A stretch of 64,000 nt of DNA from Fictibacillus nanhaiensis (GTDB lineage Bacteria; Bacillota; Bacilli; Bacillales; Fictibacillaceae): NCBI GenBank assembly GCA_016401345.1, contig JAEACG010000001.1, forward strand, positions 186,001 through 250,000. Direction: 5' to 3'. The position numbers and the translations under genes are program-made. The notes under the pieces were generated by a model, which was not told where the DNA came from, made no database searches, and was given only the letters and a program-made list of their open reading frames with translations. This document shows positions 1 through 64,000 of this stretch, piece after piece (the stretch's first letter is position 1; every line of letters begins with the position of its first letter).

Positions 1-49
1 CTCATCCTTCTATTTTCAGCTCTTTTTTCAGTTAAAACTATACGTTATA

Positions 50-1072
50 TTACCCTACTACTACTTTTAATGCAGAGATTGCATGATCGATATCTGCATC
101 ACTAACATCATAATGCGTTGTTAACCGGATCTGACCTTCACCGAACGATACGGCAAGAACTCCCTCTTGTTTTAGTCTTTCTAAAAACTCTTCATTTCTC
201 TGTTTTGTTTTTTCAATATTGACGATTACTATATTAGTATCAGGTCTATTCACTAATGCAAGTCCGTTCATATTTTCGATGGCACCTGCTAACTTTCGTG
301 CTTTATCATGATCTTCAGCTAATCGGTCGACCATTTTTGTTAATGAAATGATTCCACTAGCCGCTAAGAAACCAGCTTGTCTCATTCCCCCGCCTAGACG
401 TTTTCTCCACTTACGGGCTTTATCGATAAATTTCCGTTCTCCTGCCAGAATAGAACCTACTGGTGACCCTAATCCTTTAGATAAGCAGAACTGAACGGAA
501 TCACAATATTGGGTAAAATCCTTCACCTTCTTGTTCGTTGCAACAACCGAATTAAAAAGTCTCGCCCCATCGATGTGAACAGGAATACCTGCATCTCTAG
601 CCACATCATATATGCTTTTCATGTTATCTAACGAAACAACAGATCCACCTGAACGGTTATGTGTATTCTCGAGACAAATCAGCGATGTATCTGGAAAATG
701 GATATCATCAAAACGAATCGCTTGTTTAACTAAAGCAGGATCCATCTCTCCTCGAACACCTGTTATAACTCTTGGCTGGACACCTGCTAATGCAGAGATA
801 GCTGCTCCTTCATAGAAGAATATATGAGACTCTGATTCAACGATGATCTCATCTCCGGGTGAACATTGAGCAAGCACCGCCAATTGATTTCCTTGTGTTC
901 CGCTTGTTACAAACAAAGCAGCTTCTTTTCCAGTGATCTCAGCGGCAAGCTTCTCAAGCTTATTTATTGTTGGATCTTCTCCATAAACATCATCACCAAC
1001 TGCAGCCGTGTAGATAGCGTCTCTCATTTCTTTAGTAGGTTGTGTTAACGTATCACTTCTAAGATCAATCAT
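50..1072 (-). CDS. ltaE: Low-specificity L-threonine aldolase
   Basis: A PLP-dependent fold-type I enzyme of about 340 residues, expected to cleave L-threonine or L-allo-threonine to glycine and acetaldehyde in the cytosol. The N-terminus MIDLRSDTLTQPT is typical of the family. HIDGAR (166-171) is the PLP-aspartate region and CLSKGLGSPVGS carries the Schiff-base lysine (about K199). An in-frame ATG lies four codons further upstream. I chose the inner ATG because homologues begin at MIDLRSDT and GGTGGAG sits just upstream; its spacing is short, so the outer start is not excluded. The gene runs into the left edge region with no clear partner. Confidence 0.9.
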   Translation of the reverse strand: MIDLRSDTLTQPTKEMRDAIYTAAVGDDVYGEDPTINKLEKLAAEITGKEAALFVTSGTQGNQLAVLAQCSPGDEIIVESESHIFFYEGAAISALAGVQPRVITGVRGEMDPALVKQAIRFDDIHFPDTSLICLENTHNRSGGSVVSLDNMKSIYDVARDAGIPVHIDGARLFNSVVATNKKVKDFTQYCDSVQFCLSKGLGSPVGSILAGERKFIDKARKWRKRLGGGMRQAGFLAASGIISLTKMVDRLAEDHDKARKLAGAIENMNGLALVNRPDTNIVIVNIEKTKQRNEEFLERLKQEGVLAVSFGEGQIRLTTHYDVSDADIDHAISALKVVVG

Positions 1073-1105
1073 ACTCCACCTCATCCGGATTTTTCGTATC
1101 TTTTA

Positions 1106-1869
1106 TCATTCAATCACACCATATAAAAAACTAGCATTTCGTTTAATCACAGAAAATCCCAAGTCGTTAAACTTCGTACTGCTTTTATTATCTTTCATCA
1201 CGACTCGTTCGGACGCTACTCTTTTTGCTTCTTTAATGATTGTGTCGGTAAGCACTCCGTAATCCGCGCTGCTCTTTAATCCCTGTATCCCAGGAGATGA
1301 GATTGTGGATTCAAACATCGGATCAAAATAGACCACATCAAAACTGTTGTCGTGCTGTTTTTTTAGAAAATCATAATGATTTTCATGTACCACATCAATT
1401 CTTCTCATCGCATCATTCATTTCTTTAGAGTTGGACTCCCACACTTGAAGACCGTTTTTCACGACAAATGAAATGGCTCTACTGCTCTCAACTCCAACTA
1501 CAGCCCCTCTTCTACCCGTTACCAAACTAGCAACGATCGCATCAGATGCTAGTCCCAACGTGCAATCTAAGATTTTCATTCCCTCTTTGAGCCGCGACGC
1601 TTCTATAAAAGCATCTTTCTCTCCTCGAAGAATCTGTTTAACGCGAAACATAGAAGAATTCGGATGAAAAAGAACGGTGTGCTGTCGTCTTTTGGATGAT
1701 ACGAGATTTTGTCCACTCCGATCATAAGAACATGGTCATTATATTTACTAATGATTGAAGAGATAGAGTGGCCATCTCTATCCACAAACATCCCGTCAAT
1801 CGAGACGGCAACTTCTTGCGCTTTGTTTTTTAATCGTGTTGCATTTTTACCAGCTGTCGTAATGATCAT
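1106..1869 (-). pseudogene. Class I SAM-dependent methyltransferase, split by a frameshift
   Basis: Two overlapping reading frames together make one methyltransferase of about 255 residues. The upstream frame starts MIITTAGKNA and runs to STPFFF; the downstream frame resumes at HPNSSMFRVKQ. One base is missing in the T run of the TTCTTTTTC tract near 1675. Adding one T restores an uninterrupted protein. The downstream part holds the SAM-binding segment DCTLGLASDA and YFDPMFE, which resembles the catalytic DPMF of RsmJ-type rRNA methyltransferases. The homopolymer position makes a sequencing error, a fresh mutation or slippage all possible. The substrate is unknown; an rRNA guanine is a guess from the RsmJ-like motif. 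Confidence 0.75.
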
Positions 1870-2014
1870 TGTTTTCACCTGTCTGTTTTATTATGTACGA
1901 TTCCTATTAATCCTCTGTCTCCTATAAACCTGCAAGTAGAATCACGTATCATTTGCATATCTCATGGAACAAACCTAAAATATGGGAAGATAGAAGTATG
2001 AGGAGGCTCCAATA

Positions 2015-4201
2015 ATGAAAAAGGGTTTATCGTTTCAAACCTTAGGAAATTTTACATACCGTTTTCGTAAGCTTATTATAACATTTTGGGTTCTAACTAC
2101 CATTCTCTTAGGCTTTTATGCTGTTAAACTTCCTTCGATCTTAAGCGGCAGCGGGTTTGAAATGGATGGATCTTTCGCAAAAGTAGAAAATATTCTTCAG
2201 GATAAGTTTGATCAGCCAAAATCCTCCGTGATGCTTGTCTTTGATTCTAAAAAATATGCTCCTGAAGATCCTGAGTATAAGGCTTTTGTATTGAGCGCGA
2301 TCAAGAAAATGGACGGCGTCCAAGACGTTGTTGCTATTCAAAGTCCTTATGATGTTCCTGACAAAACGATTAAAGAGAACGTTTCTTTTGCTTCTGTTCA
2401 GTTTGATAAAAGTTTTGGAGACCTTAAAACGTCTATTGATCAAATAAGAGATCGGTTGCCAGAAGACAAAGATATCTCTGTTTCTTTAACAGGTGGACCC
2501 GTAATTGCTGAAGATATGAATACTGCAAGCCAACATGATCTCGCTAGAGCAGAGGCGATCGGAATACCTGCGGCTCTAATCATTCTTCTCCTCGCTTTCG
2601 GCGGTTTAATCGCAGCAGGTTTACCAATCATTGTCGGTTTGATCTCAGTTGCAAGTTCACTTGGCCTTCTCTATTTTTACGGACAGACAACCAATGTGAG
2701 CATTTTTTTACTTAATGTTGTTCCAATGATCGGTCTTGCGTTAGGAATAGACTTTGCTCTTTTACTAGTCAACCGTTTTCGTGAAGAGCTTCATCGCGGT
2801 ATCGAAAAGGCTACTATAATTTCTGTACAAACGGCTGGCCGTTCTATTGCCTTCTCAGGTTTATGTGTGTTCTTAGGGCTGTCCGGCATGCTGTTGATCG
2901 ATATTGATATTTTTAAAACCGTTGCGATCGGGGGCATGGTTGTTGTCGTCCTCTCGGTTCTAAATGCTATTACGTTCTTACCGGCCATGTTAGCAGTTCT
3001 AGGACAGCGAGTGAACGCTTTAAAATTATTTAAGACAAAAGAGAACAGTAAATCAGTTTGGCATACCTTTGCTGCTTTTGTTATGAAACGACCTATCATC
3101 ATGGCTGTAGTCGCCGCTCTTGCACTCGGTTTATCTGTTACACCCGTGAAAGACATGAAACTTTCCATACCAGAAGCGGACGCACTGCCACCAGATTACG
3201 AATCAAGACTTGCGTTTGAAAAATTCGAAAAAACGTTCGGCGAAGATGAGTTATATCCCGTAACATTAGTAGCTGAATCTAAGAAATCATTTCTTACAGA
3301 TGAAGGTTCACTCGTAGCTCTTGAAAAACTAACAAATGATCTTCAAAGTGAAAAAGAAGTAAATAAAACCGAATCTGTTTTCACTTACACAGATCAATTA
3401 AACGGGTCAGAGCTCTTTCAAGCTCTGCAGACCGATCAAGGCAAACAGCAGTTTTCTCCTGTTCTGAAACCTTTTATCAATGAAGATACTGCAGTTATTA
3501 AAGCTTATTTATCAGTTGATGTGACAGGTGATGACGCGAAACAGTTCGTTAAAAAATGGGAAAAAGAACATGAAGGTCTGTCCATAACAATCGGTGGAGT
3601 TACGAAGTTTAATCAGGAGATTTTTGATGAGATCATAGAAAAAGCGCCTTATGGGTTAGCTATTGTTCTTGTTACGACACTCTTCATTCTCATGATCGCA
3701 TTCCGATCCGTTTTTATTCCGATTAAAGCGATCTTTATGAACATGCTTAGCTTATCCGCTACATTCGGCATCCTTGTTTGGATCTTCCAAAGCGGTGTCA
3801 TTATGGAACCTGTTGATATCGGACTGATGATTCCCGTCTTCACTTTTGGAATCGTTTTTGGACTCAGTATGGATTACGAAGTCTTCTTGATCTCTAGAAT
3901 ACAAGAGATCTATGAAGAGACAGGCGATAATGATCGTGCTACGTTACTCGGATTAACTTCCACATCTAAGATCATTACATCTGCTGCAGCAATCATGATC
4001 GTAATCACAGGATCATTTGCTTTTACAAATGTTATGCCTGTGAAACAGATTGGTATAGCGATTGCACTCGCCATATTTATTGATGCAACCATCGTGAGGA
4101 TGGTCTTTGTTCCTTCGCTCATGAAACTGCTAGGAGACTGGAATTGGTGGATGCCATTCATAAAGAAAAAAGAGAAAAATAAAAGCGGCACCCTTTCTTA
4201 A
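2015..4201 (+). CDS. MMPL family (RND-like) membrane transporter
   Basis: A 728-residue polytopic membrane protein with the duplicated MMPL architecture. One transmembrane helix near residue 20 is followed by an extracytoplasmic domain and a helix bundle (about 180-340). A second extracytoplasmic domain (about 390-530) and a second bundle (about 540-710) follow. GLALGIDFALLLVNRF in the first half and GLSMDYEVFLISR in the second are the paired motifs with acidic residues thought to carry proton coupling in this superfamily. Its length matches B. subtilis YdfJ-type proteins. The substrate cannot be told from sequence; lipids or hydrophobic drugs are typical for the family. The ribosome binding site GAGGAGGC precedes the ATG. 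The stop codon lies inside the terminator hairpin. Confidence 0.85.
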   Translation: MKKGLSFQTLGNFTYRFRKLIITFWVLTTILLGFYAVKLPSILSGSGFEMDGSFAKVENILQDKFDQPKSSVMLVFDSKKYAPEDPEYKAFVLSAIKKMDGVQDVVAIQSPYDVPDKTIKENVSFASVQFDKSFGDLKTSIDQIRDRLPEDKDISVSLTGGPVIAEDMNTASQHDLARAEAIGIPAALIILLLAFGGLIAAGLPIIVGLISVASSLGLLYFYGQTTNVSIFLLNVVPMIGLALGIDFALLLVNRFREELHRGIEKATIISVQTAGRSIAFSGLCVFLGLSGMLLIDIDIFKTVAIGGMVVVVLSVLNAITFLPAMLAVLGQRVNALKLFKTKENSKSVWHTFAAFVMKRPIIMAVVAALALGLSVTPVKDMKLSIPEADALPPDYESRLAFEKFEKTFGEDELYPVTLVAESKKSFLTDEGSLVALEKLTNDLQSEKEVNKTESVFTYTDQLNGSELFQALQTDQGKQQFSPVLKPFINEDTAVIKAYLSVDVTGDDAKQFVKKWEKEHEGLSITIGGVTKFNQEIFDEIIEKAPYGLAIVLVTTLFILMIAFRSVFIPIKAIFMNMLSLSATFGILVWIFQSGVIMEPVDIGLMIPVFTFGIVFGLSMDYEVFLISRIQEIYEETGDNDRATLLGLTSTSKIITSAAAIMIVITGSFAFTNVMPVKQIGIAIALAIFIDATIVRMVFVPSLMKLLGDWNWWMPFIKKKEKNKSGTLS

Positions 4202-4216
4202 GGGGTGCCGTTTTTA
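4186..4216 (+). terminator. Rho-independent terminator of the MMPL gene
   Basis: CGGCACCC and GGGTGCCG form a GC-rich stem followed by TTTTT. The stop codon of the transporter is within the hairpin loop. Confidence 0.85.
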
Positions 4217-4290
4217 AAAGTAATTGTGGGAAAACCGTACATTATATCCTATAATAAGATTAGCAAGTCTCATATTTAAGGGGTGTTCAT

Positions 4291-4878
4291 ATGTTTGAAA
4301 TCATCATTATTCTTTTACTTTCTTATTTACTCGGCTCGATCCCCTTTGCACTCTTAGTTGGAAAAATAGGATACGGCATAGACATTAGAGAACATGGAAG
4401 CGGTAACTTAGGCGGTACGAACACATTTAGAACACTAGGAAAGAAAGCTGGATTTATTGTTTCTGCAGCAGATGTTTTAAAAGGAACACTGGCTGCGAGT
4501 CTACCGATATTGCTGGATGTTGACCTTCATCCTCTCATCGCAGGAGTACCTGCTGTAATCGGGCATTGTTATCCTGTGTTCGCAAAATTCAAAGGTGGCA
4601 AAGCAGTTGCTACTTCTGGTGGCGTTTTATTATTCGCTCAACCGTTATTGTTTGTACTCGTCTTGTTCACTTTCTTTTTGACATTATACATAAGTAAATA
4701 CGTTTCTCTGTCATCCATCATGGCTGGAGTTGGTTCTGTAATACTAAGCTTCTTCATAGCAGGTGATTTGCTGACTACGTATATCTTGATCGGTTTTACA
4801 CTGTTCTTAGTCTATCGGCATAGACAAAACATTGTACGGATCGCTAAGAAAACTGAGCCAAAAGTTAAATGGATCTAG
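4291..4878 (+). CDS. plsY: Acyl-phosphate glycerol-3-phosphate acyltransferase PlsY
   Basis: An integral membrane enzyme of 195 residues that transfers an acyl group from acyl-phosphate to sn-glycerol-3-phosphate, the first acylation of phospholipid synthesis. The family signatures are clear: LLGSIPFA near residue 15, [15 protein letters not shown] near 40, and [21 protein letters not shown] near 90-110. Five or more hydrophobic helices surround them. The length is normal for PlsY. The ATG is preceded by AAGGGGTG. It is a single-gene unit with its own downstream terminator. Confidence 0.95.
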
Positions 4879-4913
4879 GAATCGTTCTTTTAAAAAAGGA
4901 CGGTTCTTTTTTT
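4879..4913 (+). terminator. Terminator downstream of plsY
   Basis: An imperfect stem, AATCGTTCTTTT against AAAAGGACGGTT, is followed by a run of seven T. Confidence 0.7.
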
Positions 4914-5117
4914 ATTCCATTTTGATTTACATGGACAAGGTTTACTTCATACCCTTTTCATATGGTTTTCTGATAAAAGTCGAAAAATAGGCTCTTCTCC
5001 TAAAAAAGTACAGGCGATTTCACTAAAAACTCCGCATTTGTCCGTGTCCGTTTAGGTGTTTCGGTCATATGGTGTAATGTGACGTTGACCTAGACTTAAA
5101 TATTTGGAGGGACTGAA

Positions 5118-5375
5118 ATGGAAAATAAAAAAATGAATATGCCTTATGGTGACAATATGAACATGAACATGAAGCCGGTAGCGAACATGCCGATTCATCA
5201 TGGTGATTATCATGGCGGAGGCTATGGTGGCTATGGACACGGTTGCGGCTTTTTAATTATTGTTGTTCTATTCATCCTGTTGATCATTATCGGTGCTACT
5301 GCGTTTCATTGTAAAGAAGAAGAAGAATACGAATGTGACGAATCTTCATCTTCATCTTCATCCTCATCTCATTAA
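5118..5375 (+). CDS. YjcZ-like sporulation membrane peptide with unusual tails
   Basis: An 85-residue protein in three blocks. The N-terminal half is rich in Met, Asn, His, Gly and Tyr (MNMNM repeats, then HHGDYHGGGYGGYGHG). The centre, CGFLIIVVLFILLIIIGA, is one transmembrane helix that closely matches the YjcZ family of spore-associated peptides, which normally consist of little else. The C-terminus has a short acidic stretch with Cys (CKEEEEYECDE) and ends in nine Ser and a His. GGAGG lies upstream of the ATG. Assignment to YjcZ rests on the helix only. The Met/His/Cys-rich tails suggest metal binding, which is inference. Confidence 0.7.
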   Translation: MENKKMNMPYGDNMNMNMKPVANMPIHHGDYHGGGYGGYGHGCGFLIIVVLFILLIIIGATAFHCKEEEEYECDESSSSSSSSSH

Positions 5376-5388
5376 GTCATCATATTTA

Positions 5389-5430
5389 AAAAAAGAAAGA
5401 GAGAAGCAGATCAGCTTCTCTCTTTCTTAT
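5389..5430. terminator. Perfect 15-bp hairpin terminator between yjcZ-like and brxA
   Basis: AAGAAAGAGAGAAGC is separated from its exact complement by six bases. The T-rich tail lies on the leftward side, so it best serves brxA, but it may stop both converging transcripts. Confidence 0.8.
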
Positions 5431-5463
5431 GTTCAAAAATCCATTTATACTAGACCTAGTAAA

Positions 5464-5892
5464 TTAACAATGCTTATCATATGCTCCGAGAAGATTCTCA
5501 AGAATCTCTTCAGGTGCATGATTTTCAATGTTATGACGATGAATAAAATGAACGACTTTTCCATCCTTTAATACAGCCATCGACGGTGAAGATGGTGGGA
5601 TCTCTCCAAAAAACTCTCTCATTTGAGCTGTCGCTTCTTTATCTTGGCCAGCGAAAACCGTTACAAATTGGTCAGGTTTTACCGTATGATTGATAGATGC
5701 AACAGCGACTGGACGAGCAAGACCAGCAGCACATCCACAAACAGAGTTGATAACAACTAGTGCTGTACCTTCTGTTTCTTGCATAAAATAATTCACTTCT
5801 TCTGGTGTTTTTAATTCTTCAAATCCAGCACGTGTTAGTTCGTCTCTCATCGGCTGAGCCATCTGTTTCATATATTCTTCATAAGCATTCAT
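5464..5892 (-). CDS. brxA: Bacilliredoxin BrxA
   Basis: A 142-residue thioredoxin-fold protein of the BrxA/BrxB family, which removes bacillithiol from S-bacillithiolated proteins after oxidative stress. The active site SVCGCAAGLARP places the CGC motif at 52-54. FAGQDKEAT and PPSSPSMA are further family signatures. The N-terminus MNAYEEYMKQM matches BrxA (YphP) more than BrxB. I chose this ATG over an in-frame one 39 bases upstream because AGGAGG lies at the right distance and homologues begin here. It implies that the host makes bacillithiol. Confidence 0.93.
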   Translation of the reverse strand: MNAYEEYMKQMAQPMRDELTRAGFEELKTPEEVNYFMQETEGTALVVINSVCGCAAGLARPVAVASINHTVKPDQFVTVFAGQDKEATAQMREFFGEIPPSSPSMAVLKDGKVVHFIHRHNIENHAPEEILENLLGAYDKHC

Positions 5893-5952
5893 ATTATATA
5901 TTCCTCCTGAAAACGATTCATTTACATACAATGTTATTATAACGTAAACCGT

Positions 5953-6624
5953 CTATCTTTTTAAAATGTTTCTGCTTATCTCATGAATCTTCTTGTTCTC
6001 TAGAATTTTCACTGTTTCGTTATGAGCGTTGAAAGCTTCTTTTATCATTGCTCTTGCAACAGAACTTGCTTCAATAGGTTCATATTTATTAGGATATATA
6101 AAGGGTAGAGCTTTATATAATTTTTCAGCAAATCTTTCTCCCAACCTAAACTCTTCCCGATCCCCTATTAATAAAGACGGTCTAACAATCGTCAAAGTTG
6201 GAATGCTCATTGAGATCAACTGAGATTCCATGCTACCTTTTACTCGATTGTAAAAAAACGTAGAGTTTGCATGAGCACCCATAGCTGAAATTACAGAAAC
6301 ATGCTGTATATTTAACGTATGAGCAAGTCTTCCAAGTTTAATTGGAATATGTAGGTCTACTTCTTCAAATGCTTTCTTAGATTTTACTTTATTCATCGTC
6401 GTTCCGATACAGATGAACATAACATCCGCTTCTGTTTGTTCTAGCTCGTAATCAGCTGATGTAAAATCAAAAATAACTTCTTTTATCTTTTCATGCTTTA
6501 TATCAGATGACTTTCTAACAAGCAGAATGATCTCTTTACACATAGGATCTGTCAATAATTGCTTCACAACTTCTTTTCCTACTAATCCGCTTGAGCCTGC
6601 TATAATTACTGTTTTCTTATTCAT
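5953..6624 (-). CDS. NAD(P)-binding Rossmann-fold protein (HTATIP2-like atypical SDR)
   Basis: A cytosolic protein of 223 residues. The N-terminus VIIAGSSGLVGKEVVKQLL is the dinucleotide-binding motif. ICIGTTMNKVKSKKAFEEVD and the later FFYNRVKGSMES and TIVRPSLLIGDREE segments are typical of atypical short-chain dehydrogenases similar to the HTATIP2/YraR group. The substrate is unknown. It is divergent from the next gene, another SDR protein, across a 60-base gap, so the two may share a control region. Confidence 0.75.
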   Translation of the reverse strand: MNKKTVIIAGSSGLVGKEVVKQLLTDPMCKEIILLVRKSSDIKHEKIKEVIFDFTSADYELEQTEADVMFICIGTTMNKVKSKKAFEEVDLHIPIKLGRLAHTLNIQHVSVISAMGAHANSTFFYNRVKGSMESQLISMSIPTLTIVRPSLLIGDREEFRLGERFAEKLYKALPFIYPNKYEPIEASSVARAMIKEAFNAHNETVKILENKKIHEISRNILKR

Positions 6625-6684
6625 GTCATACGGTCCTTTCTGCTGCTAATAAACTTATCTTACCATGAGCTGAGGTGTATATGG

Positions 6685-7749
6685 ATGAACCATACTTATT
6701 TTATTACAGGTTACCCTGGATTTATAGCTTCAAAGCTTGTAGATGCTCTTCAAAAAAAGTACCCTTCTTCTACGTTCTATTTATTAATTCTAAAGCATGA
6801 ACGTGAACTAGCTGAACGAAAATTAGCACCACAACTCGATAACGTTTTTCTGATAGAAGGAGATATTACAAAACAAGATCTCGGACTATCTTCTAACATG
6901 ATCGTAGAACTTTATGAACGTGTTACACATTCTGTACATCTTGCGGCTCTTTATGATCTGACCATTGCTTATGAACCTGCACATCTCTGCAATGTGATCG
7001 GTACAAAAAACGTCCTAACTTTTGTTAGTAAATGTCCTAACCTAAAGCGTTTTTGTTATTTCAGTACCGCTTACGTTTCTGGGGATGAAAAAGGATTGAT
7101 CTTGGAGAATGACATAAGCATGCCTAATCGTTTTCGTAACTATTATGAACAGACAAAACACGAAGCTGAAGTGCTTGTTCGTGATATTATGGACCAATTA
7201 CCGATTACAATCATCCGACCTGGTATTATTGTGGGTGATTCAAAAACAGGTGAAACTCTTAAGTTTGATGGTCCTTATTTTATGATGCAGTTTATAAAAC
7301 GGCTAGCTATGTTCCCAATTCCCTATATAGGAAAAACATCTTCTAAGATCCACCTTGTTCCAGTGGATTTCATTATTGAGGCTTCTCTATTCCTCATGCA
7401 CGATCGTATAGGTGAATCCAAAACGTATCATGTGCTTAGTCCCGATTCACCCTCCATACAAAAAGCATATACTCTTTTATGCCAAGAGCTATCAGGAAAA
7501 AAGCCAAGCTGGACGTTAAACCGGAGAGTAGCTGAACGTTGCTTATCCATTTCATACATTTCCAAGTGGCTTGGTGTTCCACTTGAAACCCTTTCTTATT
7601 TTTCTCATGATGCTATATATGATACTTCACAACTCGTAAAAGACTTGGAAGGGTCAGGCATCGTTTGTCGGACATTTGAAGAGTATGTAGGATCAATGGT
7701 TCGCTATTATAAAAACAATGCTAAAGATAAAAATTTAATAAGATACTAA
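6685..7749 (+). CDS. Extended SDR oxidoreductase, thioester-reductase-like NAD-binding domain
   Basis: A 354-residue protein with an N-terminal FITGYPGFIASKLVD motif for NAD(P) binding. LAALYDLTIAYEPAHLCNVIGTKN resembles the NAD_binding_4 group (fatty acyl-CoA reductase and thioester reductase domains). FSTAYVSG and the YYEQTKHEAE segment supply the catalytic Ser/Thr-Tyr-Lys set. The C-terminal 90 residues are less typical. It lacks any carrier or adenylation domain, so it acts on a free or CoA-linked substrate that the sequence does not reveal. It is a single gene closed by a strong terminator. Confidence 0.75.
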   Translation: MNHTYFITGYPGFIASKLVDALQKKYPSSTFYLLILKHERELAERKLAPQLDNVFLIEGDITKQDLGLSSNMIVELYERVTHSVHLAALYDLTIAYEPAHLCNVIGTKNVLTFVSKCPNLKRFCYFSTAYVSGDEKGLILENDISMPNRFRNYYEQTKHEAEVLVRDIMDQLPITIIRPGIIVGDSKTGETLKFDGPYFMMQFIKRLAMFPIPYIGKTSSKIHLVPVDFIIEASLFLMHDRIGESKTYHVLSPDSPSIQKAYTLLCQELSGKKPSWTLNRRVAERCLSISYISKWLGVPLETLSYFSHDAIYDTSQLVKDLEGSGIVCRTFEEYVGSMVRYYKNNAKDKNLIRY

Positions 7750-7778
7750 AAAGGGTGACGTGCTTCGTCACCCTTTTT
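7748..7778. terminator. Bidirectional terminator
   Basis: AAAAGGGTGACG and CGTCACCCTTTTT form a strong stem with A and T flanks on both sides. It sits between the SDR gene and the remnant of a cysteine hydrolase. Confidence 0.85.
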
Positions 7779-7779
7779 C

Positions 7780-8255
7780 TTATACTGAATTATGATTCTT
7801 ACTGACAACACTTGCACTAAGTGTATCTTTAAAGTGGGATAGTCCCATTCGTGAAAACTTTAAAAGTGCGTCTTCGTAAACGACAAGCGTGAAGCCTCTA
7901 TTGTAAGCATCCACAGCAGTAAGTAGTGCACATATATCTGTTCAAACTCCTGTCAAATGCAGCTTGTATCCCTTTTCTCTTCGTTTAATCTCCAAGTCGG
8001 TTCCAGCAAATGCGCTGTACCTCGTCTTATCTAACCATGAATCTGATTGCTTCGTCTTTTTGATTATCAACATATACTTTGTTCAATTCACCATAAGAGG
8101 AGGAAACAGTTTACTTTCAGGTTCATAACGATCGTTTCTTCATGTATATCATTTGAGAATACAACGTAATCTTCTTCCTGCAGAAACTGTTCTTTTCACT
8201 CTATATCTCGACATTGAATCTCCTGACCGGGTCTGCCACACGTTAATTTATCATC
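7780..8255 (-). pseudogene. Decayed cysteine hydrolase (nicotinamidase/isochorismatase-like)
   Basis: This stretch has no intact reading frame, but the reverse strand contains ordered pieces of a PncA-like cysteine hydrolase: LTCGRPGQEI, DYVVFSNDIHEE, DRYEPESKLFPP, YGELNKVYVDNQKDEAIR, WLDKTRYSAFAGTDLEI, then TDICALLTAVDAYNRGF to a stop. The pieces lie in different frames, with at least three frameshifts, an internal stop before KEQFLQEED, and a TGA in LTGV(TGA)TDIC. A segment after LFPP is deleted and the N-terminus is missing. The presumed nucleophile, Cys of TDIC, is still present. It once hydrolysed nicotinamide or a similar amide, by family inference. Confidence 0.8.
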
Positions 8256-8277
8256 ATTCTTTTAAAAGATCCTCTGA

Positions 8278-8958
8278 TCAACCAAGTGTTTCAATTTCTA
8301 CACTACGGATACCATCAATTTTTTTCACATCATCATAAAGATCTGTAGTGTACCTTTTTTCGTAGATGGAAGCTGCCATCTCCATTTTTTTGTAGTCATT
8401 CTCAAGGTCCTTAATTCGAACATTAACGATCTTCACTTTCAGTTCATTGATCTCTTTCATAACATCACTCATTATCGTATCTGGGTTGACGACTAATTTT
8501 AACTTGATGTCAATCTGCCTTAATGCTTTTGGACCGATCCATTTCATGATTAGAGGGATCAGTTCCACACTGATAAGAATTAAAAACGCACCTGCAGCAG
8601 CCTCTTTATAAAAACCAGCTCCTGCTGCAATTCCTAATCCAGATGCGCCCCATATCATAGCAGCAGTTGTTAGTCCTGAAATGACATCGTTGCTTCTTCT
8701 TAAAATAACACCAGCTCCAAGAAAACCAATCCCACTAACAATCTGAGCGGCTAAACGCATAGGGTCCATGACTGTTTGGCCAGATAGAAGTGAAAATTGT
8801 CTAGCAGATTCTATGCTAACAATCGTGAGCAAACAACTGCTGATGGAGATTACAAGGCTAGTTTTGAGACCTACGGGTTTGTTCTTCAACTCCCTCTCTA
8901 TACCGATAATCAACCCGAAGAATGCCGACATTCCAAGTTTCACTAAGACAAGACTCAT
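8278..8958 (-). CDS. MgtC/SapB family membrane protein
   Basis: A 226-residue protein. The N-terminal 130 residues form about four to five helices and contain GLIIGIERELKNKPVGLKT, RLAAQIVSGIGFLGAGVIL and TTAAMIWGASGLGIAAGAG, the hallmarks of the MgtC/SapB domain. The C-terminal 80 residues are a soluble ACT-like region. Family members modulate Mg2+ transport or the ATP synthase; which applies here is unknown. An in-frame ATG 16 codons upstream is less likely, because AGGAGAGAGGTG lies just before the chosen ATG. Confidence 0.85.
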   Translation of the reverse strand: MSLVLVKLGMSAFFGLIIGIERELKNKPVGLKTSLVISISSCLLTIVSIESARQFSLLSGQTVMDPMRLAAQIVSGIGFLGAGVILRRSNDVISGLTTAAMIWGASGLGIAAGAGFYKEAAAGAFLILISVELIPLIMKWIGPKALRQIDIKLKLVVNPDTIMSDVMKEINELKVKIVNVRIKDLENDYKKMEMAASIYEKRYTTDLYDDVKKIDGIRSVEIETLG

Positions 8959-9047
8959 GATGTTTACACCTCTCTCCTGTTTTTGCCCTCTTTTAATAAT
9001 ACGCAAATCATCCCATTAAATCCTTCTAACTTCAAGAACGATTCCCG

Positions 9048-9076
9048 TTGAATCATGACGTTGCTCCGTATATAAT
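9048..9076 (+). promoter_or_regulatory. SigA-type promoter for the DUF485-symporter operon
   Basis: TTGAAT and TATAAT are separated by exactly 17 bases. This is the best vegetative promoter match I saw in the window, about 90 bases upstream of the first gene. Confidence 0.7.
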
Positions 9077-9167
9077 AGAAATTGATTTTATCAGAAAATA
9101 AAGATTATTCAGTAAAAGGGGGTATGGAGAACTAATTTCATTCATTTTAATAAGAGGAGGAAAAGCA

Positions 9168-9503
9168 TTGTTACCAAAAAAACAGCAAAATTACGAACAT
9201 TCAAGGTACAGTGAAATCGTTAAAACGAATCAGTTTCAGCAATTAATGGCTGAGAAAAAACGTTTCATCCTTCCAATGACCGTGTTTTTTTTACTGTTTT
9301 ATTTCAGCCTTCCCATCCTAACTGCTTATACAAATGTACTGAATCAGAATGCGATCGGCGATATTACCTGGGCTTGGATCTTTGCTTTCGCTCAGTTTAT
9401 CATGACGTGGGCTCTGTGTATGATTTATACAAAACGGGCCAAGCGCTTTGACGAACTCGCTGAAAAAGTGATAGCCGATATGGACAAGGAGGCTTCCTCA
9501 TGA
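9168..9503 (+). CDS. DUF485 membrane protein (YwcB/YjcH-like)
   Basis: A 111-residue protein with two predicted helices (about 38-60 and 70-95) in the DUF485 arrangement. It starts at a TTG that directly follows AGAGGAGGAAAAGCA. Members almost always precede an acetate-type sodium/solute symporter. Here the stop overlaps the start of that symporter by four bases, so the two are translationally coupled. The protein is probably an accessory subunit of the transporter; no catalytic function is implied. Confidence 0.85.
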   Translation: MLPKKQQNYEHSRYSEIVKTNQFQQLMAEKKRFILPMTVFFLLFYFSLPILTAYTNVLNQNAIGDITWAWIFAFAQFIMTWALCMIYTKRAKRFDELAEKVIADMDKEASS

Positions 9504-11041
9504 ATGGTACAGCATTTTCTTTGTTTCTAGGAATCGTTGCTCTTACTTTAGTCATAACCTATTTTGCTTCAAAGAAAACAAAAACAACGAGTGACTTCTA
9601 CACAGCTGACGGTGGATTGACCGGGATGCAGAATGGTCTTGCAATCGCCGGAGATTATATGTCGGCCGCTTCATTCCTCGGTATTGCGGGCACGATCGCA
9701 TTATCTGGGTTTGATGGCTTCTTTTATAGCATCGGTTTTCTTGTGGCGTATCTGGTCGTGCTGTTCTTAGTAGCTGAGCCTCTTCGTAATCTAGGGAAAT
9801 ATACGATGGCTGATATGATTGCTGCGAGGTTTAATGATAAAAAGGTTCGTGGTGTTGCGGCCTTGAATACGATGGCGATCTCAACATTCTATATGGTCGC
9901 TCAATTAGTAGGTGCTGGTGCTCTTATCAAACTATTATTAGGGATTGAGTACATATATTCGGTACTTATCGTAGGCGTATTGATGACGGTTTATGTGGTA
10001 TTCGGTGGTATGACAGCCACATCATGGGTACAAATCGTAAAAGCCATTCTATTGATGCTTGGTACGTTTATCATCTCTGTCATGGTGTTCGCAAAATTTG
10101 GTTTCAGCTTTACTGAGATGTTCAATCAAGTTAAAAACGCCACCCCACTAGGCGAATCGTTCTTGAACCCTGGTAATAAGTTCAAAGATCCGCTTGATAC
10201 GATCTCTTTAAACTTAGCACTTGTCTTAGGGACTGCCGGACTTCCTCATATACTTATCCGTTTCTTTACGGTAAAAGATGCTCCTACTGCTAGAAAATCG
10301 GTTGTTTACGCGACTTGGTTGATTGGCGCTTTTTACATCATGACGATCTTTTTAGGATTTGGTGCTGCAGCTTTTGTAGGACAAGATCAGATCGTTGCTG
10401 CAAATGCAGCTGGAAATATGGCAGCTCCACTGTTAGCAGAAGTACTTGGAGGAGAATTTCTTTTTGCATTTGTTTCTGCTGTTGCGTTCGCTACTATCCT
10501 AGCTGTCGTAGCTGGTTTGGTTTTGTCAGCTGCTTCTGCTTTTGCTCATGACTTTTATACACATATCATCAGAAAAGGTCATGCAACAGAAAAAGAACAG
10601 ATGAAAGCCGCAAAATGGGCTTCAGTAGGGGTAGCGATCATCTCCATCATACTGGCATTATTCGCACAAAAATTAAATGTCGCTTTCTTAGTCTCTCTCG
10701 CCTTTGCTGTAGCAGCTAGTGCGAACCTTCCTATCATTCTTTTAACGATTTTTTGGAAGCGCTTTAATACAGCGGGAGCCGTGACGGGAATGCTAGTAGG
10801 ACTCATTAGTTCACTTGTTTTGGTTATGATCTCGCCAAGTGTATGGTCTCCTGTAGAAGGAGCAGCAATTCTTACGGGGGAAGCCATCTTTCCACTTGCT
10901 AACCCAGGGATTGTTTCCATACCATTAGGGTTCTTAGGCGCTATCATCGGAACGTTGCTTACTAAACCATCAGACGTTGATAAGTTTAATGAAATTTTAG
11001 TAAAAGCAAATACAGGGTCCGGCCTTCGTAAAGGTGCTTGA
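9500..11041 (+). CDS. actP: Sodium:solute symporter, acetate permease (ActP/YwcA) type
   Basis: A 513-residue SSS-family protein with about 13 helices. The N-terminal TTSDFYTADGGLTGMQNGLAIAGDYMSAASFLG segment is diagnostic of the ActP branch. GTAGLPHILIRFFTVKDAPTARKS in the middle and the long A/V-rich later helices agree. It likely imports acetate or another short monocarboxylate with Na+. It is co-transcribed with the DUF485 protein. The exact substrate is family inference; B. subtilis YwcA is the nearest named relative I recognise. Confidence 0.85.
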   Translation: MNGTAFSLFLGIVALTLVITYFASKKTKTTSDFYTADGGLTGMQNGLAIAGDYMSAASFLGIAGTIALSGFDGFFYSIGFLVAYLVVLFLVAEPLRNLGKYTMADMIAARFNDKKVRGVAALNTMAISTFYMVAQLVGAGALIKLLLGIEYIYSVLIVGVLMTVYVVFGGMTATSWVQIVKAILLMLGTFIISVMVFAKFGFSFTEMFNQVKNATPLGESFLNPGNKFKDPLDTISLNLALVLGTAGLPHILIRFFTVKDAPTARKSVVYATWLIGAFYIMTIFLGFGAAAFVGQDQIVAANAAGNMAAPLLAEVLGGEFLFAFVSAVAFATILAVVAGLVLSAASAFAHDFYTHIIRKGHATEKEQMKAAKWASVGVAIISIILALFAQKLNVAFLVSLAFAVAASANLPIILLTIFWKRFNTAGAVTGMLVGLISSLVLVMISPSVWSPVEGAAILTGEAIFPLANPGIVSIPLGFLGAIIGTLLTKPSDVDKFNEILVKANTGSGLRKGA

Positions 11042-11049
11042 TGATAAAA

Positions 11050-11106
11050 GGCTGTTTTTGGATTCATTGTTGCTATTGAAAGTATTGATTTCCGTTTCAG
11101 ATGGGG
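11050..11106 (-). repeat. Copy of a dispersed intergenic repeat (tail portion)
   Basis: On the reverse strand this reads CTGAAACGGAAATCAA, a short spacer, AATAGCAACAA, then a stretch ending AAAAACAGCC. The same order occurs in the element at 29.57 kb, and the core CGGAAATCAAC occurs at 16.27 and 58.48 kb. Confidence 0.65.
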
Positions 11107-11193
11107 CAGGAGAACTCGGTCCTTCCACTACAATCAAAAGTCTAAGAAGTAAAAACGACTTAAAAGTACAATCTATTAGAAAACAGCTTTATC

Positions 11194-11226
11194 AAAAAAA
11201 CCGGCTATTAATCAGCCGGTTTTTTG
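11194..11226. terminator. Bidirectional terminator with the permease stop codon in its loop
   Basis: AAACCGGCT and AGCCGGTTT flank a seven-base loop, with A and T runs on the two sides. The last codons and stop of the leftward permease gene lie in the hairpin. Confidence 0.85.
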
Positions 11227-12620
11227 ATGGAATCAGTTTGTTTTGGAACAAAGGGATAAAATAAGATTCCTGATGCCAGTAAAGCGATTCCGAACAAGAA
11301 CGTTTTGATATCTGCGGTACCAGCATAGATGACCCACAACGAATAAATGGCAGCTACTGCTGCAATGATCCCATCTGTTGTTCGATTTCTTCCTGATTTT
11401 TCATACGTCTCTCCTCTCATAACGAGCTTCAACTGGTAAAGAGACGCGAACAAATATGGTACTAGAAAAGCTAATGTTGCTATAAAGATCATAAAATCAA
11501 AAGCTGATGCCATCGATTGAGAAATCACAGAAAACAAGAAAAGCTGTGTGCATAGGTTCGTGATCCAAAGAGAGAAAACGGGTGCGCCTTTTTTGTTTTC
11601 TTTCAAAAAGTTTGTTATAAACATTCGTTGCTGTGCTGCCTGAAAAGGGACCTCTGCAGAAAGTAAAACCCAACCTACAGTTGCTCCCAATAATGAGATC
11701 ACTCCTAAAGCAGCCATGATCATACTTCCAGAAGGCCCGATAGCTGCCATTAACGAATCAACTAGAGGTTTTTGAGAATTGATCAATTCCTCTTGCTGCA
11801 GTGTTCCCATAACTAGCAATGTAATACTTAGATATAAAGCAAGTGCTATTAAAAGTCCTAGGATCGTCGCTTTTTTTACATCGCTTTTCTTTTTAGCACG
11901 CGTTGCAAAAACAACTGCAGATTCTACTCCTACAAATGCCCATAAAGTTGCGATTGCAGCATTATTTATCTGCGATAGAAAACCAGAAGTAACACCGCCT
12001 TCACTCTCGATCGGCTCATAAAAAGGGACGAGATTGCTGCTTTGGAACGCAAATAGACATGCTAGTATAAATAGTAAGAATCCTAAAACTTTAGCTAAAG
12101 TAGCAATAAAGTTTACCTTCCCTGCTCCCTCAATGCCGTTAAGAATCAAAAAGTGAACGCTCCATAAAAGAATGGAACAGATAATAAAGGTGATGACTCC
12201 TCCTAGTTTCACAGATGTACCCATCACAGTAAATAAAATTGTTCCGTTCGTCATAACAGGGAAAAAGGTAGAAAGATAACTTGCAAACGTAGTGATGATC
12301 GCCACATTACCTGACCAATTAGCTACCCAATATCCCCAGCTTACAAGGTACCCGGCTAATAGTGATGATTGCGAATCTTGTTTGAACAAAGCTTTCGCAT
12401 AGTTTTGTGGCCCTCCATTTAACTCTGGCTTTCTTAAACTCAAATTTCCGAATACAAGAGCTGTCATCAATACACCAAAACCTGTAATCAGCCAGGCTGT
12501 TAATACACCAGATGGACTAGCTACTTCTGCTAATGATCGTGGCAACATGAAAATACCCGATCCTACCATATTTCCTACTACAAGCGCTGTTAAAACCCAA
12601 AAGCCTAGATTTCTTTTCAA
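11208..12620 (-). CDS. APC-superfamily amino acid permease or antiporter
   Basis: A polytopic membrane protein of about 470 residues with 12 predicted helices. LGFWVLTALVVGNMVGSGIF is the APC helix-1 signature with the unwound GSG substrate site. WAFVGVESAVVFATRAKKKSDVKKAT in the middle is the helix-6 region. The pattern fits basic amino acid/polyamine antiporters of the ArcD-like APA group. No decarboxylase or deiminase partner lies nearby, so the substrate is open. I chose the TTG (LKRNLGFW) preceded by AAGGTGG; a longer ATG start would add about 17 unconserved residues. Confidence 0.8.
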   Translation of the reverse strand: MKRNLGFWVLTALVVGNMVGSGIFMLPRSLAEVASPSGVLTAWLITGFGVLMTALVFGNLSLRKPELNGGPQNYAKALFKQDSQSSLLAGYLVSWGYWVANWSGNVAIITTFASYLSTFFPVMTNGTILFTVMGTSVKLGGVITFIICSILLWSVHFLILNGIEGAGKVNFIATLAKVLGFLLFILACLFAFQSSNLVPFYEPIESEGGVTSGFLSQINNAAIATLWAFVGVESAVVFATRAKKKSDVKKATILGLLIALALYLSITLLVMGTLQQEELINSQKPLVDSLMAAIGPSGSMIMAALGVISLLGATVGWVLLSAEVPFQAAQQRMFITNFLKENKKGAPVFSLWITNLCTQLFLFSVISQSMASAFDFMIFIATLAFLVPYLFASLYQLKLVMRGETYEKSGRNRTTDGIIAAVAAIYSLWVIYAGTADIKTFLFGIALLASGILFYPFVPKQTDSIKKPAD

Positions 12621-12777
12621 AGTAATTCCACCTTCCTCTAGGCTTATTTTACCCAATGAAGGACATTGCAAATCCTGTTGTTATATGGATTAGAAAGGGT
12701 ATATGAAAAGTAAGAATCGAAAATAAAAAATTAGTGCTAAAAAATATAAGCATAGATATAGAAAATACCCATCAAAA

Positions 12778-12806
12778 AGAAAAAAAGCCTGATCATCAGG
12801 CCTTTC
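12778..12806 (-). terminator. Terminator downstream of cvfB
   Basis: Read leftward, GCCTGAT and ATCAGGC form a stem followed by a T run. Confidence 0.75.
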
Positions 12807-12810
12807 CCCC

Positions 12811-13671
12811 TTAGATTTGAAGATATGTTTTTCCGTCTTCTTGAACGATTTTTTCTTCTTTCATAAGTTTACCAAGAGCTCGTTTGAATGCAGCTTTACT
12901 CATCTGAAAAGTCTCTTTGATTTCTTCTGGAGATGACTTATCTGTTAGAGGCATCTGTCCTTTGTTTTCTCTTAAATATTGATAGATGCGTTCAGAATCC
13001 TCACTATAGGCAATTTCTTTTCTAGCTCTCATCGATAAGTTCATTCTTCCATCTTCTCGAACGAACGCTACACGAGCTCCGAGCTTCTGCCCAAGACGAG
13101 GCTTAACCTTTAATTCATCGTTATGAATGAATCCGATGTGCTGTGACTCAGTGAACAGAAGTACACCCGCTTCATTAATCTTATAAACATATCCTGAAGT
13201 TTGCTGATTAAACATTTCTTCTGTTGCCGCTTCTGCTTGTTCTACCATCTCTTCTTCTGTAGCTAAGTCAGCAAAGATCCGGCCTTTTTTATCTAATTTC
13301 ATGCCTGAATATACACGGTCGCCAAGATGCGGCCATTCATCCCATGATTCTGGAAGATCGTCTTTTGATAAGAGAATATCTTTCTTAATGCCGATATGAA
13401 GAAATACCCCTAACTTCCGATTCACACCTGCTACTTCTAGCCAAGCTAATGAATCGAGACGAACTTTTGGAATAGTTTCTGTCGCAGCCAGCCTTCCTTC
13501 ATGATCTTGATATAAAAAGACTTCTACCATGTTTTCTTCTTCATGTTTGCTTTTTGCTTCAGATCGATGTAAAAGTACTTCTTTGCCATCTTCAAGATCT
13601 AAAACATAGCCTAGGTCAGAAATCCGAACAACTTTAAGTGTATACACTAAACCAGGTTTTTTTGTATCCAT
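12811..13671 (-). CDS. cvfB: S1-like RNA-binding protein CvfB (YitL)
   Basis: A 286-residue cytosolic protein with several S1-like OB folds and a C-terminal winged helix (about 225-286, from DSERIYQYLRENKGQMPLTDK). This is the architecture of CvfB, first described as a virulence regulator in Staphylococcus and an RNA-binding protein in general. EVLLHRSEA near residue 30 and YVYKINEAGVLLFTESQHIGFIH near 160 are S1-type segments. The length matches the family. AAAGGA precedes the ATG. It is monocistronic with a terminator on its downstream side. Confidence 0.85.
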   Translation of the reverse strand: MDTKKPGLVYTLKVVRISDLGYVLDLEDGKEVLLHRSEAKSKHEEENMVEVFLYQDHEGRLAATETIPKVRLDSLAWLEVAGVNRKLGVFLHIGIKKDILLSKDDLPESWDEWPHLGDRVYSGMKLDKKGRIFADLATEEEMVEQAEAATEEMFNQQTSGYVYKINEAGVLLFTESQHIGFIHNDELKVKPRLGQKLGARVAFVREDGRMNLSMRARKEIAYSEDSERIYQYLRENKGQMPLTDKSSPEEIKETFQMSKAAFKRALGKLMKEEKIVQEDGKTYLQI

Positions 13672-13710
13672 ATTTTCATTCCTTTTTTTAAAAGATAGAT
13701 AATAAAAAAG

Positions 13711-13733
13711 AAAAAACCTACATAGTAGGTTTT
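13711..13733 (-). terminator. Terminator downstream of yycC
   Basis: Read leftward, AAACCTAC and GTAGGTTT form a stem followed by TTTTTT. Confidence 0.75.
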
Positions 13734-13750
13734 CGCCTTCTTGTTCTTAA

Positions 13751-13900
13751 TTATTCATCCTTATTTTCTTTGGATGCTTCCAATTCCATCAGCTTTTTTA
13801 CTAAAATATGCTGAGGCATATGCATCAACTGTTCAAGAGGCACGTTTAGCGCTTTTGCTAATTTCACCGCAGTATCAGCTGAAAGTTGTAATGGTTTCAT
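13751..13900 (-). CDS. yycC: Small YycC family protein
   Basis: A 49-residue protein, MKPLQLSADTAVKLAKALN then VPLEQLMHMPQHILVKKL, matching the conserved YycC family throughout. GGAGGG lies eight bases before the ATG. The function of YycC is unknown. The middle region resembles a small helical DNA-binding fold, but I cannot support that. It has its own terminator and lies divergent from nothing; fhs follows upstream on the same strand. Confidence 0.85.
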   Translation of the reverse strand: MKPLQLSADTAVKLAKALNVPLEQLMHMPQHILVKKLMELEASKENKDE

Positions 13901-13954
13901 ATGCATCCCTCCTACAGAAGTATAGCAGTTTATAAGGATACTTTACACTATTTC

Positions 13955-15643
13955 TTAAAATAGTCCTACTGCTTTCCCGTCTTCTGATACATCCATGTTG
14001 TTTGCTGCAGGTACTTTTGGAAGTCCTGGCATCGTCATGACATCACCTGTAAGAGCAACGATGAACCCAGCTCCAATCGACGGTTTAAGTTCTCTGATCG
14101 TAATCGTAAAGTTTTCTGGACGACCGAGTTTTTTTGGATCATCTGAGAATGAATATTGAGTCTTAGCCATACATACAGGCAATTGATCCCATCCGAAATC
14201 AGTGTACTGCTTCATTTGCTTTACAGCTTTGGGTGAGAACTGTACTTCTCCTGCTCCGTACACTTTTTTACAGATCGTCTCTATTTTTTCCTGTAAAGAA
14301 ACGTTCAGTTCATAAAGAGGTTTGTAATTATTCTCTTCAGTTTCAATCGTCTCTAATACTCTATTCGCCAATGCCTCTCCACCTTGTCCGCCTTTAGCCC
14401 AAACATCAGCTTCTTCGGCAGCAACACCTTTTCTATTGCACCAATCTTTTATGAAAGCAACCTCTTCGTCCGTGTCCGTCACAAATTTGTTGATCGCAAC
14501 AACAACAGGTACCCCAAATTCTTTCAATGTTTCTAAATGTTTCTCGAGGTTTGGCATCCCTTTTTGAAGAGCATCTAAGTCCGGGTTCTTCAAATATTCT
14601 TTTGCAAGACCTCCATGCATCTTAAGTGCTCTTACTGTAGCAACAATAACAACTGCACTTGGATGGATCCCCGCATATCGCGCTTTAATATCTAAGAACT
14701 TCTCCGCTCCAAGGTCAGCGCCGAATCCAGCTTCTGTTACGACCATCTCACCGAGTTTAGATGCCAATTTTGTCGCGATAACACTGTTACATCCATGAGC
14801 AATGTTTGCAAAAGGGCCACCATGTACAAGTGCAGGCGTGTTTTCTAATGTTTGTACGATATTCGGGCGAATCGCATCTTTTAAAAGTAATGTAAGTGCT
14901 CCATGAGCATTCAGATGTCCGGCGGTAACGGGTTGATTGTCGTAATCAAACGCCACTACCATCTTAGAAAGTCTCATTTTCAAGTCTTCGAGGTCATTTG
15001 CCAAACAGAAGATCGCCATCACTTCTGATGCAACCGTAATATCGAATCCATCCTCTCGAGGAACACCTTGAACGGGTCCGCCTAAGCCGATGACGATCTT
15101 TCTTAATGCTCGATCATTCATATCTAATGCACGCTTCCAAACGATACGGCGCGGATCTATGTTCAATTCATTTCCTTGGTGTATATGGTTATCGATTAAT
15201 GCTGCTAATGCGTTATTAGCAGTTGTTATGGCATGCAGGTCTCCTGTGAAGTGAAGATTAATATCTTCCATCGGCATCACTTGAGAGTATCCTCCGCCTG
15301 CTGCACCACCTTTAATACCCATGCTAGGGCCAAGTGATGGTTCACGTAAAGCGATAATCGTTTTCTTTCCAACACGATTGAGTGCTTGTCCAAGCCCCAC
15401 GGTTACCGTAGACTTGCCCTCTCCAGCTGGTGTTGGACTAATTGCTGTTACTAAGACGACTTTTCCATCTTCAACATTCTGAAGTTTTTGAAACAGATCT
15501 AATGATAGCTTTCCTTTGTATCTTCCATAAGGCTCCCAATCATCTTCTTCAATTCCTAGTTGTCCTACAATTTCTTCGATTCGAAGCATTTTCGCTGATT
15601 GGGCAATCTCGATATCACTTTTGAACGTAACCTTTTCTAGCAT
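13955..15643 (-). CDS. fhs: Formate-tetrahydrofolate ligase
   Basis: A 562-residue cytosolic enzyme that makes 10-formyltetrahydrofolate from formate, THF and ATP. The P-loop TPAGEGKST lies at 71-79. [19 protein letters not shown] and the C-terminal PGLPKVPAA segment are family signatures. Length is standard. The upstream ribosome binding site is GGAGGG with the start at ATG-Leu-Glu-Lys. In this genome it feeds formyl groups to purine and initiator-tRNA synthesis. It is apparently monocistronic. Confidence 0.95.
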
Positions 15644-15746
15644 GTTGATTTAACCCTCCATCATATGTAATTGACTCCACTCTCTATTGTATATGAAACA
15701 AGTATGTGATGCGATTAGTTTTTCTATTACAACTTCTAATCATGTA

Positions 15747-15775
15747 GTTTACTTGCTAAGAGGTTATCGTATAAT
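15747..15775 (+). promoter_or_regulatory. Probable SigA promoter for the 2Fe-2S protein
   Basis: GTTTAC and TATAAT are separated by 17 bases, about 45 bases upstream of the gene. The -10 is perfect; the -35 is weak. Confidence 0.5.
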
Positions 15776-15822
15776 AAGAATGGAAAGAAATACTAAGTGT
15801 TAATTTTAAGGAGGCAGGTAAA

Positions 15823-16149
15823 ATGGCAAAAATTGATGTGCGTGGATTTGGTACATATGAGATTGAAAATGGCAAAAAACTTGTAAATGCACTTGAAGAC
15901 AACGGAATTGACATTCTACACCGCTGTGGAGGCAAAGCGAAATGTACAACATGCCGAGTGGAAGTATTGTCAGGAGATCTAGGACCGATCGGTGAGAATG
16001 AAGCGAATATTATCGCTACGAAGGGTCTATCTGGTAATGTAAGATTATCTTGCCAGATTTGTGTGAGTGAAGATGCATCGATCAATCCTGTTCTTACAGT
16101 AACATCAGAAGGATTAGACGCTGGGCCACGACCAGCAGAAGAGTGTTAG
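15823..16149 (+). CDS. Plant-type 2Fe-2S ferredoxin-like protein
   Basis: A 108-residue protein with the beta-grasp 2Fe-2S pattern. Cys35, Cys41 and Cys44 lie in RCGGKAKCTTC, and Cys77 in RLSCQIC completes the four ligands; Cys80 is extra. It is probably a small soluble electron carrier whose partner is unknown. The ATG follows AAGGAGGCAGGTAAA, a strong site. It is a single-gene unit between a vegetative-type promoter and a terminator. Confidence 0.88.
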   Translation: MAKIDVRGFGTYEIENGKKLVNALEDNGIDILHRCGGKAKCTTCRVEVLSGDLGPIGENEANIIATKGLSGNVRLSCQICVSEDASINPVLTVTSEGLDAGPRPAEEC

Positions 16150-16163
16150 TCTACATTCTAAAT

Positions 16164-16197
16164 AAAAAAAAAAGGCCATTATTTTGGCCTTTTTTTA
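16164..16197 (+). terminator. Terminator downstream of the ferredoxin gene
   Basis: AAAGGCC and GGCCTTT flank a short loop, followed by a long T run. Confidence 0.85.
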
Positions 16198-16249
16198 ATA
16201 CAGATCATTCACTATAAAATGACAACCTAAACTAAGATTGTTGATTTTG

Positions 16250-16312
16250 AATGTTTATATTCTCTTCCTATGAAAGTTGATCGGAGCGGAAATCAACCAT
16301 TTTCATAGAAAA
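16250..16312 (+). repeat. Repeat core within an imperfect palindrome
   Basis: CTATGAAAGTTGAT and ATCAACCATTTTCATAG flank the CGGAGCGGA part of the dispersed repeat (core CGGAAATCAAC). The whole can fold into a stem-loop and could end transcripts from the HD gene on its right, although no T run is present. Confidence 0.55.
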
Positions 16313-16321
16313 CTTACTTAC

Positions 16322-16966
16322 TCACTTTTTGCCTTCCCACTCTTCAAAAAACTGCTCTAGAAAGTTTTCTAGAAAGGCATGCCGGTCATCTGCTAGTTTT
16401 TTTGCATAAGGAGTATTCATCCCATGCTTTAATTTTAACAACTTTTCGTAGAAGTGATTAATAGCTGTACTTCTTTCATTCCGATACTGCTCTTTTGTCA
16501 TCGTCTCTCGAACAGGAATCGCAGGGTCATACATTAATTGTCCTTTTGCTCCGGAATACGCGAATGTTCTTCCGATTCCGATCGCTCCAATCGCGTCTAA
16601 GCGGTCTGCATCCTGTACGACTTTACCCTCCATCGATTCCATCTCTTTTCCACTGCCGCCTTTAAATGACATCGTTGAGATGATTGATAATATGTGCGTG
16701 ATGTAAGGTTCCTCAACAGAAATAGATTCTAACCAATTTTTCACTTCTTGAAGACCTTTTTCTTCAGTTCCTGCAATCTTTTCATCGGCTATATCATGAA
16801 GAAGTGCCGCCATCACACATACAAAGTGATCTGCACCTTCTTTTTCTGCGATGTTCAGAGACAGATTTTTAACACGATAGATATGATACCAATCATGTCC
16901 ACTGCTCTCGTTTCTTAACTTATTTTTTACAAACGTCTCTGTCTGTTGGATCATCTTCTCTTTCAT
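16322..16966 (-). CDS. ypgQ: HD-domain metal-dependent phosphohydrolase (YpgQ-like)
   Basis: A 214-residue cytosolic protein of the HD superfamily. His24 in GHDWYHIYRV, the HD doublet at 57-58 in LLHDIADEK, and VQDADRLDAIGAIGIGR near 125 supply the metal ligands. B. subtilis YpgQ and E. coli YedJ are similar and act on nucleotides or pyrophosphate-type substrates. The gene starts two bases after the stop of the preceding small gene, so they form an operon with ypeP. Confidence 0.82.
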   Translation of the reverse strand: MKEKMIQQTETFVKNKLRNESSGHDWYHIYRVKNLSLNIAEKEGADHFVCVMAALLHDIADEKIAGTEEKGLQEVKNWLESISVEEPYITHILSIISTMSFKGGSGKEMESMEGKVVQDADRLDAIGAIGIGRTFAYSGAKGQLMYDPAIPVRETMTKEQYRNERSTAINHFYEKLLKLKHGMNTPYAKKLADDRHAFLENFLEQFFEEWEGKK

Positions 16967-16968
16967 AC

Positions 16969-17334
16969 TTACCCCACTGTATAAGAATGTTTTCTTTCGT
17001 TGTTGTTTTGCAGCAGATCAAGCAATTCATACGCTTTTTTCTTTGAGGTGATATTTTCGTTAACTAAAGATTCTAATATAGCAATAAAGTAACTTCCGTC
17101 AAACGATAATTGTTTAATTAATGTAACTTCTAATGCTATTTTCACTTGAGATTCACTTGCATCCGTATAATGTTTTCCAAAATCCACAAAATGAAGGTCA
17201 CCATCGTTAAGACGAAACCCTTTTGAAGCTAACAAAGCTATATAGTCGCCTAGAACGTTCTCATTCATTTCTACCTCAACCCCAAAATCAAAAGATTCTA
17301 GTAAATTGTACCAGTAATATTCAGGAATTATCAA
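16969..17334 (-). CDS. Conserved hypothetical protein between ypeP and ypgQ
   Basis: A 121-residue soluble protein I cannot assign. It is acidic, without signal peptide or membrane segment, and predicted largely helical (ENVLGDYIALLASKGF, then TSKKKAYELLDLLQNN). It starts at TTG, overlaps the end of ypeP by 14 bases, and ends two bases before ypgQ, so translational coupling is likely. It may belong to a small Bacillus-specific DUF family (DUF6123 is my guess). Confidence 0.6.
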   Translation of the reverse strand: MIIPEYYWYNLLESFDFGVEVEMNENVLGDYIALLASKGFRLNDGDLHFVDFGKHYTDASESQVKIALEVTLIKQLSFDGSYFIAILESLVNENITSKKKAYELLDLLQNNNERKHSYTVG

Positions 17335-17989
17335 TGACTTCTTTCTTCGCTTGTATGATCTTCCCGTTTAATGCTTGTGTTACGAGATGATCAGCATCTT
17401 TGTTCTTGTTTCTTGCTACCCATTCATAAACAGGTTCGATCTGAAGTTTCTTTAATAGTGTTTCGATTTTATCAGCCCAGTTCTGGAGGTTCGTTTCATA
17501 ACAAGGCCATTCCCCTTTTAATTGCTCTATAACAACCTTTGAATCTCCTTGAATTCTAACTTCTTCATAGTGAACTCCAAGTTCTTCAAGTTCTTTTATC
17601 GCTATCCAAAGTGCAGCATACTCTGATTCGTTATTAGATTCAAGATTGCTCAGGCTCGCGTTCTTTTTAATTCGATAGGATATTCCGTTTTGAGAAAAAT
17701 GAATAATAATACCTTGACCACTAGTTCTCGTTTCCGACTTAAAACCTCCATCGAAATAAATAGAGATATCTTTTGGTTCTTCTTTTTTTACTTGCGTTAA
17801 TTTAGTCAGCTCTTTCTTCGTCCAAGACACATCTTTTGTATCTATGAAGACCAATTCAGATACTCTTCCGGTTTTCTCTAAATCCGTTGCTGTAAAAAGG
17901 GCTTCAGTTAGCGGCATTGGATCAGAAACAAATCGAACCTTCAAGGGGGATTTGGGATGTTTATACATATACTCTATTGAGAAGTTCAT
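17321..17989 (-). CDS. ypeP: RNase H-fold protein YpeP
   Basis: A 222-residue protein. The first 75 residues are a poorly characterised N-terminal part (FSIEYMYKHPKSPLKVRFVSD). From about residue 75 an RNase H fold follows: IYFDGGFKS carries the first Asp, NNESEYAALWIAI the Glu and QGDSKVVIEQ the second Asp; the last acidic residue is near KDADHL. It may degrade RNA in RNA-DNA hybrids, but YpeP-type proteins are not well characterised. AAAGGAGAT precedes the ATG. It is divergent from ypdQ, another RNase H protein. Confidence 0.8.
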   Translation of the reverse strand: MNFSIEYMYKHPKSPLKVRFVSDPMPLTEALFTATDLEKTGRVSELVFIDTKDVSWTKKELTKLTQVKKEEPKDISIYFDGGFKSETRTSGQGIIIHFSQNGISYRIKKNASLSNLESNNESEYAALWIAIKELEELGVHYEEVRIQGDSKVVIEQLKGEWPCYETNLQNWADKIETLLKKLQIEPVYEWVARNKNKDADHLVTQALNGKIIQAKKEVIDNS

Positions 17990-18059
17990 AGTAATCTCCT
18001 TTTTGTTTTTTATAAAGTCCTTTATAATACGAATATAATCATATAGAGGAGAGAAAGAA

Positions 18060-18467
18060 TTGATAGAGGTATACATTGATGGTGCAAGTGCAGGTGATCC
18101 CGGACTTTCCGGAGCTGGCGTATATGTAAAAGTCGGAAACGGCACTACACATTCGTATCGTTTTCCAATTGGTACGATGAGTAACCATGAAGCAGAATTT
18201 AGAGCTCTTATACATGGTTTAGAATTATGTATTGAACATGATTGGAGAATCGTATCGTTCCGCACAGATTCACAAGCAGTTGAGAGCGCGGTGGATAAAA
18301 GATTCGCAAAAGATAAACGTTATACAAAACTTTTAGAAGAAGCTCTAAATCTGTCAGAGCAATTGGATCTGTTCTTTATTAAATGGATTCCTTCAAAGCA
18401 AAATAAGATTGCAGACGAACTTGCACGACAAGCCATTCAATTAAACAAGAGACCGTCAGATGTTTAG
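18060..18467 (+). CDS. ypdQ: RNase HI-like protein YpdQ
   Basis: A 135-residue RNase H-fold protein. Asp7 in VYIDGASAGDPG, Glu in NHEAEFRALIHGLEL, Asp in FRTDSQAVESAV and the terminal NKIADELARQA form the active-site set. It starts at TTG after GAGGAGAGAAAGAA. It overlaps the following transporter by eight bases. It shares a 70-base divergent region with ypeP, so two RNase H paralogues are arranged back to back. RNase HI activity is plausible but not certain. Confidence 0.82.
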   Translation: MIEVYIDGASAGDPGLSGAGVYVKVGNGTTHSYRFPIGTMSNHEAEFRALIHGLELCIEHDWRIVSFRTDSQAVESAVDKRFAKDKRYTKLLEEALNLSEQLDLFFIKWIPSKQNKIADELARQAIQLNKRPSDV

Positions 18468-19389
18468 AAAGACTTGGTTTGCCGACTTCAATCTACTCCT
18501 TGTAGCTCTGATCTGGGGTTCGACTTTCGTAATCGTCCAAAAAGCGATTGCATTTTTAGAACCTTATTCATTTAATAGCGTTCGTTTTTCAATTGCCGCC
18601 ATAACATTATTGCTGATTATCTTCTTGTTTAACCCTTCGTCACTCAGTCATTTTGCAGACAAAAGTATATGGATCAGTGGGATCACACTTGGCTTATGGC
18701 TTTTTTTCGGGTACGGATTTCAGACCGTAGGATTGTTATATACCACGTCTTCAAAAGCTGGGTTCATAACAGGATTAAGCGTTGTCTTGGTGCCTTTGTT
18801 CAGCTATTTATTGTTAAGAAACAAACTGAGTTGGCAAGTAGGTCTTAGTTCTTTATTAGCTGTACTCGGATTATACTTATTAACGATCCACAACAGCCTC
18901 TCGTTGAACACTGGCGATGGCTATGTATTATTATGTGCTATTTCATTTGCTCTTCATATCGTGTTCACAGGAAAGTTTGCTTCATCATACAACGCTATCT
19001 GTCTAACGATTATCCAACTTTTGACCGTTGCTGTATTTAGTTTTATAACTGCAATCATGATGGAAGATTGGCAGCAGATGTTCACGGCGAAGTTGGTTCA
19101 ACAGCCGGAAGTAATCAGTGCTCTACTAATCACCTCATTTTTTGCAACTGCTCTCGCTTTTTTGGCTCAAACACACTTTCAATCTTTTACGACGCCTGCA
19201 AGAGTGGCTTTGATCTTTGCGATGGAACCTGTTTTCGCGGCACTTACTGCTTATATTATGCTCAATGAAAGACTAGGTTCAAAATCATTGGTAGGTTGCG
19301 GGTTAATTTTACTCGGCATGATTTTATCTGAAATCCGGTTCAATAAGAAGTTTATAAAACGCAAACAAAAAGAGTGGGATCTTACTTAA
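18460..19389 (+). CDS. DMT superfamily transporter (EamA domains)
   Basis: A 309-residue membrane protein with ten predicted helices and two EamA repeats (about 10-140 and 155-295). LVALIWGSTFVIVQKAI at the N-terminus and PVFAALTAYIMLNERLG near the C-terminus are the standard EamA signatures. It is probably a metabolite or drug exporter; the substrate is not predictable. Its start lies inside the end of ypdQ and its stop lies in the shared terminator with ypcP. Confidence 0.85.
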   Translation: MFRKTWFADFNLLLVALIWGSTFVIVQKAIAFLEPYSFNSVRFSIAAITLLLIIFLFNPSSLSHFADKSIWISGITLGLWLFFGYGFQTVGLLYTTSSKAGFITGLSVVLVPLFSYLLLRNKLSWQVGLSSLLAVLGLYLLTIHNSLSLNTGDGYVLLCAISFALHIVFTGKFASSYNAICLTIIQLLTVAVFSFITAIMMEDWQQMFTAKLVQQPEVISALLITSFFATALAFLAQTHFQSFTTPARVALIFAMEPVFAALTAYIMLNERLGSKSLVGCGLILLGMILSEIRFNKKFIKRKQKEWDLT

Positions 19390-19399
19390 CCCACTCTTA
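19371..19399. terminator. Shared terminator of the DMT gene and ypcP
   Basis: AGAGTGGG and CCCACTCT form the stem. The two convergent genes overlap by four bases within it. Confidence 0.75.
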
Positions 19400-20273
19400 T
19401 TTGAATCTCTAATTCTTCTAATGCGCTTCGAACACTCTGTTTATCTAAAATATAACGGCATTCCTCTAAGTCTCTGTCGACTACTTCAGGAACATCTGTA
19501 AAAATTGTACATAAATCTTTACTAAGAACAGCCATCTCGCGCCCTGCTTCTAGTTTTTTCAAGTACCTCTTATATCTAGGATCTAAATTCTCAAAATTTT
19601 CATAGATTGATTCAACCGCACCATATTGTTGTATGAGTGGAAGTGCAGCTTTGTCGCCAACTCCCGCTACTCCAGGAATATTATCACTTTTATCACCTAG
19701 TAATGCTTTGACATCGATCCACTGAGCAGGCGTTATTCCATACTCTTCTTGGAAGTGATTCAGTGTATATTTTAGCTCATCTCTTTTTACTGTAATTAGC
19801 TGTGAAGTCTTTTCGCAAAGAAGCTGCAATAGATCGCGGTCGTTGCTGTAGATGATACATTCTCCGTCACGTTCGTTTCTCCAGCGATACGCCAGTGTAC
19901 CGATGATATCATCCGCTTCATATCTAGGAATCGTAAGCTGTGTGATTCCGATGTTATCAAAAAGTTGAACAAGTGTCTCAAATTGCTGGATAAGAGGTTC
20001 AGGCAACTCATTTCTTGTTCCTTTGTAATCAGCAAATTTTTCTCTTCGGAGTGTTTCATCCCGTTTAACATCCCAAGCAACAACAATATGAGAAGGTTCA
20101 TGATCTCGAACGAGCATAAGCAGTTTCTGAATGGTAACGCGTATGGCATTCGTAAACTGCCCTTTTGAGTTTCGAGGAAGATCATGCATTTCTTTTCCAT
20201 AAGCTGTTGCAAAATAACATCTGCTGAGCAGATTAAATCCATCAATTAACAGTAATACTTCTTTCTTTTCCAT
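19386..20273 (-). CDS. ypcP: 5'-3' exonuclease of the FEN/Pol I N-domain family (YpcP, ExoR)
   Basis: A 295-residue stand-alone homologue of the DNA polymerase I 5' nuclease domain. It is expected to process RNA-DNA hybrids and Okazaki primers. LLLIDGFNLLSR, AWDVKRDETLRREKF, RYEADDIIGTLA, IYSNDRDLLQLL and LLGDKSDNIPGVAGVGDKAA cover the acidic metal sites and helix-hairpin-helix. A longer ATG start exists 15 codons upstream; I chose the ATG at MEKKEVLLL, which follows GGGGGATAAAAAGAAG. The strand neighbour upstream is the probable 6S RNA. Confidence 0.9.
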   Translation of the reverse strand: MEKKEVLLLIDGFNLLSRCYFATAYGKEMHDLPRNSKGQFTNAIRVTIQKLLMLVRDHEPSHIVVAWDVKRDETLRREKFADYKGTRNELPEPLIQQFETLVQLFDNIGITQLTIPRYEADDIIGTLAYRWRNERDGECIIYSNDRDLLQLLCEKTSQLITVKRDELKYTLNHFQEEYGITPAQWIDVKALLGDKSDNIPGVAGVGDKAALPLIQQYGAVESIYENFENLDPRYKRYLKKLEAGREMAVLSKDLCTIFTDVPEVVDRDLEECRYILDKQSVRSALEELEIQIRVG

Positions 20274-20302
20274 CTTCTTTTTATCCCCCGGTAGAAATAT
20301 GT

Positions 20303-20345
20303 TATGAAAAAAGCGCATTTTACATGTGATGTAAAATACGCTTGT
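20303..20345 (-). terminator. Terminator of the small RNA gene
   Basis: Read leftward, AAGCGTATTTTACAT and ATGTAAAATGCGCTT form a 15-bp stem with one mismatch, followed by TTTTTTCAT. Confidence 0.8.
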
Positions 20346-20361
20346 TGTCGTTTAAGTAAAA

Positions 20362-20536
20362 TCCGCTCTGCCGTGACTTTATATGCCTTTGGAACCTGAT
20401 CTCTCAGGTGGGTATCCGCAGCTGCCGTTACAGCCTTCCAAGTCGAATGCTAGGCTTGACTGTCTGACAGATCATATTGGATTCCCGTCATTAGCACATA
20501 GGTTAAAGACATGGAAAAGCCACGAACATCGCAGAA
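20362..20536 (-). ncRNA. ssrS: Probable 6S RNA
   Basis: A gene-sized non-coding stretch with a good promoter and a strong terminator. Its ends pair: TCTGC, then CGTG, CTTT and ATG on the 5' side match CAT, AAAG, CACG and GCAGA on the 3' side. The start TCTGCGATGTTCGTGGC resembles the 5' end of known 6S RNAs. ACCTGA-GAGA-TCAGGT makes a perfect hairpin near the 3' end. Its length of about 175-180 bases fits 6S. The role would be to sequester SigA RNA polymerase in stationary phase. Identification is from pattern, not alignment. Confidence 0.6.
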
Positions 20537-20540
20537 TTTT

Positions 20541-20569
20541 ATTATACTACCAGTTTCTTAAGAAGTAAA
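20541..20569 (-). promoter_or_regulatory. Promoter of the probable 6S RNA
   Basis: Read leftward, TTTACT and a perfect TATAAT lie 17 bases apart. The predicted start falls at the first base of the closing stem. Confidence 0.65.
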
Positions 20570-20570
20570 A

Positions 20571-20711
20571 TCATTTTGTTTTTTTGCCGTGATGCATCTT
20601 TTCCACTTCCATTTCAGCATAAGACGCAAATTCCGTTTGGTGTTCTGCACCATTTTCTTTCACGTTGTTATTACGCTGTGCATTAGCGTTGGCTTTTTTC
20701 TGTTTACCCAT
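20571..20711 (-). CDS. Small basic protein, possibly spore-associated
   Basis: A 46-residue protein, MGKQKKANANAQRNNN followed by EFASYAEMEVEKMHHGKKTK. AAGGAGGGATACTATT is a strong ribosome binding site. It has the length, charge and Asn/Gln content of small spore proteins, but I cannot place it in a named family. Its stop lies just upstream of the 6S promoter. Confidence 0.6.
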   Translation of the reverse strand: MGKQKKANANAQRNNNVKENGAEHQTEFASYAEMEVEKMHHGKKTK

Positions 20712-20818
20712 AATAGTATCCCTCCTTTTTCTTACTATGGCTAAATGGAATAAAAATATAACTTACATAATATTTCCTTGACTGGTTAACTTAAGACTAA
20801 AAAGGAGGGTTTCGTTAA

Positions 20819-21070
20819 ATGGCAAATCCTTATTTATGTCCAAACTGCAAGACGAACAGAACGCGTTTTAACGTGATCGAACAAAATCCTGTAGCTGTTA
20901 AGCTAGATCCATCCACTGGTGATGTTGTTCAGCAATACGTTGATGGCGAGTTAGATATGTTTCATCTTCCGTATAAAGGTTCAGAACGATTGATTCAGTG
21001 TGGCGCATGTGGAATTGTTGGAGAAGAAGAGATGTATATCAAACGTGCTCAAAGTAATCCAAGAGCGTAA
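20819..21070 (+). CDS. Small zinc-ribbon protein
   Basis: An 83-residue protein with CPNCKTNRTRFN at the N-terminus and CGACG near residue 61, two CxxC knuckles likely to bind one zinc. The stretch between is EQNPVAVKLDPSTGDVVQQ. Similar Bacillus proteins are often labelled DNA alkylation repair protein, which I think is an annotation error. The function is unknown. A strong AAAAGGAGGG site precedes the ATG. Confidence 0.75.
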   Translation: MANPYLCPNCKTNRTRFNVIEQNPVAVKLDPSTGDVVQQYVDGELDMFHLPYKGSERLIQCGACGIVGEEEMYIKRAQSNPRA

Positions 21071-21110
21071 AAAAAAGACTGCCGTTTAGCATTGCGGCAG
21101 TCTTTTTTCT
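21071..21110. terminator. Bidirectional terminator
   Basis: AAAGACTGCCG and CGGCAGTCTTT form a strong stem with A and T runs on both sides. It serves the zinc-ribbon gene and the leftward paralogue pair. Confidence 0.85.
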
Positions 21111-22545
21111 ACTTTTTATTAAGTCCAGGAAGTTTTAAAGGAACCTCTACCTTTTCTTTTAAAGGGTGAATTTTTGCTATTTTTGAAAGAGTAACGGTGA
21201 GGTCACCTTTCGGAAGTCCGTCATGAAAAAATAATAAGAACCCCGATTGCTCACTATCGTAAGTTCCCATCACATCAAAATTTTGCAGTGTTTCTCCTGA
21301 TGAATTTTTGATCGTGACGAGGTTGTTCATAAAACGTTCTTGGTTTTGGATCCTATTCTCATTATAGTTGGGTTGAAAATAAAGATATTCGTCGTGTCCT
21401 ACATTCTCTACTTTGCTTTCTATAGAAAACCGAATTCCTTTTTCGTTATTGGAAACATCATTTTCAATTCCTCTGTAAACCACTTTAAAATCAGTGTCGT
21501 CAGCGATCACTTCATTTTTCTTAATATCTTTTTCAGGATTTCTGGCAAATTGCACTAGATCTTGTTTAGATACTGAAAATACATACGATTTGTTCGTTCT
21601 ATGAACGGAGTGCGTAAACGACAATCTTAAAGAATCTGAATCATTCATATTAAGAAGTTCATCTAGAGCTGAATACGTTTCCAGATAGTAATCTGAATCT
21701 TCATTTTCTGTGATATCTGTATGTAACGTGTAAAGACTCTGTCCATTTTCAATGGTTCCAAATAGAGAAACAAGATCCTGATCAACCTTTGAATCCAAAT
21801 TGATTCTAGATCCCATTTGATAGACTTCAAACGCATCTAAATGAATCTTTTGGTCATTGAAAAGCTCTATGGATTTATCAATCGTTTCGGTAGCCAGAAC
21901 AGGCGGTACTTCAAAGACATTATGAGGCTTGATTTTAAAAGTTAAGTTATCGATTTTCGTCTTTCCTTTGTTCGAAGTGAATGTTGGGTTAAGCAGCTTA
22001 ACCGTCTCACTGCTAAGGACCTCTTTCCACTCTTCATCCGTTTCAACTTTATCGTATTGGATATGTATCGTCATGGACCGGTACAATTTATGCTTGTACA
22101 CAACACCACCGATTGCGCCTTCTCCTTCATAGATATCGATAGGAAATTGAAAAGTTTTTCCCTTCTTGGATGTGACCTCAACTTGATTAAACGATAATCG
22201 AGGAATATCACTCTCCTCTTTATCCCGTTCTACAAGGTCTACACTGTATAGTATGTACAGCTGTTGCCCGAAGCTATATGTTCTTTCAACCTGGAACTTC
22301 CGCTGATTATTCGCTAACGGAATAGAGATCTGACTATTTTTTAATAACTTGAAATGATCGGCAAACTTAAGGTCACTAAATTTTGATTTCTCTGCATCCA
22401 TTAGTTCTTCCCAGTCTTTCATCACAAGAAAATTTTCATCGTTAACTTGCCATGTTGGCTCTGCATTTTTTTCATATTGCGTGTATATAACAAATCCAAT
22501 TAATAACAAAAGCCCAATGATGATCTTATTTCGCTTGGTGCTCAA
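21109..22545 (-). CDS. Membrane-anchored protein of unknown function, paralogue B
   Basis: A 478-residue protein with one N-terminal helix (KIIIGLLLLIGFVIYTQYEK) and a long extracytoplasmic part, predicted mostly beta. It aligns from end to end with the next gene upstream: both have YEKxAEPTWxVN after the helix, LYSVDxxERDKxExxIPRLS near 125-145, GxVYKHxLYRSM near 170, and a C-terminal DLTxTxSxxxxLxPL segment. I recognise no catalytic motif. It starts at TTG after AAAGGAGATAGG. Its neighbours do not suggest a role. Confidence 0.65.
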   Translation of the reverse strand: MSTKRNKIIIGLLLLIGFVIYTQYEKNAEPTWQVNDENFLVMKDWEELMDAEKSKFSDLKFADHFKLLKNSQISIPLANNQRKFQVERTYSFGQQLYILYSVDLVERDKEESDIPRLSFNQVEVTSKKGKTFQFPIDIYEGEGAIGGVVYKHKLYRSMTIHIQYDKVETDEEWKEVLSSETVKLLNPTFTSNKGKTKIDNLTFKIKPHNVFEVPPVLATETIDKSIELFNDQKIHLDAFEVYQMGSRINLDSKVDQDLVSLFGTIENGQSLYTLHTDITENEDSDYYLETYSALDELLNMNDSDSLRLSFTHSVHRTNKSYVFSVSKQDLVQFARNPEKDIKKNEVIADDTDFKVVYRGIENDVSNNEKGIRFSIESKVENVGHDEYLYFQPNYNENRIQNQERFMNNLVTIKNSSGETLQNFDVMGTYDSEQSGFLLFFHDGLPKGDLTVTLSKIAKIHPLKEKVEVPLKLPGLNKK

Positions 22546-22581
22546 AGTAACCTATCTCCTTTACCACATTCATCGGTATAA

Positions 22582-24036
22582 TCAGTTCACGATCATGATG
22601 TTCTTATACTTAATGTCCACCGGATTTTTAAGGGGCTTTAAATAAGAGAGATTCGATATCGTGATCGTCAAGTCACTCTCAGGAATCATGATTGGTTTCA
22701 TCTCACCATTTTCCATCTCTTCTTTGTTATAAAACGTGATATAGTAGGTAGCTTTATTTTTTTCTTCTGAACTATGCACTTCAAAGTTATTGATTCTCGT
22801 TTTCTTCTCATCTGAAATCGAGATAGTATTGTTTTTATACACCCGTTCATAATCGTCAGGTACTTCGGCATCACTATAATAATGATCAGGAATAAGGCGC
22901 AGGTGTTGTAAAAGCTGACTAGAATCAGCGAATATGCTCAACCTTATCCTTGGGCTCCCCTCATACATGGTCATCCCTTCATAAACTATAATCGTATTAC
23001 CAATCTTTAAGATTTCTTGGTTTTTTAATACCGGTTGATTTTTAGTAGCTAAAAACGTTTCAATATCTTTCTTTGGAATTGTCCATGAGAATGAACGAGA
23101 ATCTTTATGTACAGAAGAAGTAAACGTGACAGACCTTTCTTTTTTCTTGTTAACATCACCTGTCATATCATAGATGGGAATGTAAAACCCGTTTTTATTA
23201 GTTCCTAAAATCCCATATGCCAAAGGTTGGTCTTGTAATTTATTGTCTTTGCTCCCAAATCCAATTAAACTTTCATCATTTGGGATTTCTACGCTTAGTC
23301 TCTGTTCATAAAGTAAAGCATCTATTGATTTAATCTTTACTTTTTTGTTATCTTCATATGTAAACGTTTGATCGATCGGCTCACTTTTCAATACTTTTGT
23401 GTAAGGATCATCTGAGGGCAGTGTTAACGCAATATCCTCAATCGAGTCTACCCCATTGTTTTTAGAAGAAATCGTAAGATCCTGTAGCCGAACGACGTTA
23501 GCTTTTGATACGATCGACCAATCGTTCTCTGAAGAATCGAACATACTAGGCATCAGCATCATGGAACGGTATAAACGATGCTTATAAACGAACCCTTCGT
23601 CCCTTGTACCTGGCTGACCCATCTCTTCACCAGCCTTGAGGACGAGCTCCTTACCCTCTTTTGTTTGAAACTGCATGTTATTAACAGAGAGCCGTGGTAT
23701 ATTATACTCGTCCTTATCTCTCTCTTTTACATCCACACTGTATAACAGATACATACGACCATTCATATTCCAAATCTTTTCGATCTTTAACGTTCGATAC
23801 GATTCTTTTAGGGTCACTGTCTTGTTTACCTTTTTAAGAAAACCGTATCTATCTATCATCTCTAATTCATCGAACTTAATATATTCTCTTTTCATTCCAT
23901 CTTTGAATGAGTTTACGACCGAAAATTGTTCCTTATTTACTGTCCAAGTTGGTTCAGCACTTTTTTCGTACTTTGTATAAACAACGAATCCTCCGATTAA
24001 GCCAGAACCAATCATTAATTTTTTTATGATTTGCAA
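22582..24036 (-). CDS. Membrane-anchored protein of unknown function, paralogue A
   Basis: A 484-residue paralogue of the following gene with the same plan: a short cytoplasmic tail, a helix (LMIGSGLIGGFVVYTKYEK), and a beta-rich outer domain carrying the shared IPRLSVNN and FVYKHRLYRSMM segments. The start is TTG after AAAGGGG. The two genes are 36 bases apart on the same strand, so they are probably an operon created by tandem duplication. No cysteines or catalytic motifs stand out. A structural or signalling role at the cell surface is a guess. Confidence 0.65.
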   Translation of the reverse strand: MQIIKKLMIGSGLIGGFVVYTKYEKSAEPTWTVNKEQFSVVNSFKDGMKREYIKFDELEMIDRYGFLKKVNKTVTLKESYRTLKIEKIWNMNGRMYLLYSVDVKERDKDEYNIPRLSVNNMQFQTKEGKELVLKAGEEMGQPGTRDEGFVYKHRLYRSMMLMPSMFDSSENDWSIVSKANVVRLQDLTISSKNNGVDSIEDIALTLPSDDPYTKVLKSEPIDQTFTYEDNKKVKIKSIDALLYEQRLSVEIPNDESLIGFGSKDNKLQDQPLAYGILGTNKNGFYIPIYDMTGDVNKKKERSVTFTSSVHKDSRSFSWTIPKKDIETFLATKNQPVLKNQEILKIGNTIIVYEGMTMYEGSPRIRLSIFADSSQLLQHLRLIPDHYYSDAEVPDDYERVYKNNTISISDEKKTRINNFEVHSSEEKNKATYYITFYNKEEMENGEMKPIMIPESDLTITISNLSYLKPLKNPVDIKYKNIMIVN

Positions 24037-24142
24037 ATCGTACAGCCCCTTTTGTATCTATACCATCATATTAGCATAATTTTCCGAATTTTCATTCCGT
24101 TAATATCCATTAATTTGAAAAAAACCTTTGAAATAATAAAGT

Positions 24143-24170
24143 AACCTCGTCTGAAGAGACGAGGTTACAA
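24143..24170 (-). terminator. Terminator after the aminotransferase gene
   Basis: GTAACCTCGTCT and AGACGAGGTTAC form a perfect 12-bp stem. The leftward tail TTTATTATTT is T-rich but interrupted. Confidence 0.65.
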
Positions 24171-24177
24171 TCCGTAT

Positions 24178-25485
24178 TTATGACGATACCATTTCACTTA
24201 CCTTTGCGAGCTGTTTCTCAATCACGTTCAAACCTTTAAGAAGCTGTTCATCAGAGATTACAAGTGGAGAAAGAATACGGATAACGTTACTGTAAAGGCC
24301 AGCCCCCATAATGGCTACACCATTTTGGTTACAAAGTGCAATGATTTTTTTCGCACGATCTGGGTCGGGCGTTTTCGTCACTTTATCTTTGACGATCTCA
24401 AGCGCACACATGGCTCCTATACCTCTGACATCACCGATAAATTCGTATTGGTCTCTCCATTTTGAAAAGGTATTGGTGATCATTTCACCAATCTGATTTG
24501 CTCTTGTCAACAATCCTTCTTCTTCAATCATGGAGATGACCTCTAACGCAGCAACGCATCCTAATGGGCTTCCTCCATAGGTACCCCCGATCTCACCAGG
24601 AGCTGGTGCATCCATGATTTCCGCTCTGCCTGTTACAGCTGAGATCGGCAGGCCAGCCGCTATCGATTTTGACAAGGTCATGAGATCTGGGACAACATCA
24701 AAGTGTTCCATCGCAAACATTTTTCCTGTACGGCCAAATCCAGTTTGTATCTCATCGGCGATTAACAGGATATTGTATTTATCACAAATCTCGCGAAGAC
24801 CTTTAACGAACGTTTTAGAAGGAATAACGAATCCTCCTTCACCTTGAACGGGTTCAAAGATGATCGCTGCAATTTCCTCAGGTGGAACCTCTCCTAAGAA
24901 AAAGTCTTCGAATTTCTTTAAGATCGCTTTATCCGTTTCTTCAACGTTACGGTCTTCTCGGTAATAATATGGATAGGGCATCTTATATGTTTCTGGCGCA
25001 AAAGGTCCAAACTCAAACTTATATGGTTTTACTTTGCTTGTTAAACTCATGGCGAGCAACGTCCTGCCGTGAAATCCTCGTTCAAATGAGATGATGGCTT
25101 TTCTGCCCGTATATTTTCTTGCGATTTTAACCGCGTTTTCTACAGCTTCTGCACCACTGTTCAAAAAGAACGTTTTTTTATGATGGTCTCCTGGTGTGAT
25201 TTCGTTTAGTTTTTCTGCTAGCTGAACGTAAGGTTCGTACATCATCACGTGAAAACATGGATGGATGTATTTTTCTATTTGGTTTTTTAGGGCTTCCACT
25301 ACTCTAGGCGGACAATGACCAACGTTTAACGTTCCGATCGCTCCAGCAAAATCAATATATTCGTTACCATCAACATCAACCATCATACTTCCGCTAGCAT
25401 GATCCACAAAATTTAAGACCGTATTAAAAGGGCCCCTTGGGACGTTTAATTCTTTTCGTTTTAATAGCTCTTCTGATTTCTTCAT
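24178..25485 (-). CDS. Class III aminotransferase, 4-aminobutyrate transaminase-like
   Basis: A 435-residue PLP enzyme of the GabT/ornithine aminotransferase family. NSGAEAVENAVKIARKYTG, IIFEPVQGEGGF, IADEIQTGFGRTGKMFAMEHF and the lysine in TLSKSIAAGLPISAV cover the active site. It overlaps yodQ by four bases (ATGA). An upstream GTG start is in frame, but GGAGGCGAGA precedes the chosen ATG. Being last in a lysine/beta-lysine operon, it could convert 4-aminobutyrate made by the pathway to succinate semialdehyde. That role is inference from position and family. Confidence 0.8.
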   Translation of the reverse strand: MKKSEELLKRKELNVPRGPFNTVLNFVDHASGSMMVDVDGNEYIDFAGAIGTLNVGHCPPRVVEALKNQIEKYIHPCFHVMMYEPYVQLAEKLNEITPGDHHKKTFFLNSGAEAVENAVKIARKYTGRKAIISFERGFHGRTLLAMSLTSKVKPYKFEFGPFAPETYKMPYPYYYREDRNVEETDKAILKKFEDFFLGEVPPEEIAAIIFEPVQGEGGFVIPSKTFVKGLREICDKYNILLIADEIQTGFGRTGKMFAMEHFDVVPDLMTLSKSIAAGLPISAVTGRAEIMDAPAPGEIGGTYGGSPLGCVAALEVISMIEEEGLLTRANQIGEMITNTFSKWRDQYEFIGDVRGIGAMCALEIVKDKVTKTPDPDRAKKIIALCNQNGVAIMGAGLYSNVIRILSPLVISDEQLLKGLNVIEKQLAKVSEMVSS

Positions 25486-26744
25486 CCATTCTCGCCTCCA
25501 CACCAGTCATAGATTGTTAAAGCTATGATTTCAGCTGCTTCCATGATCTTAGAAATCTCAATATATTCGTTCGGATAATGGGCGACCGAAGTAACGCCTG
25601 GCCCGAACACGATCGCCGGAGTATCGCCGACATGAGATAATAAGCCACCATCCGTTCCCCACGGGGACGCTTCGATAATGGGTTGATCTCCAACTACATC
25701 TTCATAATTCTTTGAGAGCATGTTCATGAGGGGATGATGAGTTTCAATCAATCCTGGCAGCCACTGTGCACCGAACCATTCAACAGAGATCTTATGCTCT
25801 TCTAGCCACGGATCAGAAAGATTGGATAGATAGCTCTCTAGTTCGTTTTTTACTTCTTCCAATGTTTCATTAGGAGCAACGCCAATCCTTCCTTCAACTT
25901 CAACTGTATCTGGAACGGATGATGGCCAGTTACCTCCTGAGATCTTCCCTACATTGATCGGGACGGGAATAGGAATATCCTTGTATAGAGGATCTGTCAC
26001 TCTATCATTTCTGATGATTTCCAATTGTTTAATAGCATCTAGTACGACTACCGCTTTTTCGATAGCACTAACTCCTTCATAACGAGTTCCGCCGTGTGCT
26101 GCTTTCCCTTTCACGGTTAACCGGAACCACATAGAACCTTGTTGAGCAGGAAAGATCTTCATATTAGTAGGTTCTGGAATAATAGCTGCGTCTGCTTTGT
26201 ACCCGCGTAGTACCGCAGCAAGCGTACCTGCACCGCCACTCTCTTCTTCTATTACACTATGAAAAAATAAATCGCCTTGTAATTGGATCCCGGTTTCTTT
26301 AAGTGCTTGAATGGCTAGTAAAAGGGAGAGGTTTCCACCTTTCATATCTGTTGAACCTCTGCCGTAAAGTTTGCCATCTATTATTTTCCCACTGTAAGGA
26401 TGGTCGTTCCATTGGTTCAGATCACCTTCTGGGACGACATCAACATGACCGTTTAGAACAAGTGAACGCCCGTTTCCTTTTCCCCGCCAGATCCCAACAA
26501 CGTTAGGACTTGTACTGAAATCTGTTCGGCTTGCACAAAAATTGGGATGGCTCGCTAATTCTTCACCATCCGGATACCACATATCCACCTCGAGTCCAAT
26601 TTCCTCGAGTTTTTTTGCGATCAATTTTTGTACACCCGTTTCATTTCCAGTAGTGCTCGCTTCTTGAACCTTCTTTTGTAAAAAATGAATAGCGTTTTCT
26701 TGTTCGTTCATCAACCAGTTTGAGAGTTTTTCTTTAACTAACAT
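25482..26744 (-). CDS. yodQ: M20 family deacylase YodQ
   Basis: A 420-residue M20 metallopeptidase-type amidohydrolase (ArgE/DapE group). NGHVDVVPEGD, GRGSTDMKGGN and EEESGGAGT give the two-zinc ligands and general base Glu. It is named by synteny and similarity with YodQ of the B. subtilis yod-kamA cluster. It would remove an acetyl group from an intermediate of N-acetyl-beta-lysine breakdown, which is inference. GGGAGGTAAAAC precedes the ATG. It lies between the CoA-transferase subunits and the GabT-like gene. Confidence 0.82.
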   Translation of the reverse strand: MLVKEKLSNWLMNEQENAIHFLQKKVQEASTTGNETGVQKLIAKKLEEIGLEVDMWYPDGEELASHPNFCASRTDFSTSPNVVGIWRGKGNGRSLVLNGHVDVVPEGDLNQWNDHPYSGKIIDGKLYGRGSTDMKGGNLSLLLAIQALKETGIQLQGDLFFHSVIEEESGGAGTLAAVLRGYKADAAIIPEPTNMKIFPAQQGSMWFRLTVKGKAAHGGTRYEGVSAIEKAVVVLDAIKQLEIIRNDRVTDPLYKDIPIPVPINVGKISGGNWPSSVPDTVEVEGRIGVAPNETLEEVKNELESYLSNLSDPWLEEHKISVEWFGAQWLPGLIETHHPLMNMLSKNYEDVVGDQPIIEASPWGTDGGLLSHVGDTPAIVFGPGVTSVAHYPNEYIEISKIMEAAEIIALTIYDWCGGENG

Positions 26745-26763
26745 GTTTTACCTCCCTAACTTC

Positions 26764-27426
26764 TCATTGGAAAACAGAAATGTGTTCATCTACAACGATA
26801 GAAGCACCTGTTGTCTGGATAACATCCTCTAACGTATAAGGACTCATGATCTCACGAAGAACTAGCTTTCCATCTTCACAATGAAAAACTGCTTTCTCTG
26901 TGATGATCATGTCTGCGCCTTCCTTGACAGTAAGCGGAAGTGAACAGTTTCTCACAATCTTAGGATTTCCATACTTATCGGTGTGGTTCATTAAGATGAT
27001 GACTTTCTTTGCTTTTTGGGCAAGATCGATCGCACCACCCATTCCAGGAACCCGCTTTCCTGGTACGATCCAATTGGCAATATCACCACGTTCACTTACT
27101 TCTAGAGCTCCTAGTATCGTTACATCAAGTAATCCTTTTCTAATGATTCCAAACGCAGTAGCGCTATCAAAATAAGAGGCACCTGGGTGAATGGAAACGG
27201 GATATCCCCCTGCATTGGATAAGTTACCATCCTCACTTCCTGCTTCTGGTGACCCACCCATACCTAAGATACCGTTCTCCGTGTGCAGCATGATATGTAG
27301 GTCATTTTCAATATAATCTGCAACGAGAGTGGGAATACCGATGCCAAGATTAACGATCATTCCATAACTTATTTCGAGGGCTGCCCTTCTTGCGATCCTG
27401 TGCCTTGTTTCAATTCCCAGACCCAT
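26764..27426 (-). CDS. yodR: 3-oxoacid CoA-transferase subunit B (YodR)
   Basis: The 220-residue beta subunit of a family I CoA-transferase. MIVNLGIGIPTLVADYI and TENGILGMG hold the conserved fold and the catalytic Glu that carries the CoA thioester intermediate. PGMGGAIDLAQKAKKVIILMNH is typical. The start lies 58 bases inside the alpha-subunit gene, after AAAGGAGTGG, so translation of the pair is linked. It probably activates a 3-oxo-6-acetamidohexanoate type acid. That substrate is inferred from context. Confidence 0.87.
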   Translation of the reverse strand: MGLGIETRHRIARRAALEISYGMIVNLGIGIPTLVADYIENDLHIMLHTENGILGMGGSPEAGSEDGNLSNAGGYPVSIHPGASYFDSATAFGIIRKGLLDVTILGALEVSERGDIANWIVPGKRVPGMGGAIDLAQKAKKVIILMNHTDKYGNPKIVRNCSLPLTVKEGADMIITEKAVFHCEDGKLVLREIMSPYTLEDVIQTTGASIVVDEHISVFQ

Positions 27427-28100
27427 TTCCAGTCCACTCCTTTACTCTGAATGATATAGTCAATAAAGACACCTGGCGTGACGATCTCTTCCGGGTCAAG
27501 GGAGCCTACCGGCACGATCTCTTCTACTTCTGCGATCGTTATCTGTCCGGCTGTAGCCACGAGTGGATTCGTATTTCTCGCACTCTTATCATAGATAAGG
27601 TTTCCATAACGATCGGCTTTTTTTGCATATACGATCGACACATCTGCAATTAAAGCGGGTTCGATCATATATTCTTTGTTGTTTACACTAACTTTCTCTT
27701 TGTTCACTTCAACAACCGTTCCAAGACCAACATCGACCAATATACCGCCAAGCCCCATACCACCAGCTCGTATTTTTTCAGCGAGAGTGCCCTGCGGAAC
27801 AAATTGCACTTCTAATGAACCTTCTTGCATCTGTTTACCCGCTTCAGGATTTGAGCCTATATGAGAAGCGATTAATTTCTTCACCCTTTTTTCCGTAATC
27901 AGCTTCCCGGGTCCGATCCAAGGAAAACCTGTATCGTTACTAATAAGAAAGATATCGTTAATATTCTTTTCCAATATCAGATTAACAAGTGTAGGAGGAG
28001 CACCTACTCCTCCAAAACCACCGACCATTAGTGACATGCCATTACGAAAATAGGCAGAAGCACTTTCAAGTGTAATTTGTTTATCTACACCTTTGGCCAT
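27369..28100 (-). CDS. yodS: 3-oxoacid CoA-transferase subunit A (YodS)
   Basis: The 243-residue alpha subunit of the same CoA-transferase. GMSLMVGGFGGVGAPPTLVNLIL is the CoA-binding signature, and EVQFVPQGTLAEKIRAGGMGLGG is diagnostic for the family. The C-terminal 20 residues (KQGTGSQEGQPSK) overlap the start of the beta-subunit gene. AAGAGGTGTTGTG precedes the ATG. It follows yodT by 14 bases in one operon. Confidence 0.87.
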   Translation of the reverse strand: MAKGVDKQITLESASAYFRNGMSLMVGGFGGVGAPPTLVNLILEKNINDIFLISNDTGFPWIGPGKLITEKRVKKLIASHIGSNPEAGKQMQEGSLEVQFVPQGTLAEKIRAGGMGLGGILVDVGLGTVVEVNKEKVSVNNKEYMIEPALIADVSIVYAKKADRYGNLIYDKSARNTNPLVATAGQITIAEVEEIVPVGSLDPEEIVTPGVFIDYIIQSKGVDWKWVWELKQGTGSQEGQPSK

Positions 28101-28114
28101 TCACAACACCTCTT

Positions 28115-29482
28115 TCAACTGGTCGCTTCAGTAATATATAAACCTTCTGTAATAAGCTCTTTGGTCAGTTCTCCGATGGATTGATCTAGGATCTCCATGA
28201 TATCCGTAATCTGTTCCTTCGTAACGTTCAATGGTGGGGAGATTAAAATAGAGTCTCCTGAAAACCCTGTTACTCCACCTACTGCCGGGTAAACGAGCAG
28301 TCCGTTGTCAAAACAGATGGATAATAGCCGGTCTGTAACTTTTGAAGTGATCTCAAAAGGTTCTCTTGTGATCGGATCCTTAACAAATTCAATGCCACAT
28401 AATAAACCCTTGCCTCTTACATCACCTATTAACGGGTACTTCCACTGAAGACGTTGCAGATGATTAATCAGATATTGGCCCATAGCTTCTGCATTTTCCT
28501 GAAGTCTATTTCTTTCCATATAATCGATAACAGCAAGGCAAACCGCAGCTGATTGTGGATTTGCGCTAAACGTGTGTCCACTCATAATAACTTTACTTCC
28601 CGATTCGATGACGTTCATAATACGGTCTGACACGATGGTTGCCGCCATCGGTGTATAGCCTGCACTCATGCCTTTTCCTATCGCAATAATGTCAGGAGTT
28701 ACATCCCAATGATCCATCGCAAACATTTTTCCGGTACGCCCCATACCTGTCATCACTTCATCTGCTATCAATAAAATATTATATTTATCACAGATCTCTC
28801 TTATTTTTCCGAAGTATTCGTCTGGTGGTACTATGGCTCCTCCTGAAGCACCGATGATCGGTTCCGCTATAAAAGCAGCGATCTGATCTGGCCCTATCGC
28901 TTGAATGGAAACCTCTAAGTCATCTGCACATTTTACTCCGCAACTAGGATACGTCTCTTTTAATGGACACTGAAAACAATAAGGTGGGTGTGCAGCAGGA
29001 AAATCTTCAAGCACTGACGTGAATCGTTGTCGCCTTAATTTATGACCGGACATCGATAGTGCTCCTAATGTAATTCCATGATAACTGGTCCATCGGGATA
29101 TGACTTTTGTTTTCGTCATGTTTCCTTGTTCTTGAAAATACTGAATAGCAACCTTAAGTGCTGTCTCGGTTGCTTCTGATCCACTATTAACAAAGAATAC
29201 AGAATTTAAATCACCTGGCGCATAATGTGCTAGTTTTTCTGCTAGATGTTCTGCTGATTCACTCGTAAACTGCGAACGGTATACGAATGATACATGATTT
29301 GCTTGATTCCACATCGCTTCTGCAACTTCATGAACACCGTGACCGATATTACATGTGATCGCACCTGACGATCCATCAATATATTGCTTACCGTCTTTAT
29401 CGTATAAATAGATTCCTTTACCATGACTGATAACAGGATAATCGCTTCCTAGAACCGGTTTGATGAGATGTGATTTTCTCAT
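28115..29482 (-). CDS. yodT: Class III aminotransferase YodT
   Basis: A 455-residue PLP aminotransferase, paralogous to the GabT-like gene four kilobases downstream. FVNSGSEATETALKVAIQYF, AFIAEPIIGASGGAIVPPDEYF, LIADEVMTGMGRTGKMFAMDHW and the lysine in IAIGKGMSAGYTP are present. A Cys-rich insert, PYCFQCPLKETYPSCGVKC, distinguishes it from GabT and is seen in YodT-type enzymes. It likely transaminates N6-acetyl-beta-lysine at the beta position; that is inferred from gene context. Confidence 0.83.
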   Translation of the reverse strand: MRKSHLIKPVLGSDYPVISHGKGIYLYDKDGKQYIDGSSGAITCNIGHGVHEVAEAMWNQANHVSFVYRSQFTSESAEHLAEKLAHYAPGDLNSVFFVNSGSEATETALKVAIQYFQEQGNMTKTKVISRWTSYHGITLGALSMSGHKLRRQRFTSVLEDFPAAHPPYCFQCPLKETYPSCGVKCADDLEVSIQAIGPDQIAAFIAEPIIGASGGAIVPPDEYFGKIREICDKYNILLIADEVMTGMGRTGKMFAMDHWDVTPDIIAIGKGMSAGYTPMAATIVSDRIMNVIESGSKVIMSGHTFSANPQSAAVCLAVIDYMERNRLQENAEAMGQYLINHLQRLQWKYPLIGDVRGKGLLCGIEFVKDPITREPFEITSKVTDRLLSICFDNGLLVYPAVGGVTGFSGDSILISPPLNVTKEQITDIMEILDQSIGELTKELITEGLYITEATS

Positions 29483-29512
29483 AAAAAAGGCTCCTTCCTC
29501 ATGAGGGTTAAA

Positions 29513-29642
29513 AAGGAAATATCTTATTTAAAGCTATTTTCACAGTCTCTATCAAAAAGTTTAGCGAACAGCCTGAAACGGAGATCAACTTCCAATAGCA
29601 ACAAAGTTTGCGAAAACAACCATATAAAAAAGATATTTCCTT
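29513..29642. repeat. 130-bp element with 18-bp inverted ends (MITE-like), upstream of yodT
   Basis: AAGGAAATATCTTATTTA at the left matches the reverse complement of TAAAAAAGATATTTCCTT at the right in 17 of 18 positions. Between them is a copy of the dispersed repeat (CTGAAACGGAGATCAAC, then AATAGCAACAAAG). No coding potential. It occupies most of the 170-base gap between yokU and yodT. Confidence 0.6.
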
Positions 29643-29654
29643 ACTCTACTGATG

Positions 29655-29927
29655 TTACAACTTAAAATAATTTTTCTTTAAAAACCTCGGTATGCTCATT
29701 AATTCTGAATAGGAAATCTTTGAATCTATCTTCTTTGTATCTATTAACATGAGTTGATCTTCAATCTCATCTACAATATGATCCTCTTGATATTCCATAC
29801 CACAAGAAGAACAGGATACAGAAGGGATTACAGTTATTTGAACGGCTCTTGAACCATCCGGCAGTTCCCAATACCCTGTTAATCCTGCCTGCTCTGCTTC
29901 TTCACTCTCACACCATAAGCACTTCAT
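29655..29927 (-). CDS. yokU: YokU family CxxC zinc-binding protein
   Basis: A 90-residue protein. MKCLWCESEEAE and SCSSCGMEY provide two CxxC pairs, likely one zinc site. The C-terminal half (SKISYSELMSIPRFLKKNYFKL) is conserved in YokU. GAGAGGAGG lies five bases before the chosen ATG; a longer frame upstream overlaps kamA and is unlikely. It starts 13 bases after kamA and is cotranscribed with it. Its role is unknown; it commonly accompanies kamA in Bacillus. Confidence 0.82.
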   Translation of the reverse strand: MKCLWCESEEAEQAGLTGYWELPDGSRAVQITVIPSVSCSSCGMEYQEDHIVDEIEDQLMLIDTKKIDSKISYSELMSIPRFLKKNYFKL

Positions 29928-29940
29928 GTTATCCTCCTCT

Positions 29941-31368
29941 CTATGCATTTCTTTGTTCTTCAGTAGTCGCTGAAATTCCTTCGTCTTTTGTCTGTTCAAA
30001 CTTATATTTTTTCTCTTTCAATTCATCACGTTTATCACGCTTATCTTTTAATGAACTATGCTCCGGATTCGTATCATAATTTTCTCTTCGTTCAAGGCGT
30101 TTTAATCCTTTAGGAACAAGGTTGAACGCTTCATCGCTCATGAGCGCCGAAACTCCAATCGCAGGTTTGATGTGATCTGTTCCCATCACTTCATTGAAAT
30201 AAGCATCCGCTCTGCCAGCTTGATAGTTTTGAGGCTCAGGATAAGAGGTAATCACTCCTTCAAAGTTACGTAGCACTACTTTTTCTGGTGATTGAGAGAT
30301 AAGATAGTTTGGCTGAACAGCTATTTTCCCTCCGCCTCCAGGAGCATCTACCACGAACGTCGGAACAGCATAACCAGACGTATGACCTCGCAACCCTTCA
30401 ATAATCTCTAAACCTTTTGAAACAGGTGCACGGAAATGTCCGATACCTTCAGATAGATCACATTGATAGATATAGTATGGTCTGACTCTAATCTTAACGA
30501 GATCATGCATCAGCTTTTTCATGATAGGAACACTATCATTGATCCCTGCGAGAATAACAGATTGATTGCCTACAGGGACCCCAGCATTCGCGAGCATTTC
30601 ACACGCTCTTTTAGACTCTTCCGTAATCTCGATAGAGGTGTTGAAATGAGTGTTTAACCAAACCGGGTGATACTTCTTTAAGATGTTGCATAAATTCTCT
30701 GTAATTCTTTGCGGAAAAACTACCGGAGCACGTGTGCCGATCCTAATGATCTCTAGATGAGGAATTTCTCTTAAGTTCTTTAATATATATTCTAAGATGT
30801 TGTCATTAATTAATAATCCGTCGCCGCCTGAGATCAAACAATCTCTAACTTGTGGATTATTTCTAATATAATTAATGGCTGCATCCAATTGTTTCTTTGG
30901 TACACCCATACCGATCTGCCCAGAAAAACGTCTTCTCGTACAATAACGGCAATACATGGAGCACTGATTCGTTACAAGAAAAAGAACACGGTCAGGATAG
31001 CGATGTGTAAGACCTGGAACAGGCGAATCTTCATCTTCGTGCAAAGGATCTTCCAAGTCGTATTTCGTCTTTAAGATTTCCTTACCGATCGGAACGGACT
31101 GCATACGAATCGGACATCTAGGGTCATCTTGGTCCATGAGCCATGCATAATAAGGTGTAATGTTTAAAGGTATCGTCATCGTGGAAATTTTGACGCCTTC
31201 TTCTTCTTCAGGCGTCAAGTCAATGATGCTCTTAAGATCTTTTAAATTTCTGATGGTGTTAGTAAGCTGCCACAGCCAATCATTCCATTGCTCTTCTGTG
31301 ACATCTTTCCATAATTCAAATTCACTCCAATGTTTCTTCGGTTTGAATAATCCATTCACTACAGGCAT
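29941..31368 (-). CDS. kamA: L-lysine 2,3-aminomutase
   Basis: A 475-residue radical SAM and PLP enzyme that converts L-lysine to L-beta-lysine. The 4Fe-4S ligands are Cys136, Cys140 and Cys143 in QCSMYCRYCTRRR. The PLP lysine is about K348 in DAPGGGGKIAVQPNY. A highly charged C-terminal tail (from about 430) has no known role. AAGGAGGTC precedes the ATG. A consensus sigma-54 promoter lies 36-53 bases upstream and an activator gene is next to it, so expression is very likely sigma-54 dependent. With yodP it forms the ablA-ablB pair for N6-acetyl-beta-lysine. Confidence 0.95.
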   Translation of the reverse strand: MPVVNGLFKPKKHWSEFELWKDVTEEQWNDWLWQLTNTIRNLKDLKSIIDLTPEEEEGVKISTMTIPLNITPYYAWLMDQDDPRCPIRMQSVPIGKEILKTKYDLEDPLHEDEDSPVPGLTHRYPDRVLFLVTNQCSMYCRYCTRRRFSGQIGMGVPKKQLDAAINYIRNNPQVRDCLISGGDGLLINDNILEYILKNLREIPHLEIIRIGTRAPVVFPQRITENLCNILKKYHPVWLNTHFNTSIEITEESKRACEMLANAGVPVGNQSVILAGINDSVPIMKKLMHDLVKIRVRPYYIYQCDLSEGIGHFRAPVSKGLEIIEGLRGHTSGYAVPTFVVDAPGGGGKIAVQPNYLISQSPEKVVLRNFEGVITSYPEPQNYQAGRADAYFNEVMGTDHIKPAIGVSALMSDEAFNLVPKGLKRLERRENYDTNPEHSSLKDKRDKRDELKEKKYKFEQTKDEGISATTEEQRNA

Positions 31369-31403
31369 TCTAATGACCTCCTTTATTTCTACACTATTAT
31401 TTC

Positions 31404-31421
31404 ATGCAAGAAGCGTGCCAA
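31404..31421 (-). promoter_or_regulatory. Sigma-54 (-24/-12) promoter of kamA
   Basis: Read leftward: TTGGCACGCTTCTTGCAT. TGGCAC and TTGC are separated by five bases, a full match to the sigma-54 consensus TGGCAC-N5-TTGC. The predicted start is near 31394, leaving a leader of about 25 bases with the kamA ribosome binding site. Confidence 0.85.
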
Positions 31422-31506
31422 GTTACAGAAATTTCAGAATATAACGATTAATACTATAGTTTATGCATACTCCTTTCAATGTGGGCCTTTAATTGAGAGG
31501 AATAAA

Positions 31507-31549
31507 ACAAAAATGAACTGCCGAAAATTCGGCAGTTCATTTTTGTTTT
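31507..31549. promoter_or_regulatory. Palindrome: likely activator site and terminator of the regulator gene
   Basis: TGCCGAAAATTCGGCA (31519-31534) is a perfect 16-bp palindrome extended by GAAC/GTTC arms and flanked by AAAA and TTTT on both sides, so it can act as a bidirectional terminator. The same 16-mer, with one change, recurs at 32973. Its centre is about 110 bases upstream of the -24 element of kamA, a normal place for an enhancer. Confidence 0.65.
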
Positions 31550-32934
31550 ATTTTATATTGCAGGGTTTGTCTCGGTACTCCTAGAATTTTTGCAGCTTGA
31601 AGAATATTGCCAGAAGTATGTTGGAGTGCCATCTCAATGATTTGTTTCTCATAATCTCCTAGCGCCTGTCTCAATGAAGGTATGGTTGTTAATTCTTGTC
31701 TTATTGCTACTACAGGTTCATTATTGATCGTTACATGTTTCGGAAGTAATGAAGCCTCGATTAATGAATCATCTTCAGCAAAATTCATACAGTGCTCAAT
31801 CGCATGCTTGAGTTCTCGAACATTACCTGGCCAGGAATAACGTTGTATGAGCTTTTCAGCTTCAGGTGTGAATCCTCTTACCTTTTTGCCGAACTTAAGA
31901 TTAAAGTGGTTGATAAAATGATTCACTAAGTAAGCAATATCTCTTTTTCTATCCCTTAAAGGTGGGAGTTCAAAATAAACAACATTCAATCGATAATAAA
32001 GGTCCCTTCGCAGCTTTCCTTTATCCATACAAACGTCAGGCCGTTCGTTTAACGCAGAAATAATCCTAACATCCACGCTTCGAGAAACATGACTTCCTAT
32101 TCGCTCTACTACTCCTTCTTGAACGACCCTCAAGAGCTTTGCTTGTAGTTCAACAGGCATCGAATTGAGTTCATCTAAAAATAAAGTGCCTCCATCTGCC
32201 AACTCAAACACTCCTGGCCGATCAATGGCACCTGTAAAGCTGCCTTTAGTCGTACCGAATAAGATCCCTTCAAGCAGTGGCCCCGGAATCGCAGCGCAGT
32301 TTTGAACGACAAAAGGATGGGAAGCACGTTGAGAAGAATTGTGTATCGCTTGAACAAACATCTCTTTACCTGTACCTGTTTCTCCAAATAACATGATCGG
32401 CGAGTTGGTTTGAGAAGCTTGGTTACATTGTAGTTTAACCTCTTTTAGCTCGAAATCGTTCGTGATGATATCAGAAAAATGATAAGCAGCAAAAGGTTGA
32501 TCTTTATTTGTTTTTTTCTTAACTTTCATCTTTTTTTGCAGATCGATCAGCTGTTCAGAAAGCACTTTTATTTTCGATAGATCTTTCGCTACCTCTACAG
32601 CCCCGACCAGTTCTCCATTCAACCAAAGTGGCAGCGTAGAATTCACCGTATCGATCTGTTTACCTTTGCGATTCGTGTAGGATTGATGTTCATTATAGAT
32701 GGGTTTACCTGTTTCAATTACTTTGAGTAGTGTGCTCGTTTCCTTTGTTAGAGATGGAAACGCATCAAGTACATGATGATGATGAACCTCATCTGTTGTT
32801 AATCCATCTAATGCAGCCGCTACTGAATTATAAAAAATAGTGATTCCATCTGCATCCACGACATGAATTCCTTCATCAATCGTCTTTAAAATAGCATTTA
32901 GAGTTTCTGCCGTTTCTAATGATTTAGATATCAA
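31537..32934 (-). CDS. Sigma-54-dependent transcriptional activator (PAS, AAA+, Fis)
   Basis: A protein of about 465 residues. A PAS domain occupies roughly 10-115 (ILKTIDEGIHVVDADG). The AAA+ domain (about 160-390) has Walker A GETGTGKE, the sigma-54 contact loop written GSFTGA instead of GAFTGA, and Walker B GTLFLDE. A Fis-type helix-turn-helix ends the protein (AAKILGVPRQTLQYKIK). It is expected to activate kamA and the yod genes in response to a small ligand, perhaps lysine. I chose the TTG after GGTGGTGATC, a near-perfect anti-16S match; an upstream TTG is also in frame. Confidence 0.87.
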   Translation of the reverse strand: MISKSLETAETLNAILKTIDEGIHVVDADGITIFYNSVAAALDGLTTDEVHHHHVLDAFPSLTKETSTLLKVIETGKPIYNEHQSYTNRKGKQIDTVNSTLPLWLNGELVGAVEVAKDLSKIKVLSEQLIDLQKKMKVKKKTNKDQPFAAYHFSDIITNDFELKEVKLQCNQASQTNSPIMLFGETGTGKEMFVQAIHNSSQRASHPFVVQNCAAIPGPLLEGILFGTTKGSFTGAIDRPGVFELADGGTLFLDELNSMPVELQAKLLRVVQEGVVERIGSHVSRSVDVRIISALNERPDVCMDKGKLRRDLYYRLNVVYFELPPLRDRKRDIAYLVNHFINHFNLKFGKKVRGFTPEAEKLIQRYSWPGNVRELKHAIEHCMNFAEDDSLIEASLLPKHVTINNEPVVAIRQELTTIPSLRQALGDYEKQIIEMALQHTSGNILQAAKILGVPRQTLQYKIKQK

Positions 32935-32972
32935 AGTGATCACCACCAAGAGTGCTTAATTTTTGTCACTTA

Positions 32973-32988
32973 TGCCTAAAATTCGGCA
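32973..32988. promoter_or_regulatory. Second copy of the activator palindrome
   Basis: TGCCTAAAATTCGGCA differs at one position from the palindrome at 31519. It lies in the 55-base gap between yodP and the regulator gene, so it could mediate autoregulation. Confidence 0.55.
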
Positions 32989-32989
32989 C

Positions 32990-33844
32990 TCATACTGATA
33001 AATCCTTTACCCAAATGTTCATATCCTCGTATTTATCAAAAATCTTACAGTTGTTCGCGAGCCTTCCTTTATATTCATAGCTTTTTTGATGAAACACAGC
33101 ATTCATTCCAAAAGATAGCGCTCTAGCGATCGAATAAGAACAATAGATGTTTCTTTGAAACAACTCTTTTTCAAGCTGGTCGATCAAATGCTTCATAAGA
33201 CCAAACTTTCGGTGCTCGGGTGTTGTTGCACAATCTGTTATCTCCGCGTTGTTATACGTTTCGTTCACATCTGCAGAAGCAGCACTGACGATTCTATTTT
33301 CATGCTCAATTACACAAAAAAGAGTACCCGATTCGATCATCTTCCTTACATACTCTGCATCGTTCATAGGTGTTGGATACACTTCAAACACTTCTCCATA
33401 AAGCTCTGCTAGGGACTTTGCATCCTGAATGTCAGCCATCCTTAACAAATAGTTGCTCGGTAAAGGAAGATTTTTTGCCCCTTTTGGTATCTTTATGACA
33501 TCACTTAAAATGCGATCTTCGTCCACCCAGTACTCACTGTTTCTTCTTTCTTTTTTTAAGTATTTGCACATTGCGAATGCTGATCCACCATTAAAGTAAC
33601 CTTTAAACTCACCTTCGTTCACATAGCCAAGCTCCTGCCAATAAGAGACATCATCTACTTTGGATTTTACAATGATTTTATGAAAATTATTCTTTTGCGA
33701 TTCTTCTTCAAGCCATTCTGCAAATAGAGTTACGTTACCTCGATAATCATCTGCTCTTAAGCGTTCGCTATAATAATCAAAACATGTATCTGCGATAAAA
33801 TGAGTCTCTTTGATTTTTCTGTTCTCGTAATATGTAGTCTTCAT
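32990..33844 (-). CDS. yodP: Putative beta-lysine N-acetyltransferase (YodP/AblB)
   Basis: A 284-residue protein with a C-terminal GNAT fold. ESGTLFCVIEHENRIVSAASADV and ITDCATTPEHRKFGLMKHLIDQLE carry the acetyl-CoA binding elements. The N-terminal 120 residues are another, degenerate domain, as in AblB. It would acetylate the N6 group of beta-lysine to give N6-acetyl-beta-lysine, a compatible solute in archaea and here perhaps a catabolic intermediate. The ATG follows AGGAGGCGAAACA. It lies upstream of the regulator, on the same strand as kamA. Confidence 0.85.
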   Translation of the reverse strand: MKTTYYENRKIKETHFIADTCFDYYSERLRADDYRGNVTLFAEWLEEESQKNNFHKIIVKSKVDDVSYWQELGYVNEGEFKGYFNGGSAFAMCKYLKKERRNSEYWVDEDRILSDVIKIPKGAKNLPLPSNYLLRMADIQDAKSLAELYGEVFEVYPTPMNDAEYVRKMIESGTLFCVIEHENRIVSAASADVNETYNNAEITDCATTPEHRKFGLMKHLIDQLEKELFQRNIYCSYSIARALSFGMNAVFHQKSYEYKGRLANNCKIFDKYEDMNIWVKDLSV

Positions 33845-33906
33845 TGTTTCGCCTCCTATAACTTCCTGTTTCATAATTTCCATAATAAATGCTTAAATTC
33901 CTGCAC

Positions 33907-33936
33907 AAAAAACCACCCTCTCTATAGGGTGGTTAA
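33907..33936 (-). terminator. Terminator upstream of yodP
   Basis: Read leftward, AACCACCCTATAGAGAGGGTGGTT is followed by TTTT. It insulates yodP from the genes to its right. Confidence 0.75.
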
Positions 33937-33938
33937 GA

Positions 33939-34079
33939 TCAAAGGCTATAAAATTTAGGTTGTTTTCGTATATTTGATGCTTTGACAGGAGTTGATTTTC
34001 CGTTCACACTTGCTCGGATTCCATAGGGCGTGCTGTGAGCCTCTTGCTGATTCACTCTTTTAAAAAACCATAAAATCAA
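33939..34079 (-). CDS. Possible small protein of 46 residues
   Basis: An open frame from a TTG just after the stop of the channel gene, ending directly before a terminator. The sequence contains KRVNQQEAHSTPYGIRASVNG and ends KQPKFYSL. It is basic and not recognised. No convincing Shine-Dalgarno sequence is present, so translation would rely on coupling to the upstream gene. Confidence 0.35.
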   Translation of the reverse strand: MILWFFKRVNQQEAHSTPYGIRASVNGKSTPVKASNIRKQPKFYSL

Positions 34080-34080
34080 A

Positions 34081-34677
34081 TCACAAAGCTCTATGTGGAA
34101 GTCTCCAATTCAGTTTGAGTGACAACATTCTAAATACAACTAAAGAAACAAAAAGAATCATATATTCCACTGTGCTGTTCACTATGTTAAGGCCAACGAC
34201 TAAACCGCCTAATAAAGCCCATACTGCATATATTTCTTCACGCAATACGACCGGCTTTCGACCAGCCAACACGTCACGAATCATTCCGCCTCCAATGCCT
34301 GTTAAGATTGCGGCAACGATAACCGCACTTATAGGATGATTCATGCTTGAAGCAGCGATCGCACCTTGAATCGCAAATGCTGAAAGGCCGATTGCATCAA
34401 AAAAGTGAAGGCTCCTCTTTGAAAATTGAATCATGCTCTCTGGCATAAAGAATACGATCCCCATAGAGGCAAGTGCTGATTTTAAAAGAAGCCCTTGCTC
34501 CCAAATCGAATCTACAGGGAGACCGATCAATACATTACGCAATATTCCTCCACCAAATGCCGTGACGAGCCCTAAAATAAATACGCCTAGAATATCATAA
34601 TCTTCTTCCATTGCAACTAATGCACCTGAAATGGCAAATGCGATCGTTCCAATGATGTTTAATAAATCCCAAGTCAA
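34081..34677 (-). CDS. yvgT: Trimeric intracellular cation channel family protein (UPF0126)
   Basis: A 198-residue membrane protein with seven predicted helices in two repeats. FAISGALVAMEEDYDILGVFILGLVTAFGGGILRN and AIQGAIAASSMNHPISAVIVAAILTGIGGGMIRDVLAGRKP are the duplicated glycine-rich segments of prokaryotic TRIC channels. It probably conducts K+ or a small metabolite such as glycine, as described for some members. No operon partner is obvious. Confidence 0.87.
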   Translation of the reverse strand: MTWDLLNIIGTIAFAISGALVAMEEDYDILGVFILGLVTAFGGGILRNVLIGLPVDSIWEQGLLLKSALASMGIVFFMPESMIQFSKRSLHFFDAIGLSAFAIQGAIAASSMNHPISAVIVAAILTGIGGGMIRDVLAGRKPVVLREEIYAVWALLGGLVVGLNIVNSTVEYMILFVSLVVFRMLSLKLNWRLPHRAL

Positions 34678-34747
34678 ACCCTTTCTTCCTCTCCAATCAA
34701 TATGTTCCGTATTGAATCTTATAAGGTTCTCGGCCGACTGGCAAGCA

Positions 34748-35584
34748 TTATTTTCTAAAACTTCTCAAAACATCTATCGTGCTGATCGGGACAGAACAGC
34801 TGCCAAGGTCTCCATGAAAAACTTCTCCGTTACGGAACCCATGAAAATCACTACCTGCTGTTTTTATTAAGGAGTGTTTATCTGCTAGATCTTCATAAAA
34901 GGCAACTTGCTTTCTCGTATGATCAGGGTGATTATACTCAAGTCCAACCAATCCTTTCTCTCTTAAGATTGGAATGAGTTCATCTGCTCCGTAAATGCCA
35001 GGATGAGCTAGTACAGGAACTCCCTTAGCTTTCTTGATCATTTGAATCGCTTCGATCGGAGAGATGCGGTCAGTTGAAGCGTAAGCAGGTTTTCCTTTTC
35101 CTAAATACTTTTCAAAAGCTTCAGGAAGAGATTTTACGATCCCTTTTTCCATTAGAATCTCTGCAATGTGCCCTCTTCCTACATTTCCTTTGCCATGTCT
35201 TTTCGCTTCTAACTCAGATTCCTTTACGTGGATTCCAAGGTTGTTTAAATTTTCAAGGATCATTCTATTTCTTTTATCTCTGACAGAAGTGAGCTTGCTT
35301 AATGCTTTTAAAAAATCAACATCTTCATAGTCAATAAAATAGCCTAACATATGAATATCTTGGCCGTCGTATAACGTACTTATCTCAATGCCTGGTATAC
35401 AAGTAAAACCTTCATACTTTTTAGCTTCCAACATCGCGTCATGAATTCCATTGACTGTATCATGATCTGTGATCGCTATCGCGCCAAGACCTTTTTCAAC
35501 CGCTCGCCTAATATTTTCAGCAGGAGTAAAAGTCCCGTCAGATGCAGTGGTATGTGTATGTAAATCGCTTTGTTTCATTTTCAT
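34748..35584 (-). CDS. PHP-domain phosphoesterase
   Basis: A 278-residue protein. DLHTHTTASDGTFTP near the N-terminus, AITDHDTVNG, GIEISTLYDGQDIHMLGYFID and the terminal AGSDFHGF give the metal-binding His and Asp residues of a PHP trinuclear site. The layout is that of the YciV/TrpH group, in which members hydrolyse 3',5'-bisphosphonucleotides or trim rRNA 5' ends. Which applies here is not shown. It appears to be monocistronic, 36 bases downstream of the sulfurtransferase. Confidence 0.85.
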   Translation of the reverse strand: MKMKQSDLHTHTTASDGTFTPAENIRRAVEKGLGAIAITDHDTVNGIHDAMLEAKKYEGFTCIPGIEISTLYDGQDIHMLGYFIDYEDVDFLKALSKLTSVRDKRNRMILENLNNLGIHVKESELEAKRHGKGNVGRGHIAEILMEKGIVKSLPEAFEKYLGKGKPAYASTDRISPIEAIQMIKKAKGVPVLAHPGIYGADELIPILREKGLVGLEYNHPDHTRKQVAFYEDLADKHSLIKTAGSDFHGFRNGEVFHGDLGSCSVPISTIDVLRSFRK

Positions 35585-35620
35585 CTCCTAAAAACATTTT
35601 TAATTACGGTACGTGAAATT

Positions 35621-36460
35621 TTATTTGGTGACTTCTTTTATGATTGGATTTTCATCATAGCTGATCCAATCACTCCAGCTGCCAGCATATAAAGCTTTAT
35701 TCGTGATACCCGCTTCATCCATAGCCAGTATGTTAACGCAGGCCGTTACACCAGAACCGCAATATACAATAACAGGTTTGCATTCATTCATTCCACTATA
35801 CTTCGCTTCTAGTTCTTGCCGGCTTTTCCACCAACCAGGCTTTTGCATATGACTTTCCCAAGGTATGTTTCTGGCACTCGGTATATGCCCTGCCTTATGA
35901 TCGATAGGCTCGATCTCTCCTTTAAATCGTTTTGGTTCTCGTGCATCTATGATAAGAGTATCCTTATTGTTCATTTCATGAATGACGTCATCTTTATTCC
36001 TTAACATTTCATCTCTTACTTTTGGTGTAAAATGTGCAGGTTTTTCGACAGGCATTTTACTTGAGATGACATATCCTTTTTCTTTATAGTGTGTATAGCC
36101 GCCTTGCATGACATATACGTGATCGTGCCCTAAGTATTTCAAGATCCACCAAAGTCTTGCAGCCATGCTGCCTGATTGATCATCATAGGCGACGACAATT
36201 TTTTCTTGGTCAACTCCACAACGGCTAAAAAATTGTGATAGTATGTTTACGGAAGGTAATGGATGACGGCCACCATGGGTTGATACGGTGCTTGAGAGAT
36301 GTTGCTCAAGATCAGCATAAATGGCACCTTCGATGTGATCGTTCTTATACAGTTCATAACCCTTTAAGGGTTCAGCTAGTGAGAATCTGCAATCAAAGAT
36401 CACGATATCAGCACTGTTCACTTTTTGGTTCACCCATTCAGGACTTACGAAATTCGACAT
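35621..36460 (-). CDS. Two-domain sulfurtransferase (rhodanese/3-mercaptopyruvate type)
   Basis: A 279-residue protein with an inactive N-terminal rhodanese domain (VIFDCRFSLAEP, GGRHPLPS) and an active C-terminal one (IIDAREPKRFKG, then YCGSGVTACVN with the catalytic Cys). The CGSGVTA loop is more like 3-mercaptopyruvate sulfurtransferase than thiosulfate sulfurtransferase. It moves sulfane sulfur to cyanide or a thiol acceptor. AGGAGGTCAAAT precedes the ATG. A link to selenium delivery is possible but not supported by position. Confidence 0.88.
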   Translation of the reverse strand: MSNFVSPEWVNQKVNSADIVIFDCRFSLAEPLKGYELYKNDHIEGAIYADLEQHLSSTVSTHGGRHPLPSVNILSQFFSRCGVDQEKIVVAYDDQSGSMAARLWWILKYLGHDHVYVMQGGYTHYKEKGYVISSKMPVEKPAHFTPKVRDEMLRNKDDVIHEMNNKDTLIIDAREPKRFKGEIEPIDHKAGHIPSARNIPWESHMQKPGWWKSRQELEAKYSGMNECKPVIVYCGSGVTACVNILAMDEAGITNKALYAGSWSDWISYDENPIIKEVTK

Positions 36461-36554
36461 ATTTGACCTCCTGTTTTATGAAGTAGTTCGTTATTTTAAC
36501 TACATCTAGGGAAAGCTGTAACTATTAGAAAAGATAGAAAGAAGTGACGTACAG

Positions 36555-38057
36555 ATGATACATAGTATTCCTAACGCATCCATCGTTTTGTTCGGAGCGA
36601 CTGGTGACCTTGCACACAGAAAACTCTTCCCTGCTCTTTATCAATTGTATCAAAAGGGACATATGAAAGAGAACTTTTCTGTTGTAGGTGTTTCAAGAAA
36701 AGAATTCTCTCACGAAGAGTTTCAAACTGAAGTTATATCTGCTATTCATGAACATGCACAAGGTGCAGATCAACAAATCGTAGAAAAGTTTGCATCTCAT
36801 TTTTATTACCTAAAGATGGATGTATCGAGTGAAGCGAGCTATCACGAGCTCGAAGAACTATTGAACGTACTTGATAGAGATTATCAAACAAACGGAAACC
36901 GCCTGTACTATCTTGCGATGGCACCAAAGTTCTTCGGAACGATTCCTACTTTCTTAAAGTCAGAAGGAATCACGAACACTGAGGGCTGGCAACGAATCGT
37001 AATCGAAAAACCATTCGGTAATGACTTGCCTTCTGCGACAAAATTGAACGAAGAGATTCAACAAAGTTTTAATGAAAATGATATTTACCGTATCGACCAC
37101 TATCTTGGAAAAGAGATGGTTCAAAACATACAAGTGATCCGTTTTGGAAATGCGATCTTTGAATCCATCTGGAACAACAAGTATATTGACTCTGTTCAGA
37201 TTACATCGAGTGAAACACTAGGTGTTGAAGATCGAGCCGCTTATTATGAAAAATCGGGCGCTCTACTTGATATGGTTCAAAACCATATGCTACAGATGGT
37301 CATGATGGTTGCAATGGAACCACCAGGTGAACTGAAACCTGAACATATTCGGGACGAAAAAGTAAAAGTTCTTCGATCCCTCCGCTTCTTTAATGAAGAA
37401 GAAGTGAAGAAGAATGTGATCCGCGGACAATATTCTGAAGGAACGATGAATGGAAAACAAGTACCTCGTTATTTGAACGAAGATAATGTTGACCCTGAGT
37501 CTAAGACTGAAACATTTGTAGCAGCTAAGCTATTTATTGATAATTTCCGTTGGACAGGCGTCCCATTCTACATCAGAACAGGTAAGCGCATGGCTGTGAA
37601 ATCTACTGAGATCGTCATTCAATTTAAACAAGGTCCGATGGCACTCTACCATGCCAACACAGAAAATTATCAGCCTAACTTATTAAGAATTCATGTTCAA
37701 CCAGATGAAGGTGTTAGCCTTACACTTAATGCCAAACCAAAAGGTGATACTCCTGATCTCTTACCGATCGATATGACTTACAACAACAATAATACGGCAG
37801 AAATGAATTCACCTGAAGCATACGAGAAGCTTCTGCACGATTGTCTTCTAGGTAATTCCACTTATTTCACACGATGGGACGAAGTTGCACTCAGCTGGGA
37901 TTTTATTGACCGCATCACAAAATCTTGGGCTGAAGGAACAGGAGCTCCGATCACAAATTATCCATCAGGCAGCATGGGACCCATCGAAGCAGACGAACTT
38001 TTAAAAGCTGATGGGCATTCTTGGTGGGAACCTACAAAAGTTAGAGAGGAATGTTAG
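36555..38057 (+). CDS. zwf: Glucose-6-phosphate 1-dehydrogenase
   Basis: A 500-residue enzyme for the first step of the oxidative pentose phosphate pathway, reducing NADP+. FGATGDLAHRKLFPAL (13-28) is the dinucleotide site and RIDHYLGKEMVQN (179-191) is the glucose-6-phosphate signature with the catalytic His182 region. The length is normal. The start follows AGAAGTGACG. The next gene begins four bases after its stop, so they are cotranscribed. Confidence 0.95.
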   Translation: MIHSIPNASIVLFGATGDLAHRKLFPALYQLYQKGHMKENFSVVGVSRKEFSHEEFQTEVISAIHEHAQGADQQIVEKFASHFYYLKMDVSSEASYHELEELLNVLDRDYQTNGNRLYYLAMAPKFFGTIPTFLKSEGITNTEGWQRIVIEKPFGNDLPSATKLNEEIQQSFNENDIYRIDHYLGKEMVQNIQVIRFGNAIFESIWNNKYIDSVQITSSETLGVEDRAAYYEKSGALLDMVQNHMLQMVMMVAMEPPGELKPEHIRDEKVKVLRSLRFFNEEEVKKNVIRGQYSEGTMNGKQVPRYLNEDNVDPESKTETFVAAKLFIDNFRWTGVPFYIRTGKRMAVKSTEIVIQFKQGPMALYHANTENYQPNLLRIHVQPDEGVSLTLNAKPKGDTPDLLPIDMTYNNNNTAEMNSPEAYEKLLHDCLLGNSTYFTRWDEVALSWDFIDRITKSWAEGTGAPITNYPSGSMGPIEADELLKADGHSWWEPTKVREEC

Positions 38058-38060
38058 TAC

Positions 38061-38672
38061 ATGAAAATATTTGATGTTTCGTTACCGATTTTTGAAGGAA
38101 TGCCAGTCTATAAAAACAAGCCTGAAAAACAACCAGAGTTCAACACAGCACAAAATGGTCATGTAACCGAAACACGTATTTCTATGGATGTTCATACAGG
38201 AACACATGTGGATGCTCCTCTGCACATGGTTCCTGGTGGAGATACGATTGAAACCCTTCCGATCGAAAAACTCGTTCGTAAAGCTAAAGTAATCGACCTT
38301 ACAAGTTCCACAGGTTTCATTTCCGCTGAAGATCTGGCTGATAAAGATATTCAAAAAGATGATTTTGTCCTATTTAAAACAAAAAATTCCTGGGACACAG
38401 AATTCAATTTTGAATTTATCTACGTTAACAGTGATGCTGCTAAAGTATTGGCTGAAATCGGTGTAGCAGGTGTTGGAATCGACGCTTTAGGTGTAGAGAG
38501 AGCACAAGAAAATCACCCAACTCATAAACAGCTTTTCCAAAACAACATCATTATTATAGAAGGACTTCAGTTAAAGGACGTTCCTGAAGGTGAATATTTA
38601 ATGGTGGCTGCTCCTCTTAAAATAAGAGGGCTAGATGCATCACCTGCAAGAATCGTACTCATTGAACAATAA
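38061..38672 (+). CDS. Cyclase-family metal-dependent hydrolase (kynurenine formamidase-like)
   Basis: A 203-residue protein with the metal-binding motif HTGTHVDAPLHM (45-56), conserved in the cyclase/KynB superfamily. VDLTSSTGFISAED and GVGIDALGVERAQENHPTHKQLF complete the fold. KynB hydrolyses N-formylkynurenine; no other tryptophan-degradation gene is present, so a different amide or ester substrate is likely. GAGGAATGTTAGTAC precedes the ATG. It is the second gene of the zwf operon. Confidence 0.8.
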   Translation: MKIFDVSLPIFEGMPVYKNKPEKQPEFNTAQNGHVTETRISMDVHTGTHVDAPLHMVPGGDTIETLPIEKLVRKAKVIDLTSSTGFISAEDLADKDIQKDDFVLFKTKNSWDTEFNFEFIYVNSDAAKVLAEIGVAGVGIDALGVERAQENHPTHKQLFQNNIIIIEGLQLKDVPEGEYLMVAAPLKIRGLDASPARIVLIEQ

Positions 38673-38679
38673 TAAAAAC

Positions 38680-38722
38680 AAGGGCTTGCATATATTTTCA
38701 TGCAATGCCCTTGTTTTTTTTA
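38680..38722. terminator. Terminator between the cyclase-family gene and the MFS gene
   Basis: AACAAGGGC-TTGCAT and ATGCAA-GCCCTTGTT form a long stem followed by TTTTTT. It faces both convergent genes. Confidence 0.8.
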
Positions 38723-38731
38723 CTTTTTTTT

Positions 38732-39991
38732 CTATTCTAAAGCAGGTTTTAATGGTTGCGTTGGTTTAGGGTCTTTTTTCTCTTCGTCTCCCCCACCCTT
38801 TTCCTTTTCTGGCTTGATAGCAAAAAATGCAGCTATCGCACCAACCATACTCACACCTGCGGAAGTGTAGAAAACAATCTCATGTGACTGTTTCATCAAG
38901 ATAGCATAGATGGGAGGTCCGAGCGCGACACCAACAAACCTCATCGAACTATAGATCGAGGTTATCGTCCCTCTCGCCTCTTTTTCAATTCCTTCTGTAA
39001 TAAGGGCATCTAAACTCGGTAGAGCAGCACCAATCCCTATACCAGCCACAAATAGAGCACCTAAAAGAAAATAGACGTTCTCTGTAAACGTGATTAAAAA
39101 GACTGACCCGCCTAACAACGCCATAGAGATAAACGTACACCACTTCATGACGATTTTATTTTGTTTGATCTTCTTTCCTGCAATAAAGGAGGCTATGGAA
39201 AGTGCTAATAACGGTACAGCGATTACTAATCCTTTCATAACACCCTTCACACCATATTTCTCTTCTAATATAGTCGATAGATAAAACAAGATACCAAACA
39301 GGACAAACATGATAATGCCACCGATTAAGAATATGGCGAACAGCCATCTTCCTTCGTTATGAAAAATTTTCTTTACGTTTTTAAGATATTCTTTAAAAGG
39401 TTGTTGTTCTTGTTCCTTCTTTGGGACTTTGACTAAGAACATGACTAACAAAATAGAGAGAACACAAAACACAGGAATCAGCCAAAACGGTAAAAACCAT
39501 ACGATTGTTGCAAGAAATGCCCCTAGGATAGGACTTAATACTTTTCCAACTGTATTGGATGTTTCGATCAACCCTAAGCCAGAACTGACTTCCTTTTCAT
39601 CTTTAAACATATCTCCTACTAATGGTAGGACAACGGGTGCTGCACCTGAAGAGCCAACACCTTGAAAAAACCTTCCGATAAGTATAAAAGTAAACGCATG
39701 GTCGGATTGCCATGCAGCCCAGCCACAGATCAAACCTCCGATTCCAGCAATAAAAAGACTAGGAATGATTACTTTTTTACGGCCAAAACGGTCAGACAGA
39801 TATCCAGCGATCGGAATCAACAAGATGGCAACGATCGAATACACCGTAATGATTAAAGAAACTTGAAAAGAGCTGATGTTAAGTTCTTTTCCGATCTCAG
39901 GCAAAACGGGTATCAGCATAGAATTCCCCAAAGTCATAACAAGGGGAATGGATGCGAGTGCAAGTAAGTCCCACTTTTTCTTTGCTTCCAT
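38732..39991 (-). CDS. MFS multidrug-type exporter
   Basis: A 419-residue transporter with 12 helices. SIAGYLSDRFGRKKVIIP-type sequence near residue 65 is the loop 2-3 signature. The first 60 residues and GRFFQGVGSSGAAPVV resemble drug:H+ antiporters of the Tet/Bmr group. The substrate is unknown. The protein ends in a charged tail (KEKGGGDEEKKDPKPTQ). The ATG after GGAGGAAATT is chosen over an upstream in-frame TTG. Confidence 0.83.
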   Translation of the reverse strand: MEAKKKWDLLALASIPLVMTLGNSMLIPVLPEIGKELNISSFQVSLIITVYSIVAILLIPIAGYLSDRFGRKKVIIPSLFIAGIGGLICGWAAWQSDHAFTFILIGRFFQGVGSSGAAPVVLPLVGDMFKDEKEVSSGLGLIETSNTVGKVLSPILGAFLATIVWFLPFWLIPVFCVLSILLVMFLVKVPKKEQEQQPFKEYLKNVKKIFHNEGRWLFAIFLIGGIIMFVLFGILFYLSTILEEKYGVKGVMKGLVIAVPLLALSIASFIAGKKIKQNKIVMKWCTFISMALLGGSVFLITFTENVYFLLGALFVAGIGIGAALPSLDALITEGIEKEARGTITSIYSSMRFVGVALGPPIYAILMKQSHEIVFYTSAGVSMVGAIAAFFAIKPEKEKGGGDEEKKDPKPTQPLKPALE

Positions 39992-40151
39992 AATTTCCTC
40001 CAAAACCGTACTATTACATCTTTAGTATTGTAAAAAGTCATAAAACCATACAAGAAAATCCACCCATTGACTCATGAAAGCAAATAAAGCTACACTAATG
40101 GCAACGTTTCATTTGTTAATCGTGCGAAATGTAGAAAGGAAGTTAATTTTT

Positions 40152-41309
40152 GTGGAACATTTATTAAACAGCAAAGCTAAAGACATTCAAATTTCAGGAA
40201 TTCGTAAATTCTTTAATGAAGTTTCTAAGTTCCCTAACGCGATCTCATTAACATTAGGACAACCTGACTTTCCAACTCCTATGCATGTTAAAGAAGCAGC
40301 CATCAGAGCGATACATAATAATCAAACGGTATATTCTCATAACGCAGGGTATATAGAGCTAAGAGAAGCTGCCTCTTCTTTCTTACAAGAAAAATATTCC
40401 CTTCATTATGATCCTGCTTCAGAAATAATCGTAACAGCCGGGGCGAGTGAAGCGATCGACATAACCTTGCGAACCATCTTAAGTGAAGGTGATGATGTTC
40501 TTCTTCCTGCTCCCATCTATCCTGGTTATGAACCCGTAATTACCCTTTGCGGTGCGAATACTATCTATATTGATACAACACAAACAGGTTTTAAAGTGAC
40601 GCCCGAACTAATTGAAAAACATATAACAAAAAAGACGAAAGCCATCATCATTCCCTCTCCTTCTAATCCGACAGGTATTGTTTTAGAGGATCATGATTTA
40701 CAGGCTCTTGCTCACTATTTTTCTAATAAAGAAATCTTTGTAATATCTGATGAGATCTATAGCGAACTAAAATACGAAGGTGAACATCGATCGATCGCGA
40801 ACTATGAAGGCATGCGTGAAAAAACATTTGTTATCAACGGACTTTCAAAGTCACACAGCATGACCGGTTGGAGAATCGGATTGCTTTTCGGACCAAGTAA
40901 TCTCATGCAGCATGTTTTGAAAGTTCATCAGTATAATGTCACATGTGCTTCAACCATTTCTCAAGCCGCTGCGATCCGGGCATTAACAAAAGGCAAGAAT
41001 GACGCGTTCGATATGCGTAACGCTTACAAAGAACGGTTAGATTATTGTTACGATCGACTTCACGAGATGGGGTTAACGTTCGAAAAACCAAATGGGGCAT
41101 TTTATCTCTTTATTTCGATAAAAAAATATGGACTCTCCTCTTATGATTTTGCTTTAAAGCTTTTACAAGAACAAGAAGTGGCTGTAGTACCAGGTGATGC
41201 TTTTACAGTTATCGGAGAAGGATATGTACGAATCTCCTATGCGGCTTCGCTAGAACAGTTAAAAAAAGGTATGGATGGCATAGAAAACTTTATAAATTCC
41301 CTTACGTAA
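40152..41309 (+). CDS. patA: PatA-type aminotransferase
   Basis: A 385-residue class I PLP aminotransferase. FPNAISLTLGQPDFPTP, PSNPTGIV, ISDEIYSEL and the lysine in NGLSKSHSMTGWR mark the fold. The N-terminus VEHLLNSKAKDIQISGIRKF matches B. subtilis PatA, which acts on N-acetyl-L,L-diaminopimelate. The GTG start follows AAAGGAAG; an upstream ATG would add 26 unconserved residues. It has no dap neighbours here, but a MurE-like ligase follows 130 bases downstream. Confidence 0.82.
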   Translation: MEHLLNSKAKDIQISGIRKFFNEVSKFPNAISLTLGQPDFPTPMHVKEAAIRAIHNNQTVYSHNAGYIELREAASSFLQEKYSLHYDPASEIIVTAGASEAIDITLRTILSEGDDVLLPAPIYPGYEPVITLCGANTIYIDTTQTGFKVTPELIEKHITKKTKAIIIPSPSNPTGIVLEDHDLQALAHYFSNKEIFVISDEIYSELKYEGEHRSIANYEGMREKTFVINGLSKSHSMTGWRIGLLFGPSNLMQHVLKVHQYNVTCASTISQAAAIRALTKGKNDAFDMRNAYKERLDYCYDRLHEMGLTFEKPNGAFYLFISIKKYGLSSYDFALKLLQEQEVAVVPGDAFTVIGEGYVRISYAASLEQLKKGMDGIENFINSLT

Positions 41310-41336
41310 ACTGCCCTCAAACTGGGCAGTTTTTTC
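41308..41336 (+). terminator. Terminator downstream of patA
   Basis: AAACTGCCC and GGGCAGTTT are followed by TTTT. Confidence 0.8.
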
Positions 41337-41437
41337 GAATAAGTTAACATAAACATATTACGGTTAATTTAAAGTTCCTGAATAAGAACTTTAATTAGAA
41401 AAAAACTAAAATTAATTTATTCAAAGGATGCGTTTTT

Positions 41438-42892
41438 GTGAAGTTAAAAGCTATATTAAGTCACTTATCTATACGATCTACCATTGAGGATGACCTAGAG
41501 ATCACCGGCATTACATCCCACTCTAAAAAAGTTAAGCCCGGAAACTTGTTTTTTGCGATCTCAGGTGTTCAAGCTGATGGCCATCAGTACATACAAGAGG
41601 CGTTTGATAATGGTGCAGCAGCTGTGATCGGTGAATATGATGAGAACATCGGTCCTGGTGTTTATATTTACGCTGAAGAAACGAAGCGTTTATTAAGTCT
41701 AGCTGCTTCCTACTTTTATGAAGAGCCCTATAAGAAACATAAGATGACGGGTATTACAGGAACGAACGGAAAAACAACAACATCCTTTTTATTACAGCAT
41801 ATCCTCCATGTTCACGGTATGACTTCCGCTCTTCTCGGTACGGTATATCATTATATCAATTCTGAAATTGTGAAAAGTTCACACACGACACCAGATCCTG
41901 TTACTCTACAGAAGATGCTCTTAGAAAGTAATGATGATGTAGTTGTTATGGAAGTGAGTTCACATGGGATCGAACAGAATAGGATTGATGGGATTACGTA
42001 TGATCAAGCGATCTTTCTCAATTTAACTCACGATCATCTTGATTATCATGGAACGATGGAATCATATTTCCTCTGTAAATCTAAATTATTTTCATATTTG
42101 AAGAATAGAGGAACGGCAATCATCTGCAGTGAAGGTGAATATGGCAAGCGGTTACGGGATGAACTGCGGTCAGAAAATGACTTGCAGATTTGGACCTATG
42201 GTAAACGAAAGTCTGATGATTTTTATATTGAAGACGTCGGAATAGATTCTTTTAACCTTGTACATGAAACACTACAGGTAACCGTTTCGTTACCATTACC
42301 AGGAGAATATAACGCCCTTAACACGACTGCCGCGATCGCCGCTGCTTTAGATTATGGGATTCCTATAAAAAACTCTGTTGAATATCTAAAAAGCTTCGGT
42401 GGAATCCCTGGTCGCTTTGAAGAGATCACACTTCATAACGGGACAGAAGTGATCGTGGATTATGCGCATACTCCTGATGGAGTCTCTCAAGTGCTTGAAG
42501 CAGCGAGTAAAAAAGCGGGAGACAGACCTCTTTATCATGTATTTGGATTTAGAGGAAACAGAGATCTATCAAAACGGTCTGATATGATTAAGATCTCTTT
42601 AGAGTACAGTACGAAGACTGTCTTAACGGTAGATGATTTGAACGGTATAGATCGTGATCAACTTCTTCTAGAAACAAAAGAAGCGATCCCTAGATCTTCT
42701 CACCAACCTGTAATCATAGGAGATCGGACTGATGCTATATTCTTTGCTCTAAAAGAAGCTCCAGCAAACTCAGTAGTAATCATAACGGGTAAAGGACCTG
42801 AAAAGTATAAAGAAGCTTACAACCATCCTTCAACCTCTGATCTTGCTTCTGTAGAGCTGTATCAGACTTTAAACAAACCGACTTTCATATAA
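41438..42892 (+). CDS. MurE-like UDP-MurNAc-tripeptide ligase, stand-alone
   Basis: A 484-residue Mur ligase. The N-terminal domain (LEITGITSHSKKVKPGNLFFAI) binds the UDP-nucleotide. TGITGTNGKTTTSF is the ATP P-loop, VMEVSSHG and NLTHDHLDYHGTMESYF follow, and K in LCKSKLF is the probable carbamylated lysine. The site where diaminopimelate-adding MurE has DNPR reads TVDDLNGIDRD, so the acceptor may not be meso-diaminopimelate. It is not in a division and cell wall cluster. The start is GTG after AAAGGATG. It may be a second MurE with another acceptor; that is inference. Confidence 0.75.
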   Translation: MKLKAILSHLSIRSTIEDDLEITGITSHSKKVKPGNLFFAISGVQADGHQYIQEAFDNGAAAVIGEYDENIGPGVYIYAEETKRLLSLAASYFYEEPYKKHKMTGITGTNGKTTTSFLLQHILHVHGMTSALLGTVYHYINSEIVKSSHTTPDPVTLQKMLLESNDDVVVMEVSSHGIEQNRIDGITYDQAIFLNLTHDHLDYHGTMESYFLCKSKLFSYLKNRGTAIICSEGEYGKRLRDELRSENDLQIWTYGKRKSDDFYIEDVGIDSFNLVHETLQVTVSLPLPGEYNALNTTAAIAAALDYGIPIKNSVEYLKSFGGIPGRFEEITLHNGTEVIVDYAHTPDGVSQVLEAASKKAGDRPLYHVFGFRGNRDLSKRSDMIKISLEYSTKTVLTVDDLNGIDRDQLLLETKEAIPRSSHQPVIIGDRTDAIFFALKEAPANSVVIITGKGPEKYKEAYNHPSTSDLASVELYQTLNKPTFI

Positions 42893-42910
42893 AAAATAGC
42901 AATCCTTATA

Positions 42911-42955
42911 AAAAAACAGCATCCTCATCAATGAGGATGCTGTTCTTATTTTTAA
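42911..42955. terminator. Terminator between the MurE-like gene and dynA
   Basis: AACAGCATCCTCAT and ATGAGGATGCTGTT form a strong stem with A and T flanks. It faces both convergent genes. Confidence 0.85.
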
Positions 42956-43047
42956 AAAGTCTTTTTGAAATCTTAGTTGCATTGGGATGTAGTTGGTCTT
43001 CGTTCCAAGTGCTTGCTTTCCACGAATCTATCGAGTACATGTTAAGA

Positions 43048-46000
43048 TTATTCTTCAAGTTGTTCAAACTTTGATAAAGATTGATTTAATTCTTGAATTT
43101 TTGCCTCTAGATCGCCAGGCTTTTTCAATTCTTCAAAGTAGGAAACTACCTGATTTACAATGTAAGTCTTTGCTTCTTTTTCTGTGTTAACTAACACATC
43201 TTCATAATGCTGTGTAAGCTTTTTATCAGCTTCTACCAACCAATTCTCCACTTCATGATCTATCTCATCCACAAGATGATTTTTCAGCTCGTTCGAACCA
43301 CTTTGTTCAAAGAACTGCTTCGGATTTTTAAAATATGATAACCATTTCTTAAGTTTCGTTTCATCCTTATTTTCAAAATCTAAGGAAAAGGATGGTGTTT
43401 TAAATTGATTCCCTGTTTCAGTTCTCTCCTGTAAACTCACACCTTCTTGAGCTGCTTTAGAGATCAGATGCTCCATTTTATCTTTCATCTCTTTTTGTAT
43501 CCAATGATCTAATCGTAATGAACAGGCTTTAAATTCTTGGTGCAAATCGTGTGAGATCTTTGCGTGAAGTTCTCTTATACATTCAGCTAACGCATTCTTA
43601 GAATTTTGAACCGCAGCTGGATGGATCGTTTCTTTATAAAAATCATGATAACGAATCAATACACGCTGTTTTATATAATAGAGAAGTTCTTTTTGTTCTT
43701 GCAGAAATTGTTTTTTCGATATACTAATGTAATCATTACTGAAATCAACTAACGTGTTCTCTCTCTTTTGAAGACTCTCTAAATACTCGTCTTCTTTCTC
43801 CATTCTTTGAACTGTTTCTTTGATCATATTTTCTATGACCACGCTTGCGTGTTTTAAAGATGATCTTGCACTCTTGATCATTGCGTTTTCTAACTCATGT
43901 TCGATGTAATGAGTTAAGCTAGATGAAAATGCAGCAAAACCACTTTCTGCACGCTTACTAGGAATCAGTTCGTTTTTACTAGAAACCGGAAATAATCTTG
44001 GATTTCGGATACCAAATGTCAGAAGATTGCTCTTCACATGATGTACGACATCGTTCTTGTCTTCTTCCGTTTCAGCTAGATCGGCAGCATTGATCGCAAA
44101 GAACATCTTATCTGATGAAAAAGTATCTTTAATTCTTCCTAACTGGATCAAAAATTCGCGGTCTGCATATGAAAATGCATGGTTAAAGTACGTAAGATAA
44201 ATGATGATATCTGCATGCTTCATGTATTCAAACGCGACTTCAGTATGGCGAGAATGAATCGAGTTAGCTCCTGGTGTATCAACGAGCACAAGACCTTTTT
44301 CTGTTAACGGACAGCTGTAATAAATCGTGATTTTTTTAATGAAACAAGCTTTTGTTTCATCTGCAGCATATTCGCCAATCTCAGAAATTTCTTTATTTAG
44401 TACATTGCCTAGCTGTTCTCTCGCCCATGCGTAGCCTGCTTTGTATGAAGCCAGTTCCTTGTCTGATGAATCCAATAAATCGTTCAATTCTTTATCTGTT
44501 GTTTTTAAGACATTGTTAAGCTCTTGTTTTAGTTCTTCTTCACTCTTCATCTCAATCATGATCGAACCATGGTGGTGATCACGATCTGGGCATCGTATCT
44601 CATTAATTGCAGCTGTCGTAGGGTTTGGTGAGGAAGGTAGAATACTTTCACCGAATAAAGCGTTGGCAAACGATGATTTACCAGCTGAAAACGCACCAAA
44701 GAGAACCATCGTAAACGATCGCTTATCTAGTCTCTTCTGCAGCTCTTCCATCTCTGACGCTAAGTGTGAAAGTCCTCTGATCGGCTTTAGTATAGAAGCG
44801 GCTATTGATAACTTTTCGGTTTCTTTCAAGAGAGAATCATTACTTGAATGTAACGTAACGTTATGTTCCTCTTCATATTGCTCCTTCAAGTTTTCAATTG
44901 GTTCTTTTTCAAACTTTTTCTTAAACATCTCGATAGATAAAGGCTGATATTCAGCAAGAAACTTTCTTTCAAATTCATATACAGATCGAACACCCGATAA
45001 ATCAGCATACAGTATCTCATGAAGTTCATGTTTTTGCTCATCCCAATTTTCTGCGATCTCTTTTTCCTGCTGCAGCGTTTTTATCTCATCCTCTAACCTA
45101 TTCAACTCTTCTTTTAAGTTGGATAACTCACGGCCAACTTTTATATTTAAACATGCTTTTACAGAATTTATACAATTTGTAATCTGGTGACGGGCTAGTC
45201 TTTTCACTTCATTTGAAATGTTGTTGCAATAGTTTAAAAGACCTTGCCCTTGAGCTGAAAGACCTGGTGTAACGAATGAATGTAACATTTCTTTATTTAC
45301 TTTAACAGGTTCCCAATCTGGGAGGTTATGGTCCACTTCTTTTTGAAGAGTGCTTACATAGTTTTGCGCATGCCAGTTGATATGAGCGTCGATCGACTTT
45401 TGTAGTTTTTCTGATAAATCTTTTGTTCGATCGTTTCGTTCTTGTTCTGTTTTTTGTTTAGAGAAGAAAATCCCTACTTTAAAGTCTTTTTTAGCAGATT
45501 CGATAAACAAGCCTGCGCTTTCTCTTGTCTCATAGGGCATTAATTGCGCAGATTCTAAAATGTTAACAAGTTGGTTCTTAACACTTTCCTCTTTTTCGAT
45601 GATAACCTGTTCTTTCTGTGATAGTCGTTTTAAAAGATCTTCATGTTCTTTAGAAAAAGAAGCTAATCTCTGACTTACAACATCAATAGTTGCTATACCT
45701 TCTTCTGTTCTTTCTACATAGTCATGCACAAAATGCTGAAGCTGATTATTCACTTGTTTTAATAGAAGAGCATCTTTGTTTTGCTCGATTCTTTTGATAT
45801 AAGCCATAAGAGCAGTTAGGTCATTATGAGCAACATTTTGTTTCTTAACACTTGTGAAAAAGATATGTTCTTTCGGTATTCCATGAGATTGAAAAGAGTC
45901 AAAAACGTTTTCTTTAAAAGCTGTAAACTTCAACTCTTCTTCACGATGCTTATCAATTTGGTTAACGATTAGGCGGACATCTTTTCCTCTCTGAATCAAA

Positions 46001-46578
46001 GATGAAATGAATGCTATGTTCGTCTCAGAGAGTATATGGTTATAGTCCATTACATAAAAGATCAGATCAGCTAAATAGACAACGTTTTCAGTCGCTTTTT
46101 TATGGAGCGGATCTGTAGAATCGATTCCTGGTGTGTCGTAGTATGCTATATTCTCTATATTCTCTGTATCCTCTTCATTACCGCCGTAATAGATCTCGAT
46201 CGCCTCAACTAGTTCGGCATCTTTACATAGTTCTTTTATTTCATTTACGTCATAAGGATGCTCAAAAGTAACCACTTCTTTACTTTTGAGCTGAACAACC
46301 GCTTTTTCCTCTCCCTTGACCATTTTGACGATGTTTGCACTTGTAGGAATTGGAGAGGATGGAAGAATTCCTGTTTGAGAAAGTGCATTGATCAAGCTTG
46401 ATTTTCCTGCAGAAAAATGGCCGCAAAAAGCTATAGCAAACTCTTCCTTCGCTACTTTAAGGAATAGTTTGCTTAATTGTTCTTCTTCTTTTCGATTGTT
46501 CATTTTTTGGAATGCTTCATATAAATCGATCAATCTTTGTTTTTCTGTTATCAATAATTCTTTTTCAGTTGACTTCAT
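43048..46578 (-). CDS. dynA: Double dynamin-like GTPase DynA
   Basis: A 1176-residue protein with two fused dynamin modules, the layout of B. subtilis DynA (YpbR), which tethers and protects the membrane under stress. The first GTPase has the P-loop GHFSAGKSS (53-61) and DTPGIDSTD; the second has GAFSAGKSS (near 630) and DTPGANSIHS. Long coiled coils follow each (for example LNRLEDEIKTLQQEKE and KLKKWLSYF). No transmembrane helix is evident, as in the family. AGGTGG precedes the chosen ATG. It is the largest gene in the window. Confidence 0.93.
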   Translation of the reverse strand: MKSTEKELLITEKQRLIDLYEAFQKMNNRKEEEQLSKLFLKVAKEEFAIAFCGHFSAGKSSLINALSQTGILPSSPIPTSANIVKMVKGEEKAVVQLKSKEVVTFEHPYDVNEIKELCKDAELVEAIEIYYGGNEEDTENIENIAYYDTPGIDSTDPLHKKATENVVYLADLIFYVMDYNHILSETNIAFISSLIQRGKDVRLIVNQIDKHREEELKFTAFKENVFDSFQSHGIPKEHIFFTSVKKQNVAHNDLTALMAYIKRIEQNKDALLLKQVNNQLQHFVHDYVERTEEGIATIDVVSQRLASFSKEHEDLLKRLSQKEQVIIEKEESVKNQLVNILESAQLMPYETRESAGLFIESAKKDFKVGIFFSKQKTEQERNDRTKDLSEKLQKSIDAHINWHAQNYVSTLQKEVDHNLPDWEPVKVNKEMLHSFVTPGLSAQGQGLLNYCNNISNEVKRLARHQITNCINSVKACLNIKVGRELSNLKEELNRLEDEIKTLQQEKEIAENWDEQKHELHEILYADLSGVRSVYEFERKFLAEYQPLSIEMFKKKFEKEPIENLKEQYEEEHNVTLHSSNDSLLKETEKLSIAASILKPIRGLSHLASEMEELQKRLDKRSFTMVLFGAFSAGKSSFANALFGESILPSSPNPTTAAINEIRCPDRDHHHGSIMIEMKSEEELKQELNNVLKTTDKELNDLLDSSDKELASYKAGYAWAREQLGNVLNKEISEIGEYAADETKACFIKKITIYYSCPLTEKGLVLVDTPGANSIHSRHTEVAFEYMKHADIIIYLTYFNHAFSYADREFLIQLGRIKDTFSSDKMFFAINAADLAETEEDKNDVVHHVKSNLLTFGIRNPRLFPVSSKNELIPSKRAESGFAAFSSSLTHYIEHELENAMIKSARSSLKHASVVIENMIKETVQRMEKEDEYLESLQKRENTLVDFSNDYISISKKQFLQEQKELLYYIKQRVLIRYHDFYKETIHPAAVQNSKNALAECIRELHAKISHDLHQEFKACSLRLDHWIQKEMKDKMEHLISKAAQEGVSLQERTETGNQFKTPSFSLDFENKDETKLKKWLSYFKNPKQFFEQSGSNELKNHLVDEIDHEVENWLVEADKKLTQHYEDVLVNTEKEAKTYIVNQVVSYFEELKKPGDLEAKIQELNQSLSKFEQLEE

Positions 46579-46678
46579 CGTATCCACCTGTCTTCAATAC
46601 TGTATCACTATCCACTTTACCATATATATGATAGCGATTTCACCATTGATTATCTATTCTCTTGGAATCCGAATGAGT

Positions 46679-47227
46679 TTATTTTGAAGTAGATTTAAAA
46701 AAATACGCCATGAAGTATTCATCTTCAAACTCACCTTCTATGATCACCTGATCTTTTTGTTTCCCTTCTATAATAAAACCGGCTTTCTCATAAACCTTTA
46801 CTGCCTTCTCGTTTCCGGAGAAAACAGTAAGCCATATCTTATGTAGGTTATTTTTCTCACCCCACCTTAACGTATGAGCCAGCAGTTCTTTTCCTATTCC
46901 TAGACCTTGAGCCTCGGGATGAATCCAAGTTCTAAAGACACCGGTGTGTCTTTTCATTTGAAGTTCACCTTTTAGTACTCTAGCTATACCTACTACCTTT
47001 CCGTTTCGTTCGACCGCTGTGTACAAATTACCCTTACGCTTAACATCAAGAATAAACTCAACCTCTTCTTCAACTGAATGAGGCTCCTCTTTTTGAAGAT
47101 ATCTACCTGCTTTTACGATTGCTTCTACGTGTCGAGTAATATCTGCTGCATCTTTTTCTTCTACGGGTCTTAAGGTGATCTCTTCACCATTTTTCGCTGT
47201 AAAGAAGAAGTTATCCCCATTCGGCAT
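46679..47227 (-). CDS. GNAT family N-acetyltransferase
   Basis: A 182-residue GNAT protein. LRPVEEKDAADITRHV opens the fold and VFRTWIHPEAQGLGIGKELLAHTLRW contains the acetyl-CoA Q/RxxGxG/A loop. KIWLTVFSGNEKAVKVYEKAGF is the typical C-terminal region. The acceptor is unknown; ribosomal protein or antibiotic acetylation are common roles in the group. It is preceded by a GGAGG-type site and stands alone. Confidence 0.83.
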   Translation of the reverse strand: MPNGDNFFFTAKNGEEITLRPVEEKDAADITRHVEAIVKAGRYLQKEEPHSVEEEVEFILDVKRKGNLYTAVERNGKVVGIARVLKGELQMKRHTGVFRTWIHPEAQGLGIGKELLAHTLRWGEKNNLHKIWLTVFSGNEKAVKVYEKAGFIIEGKQKDQVIIEGEFEDEYFMAYFFKSTSK

Positions 47228-47294
47228 GATTTTTATTCCTCCAAGTGTTGTGTTGTGATTGTATTATTATGTCTTCTTTACAGGTTGTCATTCA

Positions 47295-47804
47295 TCAGGA
47301 AAAATAATGATGAGTGAGTATAATGGTTGATTGATCAATCTCAGCAATACCAAACGAGAATTGTTTCTGCCTTCTTTTATCTGTTGGCGAACCGGGATTA
47401 AAAAGTATACTATCACCTTTTTCTTCATGAAAAGGAATGTGGGAATGACCGAATATGATCAGATCAGCTCCATCTCTTTGACATTCCCTGTATGCACGTT
47501 CAGGTGTCGATCTTCCCTTTCCAAGATGACCATGAACCATCGCAACCTTCACATTCTCAATATCTACAAGTACTTTATCAGGAAGAGTACTACTCCAGCT
47601 ACCCTGATCTACGTTACCTTTCACTGAATAAACAGGTGCAAACGTTTTAAGTTCTTCGTATACAGATTTCGCCGTCCAGTCTCCTGCATGAAATATGTAA
47701 TCGATATGCTTCCTTAAAATATCTAGAATGGGTTCAGGAAACGCCGTTCCTTTTTTAGGCATGTGGGTATCAGAAATGATTAATATTTTTTTCAATCCTA
47801 TCAT
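47295..47804 (-). CDS. YfcE/MJ0936-type metallophosphodiesterase
   Basis: A 169-residue calcineurin-like phosphoesterase. ISDTHMPKKG, HAGDWT, VKGNVDQ, VHGHLGKG and GHSHIP supply all the metal ligands in the usual order. Members cleave phosphodiesters such as cyclic nucleotides or model substrates; the true substrate here is unknown. The ATG follows GAAGGGAAT. It is a single-gene unit. Confidence 0.87.
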   Translation of the reverse strand: MIGLKKILIISDTHMPKKGTAFPEPILDILRKHIDYIFHAGDWTAKSVYEELKTFAPVYSVKGNVDQGSWSSTLPDKVLVDIENVKVAMVHGHLGKGRSTPERAYRECQRDGADLIIFGHSHIPFHEEKGDSILFNPGSPTDKRRQKQFSFGIAEIDQSTIILTHHYFS

Positions 47805-47900
47805 ATTCCCTTCATTATGAGCTGTTAGTTTGAAATCAGTGTTTTTTGCTGTGAAATAGAAACATTATATTATTAATTTCATCATAGCTTTGGTCCAATA

Positions 47901-47936
47901 CAAAAAAAGCAAGGGAAAACTTCTCCCTTGCTTCCT
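47901..47936 (-). terminator. Terminator of cshA
   Basis: Read leftward, GCAAGGGAGAAG and CTTCTCCCTTGC-type arms are followed by TTTTTTT. Confidence 0.8.
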
Positions 47937-47942
47937 AAAGTC

Positions 47943-49481
47943 TTATCTGTTTTTGAAATCTTCACGAACACGTTTTTGTGAACGATATGATTGATCACGG
48001 CTGCCGCTGCTACTGCGGTTTCCACCATCGCGAGAACCACTGCGCTCGCCTTTAGAGTATCCAGAACGGCGATTATCTCTTCCGCCTCCACCCTCTCTTT
48101 TAGGGCCTCCTCCAGAACGTCTACGATCAGAGAAACGATTATTAGGACGTCTCTTTTTAACTGATAGTGGCGGCTCATCTGTAAGATTGATCGGAGTCAT
48201 ATCAGGTTCTTTTGTAAGAAGCTTAAGCGCTGCAGCTAAAAGTGTAACAGAATCGTTCTCTTCTAGTAACTCAACTGCTGTTTGCTTATAACCGTTAAAG
48301 TTATCTTGCTCAACAACTTCCATCAGCTTTTCAAGCGTGATTTGCTGTTGTCCTTCCATTGCTTCTGAAACAGAAGGAATCGCACGTTTTACCATTTTAC
48401 GCTTTGTGATTTTTTCGATCGTGTATAGGTGATCGATTTCACGCGGCGTGATAAATGTTAATGCATAACCTGTTTTTCCTGCACGGCCAGTACGTCCAAT
48501 ACGGTGAACATAGCTTTCTGGATCTTGAGGAATATCGAAGTTATAAACGTGAGAAACACCAGAGATGTCAAGACCACGAGCAGCTACATCAGTTGCAACA
48601 AGAACTTCGATCGTGTTGTTCTTAAACGCACGTAACACTTTGTCACGTTTTGCTTGCGGAAGGTCACCGTGAATTCCTTCAGCTGAATATCCACGTTTGC
48701 TTAATGCTTCAGACAATTCATCTACACGACGCTTCGTACGTCCGAAAACGATCGCAAGCTCTGGAGAGTGAATATCCATGAAACGGCATAGCGCATCAAA
48801 CTTTTGACGTTCTTTTACTTCAACATATTCTTGCTCAATGTTCTTAACTGTCATTTCAGAAGCTTTTACTTTAATAAGCAAAACATCCTTCATGAATTTA
48901 GCAGCCAAGTTTTGAATCTGCTTAGGCATTGTTGCAGAGAAAAGCATCGTGTGACGTTCTGTAGGAACGTTTTCTAAGATCTTTTCAATGTCTTCAACGA
49001 ATCCCATGTTAAGCATTTCATCCGCTTCATCAAGCACAACTGTATGAACGCTATCAAGCTTTAATGTTTTTCTATTGATGTGGTCTTGCACACGTCCTGG
49101 TGTACCTACTACGATGTGTGGACCATTTTTTAATGCTTTAATTTGTCGAACAATGGATTGTCCACCATAAATCGGCAATGTTTTAATCCCTTTAAATTGA
49201 CCGATTTTGTTGAGTTCTTCTGCTACTTGAACAGCTAACTCACGTGTTGGAGCTAATACGATTCCTTGAACGAATCGTGATCTAGTATCCATTTTTTCGA
49301 TTAGCGGTATACCAAACGCAGCTGTCTTACCAGTCCCTGTTTGTGCCTGGCCAATAAGGTCAGTCCCCTTAAGTGCTGTTGGAATGGTATCACGCTGAAT
49401 CGGTGTTGCTTCCTCAAATCCCATATTATTAATGGATTGAAGCAACTCAGGACTTAGTCCTAGTTCTTGAAATGTTGTCAA
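47943..49481 (-). CDS. cshA: DEAD-box RNA helicase CshA
   Basis: A 512-residue cold-shock helicase. [11 protein letters not shown] (motif I), PTRELAVQ (Ia), [12 protein letters not shown] (II), FSATMP (III) and [10 protein letters not shown] (VI) are all present. The C-terminal 75 residues are rich in Arg, Gly and Ser ([14 protein letters not shown]), typical of CshA. It remodels RNA in the degradosome and ribosome assembly. It starts at TTG after AAGGAGATAGAACA. A leader of about 130 bases precedes it. Confidence 0.93.
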
Positions 49482-49952
49482 TGTTCTATCTCCTTTTCTG
49501 TGACGAAAAAGGTTTTACGATAACCTCGTGGATCCGGCATGGTTTGTAATGTTAAGCTGCCGGCCAATTTGTTTTTTCAAAATACATCATGATTTGCACA
49601 TAAAATAGCATTTCCTTATAACATATTGATGGGAAATGCTTAGCCATGTGAATATGCGTAAAAATTAAACGTTAATAGTTACAAGGCTATCCGTAATTCA
49701 AACTTGTTCCGTCCATATATATTCCGTTGTTAAACTTATCACGTAAACCTAATAAATGCAACTCTTTACATTTAGAAGTGGTGTTTAAAGTTTATTCACC
49801 CCACTCTTTAAACATGTGATGTTTCACTTCGACGCTATTATTCTAACCAATGGGGTTTTAGATGAAACGTCTTTTCTTTTGTTATAAAGAATAAATTTTA
49901 AAAAGCATCACACGCTAACAGTATTATCTCTTGTATGAAAGAAGGACCTCTC
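49482..49952. promoter_or_regulatory. Divergent non-coding region between cshA and the antiporter gene
   Basis: About 470 bases with no credible gene. On the cshA side the leader contains CCGGCA...TGCCGG and, just before the ribosome binding site, AGGTT...AACCT followed by TTTTT, possibly an attenuator. The rest is AT-rich and holds nothing that I recognise. A long leader is common for cold-induced helicase genes. Confidence 0.5.
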
Positions 49953-51365
49953 ATGGATCAAAATTGGGTTTCTGTTATTCCGTTCTTAGTGGTAATCCCT
50001 ATAGCTATCAAGACTAAACAAGTTCTCCCAGGTTTGATCGCTGGTCTTTTGACCGGCTCATACCTTCTCCACCCAACTCTTGTGGGTGGTCTAGAGAAGA
50101 TGGTCCAATTTCTAGTCAAAGGGCTTGTAGACCCTAAAAACATAAAAATATTAGTGTTTTTGTATGCTTTTTCCGGACTCATTTCCATGATTAAACTTTC
50201 TGGTGGAATCAAAGGCTTTGTAGAAGAAGCTTCTAACAGGATCGAAACAAAAAAAGGGGCTTTGTTGCTTACTTATGTGTCTACGATCGGCACTTTTGCT
50301 GCTCCAAGTTTTCGTTTCGTCACGATTGCTCCGATTATGAGAGCTCTTTTAAAAAAGGTAAAGATGTCTACCCAAGAGCTCGGCTTTGTCATTGAAACAA
50401 CAGCAACTCCCATCATTGTGTTGATACCAATCGCTACCGCTTTTGTTGGATACATGACTTCTATTGTAGATATCTCGTTGAAAAACGAAAACATTAACGC
50501 AGATCCATACTCTCTTTTTATACAAAGCATCCCGTTTAATTTTTTCTCTTTTGTCATGATCATCGTAGGGGTATACCTCAGCTTCTTTCACCATTCAAAA
50601 TCAACAGAAGAAACAGATCCTAAAGATGTTGGAGAAAGTGAAGAGGACGACTGGCATAGTTGTGATCCTGCCGTTAATAGAGAACTTCCGAACAAACCAT
50701 TGAACTTACTCATTCCGCTCATCTTAGTCGTCTTCCTTACTCTATTGTTAACATGGTGGGATGGTTACAAAAAAACGAAAGGTAGTTTTTTTGAGGCTTT
50801 CATTTCAGCAGACGTTATGGATGCGATGCTGATCGCTCTGTTGTTTACAACCATATTCACGTTTCTTTTTCTACGATTTCAGAAAATGAAAACGGGTGAT
50901 CTGCTGAATGGATTTATTTTCGGTGGCAACGAATTAATGAGTGTTATCGTGCTGTTAGCTGTTGTTTGGGGCTTATCGTCTGTTACTGAAGAACTTGGTT
51001 TCTCTGCTTTTGTAACACGATACGCAGGATGGATCCCTGGATCAGTTATCGTACCATTGCTGTTTATCTTCGGTTGTGCCGTCTCCTATTTTATCGGATC
51101 TGCCTGGGGTACGTGGGGAATATTAATGCCTCTAGGTGTATCAATGGCAGGAGTGGCAGATGTTTCTCTGCCGCTTGTGATTGGAGCGGTCTTTGCAAGT
51201 GGGACATTCGGAGCATTCGCTTCACCGTTAAGTGATGATACGAATACGATTGCCCGTATTTTAAACCTATCTGTTATCACCTATGCACGATACAAGTTAA
51301 AACCTGCACTAATTGCTGCTGGCATAACAGCGGTACTATACGGAGCAACTGTATTCTTCATTTGA
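49953..51365 (+). CDS. NhaC-family Na+/H+ antiporter
   Basis: A 470-residue membrane protein with about 12 helices. IKTKQVLPGLIAGLLTGSYL, TYVSTIGTFAAPSFRFVTIAPIMRALL and AVSYFIGSAWGTWGILMPLGVSMAG fit the NhaC/MleN group. A His- and acid-rich loop (about 215-245, KDVGESEEDDWHSC) is unusual. It exchanges Na+ or a carboxylate for H+. The ATG follows AAGGACCTCTC; an earlier ATG adds six residues. Its stop lies at the edge of the terminator. Confidence 0.82.
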   Translation: MDQNWVSVIPFLVVIPIAIKTKQVLPGLIAGLLTGSYLLHPTLVGGLEKMVQFLVKGLVDPKNIKILVFLYAFSGLISMIKLSGGIKGFVEEASNRIETKKGALLLTYVSTIGTFAAPSFRFVTIAPIMRALLKKVKMSTQELGFVIETTATPIIVLIPIATAFVGYMTSIVDISLKNENINADPYSLFIQSIPFNFFSFVMIIVGVYLSFFHHSKSTEETDPKDVGESEEDDWHSCDPAVNRELPNKPLNLLIPLILVVFLTLLLTWWDGYKKTKGSFFEAFISADVMDAMLIALLFTTIFTFLFLRFQKMKTGDLLNGFIFGGNELMSVIVLLAVVWGLSSVTEELGFSAFVTRYAGWIPGSVIVPLLFIFGCAVSYFIGSAWGTWGILMPLGVSMAGVADVSLPLVIGAVFASGTFGAFASPLSDDTNTIARILNLSVITYARYKLKPALIAAGITAVLYGATVFFI

Positions 51366-51394
51366 ACCTCCTGATTTAGGAGGTTCTTTTTTTT
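51364..51394. terminator. Terminator overlapping the end of the UDG-like gene
   Basis: GAACCTCCT and AGGAGGTTC form a stem followed by eight T. The last codons of the leftward gene, including its stop, are inside it. Confidence 0.8.
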
Positions 51395-52002
51395 CCTTCT
51401 TCTCTTACTTTATCTATCACTTCTTGATAGCGATCTCGAGACCATGAATGATAAGAAGGGTGTGGTACACCCTCTATAATGGTTAACCTCTCTTTGTTAG
51501 ACAGTTTGTTAACGTATTTTTCTGCAAATCTTCCGCATGGAACGATGACCGTGTTTTCTTTAAGCAGTGAGGTTAACCTACTTTCGAATTGGTTTAATAG
51601 CAATTGATCGAAATGAGCTCTCGCTTCGTCTTTATAGACTTTTACCGAACTCGTTCTTACTGCTTCAGCGACTTTAATCTCATCTCTATATCTGTTGACA
51701 AAAGTATGATCGGGAAATGCAGCACCTTGCAAAGGAAACGGACAAACATTAACGATTCCAAATACCGTCTTCTTTTTTTCGTCTATGTACTGTTTTAACA
51801 CCTTTCCCATCGGAGGACTATCTTCGACTGCAAATAATTCTTTTGCCATCGATCTGCCTGAGAGACCGGCCAAAGGTACTCCAAATTTGATTTCCTCTTT
51901 ATGAGGCGATTCTAAAATAAATATCATATTCGTATGTTCAGAAATTAAATCTTGAACACGATATCGTTCTGATGCTTCTTCAAAAAATGAATGAATGTCC
52001 AC
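51376..52002 (-). CDS. Uracil-DNA glycosylase superfamily-like protein
   Basis: A 208-residue protein with features of the UDG fold: IFILESPHKEEIKFGVPLAG corresponds to the motif A (GESP) loop, IVNVCPFPLQG follows, IVPCGRFAEKYV is the central strand, and GVPHPSYHSWSRDRY resembles motif B (HPSxxS). The catalytic residues differ from standard UDG, so base excision activity is uncertain. The GTG start after AAGGAGGCAGATTT is chosen. It is divergent from yneR. Confidence 0.6.
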   Translation of the reverse strand: MDIHSFFEEASERYRVQDLISEHTNMIFILESPHKEEIKFGVPLAGLSGRSMAKELFAVEDSPPMGKVLKQYIDEKKKTVFGIVNVCPFPLQGAAFPDHTFVNRYRDEIKVAEAVRTSSVKVYKDEARAHFDQLLLNQFESRLTSLLKENTVIVPCGRFAEKYVNKLSNKERLTIIEGVPHPSYHSWSRDRYQEVIDKVREEGKKRTS

Positions 52003-52101
52003 CAAATCTGCCTCCTTCAATCGTAAATAATTGTGCTTTCTTTATTCGTGTGCCACAATATCATCATTACTTTAAAGACATTCTTAAGGAGTGAATATAC
52101 T

Positions 52102-52395
52102 TTGAAAATCATTATGAATGAAGATACTGCAAATTATGTGATCAATGACCTACAAGCATCATCGGACGAATCCATCCGTTTTTTCGTTCGCCTTGGAGGA
52201 TGCAGCACGGTTCAAGACGGCTTTTCATTAGGACTTACAAAAGATACACCAAAACATCCTGCTGCTGAAATCGTTGTAGAAAATCATAAATTCTTCATCG
52301 AGCAAGAAGATGAATGGTTCTTTGACGGAAACGATCTAACGGTTTCCATTACGGATGGAGAAATTAAATACGATTTTAACGAGAACAAAAACTAG
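52102..52395 (+). CDS. yneR: HesB/IscA-like protein YneR
   Basis: A 97-residue protein of the HesB-like fold. SIRFFVRLGGCSTVQDGFSLG is the conserved core. Only one cysteine is present and the C-terminal CxC of A-type Fe-S carriers is absent, as in YneR-type proteins, so it probably does not carry clusters itself. The start is TTG after AAGGAGTGAATATAC. It converges with yneQ; the stop codons are two bases apart. In Bacillus it sits with yneP and yneQ. Confidence 0.78.
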   Translation: MKIIMNEDTANYVINDLQASSDESIRFFVRLGGCSTVQDGFSLGLTKDTPKHPAAEIVVENHKFFIEQEDEWFFDGNDLTVSITDGEIKYDFNENKN

Positions 52396-52396
52396 G

Positions 52397-52693
52397 CTAT
52401 ATGAACTTTTGAAGTTCCTGGATTCTTCCTTCTCTTTTCATGATCTCTACTTGCTTATCCCCGATAAGGTCAAAATGGGGGTAAGCATCTCGTTCATGAA
52501 TCCACTCTTCCTTTAAACCGTAAGTTCTTCCCCACTCAGATAATCTTTTCCGATCGTTACAACCTACTTTTGTTACACTCTTTGCTGTTGGAAATCGTGA
52601 ATCATACCAAAAATGGGTGAGAAATGCGATGTTACCCATTTCTACTTCATCTTTCCATCTTTTTAAGTCAGCACGCTTTATTCCGAAAGCCAT
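52397..52693 (-). CDS. yneQ: YneQ family protein
   Basis: A 98-residue protein matching YneQ end to end: MAFGIKRADLKRWK, IAFLTHFWYDSRFP and WIHERDAYPHFDLIG. It is predicted soluble with a His/Trp/Tyr-rich core. Its function is unknown. The start codon shares a base with the stop of yneP, so the pair is coupled. Confidence 0.83.
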   Translation of the reverse strand: MAFGIKRADLKRWKDEVEMGNIAFLTHFWYDSRFPTAKSVTKVGCNDRKRLSEWGRTYGLKEEWIHERDAYPHFDLIGDKQVEIMKREGRIQELQKFI

Positions 52694-53115
52694 TATTCTG
52701 CTGAGCTCATTTCTACGTAGGCTTCATGCCAATCAGGAAAATATTTTTTAATAGAGATCGGTCGAAAATTTTCTTTTTTTACACAAACATGAGTGGATTC
52801 GCCTATAACACATAGCTCTTTTTGATCGTTAAAGATCTCATAATAATAAACAACCTTGATTCCTGAATATTCTTTTACAGCTGTTTTAATATGGGCTTTT
52901 TGTCCATAAGTTAATGGCCTTTTATACGAAGCTTGAATATCTGTTACGGGAGAAAGTATACCTTCCTTTTCCATGTCTGCATATTTAAACCCCAAATGTT
53001 CAATCAACTTTGTTCTTCCAATTTCAAACCATACCAAATAATTTGCATGATACACGACACCCATCTGATCTGTTTCCGCATATCTAACATCAACGCTATT
53101 TTCAACAAATTTCAT
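52693..53115 (-). CDS. yneP: Hot-dog acyl-CoA thioesterase YneP
   Basis: A 140-residue thioesterase of the 4-hydroxybenzoyl-CoA thioesterase type. VRYAETDQMGVVYHANYLVWFEIGR contains the catalytic Asp and the hot-dog helix; ASYKRPLTYG and TTHVCVK-like segments complete the fold. It hydrolyses acyl-CoA, with unknown chain specificity. I chose the ATG at MKFVENSVDV over an upstream TTG because homologues begin there, although the GAAGGG site is rather far. It is followed by yneQ. Confidence 0.82.
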   Translation of the reverse strand: MKFVENSVDVRYAETDQMGVVYHANYLVWFEIGRTKLIEHLGFKYADMEKEGILSPVTDIQASYKRPLTYGQKAHIKTAVKEYSGIKVVYYYEIFNDQKELCVIGESTHVCVKKENFRPISIKKYFPDWHEAYVEMSSAE

Positions 53116-53166
53116 AAATAATCTGTTTCCCTTCGTGTTGTCTTTTCTTAACACTTTAGTAGAAAA

Positions 53167-53200
53167 TGAAAAAAAAGACCAGCAATATGCCGGTCTTTCT
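53167..53200 (-). terminator. Terminator of tlp
   Basis: AAAGACC and GGTCTTT flank a short loop, with a T run read leftward. Confidence 0.7.
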
Positions 53201-53201
53201 C

Positions 53202-53438
53202 TTATTGAAGGTCGTTACCTTCTCTATAAGCCTTTTCTTCTTGAATCTCATTTTGAAACTGCTCTATGGATTCTTGTCTATGTTGATTCTTCTCTTTGAT
53301 CTGCTCTTTTTGGCTTGCAGTCAGTTCTGTGTTAGCCGCAGTCTGATTAGCTTCAGAAATATTTTGTTCTGTGTTCTGAACCATTTGTTCTAATCGTTCA
53401 ACGTTATTGCTTCTATCGTCTCGGTTTGGTTTGTTCAT
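53202..53438 (-). CDS. tlp: Small acid-soluble spore protein Tlp
   Basis: A 78-residue thioredoxin-like spore protein. PNRDDRSNNVERLEQMVQNT and KEKNQHRQESIEQFQNEI align with B. subtilis Tlp. It is highly charged with no cysteine, as is usual. It is expected in the forespore. AAGGAGA precedes the ATG. It lies near sspN, the same neighbourhood as in B. subtilis. Confidence 0.88.
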   Translation of the reverse strand: MNKPNRDDRSNNVERLEQMVQNTEQNISEANQTAANTELTASQKEQIKEKNQHRQESIEQFQNEIQEEKAYREGNDLQ

Positions 53439-53506
53439 GATGATTCTCCTTTGTAAAAAAAGTTCGTACCATCATAGTTTGTACTAATCACCAATGGGAT
53501 TATTCT

Positions 53507-54016
53507 TTAATTTTTTTGTAATAAGATCGGACTCATGTTTTGAACGCTGGATTGACATAGTTCAGACAGGTATTTCCAATATTCCACTACACTATCATCT
53601 TCAAGATTTTTCATCGTAATCTCAAGCCATGCTAACTCTTCGGCGAGCCTAATCGATGAACCAATCCAATATTTTTTATTTTTCACTGTTATTTGAAATG
53701 GTTCTTCAAATCGAAACGGAAGATAGAATCCTTCCGTGTTCGGATGCAGGATAATATGCTGATAAACGGTTCCTTTTGTAAGCTTGGCATAGAACAAAAA
53801 TACCCCATCATTTTTTGCTGCGGCTTTTTTTAACTTTTCTAGCGTTTCTACATTTCCTAGTTCCATCGTTGTAATTTCTTTATCCCAGTTCAACTCTTCA
53901 CGAAAAGGAACAAGATGCCCTAATCGCTGCATTTCAATCTCTAACTGACGATATAAATAATCCTGATCATCTTTGTTATGTGATACAGGTAATGGTTTGA
54001 CAGATGCCGTGATCAA
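53507..54016 (-). CDS. Conserved hypothetical protein
   Basis: A 169-residue soluble protein that I do not recognise. It begins LITASVKPLPVSHNK and contains LHPNTEGFYLPFRFEEPFQI and GSSIRLAEELAWLEITMKNL. The TTG start is chosen because AGGAGG lies seven bases before it; the in-frame ATG upstream has no such site. A predicted alpha/beta protein without signal peptide. Its placement between sspN and tlp suggests sporulation-stage expression, which is weak evidence. Confidence 0.6.
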   Translation of the reverse strand: MITASVKPLPVSHNKDDQDYLYRQLEIEMQRLGHLVPFREELNWDKEITTMELGNVETLEKLKKAAAKNDGVFLFYAKLTKGTVYQHIILHPNTEGFYLPFRFEEPFQITVKNKKYWIGSSIRLAEELAWLEITMKNLEDDSVVEYWKYLSELCQSSVQNMSPILLQKN

Positions 54017-54123
54017 ACGTACCCCTCCTAATTCTTTCACTACATACACTTTTTCGACAAAATCTTTCGTATATGGGAGTCAAAAGAAAAATTATGGAGA
54101 GGTAATTTTTACAAGGGAACCTG

Positions 54124-54267
54124 TTATTTTCCTTTAGGTGGTACATAATCTGCATGATCGCGCGACTTATTAGCCATCTTTTTTCCATTATTACTGTTGC
54201 TCTCACGCGGCTGAGTGCCAATATGATTTGGTACGAAGTCTTCTGGAAAACGTTTTGGATTACTCAA
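54124..54267 (-). CDS. sspN: Small acid-soluble spore protein N
   Basis: A 47-residue protein. MSNPKRFPEDFVPNHIGTQPR is the family hallmark, followed by NGKKMANKSRDHADYVPP. The start is TTG with AAAGGAGG eight bases before it. It is expected to be packed in the spore core. TGAATA lies about 40 bases upstream of the start, resembling a SigG -35, but the -10 is unclear. Confidence 0.85.
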   Translation of the reverse strand: MSNPKRFPEDFVPNHIGTQPRESNSNNGKKMANKSRDHADYVPPKGK

Positions 54268-54414
54268 AGGTCCAACCTCCTTTCGTCTTCTTTATACTTT
54301 TCCATTAATCAAAATCAACTATTCATAAGTAAAGTGGCAATTATTTATTTGAAGTCTGATTATTTCGATTTTATCTTGGCTATATTGGTACTATCCCAAT
54401 AAAGAGGTGCCGTG

Positions 54415-54543
54415 ATGAGGAAAAATAGAAAAATGAATTTCAGAGAGCTCGTGAACGAGAACAAAAGACAATTGTTGAAAGATGAGTCCTATATTGAACA
54501 ACTCGAGATCAAACTCGACGAAAAACATACGAAAAAAGCATAA
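54415..54543 (+). CDS. fbpB: FbpB-like small basic protein
   Basis: A 42-residue basic peptide, MRKNRKMNFRELVNENKRQ then LLKDESYIEQLEIKLDEKH, matching the FbpB family. In B. subtilis FbpB works with the sRNA FsrA to reduce iron-using proteins, among them aconitase. Here it converges with the aconitase gene and shares its terminator. I found no convincing Fur box upstream. AAGAGGTGCCGTG precedes the ATG. Confidence 0.75.
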   Translation: MRKNRKMNFRELVNENKRQLLKDESYIEQLEIKLDEKHTKKA

Positions 54544-54585
54544 AAAAATCCTTTGCCTAAAGATATTGGCAAAGGATTTTTTTAT
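54543..54585. terminator. Shared terminator of fbpB-like gene and aconitase
   Basis: AAAAATCCTTTGCC and GGCAAAGGATTTTT form a strong stem with A and T runs on both sides. Confidence 0.85.
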
Positions 54586-57311
54586 TAGTTTTGCGTTTGA
54601 GAAGAATGAGCAAGCTTGTTACGAAGCACCATTGGAAGGATACCACCGTGACGGTAGTACTCAATTTCAACTTCGCTGTCAAAACGAGCTACAACTTCAA
54701 ATGTTTTTTCTGTTCCATCTTCAAAAACTGCTTTAACTTGAACAAGATCACGCGGTTTAACCGTTTCATCTACTGAAACCGTGAATGATTCTTTTCCTGT
54801 AAGTCCAAACGTCTCAGCACTCTCACCATCTTTGAATTGAAGAGGAAGTACACCCATCAACACAAGGTTTGAACGGTGGATACGTTCGAAGCTTTCAGCA
54901 AGTACAGTTTGAATTCCTAGTAAAGTAGTACCTTTTGCTGCCCAATCACGAGAAGATCCCATTCCGTAATCTTTTCCTGCGATTACCATAAGACCCGTAC
55001 CATTCTCTTTGTATTTCATCGCAGCATCATAAATGCTCATCACTTGGTTAGTAGGCCAGAAAGTTGTCCAGCCACCTTCAGTACCAGGAGCTACAGCATT
55101 ACGAATACGGATATTCGCAAACGTACCACGCATCATTACTTCATGGTTACCACGACGAGAACCGTAAGAGTTAAAGTCACGTGGCTCAACACCATTTTGA
55201 ATCAAGTATCTTCCTGCAGGAGTATCTTTTCCGATCGCACCAGCTGGAGAAATGTGGTCAGTCGTAACAGAATCTCCGAATTTAGCGATAAGCTTAAGAT
55301 CTTTAAGCGGTTGGATCTCTTTAAGTTCTGCAGAAAGCTCTTCAAAGAACGGAGGGTTTTGAATGTATGTTGATGATGTATCAAAACCATATAGTTGGTC
55401 AGCTGAAGTCTTCAGTTCGTTCCAGCGTTCGTTCTCATCAAATACACGCTCGTATTCCTTTTTGAACAATTCTGGAGTAACTGCTTTCTTCATCGCTTCA
55501 TTGATCTCTTCTGATGAAGGCCAGATATCTTTAAAGTAAACTTCGTTGCCCTCTTTGTCTGTTCCGAAAGAATCAGATTGAAGGTTGAAATCTACAGTTC
55601 CAGCTAGTGCATACGCTACTACTAACGGTGGAGAAGCTAAGTAGTTAGCTTTTACAAGCGGGTGGATACGTCCTTCAAAGTTTCTATTACCTGAAAGGAC
55701 TGAAGTTACAGTAAGATCGTTCTTAGAGATCGCATTTTCAACTTCAAGCGCCAAAGGACCTGAGTTACCGATACATGTTGTACAGCCGTAACCAACAAGA
55801 TTGAACCCTAACTGATCCATATAGCTCATTAAGCCTGCTTCTTCTAAATAACGTGTAACAACTTTAGAACCTGGAGCTAATGATGTTTTTACATAGCCAG
55901 GAACTTTTAAGCCTTTTTCAATCGCTTTCTTAGCAACTAATCCAGCACCTAACATTACGTAAGGATTAGAAGTATTCGTACAGCTTGTGATTGCAGCGAT
56001 CGCAACAGCACCAGTCTTCATCGTCGAAGTTTCGTTGTTCGGATGCTTAACAGTAACTTCTTTGTTGATCTCATCAGCTGTTAGTCCGAACCCTGCATTT
56101 CCTTGTGGAGCTACAAGCGCTTTATTAAAGCTTTCTTTCATCTGAGATAAAGGAATCAAATCTTGTGGGCGTTTTGGTCCTGACAAGTTTGGTTCGATTT
56201 CAGAAAGATTGATTTCGACTACGTCTGTAAATTCAGGATCAGCATCTCCTGCTGTGTAGAACAATCCGTTTGCTTTGCAATACGCTTCTACAAGCTGAAT
56301 TTGATCTTCTGTTCTACCTGTCAGGCGAAGATAGTTTAATGCTTCTTCGTCAACTGGGAAGAAACCACAAGTTGCTCCATATTCAGGAGCCATGTTTGAA
56401 ACCGTAGCACGGTCTGCAAGCGGCATATCAGCTAGTCCTGGCCCGAAGAATTCTACGAACTTTCCAACTACCTTCTTTTCACGCAATACTTGCGTTACTT
56501 TAAGTGCTAGGTCAGTTGCAGTCGTTCCGTTTGGAAGCGTTCCCGTTAATTTAACACCGATTACTTCTGGAACTGGGAAGTAAGAAGGCTGTCCTAACAT
56601 GCCTGCTTCTGCTTCAATCCCACCGACACCCCATCCTAATACACCAAGACCGTTGATCATTGTTGTATGAGAATCAGTACCTACTAATGAATCAGGGAAT
56701 GCGATTGTTTCACCTTCAGATTCGCTCGTAAGGACTACAGGCGCCAAGTACTCTAAGTTAACTTGGTGGACGATTCCTGTTGCAGGAGGTACAGCACGGT
56801 AGTTGTCAAACGCAGATTGAGCCCAGCTCAAGAGTTTGTAACGTTCTTCATTTCGAGCAAATTCAAGGTTCATGTTGAAAGCAAGTGAGTCTTCAGTACC
56901 TGCCTTATCAACTTGTACAGAGTGGTCAACTACAAGATCAACTGGAATTTCAGGGTTGATCTGAGAAGGGTCTCCACCCATATCCTTCATTGCTTTACGA
57001 AGAGAAGCTAAGTCAACAACAGCTGGTACTCCTGTAAAATCCTGAAGAATAACACGTGAAGGCTTAAAAGGAACATCGATATCTTTTAGTTCACTCGTGC
57101 CCCACTTTGCAAGATTTTCAACGTGTTCTTTGTTAATTACTTTTCCATCAAATTGTCTTAATACAGATTCCAATAATACTTTTACAGAGTAGGGTAATTT
57201 CGATACATTACCAATTCCCGCTTCTTCTAACGCTCCTAAACGGTAATAGCTATATTCCTTACCGTTCACATCAAAAGTAGAACGGGCATTAAATACATCA
57301 TTTCTTTTCAT
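54585..57311 (-). CDS. acnA: Aconitate hydratase A
   Basis: A 907-residue TCA-cycle enzyme that isomerises citrate to isocitrate. Three cluster Cys are in SCTNTSNP and [13 protein letters not shown], and [26 protein letters not shown] and [13 protein letters not shown] are active-site segments. It also acts as an RNA-binding iron regulator in Bacillus (CitB). The ATG after GGGAGAGAGTGGAAC is chosen over an upstream frame extension. A CcpC-like operator lies about 160 bases upstream. Confidence 0.95.
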
Positions 57312-57439
57312 GTTCCACTCTCTCCCTTCACTAACAATCATACACGATTATGAGAAAAATTGTCGAAAAAATGTGTTCAATTTCACAGTCAATCACACAG
57401 AATCTTTTTTTCCCTCTATTATCATACGTAAAACCCTTT

Positions 57440-57488
57440 CATAAGTAAAATAGTTAATGGTTATCAATCGACATAAGTTTTACTTATG
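57440..57488 (-). promoter_or_regulatory. CcpC-like operator of aconitase
   Basis: CATAAGTTTTACTTATG (57472-57488) is a dyad of the ATAA-N7-TTAT type bound by CcpC at citB. A second half-site ATAAG lies at 57441-57445, about 30 bases away and nearer the gene, the spacing described for citrate-responsive repression. Confidence 0.6.
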
Positions 57489-57594
57489 GTGTGAATATCA
57501 CCATCATTCTTTTGCTCGCATATAGTAATTTACGTAATACTTCTTTTTGTTTTCCGCTTAAAAACCACTCTTCAATAGATCGGAGGGAAACAGG

Positions 57595-57783
57595 ATGGAA
57601 TGGTTAAAAAAACTTGCTGCGTTACTCGTGTTGATCGGAGCATTAAACTGGGGAGCGATCGGACTTTTTGATACAAACGTTGTTACAGAAATTTTCGGAA
57701 GCGCTACCACAGTGACAAAAGTTTTATACAGTTTGATCGGACTTTCTGGCGTCTGGCTCTTGCTCAGTAAATATAAATCTTGA
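57595..57783 (+). CDS. DUF378 membrane protein (YuzA-like)
   Basis: A 62-residue protein with two helices. LVLIGALNWGAIGLFDTNVV and YSLIGLSGVWLL are the DUF378 signature. The ATG follows GGAGGGAAACAGG. Its function is unknown. It stands alone, with a terminator immediately downstream. Confidence 0.85.
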   Translation: MEWLKKLAALLVLIGALNWGAIGLFDTNVVTEIFGSATTVTKVLYSLIGLSGVWLLLSKYKS

Positions 57784-57787
57784 ATGT

Positions 57788-57826
57788 AAAGAAGCACTCC
57801 TTTTTTTGGAGTGCTTCTTCTTTTTG
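57788..57826 (+). terminator. Terminator after the DUF378 gene
   Basis: AAAGAAGCACTCC and GGAGTGCTTCTTT form a strong stem with a T-rich tail. Confidence 0.8.
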
Positions 57827-57864
57827 ATTTTGCACAAACTAAAGTTATCGGAGGTGACAAACAA

Positions 57865-58035
57865 ATGGGAAGAAATAAAGCTAACCACTCGCGACCTGGG
57901 ATGAATGCAGCAAAAGCTCAAGGTAAAGGTGCTGGGTATGATACCGAATTCGGTAATGAGGCATTATCCTTACCTAATGAAAAGTTAAGTGAAGCTGAGC
58001 GTCAAAACAATAAGAAAACGAAAAAACGACATTAA
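57865..58035 (+). CDS. sspO: Small acid-soluble spore protein O
   Basis: A 56-residue protein. [21 protein letters not shown] and [15 protein letters not shown] match SspO of B. subtilis. GGAGGTGACAAAC precedes the ATG. It ends four bases inside the convergent gene next to it. In B. subtilis sspO and sspP form a pair near citB; here they are separated by an inserted gene and a repeat. Confidence 0.85.
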
Positions 58036-58289
58036 GGTTTTGGAAACTGGCTCTGAAGCTGTTGAAGCTCATTTAGAAAGCTCTCTAACTGAGGCTGTTG
58101 ATGTTCAGAGGCTGTTTCCATTGCGTTCTGTATTTGTTGACAAGCCTTTTCGTTTTCGGTCATAAAATGAGAATAAAAAACACCATATTCACTATTTGAC
58201 GCGTCCAATGTTTTTGAGATATCCATTGCATGGTGATAACCTTGCTCAGCAGCTTGGTATGCTTGTTGCTTGTTTTTATGATAGGGCAT
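58032..58289 (-). CDS. Hypothetical helical protein
   Basis: An 85-residue, Gln-rich, predicted helical protein ([20 protein letters not shown], then [15 protein letters not shown]). I do not recognise it. AAAGGATGG precedes the ATG. Its stop overlaps the stop of sspO, and it interrupts what is usually an sspO-sspP pair. A spore-related role is a guess from position. Confidence 0.55.
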
Positions 58290-58404
58290 AATTACCATCC
58301 TTTGTTTTGATATACCTTTAACGTTCCAATTTTATCTAGAATTATTCAATAAATTGCTTTCTGTTGTTGATTAAGGTGTCCATACGAAAGACATCTTGAC
58401 AAGT

Positions 58405-58505
58405 TGGTTGGAGTGTAAGGTGTGAGACTCCTGGGGGATCAGTGGCTCACCGCCCGCCCCCCGGAAAGCGAGCACCTGAAGCGGAAATCAACTGCTTTCA
58501 AGGCG
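58405..58505 (+). repeat. Long copy of the dispersed intergenic repeat
   Basis: GAGACTCCTGGGGGATCAG, GGCTCACCGCCCGCCCCCC, GGAAAGCGAGCACCTGAAGC and GGAAATCAACTGC follow one another. This GC-rich block is a known kind of intergenic repeat in Bacillus genomes. It sits directly upstream of sspP, inside its leader or promoter region. Confidence 0.7.
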
Positions 58506-58529
58506 CCGGATAAAAAAAGGAGGCTTATA

Positions 58530-58670
58530 ATGGGAGAGCATAATACGTTTAAAGATATTCGAAAGAACGCGCCAAAAGGGGAAAACCCTGGACAACCAGC
58601 TCCTATGAGTGGTTCTAAAAAAGTGAAGCAGCGTAATCATACAGGACAAAACTCTGGAGAAGGCAGATAA
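58530..58670 (+). CDS. sspP: Small acid-soluble spore protein P
   Basis: A 46-residue protein. [19 protein letters not shown] and [15 protein letters not shown] match SspP. AAAGGAGGC precedes the ATG. It is probably made in the forespore. The dispersed repeat ends about 25 bases upstream, so its promoter may have been displaced. Confidence 0.85.
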
Positions 58671-58679
58671 TACAAAAAA

Positions 58680-58714
58680 CATAAAGGACTGACAGATTCT
58701 CTGTCAGTCCCTTT
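58680..58714. terminator. Terminator between sspP and selA
   Basis: GGACTGACAGA and TCTGTCAGTCC form an 11-bp stem with a T-rich tail on both sides. Confidence 0.8.
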
Positions 58715-58716
58715 TC

Positions 58717-60096
58717 TTAGTCGATTGAACGTATCGCATCTTCAAGTGTCAAAAGCTCTTCTTCTGAAATCGTTCTAAGATCCAATAGTACTTCTTCCTC
58801 TTTGATCCTCACGATAATAGGGGTCTGATAGTTCCGAAAAGCTCTTGCTAAGTAATCTGCACCTTTAGAGTGTTTAATACCAAGACAAAAAGTTGGCAAC
58901 TTCACATCTGGCATCGTCCCTCCCCCAACTTGAGAGAAATCTTCCAGAATTCTGATTGTTAAAGAAGAATGATCTTCTACCTTTCTTTTTAGTCTCCATA
59001 CTATCTCTCTGATCTCTTCAGGAGTTTTTAAAATATCTCTAACTGTAGGAATCGTTGAATATTCTTCGTTTAAATACGCCTGCAACGTTTCGTTTAAGGC
59101 TGCGATCGTAAATTTATCCACTCTTAAAACGCGAGCTAGTTGATGTTTCTTTAATATGCCGATGATTTCCTTTTTCCCTGCAATAATCCCAGCTTGTGGG
59201 CCTCCCAAAAGTTTATCTCCGCTAAAAGAAACAACATCTATACCTTTGTTGATAACAGAGGAGATTAAGGGTTCATCACCTATTCCAACGGACTGAAAAG
59301 GATAGAGTGCACCACTTCCCAGATCTTCATATACAATCAGTTCCGGGTGATTCTTTTTCAACTGCATCAACTCGCTAGAAGAAACTTCTTTTGTGAACCC
59401 AATCACCTTGAAATTACTTGTGTGAACCTTCATGATCATACCGGTTTTATCCGTTATCGCTCGTTCATAATCAAAAAAATGTGTTTTATTCGTAGTTCCA
59501 ACTTCCCGCAGCTCCGCACCACTTTCTTCCATTATAGAAGAAACACGAAATGAGCCTCCGATCTCTACAAGTTCACCTCTTGAAACAATGACTTCTTTAT
59601 TTTTTGCTAGTGCTTTGAGAACTAAATAAACGGCTGCAGCATTATTGTTCACGACCATTGCTGCTTCTGATCCTGTCACTTGCTTAATTAGCTCCTCTGT
59701 TAGATCATGCCTAGAGCCTCTTTTCCCTTCCTCCAAGTTATATTCTAAATTCGAATACATTCTTGCTGTTTCACTCATCCGCGCTACGCTTTTTTCACTG
59801 AGTCTAGAGCGACCAAGATTTGTATGGATAACGATTCCGCTAGCATTGATCAGTGAACGAATCTGATCTTTAGGATGAGCTAATTCTGCCCTTGCTGAAT
59901 TCAAAACAAGTATTCTGATATCAGTTTTCAAGTCAATAGCTTGGGGGTGTTTAAAAATATACTCTCGCCAATGATTGATTGCATCTTGAACAGCTCGTGT
60001 TATTTCCTTTTCCGGTTTGCCATTCACTTCAGAACTGATATCTTTCACTGCCTCATGCACGGCAGGAAGCTGCCTTAATAAATCTGATTTTGACAA
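58717..60096 (-). CDS. selA: L-seryl-tRNA(Sec) selenium transferase
   Basis: A 459-residue PLP enzyme that converts Ser-tRNA(Sec) to Sec-tRNA(Sec) with selenophosphate. HTNLGRSRLSEKSV, ASGIVIHTN and the lysine at 295 in SFSGDKLLGGPQAG are typical. The N-terminal tRNA-binding domain (1-60) is intact, so it is a full SelA and not a short paralogue. It starts at TTG. Its Shine-Dalgarno is locked in a 12-bp hairpin. It follows the rdx gene by 50 bases on the same strand and is probably cotranscribed. Confidence 0.93.
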   Translation of the reverse strand: MSKSDLLRQLPAVHEAVKDISSEVNGKPEKEITRAVQDAINHWREYIFKHPQAIDLKTDIRILVLNSARAELAHPKDQIRSLINASGIVIHTNLGRSRLSEKSVARMSETARMYSNLEYNLEEGKRGSRHDLTEELIKQVTGSEAAMVVNNNAAAVYLVLKALAKNKEVIVSRGELVEIGGSFRVSSIMEESGAELREVGTTNKTHFFDYERAITDKTGMIMKVHTSNFKVIGFTKEVSSSELMQLKKNHPELIVYEDLGSGALYPFQSVGIGDEPLISSVINKGIDVVSFSGDKLLGGPQAGIIAGKKEIIGILKKHQLARVLRVDKFTIAALNETLQAYLNEEYSTIPTVRDILKTPEEIREIVWRLKRKVEDHSSLTIRILEDFSQVGGGTMPDVKLPTFCLGIKHSKGADYLARAFRNYQTPIIVRIKEEEVLLDLRTISEEELLTLEDAIRSID

Positions 60097-60102
60097 AATG
60101 AA

Positions 60103-60138
60103 GCCTCCTTAAGGTATCAACGATCTCCTTAAGGAGGC
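60103..60138 (-). promoter_or_regulatory. Hairpin sequestering the selA ribosome binding site
   Basis: On the mRNA strand, GCCTCCTTAAGG pairs perfectly with CCTTAAGGAGGC across a 12-base loop. The second arm contains AAGGAGG, the selA Shine-Dalgarno, seven bases before the TTG start. No T run follows, so it is not a normal terminator. Confidence 0.8.
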
Positions 60139-60146
60139 TATCGTTG

Positions 60147-60383
60147 TTAAGCCTTTAATTTTTCTAAGTGTTGAATGATCAGGTCGTGATCCGGAAATTC
60201 TCCGGTCTCTTTTTTTGAATAAATCTTATCACCATCAACAATAACTTCAAAAACTCCGCCAGAACTTGAAATCAGTTCAAGCGATGAAACTTTAGATCGA
60301 AAATGGTTGAACAGGTCTTCCGCGAGACTCGCGGCTTTTGGTGCAAAGTTTCACATCATGCAGAATTCAATAGATACTTTCAT
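60147..60383 (-). CDS. SelW-like Rdx selenoprotein with a CxxU motif
   Basis: A 78-residue thioredoxin-fold protein interrupted by an in-frame TGA at codon 11 (60351-60353). Reading TGA as selenocysteine gives MKVSIEFCMMUNFAPKAA, with Cys8 and Sec11 forming the CxxU redox site. GGVFEVIVDGDKIYSKKETG is the SelW/Rdx signature. AAAGGAGGATGTATT precedes the ATG. A short stem-loop follows the TGA. It is divergent from selD and directly upstream of selA. The function is probably thiol redox; the partner is unknown. Confidence 0.85.
60320..60334 (-). promoter_or_regulatory. SECIS-like stem-loop in rdx
   Basis: On the mRNA: CCGCGAGUCUCGCGG, starting 16 bases after the UGA. A 5-bp stem (or 6-bp with a tighter loop) closes the loop AGUCU. 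Confidence 0.65.
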
Positions 60384-60476
60384 AATACATCCTCCTTTTT
60401 TAAGACTATTTTAGTATATCCTTAGGCAAATCACAAAAATAATGTTTATACTAACAAAAGGAGGTGTCGTTAAATT

Positions 60477-61532
60477 ATGACAAGCGAAGATAAAGTAAAG
60501 CTCACTCACCTTTCTTCAAAAGGTGGTTGAGGCTGTAAAATTGGTCCAGAAGACCTGGCGCAAGTTTTGCGTCATCTACCAAAACGCGAATATGATCCTA
60601 ACCTTTTAGTTGGTTTAGATACTTCAGACGATGCAGGTGTATATAAGTTAACTGATGACCTTGCCATGATCCAGACTGTCGACTTTTTCACACCTATTGT
60701 AGATGATCCATATATGTTCGGACAAATCGCTGCTGCAAATTCACTAAGTGACGTTTATGCGATGGGGGGACACCCTACAACAGTAATGAATATTGTTGGC
60801 TTTCCGATCAACACACTTGGTCATGATGTGCTCGCCGAGATTCTAAAAGGAGCAGCTGACAAAGTGAAGGAATCAGGTGCGGTGCTTGTTGGAGGACACT
60901 CGATCGATGATTCTGAACCTAAGTTTGGTCTGTCCGTCACAGGACTCGTACACCCTTCTAAAGTATATAAAAATGTAGGAGCAAGACCAGGAGATGTTCT
61001 TGTATTAACAAAACCTATCGGTGTCGGTATTCAAACCACTGCTATTAAAAAAGACAAGCTTACTGACGATCAACTTCAGTTAGTCAGCAAAACGATGGCC
61101 ACATTGAATAAAACAGCAGCAGAATGCTTGGAAGGTCTATTTCCAAACGCTGTAACCGATGTAACAGGTTTCGGCCTTCTCGGTCATGCGACTGAGATGG
61201 CAAAAGGAACAGGAGATATTACCATCGAGATTGATTATCACAGTGTACCTCTTTTACCAGGTACCACAGAGCTTGCGCAAGAAGGAATCGTGCCTGGTGG
61301 TACTAAAGCAAATCATCGCTGGATAAAAGATGATGTACTCTATGGCAATGAACTTTATGAGTGGCAGCAATGGATTTTATGTGATGCTGTGACTTCTGGC
61401 GGTTTACTCGTGAGTCTTTCTAAAGAAGAAGCTGCAGAATATCTTAAGAGACTTCACGATAAAGGTATAGGTGACGCAAGTATCGTCGGTCGTGTTCATG
61501 AGATCTCTGAAAAACCGATCAAAGCCAATTAA
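60477..61532 (+). CDS. selD: Selenide, water dikinase (selenoprotein form)
   Basis: A 351-residue enzyme that makes selenophosphate from selenide and ATP. The ATG follows AAAGGAGGTGTCG. Codon 18 is TGA (60528-60530) in SSKGGUGCKIGPED, where other SelD proteins have the catalytic Cys or Sec. DDAGVY, TVDFFTPIVDDPYMFGQIAAANSLSDVYAMGG and GGHSIDDSEPKFG continue the family. An automated call from the next start after the TGA would lose the first 30 residues and the active site. It is divergent from rdx, with a 93-base shared region. Confidence 0.95.
60556..60574 (+). promoter_or_regulatory. SECIS-like stem-loop in selD
   Basis: UGGCGCAAGUUUUGCGUCA, starting 25 bases after the UGA, forms an 8-bp stem with one G-U pair. 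The apical loop can be written AGUUU, like the AGUCU of the rdx element. Confidence 0.6.
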
Positions 61533-61567
61533 AAACAAAAAACTCCGACATCGGAGTTTTTTTGTTT
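61533..61567. terminator. Terminator between selD and phnC
   Basis: AAAAACTCCGA and TCGGAGTTTTT with T and A runs on the two sides serve both convergent genes. Confidence 0.85.
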
Positions 61568-61568
61568 T

Positions 61569-62309
61569 TTATAGATGGTTATAAATCTCCGCGTACACGG
61601 TTTCATCAAAATCTTTAGGTGCACCGTCAAAAACTAGCTTTCCGTTTTTTAGCGCAATAATTCTTGTGGCGAATTTTTTTGCAAGAACCACATCATGCAC
61701 ATTAATGATTGATACGAGATTTCGTTTTACATGTGTTTCTTTTAATAGTTGAAAAATCCTTTCAGCTGTTCCAGGATCTAAGCTTGCGACAGGTTCGTCT
61801 CCCAAAAACACTTTAGGGTTCTGCACGAGTGCTCGCGCGATCGCAACTCTTTGTTTTTGTCCACCGCTTAACTTCTCCACTCTTCTTGTTGGTTCAACCG
61901 TTAGCTCAACTTGTTCAATAGCTTCTAAAGCTTGCAATCGATCAGTGGGTTTAAACAAACCTAACAGATTTTCATAAGATTTTTTGTATCCGAAAAGACC
62001 TGTTAAGATGTTCTGAACCACACTCATCCTCGGTATTAAGTTAAAATGCTGAAAGATCATACCTGTTTTACGCCGGACTTCTAACGTTTCTTTGTGAGTC
62101 ATCTCACTCAACGTTTTATCTCCCCATTTCACATAACCCTCAGAAACAGGCTGCAGACCGTTAATACATCTTATAAACGTTGATTTACCTGCACCGCTTC
62201 TACCTAGTACACAAACGAACTCCCCTTTTTGGAAAGTAATATTTACATCTGTTAAAGCAGGTTCTTTAGCACCAGGATATGTGACAGATACATTCTCAAA
62301 TTCAATCAT
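61569..62309 (-). CDS. phnC: PhnC-type ABC transporter ATPase
   Basis: A 246-residue ATPase. GRSGAGKSTFIRCINGL is the Walker A, LSGGQKQRVAIARAL the signature and FLGDEPVASLDP the Walker B. IRMSVVQNILTG-type sequence and the 'ALQNPKVFLGDEP' region match PhnC. It powers import through PhnE. It starts eight bases after phnE. The transported compound is a phosphonate, phosphite or related oxyanion. Confidence 0.87.
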   Translation of the reverse strand: MIEFENVSVTYPGAKEPALTDVNITFQKGEFVCVLGRSGAGKSTFIRCINGLQPVSEGYVKWGDKTLSEMTHKETLEVRRKTGMIFQHFNLIPRMSVVQNILTGLFGYKKSYENLLGLFKPTDRLQALEAIEQVELTVEPTRRVEKLSGGQKQRVAIARALVQNPKVFLGDEPVASLDPGTAERIFQLLKETHVKRNLVSIINVHDVVLAKKFATRIIALKNGKLVFDGAPKDFDETVYAEIYNHL

Positions 62310-62317
62310 GTTATCAC

Positions 62318-63076
62318 CTAAATAACCTTTTCCCGAATTTTTCCGCCAATATAATCCACCAAGATCACCATGATCATGATGAGTAGAACGTCAACAGAGA
62401 CTAGCTGATATTGAAACGTTTTAAAATGAATAAACAACTGTTGTCCTATTCCCCCACCACCAATAAGACCTAAGATGAGTGAAGTACGTATAGCTACTTC
62501 AAATCTGTAAAAGAATTGAGACAGTACATTCGGCCATATTTGTGGTAGCACTGCAAATAGATTTCCGATCCACTTACTTGCTCCAACCGCCGACATCGCT
62601 TCCATCGGACCCTTATCTGCCGCCTCGATCAGTTCTGAAATCAACTTACCTAATACCCCGATGTTATGCAAGACGATGGCGATAACAGCAGGAAATGGTC
62701 CTAGTCCGAGCGTTGTTAAAAGAATTAAGCCGAACACGAATTCAGGAACTGATCGTAAAAAGCTAAGTAAGAAACGTGTCATTGAATATACAAAACGATT
62801 TCTACTCGTGTTTCGAGCGGCGACAAAGCTTAACGGAAGTGCGATGATTAATCCGAATAAGCTCCCCAAAAATGCGATAGCGATCGTTAATAAACTTTCT
62901 TGAAACAGATATGGTAGACTCTCTGTGTTCATCGGAAACCATTTCGACAAAAAGTCACCCATATTCTGAAAGTCACTAAATTTCGAAAGATCAAACTCCG
63001 TTAACTTCATGCTACCTAACACGAGTATTGTTAAGCATAATATGATTAATAATTGGCTCCTCTTAAACCAAACCAT
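62318..63076 (-). CDS. phnE: PhnE-type ABC transporter permease
   Basis: A 252-residue permease with six helices. PEFVFGLILLTTLGLGPFPAVIAIVLHNIGVLGKLISE is the PhnE signature, and EAMSAVGASKW is the EAA loop that contacts PhnC. SLILGLIGGGGIGQQL follows. The ATG follows AGAGGGGAACC. Its order here is PhnD-PhnE-PhnC, not the usual PhnC-D-E or D-C-E. Confidence 0.85.
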   Translation of the reverse strand: MVWFKRSQLLIILCLTILVLGSMKLTEFDLSKFSDFQNMGDFLSKWFPMNTESLPYLFQESLLTIAIAFLGSLFGLIIALPLSFVAARNTSRNRFVYSMTRFLLSFLRSVPEFVFGLILLTTLGLGPFPAVIAIVLHNIGVLGKLISELIEAADKGPMEAMSAVGASKWIGNLFAVLPQIWPNVLSQFFYRFEVAIRTSLILGLIGGGGIGQQLFIHFKTFQYQLVSVDVLLIMIMVILVDYIGGKIREKVI

Positions 63077-63085
63077 GGTTCCCCT

Positions 63086-63982
63086 CTATTCTTGAATGGT
63101 ACCCTCTTTAATAGCCGCTTTTCGGATACTTTCGTAATCCTTATTTGCGGCCTTCGTAAATCCAGTTGCGCCAAAAGCATCCAAAATTTCTTTATCTTTA
63201 ATATCTAAAAAGATCTCTTGAAGTTTTTTCATCGTTTTCTCATCTGTACTTTTAGATACAGCCCAAGGATATTGGAACAATTTCTCTGACTTCCAGATCA
63301 CTTTAAACTGATCTCCGTCGATCGTTCCTTCTTCGATTAATTTATCGTATATCGCGCTGTCGATCGCACCAACATCCACTTGTTTGTTTTGAACAGCAAG
63401 AGCGGTTGCATCATGAGAACCGGTAAACCTAACATTATTAAAATCACTATCAGATTCACTTCTATAGATGCCTTCATCTTTTAGTTTGATACTCGGAATC
63501 AAAGAGCCCGAAGTTGAGGATGGATCACCAAAAGCAAACTTTACGTTCTTAGCATCAGATACCATATCCTCAAGGTTTGAATATTTGTTGTCTTTATGGG
63601 TGATCAAATAAGAATAATAGAATGGTTCACCTTTGATCAATTGTGTTACGATCGCTTTAGCTCCACTTTCTTCATGAGCAACAACGTATGTAAGAGGTCC
63701 GAAATAAGCCATGTCGATCTTATCATAGTTCATCGCCTCAACAACACCGTTGTAATCCGGATAAGATGTGATCTTAACTTCTCTGTCCATCTTCTTACTA
63801 AGCACTTTCTGAAGTTTATCAAGTGCCCCCTTCATCTCACCTTCCGTTTGGGCTGGGATTACCCCAATCGTAAAGACCTCATCTTTATTCGATTTTGCAT
63901 TCTTCTTATCATCGTTATTCGTTCCGCAAGCTGATAAGAGTAAGATCATAGTCAGCAGCAACAAACTAAGTTTTTTCATCAT
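63086..63982 (-). CDS. phnD: PhnD-type substrate-binding lipoprotein
   Basis: A 298-residue lipoprotein. The signal ends LLLLSAC with the lipobox Cys at 19, giving membrane anchoring. FTIGVIPAQTEGEMKGALDKLQKVL, SYPDYNGVVEAMNYDKIDMAYFGPLTYVVA and SGSLIPS are PhnD-type features of a type II periplasmic-binding protein. Ligand choice is not readable from sequence; phosphonate or phosphite are typical. AAGGAGAGAAT precedes the ATG. It is the first gene of the leftward transporter operon. Confidence 0.87.
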   Translation of the reverse strand: MMKKLSLLLLTMILLLSACGTNNDDKKNAKSNKDEVFTIGVIPAQTEGEMKGALDKLQKVLSKKMDREVKITSYPDYNGVVEAMNYDKIDMAYFGPLTYVVAHEESGAKAIVTQLIKGEPFYYSYLITHKDNKYSNLEDMVSDAKNVKFAFGDPSSTSGSLIPSIKLKDEGIYRSESDSDFNNVRFTGSHDATALAVQNKQVDVGAIDSAIYDKLIEEGTIDGDQFKVIWKSEKLFQYPWAVSKSTDEKTMKKLQEIFLDIKDKEILDAFGATGFTKAANKDYESIRKAAIKEGTIQE

Positions 63983-64000
63983 ATTCTCTCCTTTTTTCTA

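Follow-up and report, generated by a model that had tools for sequence, protein, structure and literature searches.

A predicted SelW-like selenoprotein gene directly upstream of selA in Fictibacillus, followed by a predicted hairpin over the selA ribosome-binding site

SelW-like proteins carrying a CxxU motif are a long-known family of bacterial selenoproteins. With 48 genes they outnumbered every other selenoprotein family in the Sargasso Sea set (2005; PMC1088965); a count of them across bacterial genomes followed in 2006 (PMC1794560), and a review of 2022 (PMC9312934) lists them under the motif CxxU. In the Sargasso Sea paper their function is called unclear, with the CXXU motif suggesting a redox role and an interaction with glutathione having been found. 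Some epsilonproteobacterial SelW genes were wholly missed by annotation (PMC4607533), and the SelW of Campylobacter jejuni (CJnc60), a protein of 80 amino acids with one UGA, was likewise not annotated, its full-length translation being backed by Ribo-seq and proteomics (PMC11955535). The Fictibacillus gene described here shares with the known SelW-like bacterial selenoproteins (PF10262; TIGR02174) the CxxU motif, a bacterial-type SECIS behind the UGA and a match to the family profiles, and it differs from earlier reports in coming from an additional lineage, that of Fictibacillus and the order to which this genus belongs, and in lying directly upstream of selA. Like the C. jejuni gene it would encode a SelW with a single UGA (78 versus 80 amino acids), but C. 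jejuni belongs to another phylum, and against the corresponding model, NF041051 (Campylobacter SelTWH equivalog), the Fictibacillus protein scores 81.4 bits, under the cut-off of 88, and is not filed as that equivalog. The gene is thus a sound annotation in a family already known from bacteria and not a new kind of system; because that family has been known for so long, the finding is less surprising than it first seemed. What is added here is a strict co-occurrence of Rdx and SelA in the sampled order, covariation of the SECIS at synonymous sites, and a selA ribosome-binding site predicted to be locked within the genus. A search of an open-licence library, outside which most subscription journals lie, found no paper in which Fictibacillus and selenocysteine occur together.

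The gene, which we call selW, occupies 60147..60383 on the reverse strand of the window, meaning the whole 64,000-nucleotide stretch of Fictibacillus nanhaiensis DNA that was analysed. Translation of 60383-60147 with TGA read as selenocysteine (Sec) gives a product of 78 amino acids followed by TAA, MKVSIEFCMMUNFAPKAASLAEDLFNHFRSKVSSLELISSSGGVFEVIVDGDKIYSKKETGEFPDHDLIIQHLEKLKA, and the only in-frame TGA is codon 11 (60351..60353, reverse strand). A preliminary description of this DNA had held that a complete Rdx protein is encoded only if this TGA is Sec, and that Cys8-Met-Met-Sec11 forms a CxxU site; the translation bears out both points, with CMMU at residues 8-11 of a frame that matches the Rdx family. 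The same description placed the signature GGVFEVIVDG at the C terminus: the signature is present, though at residues 42-51 of 78, in the middle of the protein. A Shine-Dalgarno sequence, AAGGAGG, stands at 60391..60397 (reverse strand), and a promoter-like site, TTGTGA-17-TAAAAT, lies further 5′ at 60408..60436 (reverse strand), a consensus match only, in a region where 4 such sites were found in 601 bases against 1.0 expected.

When the U-containing translation was searched against family models, as the preliminary description had proposed, it matched Pfam PF10262 (Rdx) over residues 2-74 with 73.5 bits (cut-off 22.6; E 1.6e-20) and the NCBIfam model TIGR02174 (CXXU_selWTH) with 57 bits (cut-off 34.2). 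Among PDB sequences, 2FA8 (Atu0228) matched residues 2-72 (E 1.2e-11), with CTQC in the columns of CMMU, and 3DEX (SAV_2001) matched residues 2-67; together the Pfam, NCBIfam and PDB-sequence matches cover nearly the whole protein. Both of these proteins have Cys at the second redox position, in both alignments listed, where the Fictibacillus protein would have Sec. Homologues with Cys in the U column, which had been suggested as something to look for, are therefore found in 2FA8 and also in one genomic locus of our scan (L027, with CASC). From the sequence evidence we consider it very probable that selW is a genuine SelW-like selenoprotein gene of the Rdx family in Fictibacillus, with the insertion of Sec itself inferred.

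The genome holds the full set of genes expected for Sec insertion: selA, selB, selC (tRNA-Sec) and selD all occur together with selW. As previously noted for this stretch, selA and selD adjoin the gene. The Sec synthase gene selA (58717..60096, reverse strand; TIGR00474, 540.7 bits) has the same orientation as selW and begins with TTG 50 nt past its stop, and selD (60477..61532, forward strand) starts 93 nt upstream of selW and is divergent from it. Approximately 1 kb past the end of the window lies selB (G000:C1:251006-252868; 361.6 bits, cut-off 242.25), followed by tRNA-Sec at about C1:253291-253387 (58 bits, cut-off 47), for which ARAGORN gives the anticodon tca. In 14 control genomes the same cut-offs were exceeded by SelB in 2, tRNA-Sec in 5, SelA in 1 and Rdx in 2. 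A tRNA selenouridine synthase is also present in the Fictibacillus genome (304.6 bits). In an even sample of 397 genomes of the order, in which SelA was counted as present at E 1e-60 or better, SelA was found in 181 and Rdx in 165, with one TGA in every Rdx match listed. All 165 Rdx genomes fall within the 181 with SelA, and Rdx is missing from every one of the 216 genomes that lack SelA (Fisher P 7e-94, a value that ignores relatedness). Conversely, 16 of the 181 SelA genomes have no Rdx. Such a gene, which ordinary gene calling can miss, is a feature of the whole genus and, judging by this sample, of about four in ten genomes of the order.

A scan of GTDB genome contigs with the SelW protein as query returned 34 loci, the closest relatives of selW being those of Fictibacillus, at 90% identity. 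TGA stands in the Sec column in 32 of the 34; of the other two, L027 has its Cys there, and the match of L035, from Evansella caseinilytica, does not reach the column. Homologues do, then, align Sec or Cys at codon 11; the lack of any such homologue was one of the outcomes by which, according to the preliminary description, its reading would have fallen. Every one of the 18 genomes of the genus carries one Rdx gene, in which a single TGA lies in frame, and in 10 of the 17 other than our own the selW region is identical to a named Fictibacillus locus. When differences between 19 Fictibacillus sequences were summed over all pairs, those after the TGA numbered 1461, 563 and 4521 at codon positions 1, 2 and 3, a pattern such as would be expected of a translated protein. 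These observations bear directly on the suggestion that the TGA is a plain stop, in which case the locus would be a selW in decay or would encode a leader peptide of ten codons ahead of selA. Under the standard code codon 11 does terminate, and one relative has an apparently truncated copy: in E. caseinilytica (L035, approximately 5800-6200) what appears to be a shortened Rdx lies behind a locally repeated stretch, and the 400 bases read there showed no CxxU in their frames. The retention of an Rdx gene with one TGA throughout the genus argues strongly against this suggestion, as do the bias toward third codon positions that persists past the TGA and the lack of any genome, among the 397, with Rdx but without SelA; we regard a plain stop as very improbable. 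Still further from likely, to the point of being negligible, is that the TGA arose by sequencing error or by a local point mutation in what had been a Cys codon. Homologues with Cys are known (2FA8, 3DEX and L027), but an identical TGA appears in separate assemblies of many species, and the other genomes already refute such an origin. The scan also brought up an Rdx frame with two TGA codons, in which YUGMU (UxxU) replaces CxxU; it was seen at 5998-6222 of L029 and 310-534 of L030, two contigs of one Verrucomicrobiales metagenome-assembled genome.

Reading of the TGA as Sec, the interpretation that we prefer, is further supported by a conserved SECIS stem-loop, CCGCGA-GUC-UCGCGG, at 60320..60334 (reverse strand), which we identified by folding and by covariation at synonymous positions. 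Counted from the U of the UGA, the hairpin comprises bases 20-34 and the loop G is base 26, so that a stem-loop with a small apical loop (GUC) containing a guanosine lies just 3′ of the UGA, as is described for bacterial selenoproteins (PMC1088965). To follow the hairpin we used 92 distinct sequences from 117 loci, picked by a motif that demands U; because of that demand the set is uninformative on conservation of the TGA itself. All six pairs are retained in 86 of the 92 sequences, with counts of 91, 90, 91, 92, 89 and 88 pair by pair, and the loop starts with GU in 87. The incomplete stems are those of L028 and L031 (3 of 6 pairs each), L034 (4 of 6), and L033, L072 and L090 (5 of 6 each). 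Two of the pairs, 21-33 and 24-30, each join two third codon positions, and 179 of their 184 cells are paired; in 2000 shuffles, in which synonymous codons were exchanged among sequences having the same residue and the relatedness of the sequences was not preserved, the mean was 142.4 paired cells and the maximum 154. In single-sequence folds the hairpin alone has an ordinary folding energy (z -0.43 and -0.70).

Following the established bacterial pathway, SelA would make Sec-tRNA(Sec) with selenophosphate supplied by SelD, SelB on the SECIS hairpin would bring this tRNA to the UGA of selW, and the ribosome would then proceed to the TAA. Recoding efficiency in vivo is given as 30-40% in PMC4513850, and at such an efficiency a ten-residue product may occur alongside the full SelW protein. 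In that protein Cys8-Met-Met-Sec11 may act as a thiol/selenol redox centre cycling through a selenenylsulphide, its probable targets being disulphides of low-molecular-weight thiols or peroxides. BshA is encoded in the genome (574.2 bits), and because of this we would expect bacillithiol to take the role of glutathione as the thiol partner, which is a guess. These bacteria offer a convenient place to study the function of bacterial SelW, in cells that, given bshA, probably use bacillithiol.

The junction between selW and selA, where the ribosome-binding site of selA lies about 40 nt past the selW stop, is predicted to form a hairpin. In this hairpin, at 60103..60138 (reverse strand), GCCTCCTTAAGG (60138-60127) is perfectly complementary to CCTTAAGGAGGC (60114-60103), and the selA Shine-Dalgarno sequence falls within the latter; the folding energy of the segment is -24.4 kcal/mol (z -6.39). 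The probability that this Shine-Dalgarno sequence is unpaired was 0.0001, against a shuffle mean of 0.297, with none of 300 shuffles reaching 0.0001, and it is the least accessible of the 29 such sites scored in the window. We scored 21 junctions in all, L013, L016, L017 and L019 having been excluded beforehand, and in 17 the five-base core had an unpaired probability of <0.001; for these the shuffle means were 0.13-0.32, and the observed value was reached by 0-5 of 300 shuffles. The 17 comprise 16 distinct Fictibacillus junctions, covering 16 of the 18 genomes of the genus, and L015 from Halalkalibacter, while L011, L014, L066 and L067 show no sequestration. For rescoring, a motif picked up 56 distinct junctions and the longest Shine-Dalgarno match was used; of 38 additional stretches 18 entered this set, the rest being repeats or missed by the motif. 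L082, too, escaped the motif scan. Of the 19 Fictibacillus junctions rescored, 14 lie below 0.002, and the others are L003 and L004 (both 0.167, when scored over six bases and not the five-base core), L067 (0.085), L011 (0.43) and L066 (0.55). Among the 37 junctions of other lineages only L015 and L130 fall below 0.01, and L075, which resembles L015 on visual inspection, comes out at 0.25. With just these 2 of 37, a locked Shine-Dalgarno sequence is not general to selA, our claim is limited to Fictibacillus and L015, and an order-wide switch of terminator versus Shine-Dalgarno sequence, hinted at by L014, L067 and L079, was rejected. RNAalifold on 14 junctions found none of 8 hairpin pairs changed on both sides, and a hand-anchored pairing of 18 junctions found few, so that covariation support for the hairpin is weak. 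As a predicted structure of the genus, a brake on selA translation is well supported.

It is possible that selA is coupled in this way to read-through of the selW UGA. In the fullest form of this idea, selW would also be a Sec-sensing leader for selA in the genus: only ribosomes that had read through the UGA would open the hairpin, and SelA would rise with the selenium supply. Counted from the first base of the selW stop, base 11-15 is where the 5′ arm of the hairpin, with its CCTCC core, starts. Masking the first 15 bases from that stop, as a ribosome at the stop would, gave 18 of 19 junctions a higher predicted accessibility, of 0.154-0.817. The depth of sequestration across 16 of the 18 genomes and in L015, the rank of the selA site within the window and the rarity of the feature in other lineages, by which it is no general property of selA, all speak for such a leader. 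The effect of the mask, however, hinges on the assumed footprint, since with 13 bases a value of 0.16 was reached by only 6 of 19 junctions (L001, L004, L009, L010, L015 and L067), and in L066 accessibility drops to 0.115 under the 15-base mask, from 0.47 without it. Also to be set against it are the weak covariation, the four junctions without sequestration, and the rise of L003 and L004 under six-base scoring; moreover, a plain brake on selA translation accounts for the hairpin equally well. We judge the leader unlikely, and regard as slightly less likely again the broader proposition that output of Sec synthase in Fictibacillus is proportional to the success of Sec insertion, so that selW read-through would provide positive feedback for the 21st amino acid. 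If UGA read-through does control the selA hairpin, the cell would have in it a simple, naturally occurring sensor of its selenocysteine supply. Autoregulation of SelB in E. coli reportedly uses a SECIS-like leader bound by SelB. The likeness lies in the control of Sec-machinery genes after transcription; the difference is that the E. coli leader is bound by SelB, whereas in Fictibacillus a plain sequestration of the Shine-Dalgarno sequence behind selW is predicted. The E. coli autoregulation is mentioned in PMC8124441. A search of the open-licence PMC library, which does not establish absence from print, found no paper on selA coupling.

Further candidate selenoproteins are encoded in the same genome. 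The selD gene carries its own in-frame TGA (60528-60530), and its product is itself a predicted selenoprotein with the motif GGUGCK; U occupies this position in all 29 Fictibacillus locus sequences (L001-L012 and L051-L067, several of which represent one genome twice), and the motif was not found nearby in six other Bacillales loci examined. In the mechanical list of open reading frames selD starts only past the TGA, at 60567. Elsewhere in the genome, a peroxiredoxin-like frame (L141; G000:C22:66246-66617, reverse strand) has an in-frame TGA in DFTPGUIKE, where we would expect the peroxidatic Cys, and is likely a further selenoprotein, as is an AhpC-TSA-like frame (L142; G000:C1:732999-733340, reverse strand) reading TTAGUGLC, with a UxxC motif. 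A second AhpC-TSA-like frame (L143; G000:C1:1307486-1307749, reverse strand), reading RHLGUPYY, is a candidate whose match falls just under the Pfam cut-off. In all three of these AhpC/Prx-like genes the TGA is presumably at or near the redox position. In view of the TGAs in selD and in these three genes, the idea of Rdx as the sole reason for keeping the Sec system was rejected. The genome has three matches to PF00384, none with an in-frame stop: two are formate-dehydrogenase-like and read NCSRYCQ, with Cys at the presumed position of Sec, and the remaining match is to another molybdoprotein. In an Rfam search of the window at the gathering threshold the only match was 6S RNA (RF00013, 73.1 bits), at 20356-20540 on the reverse strand.
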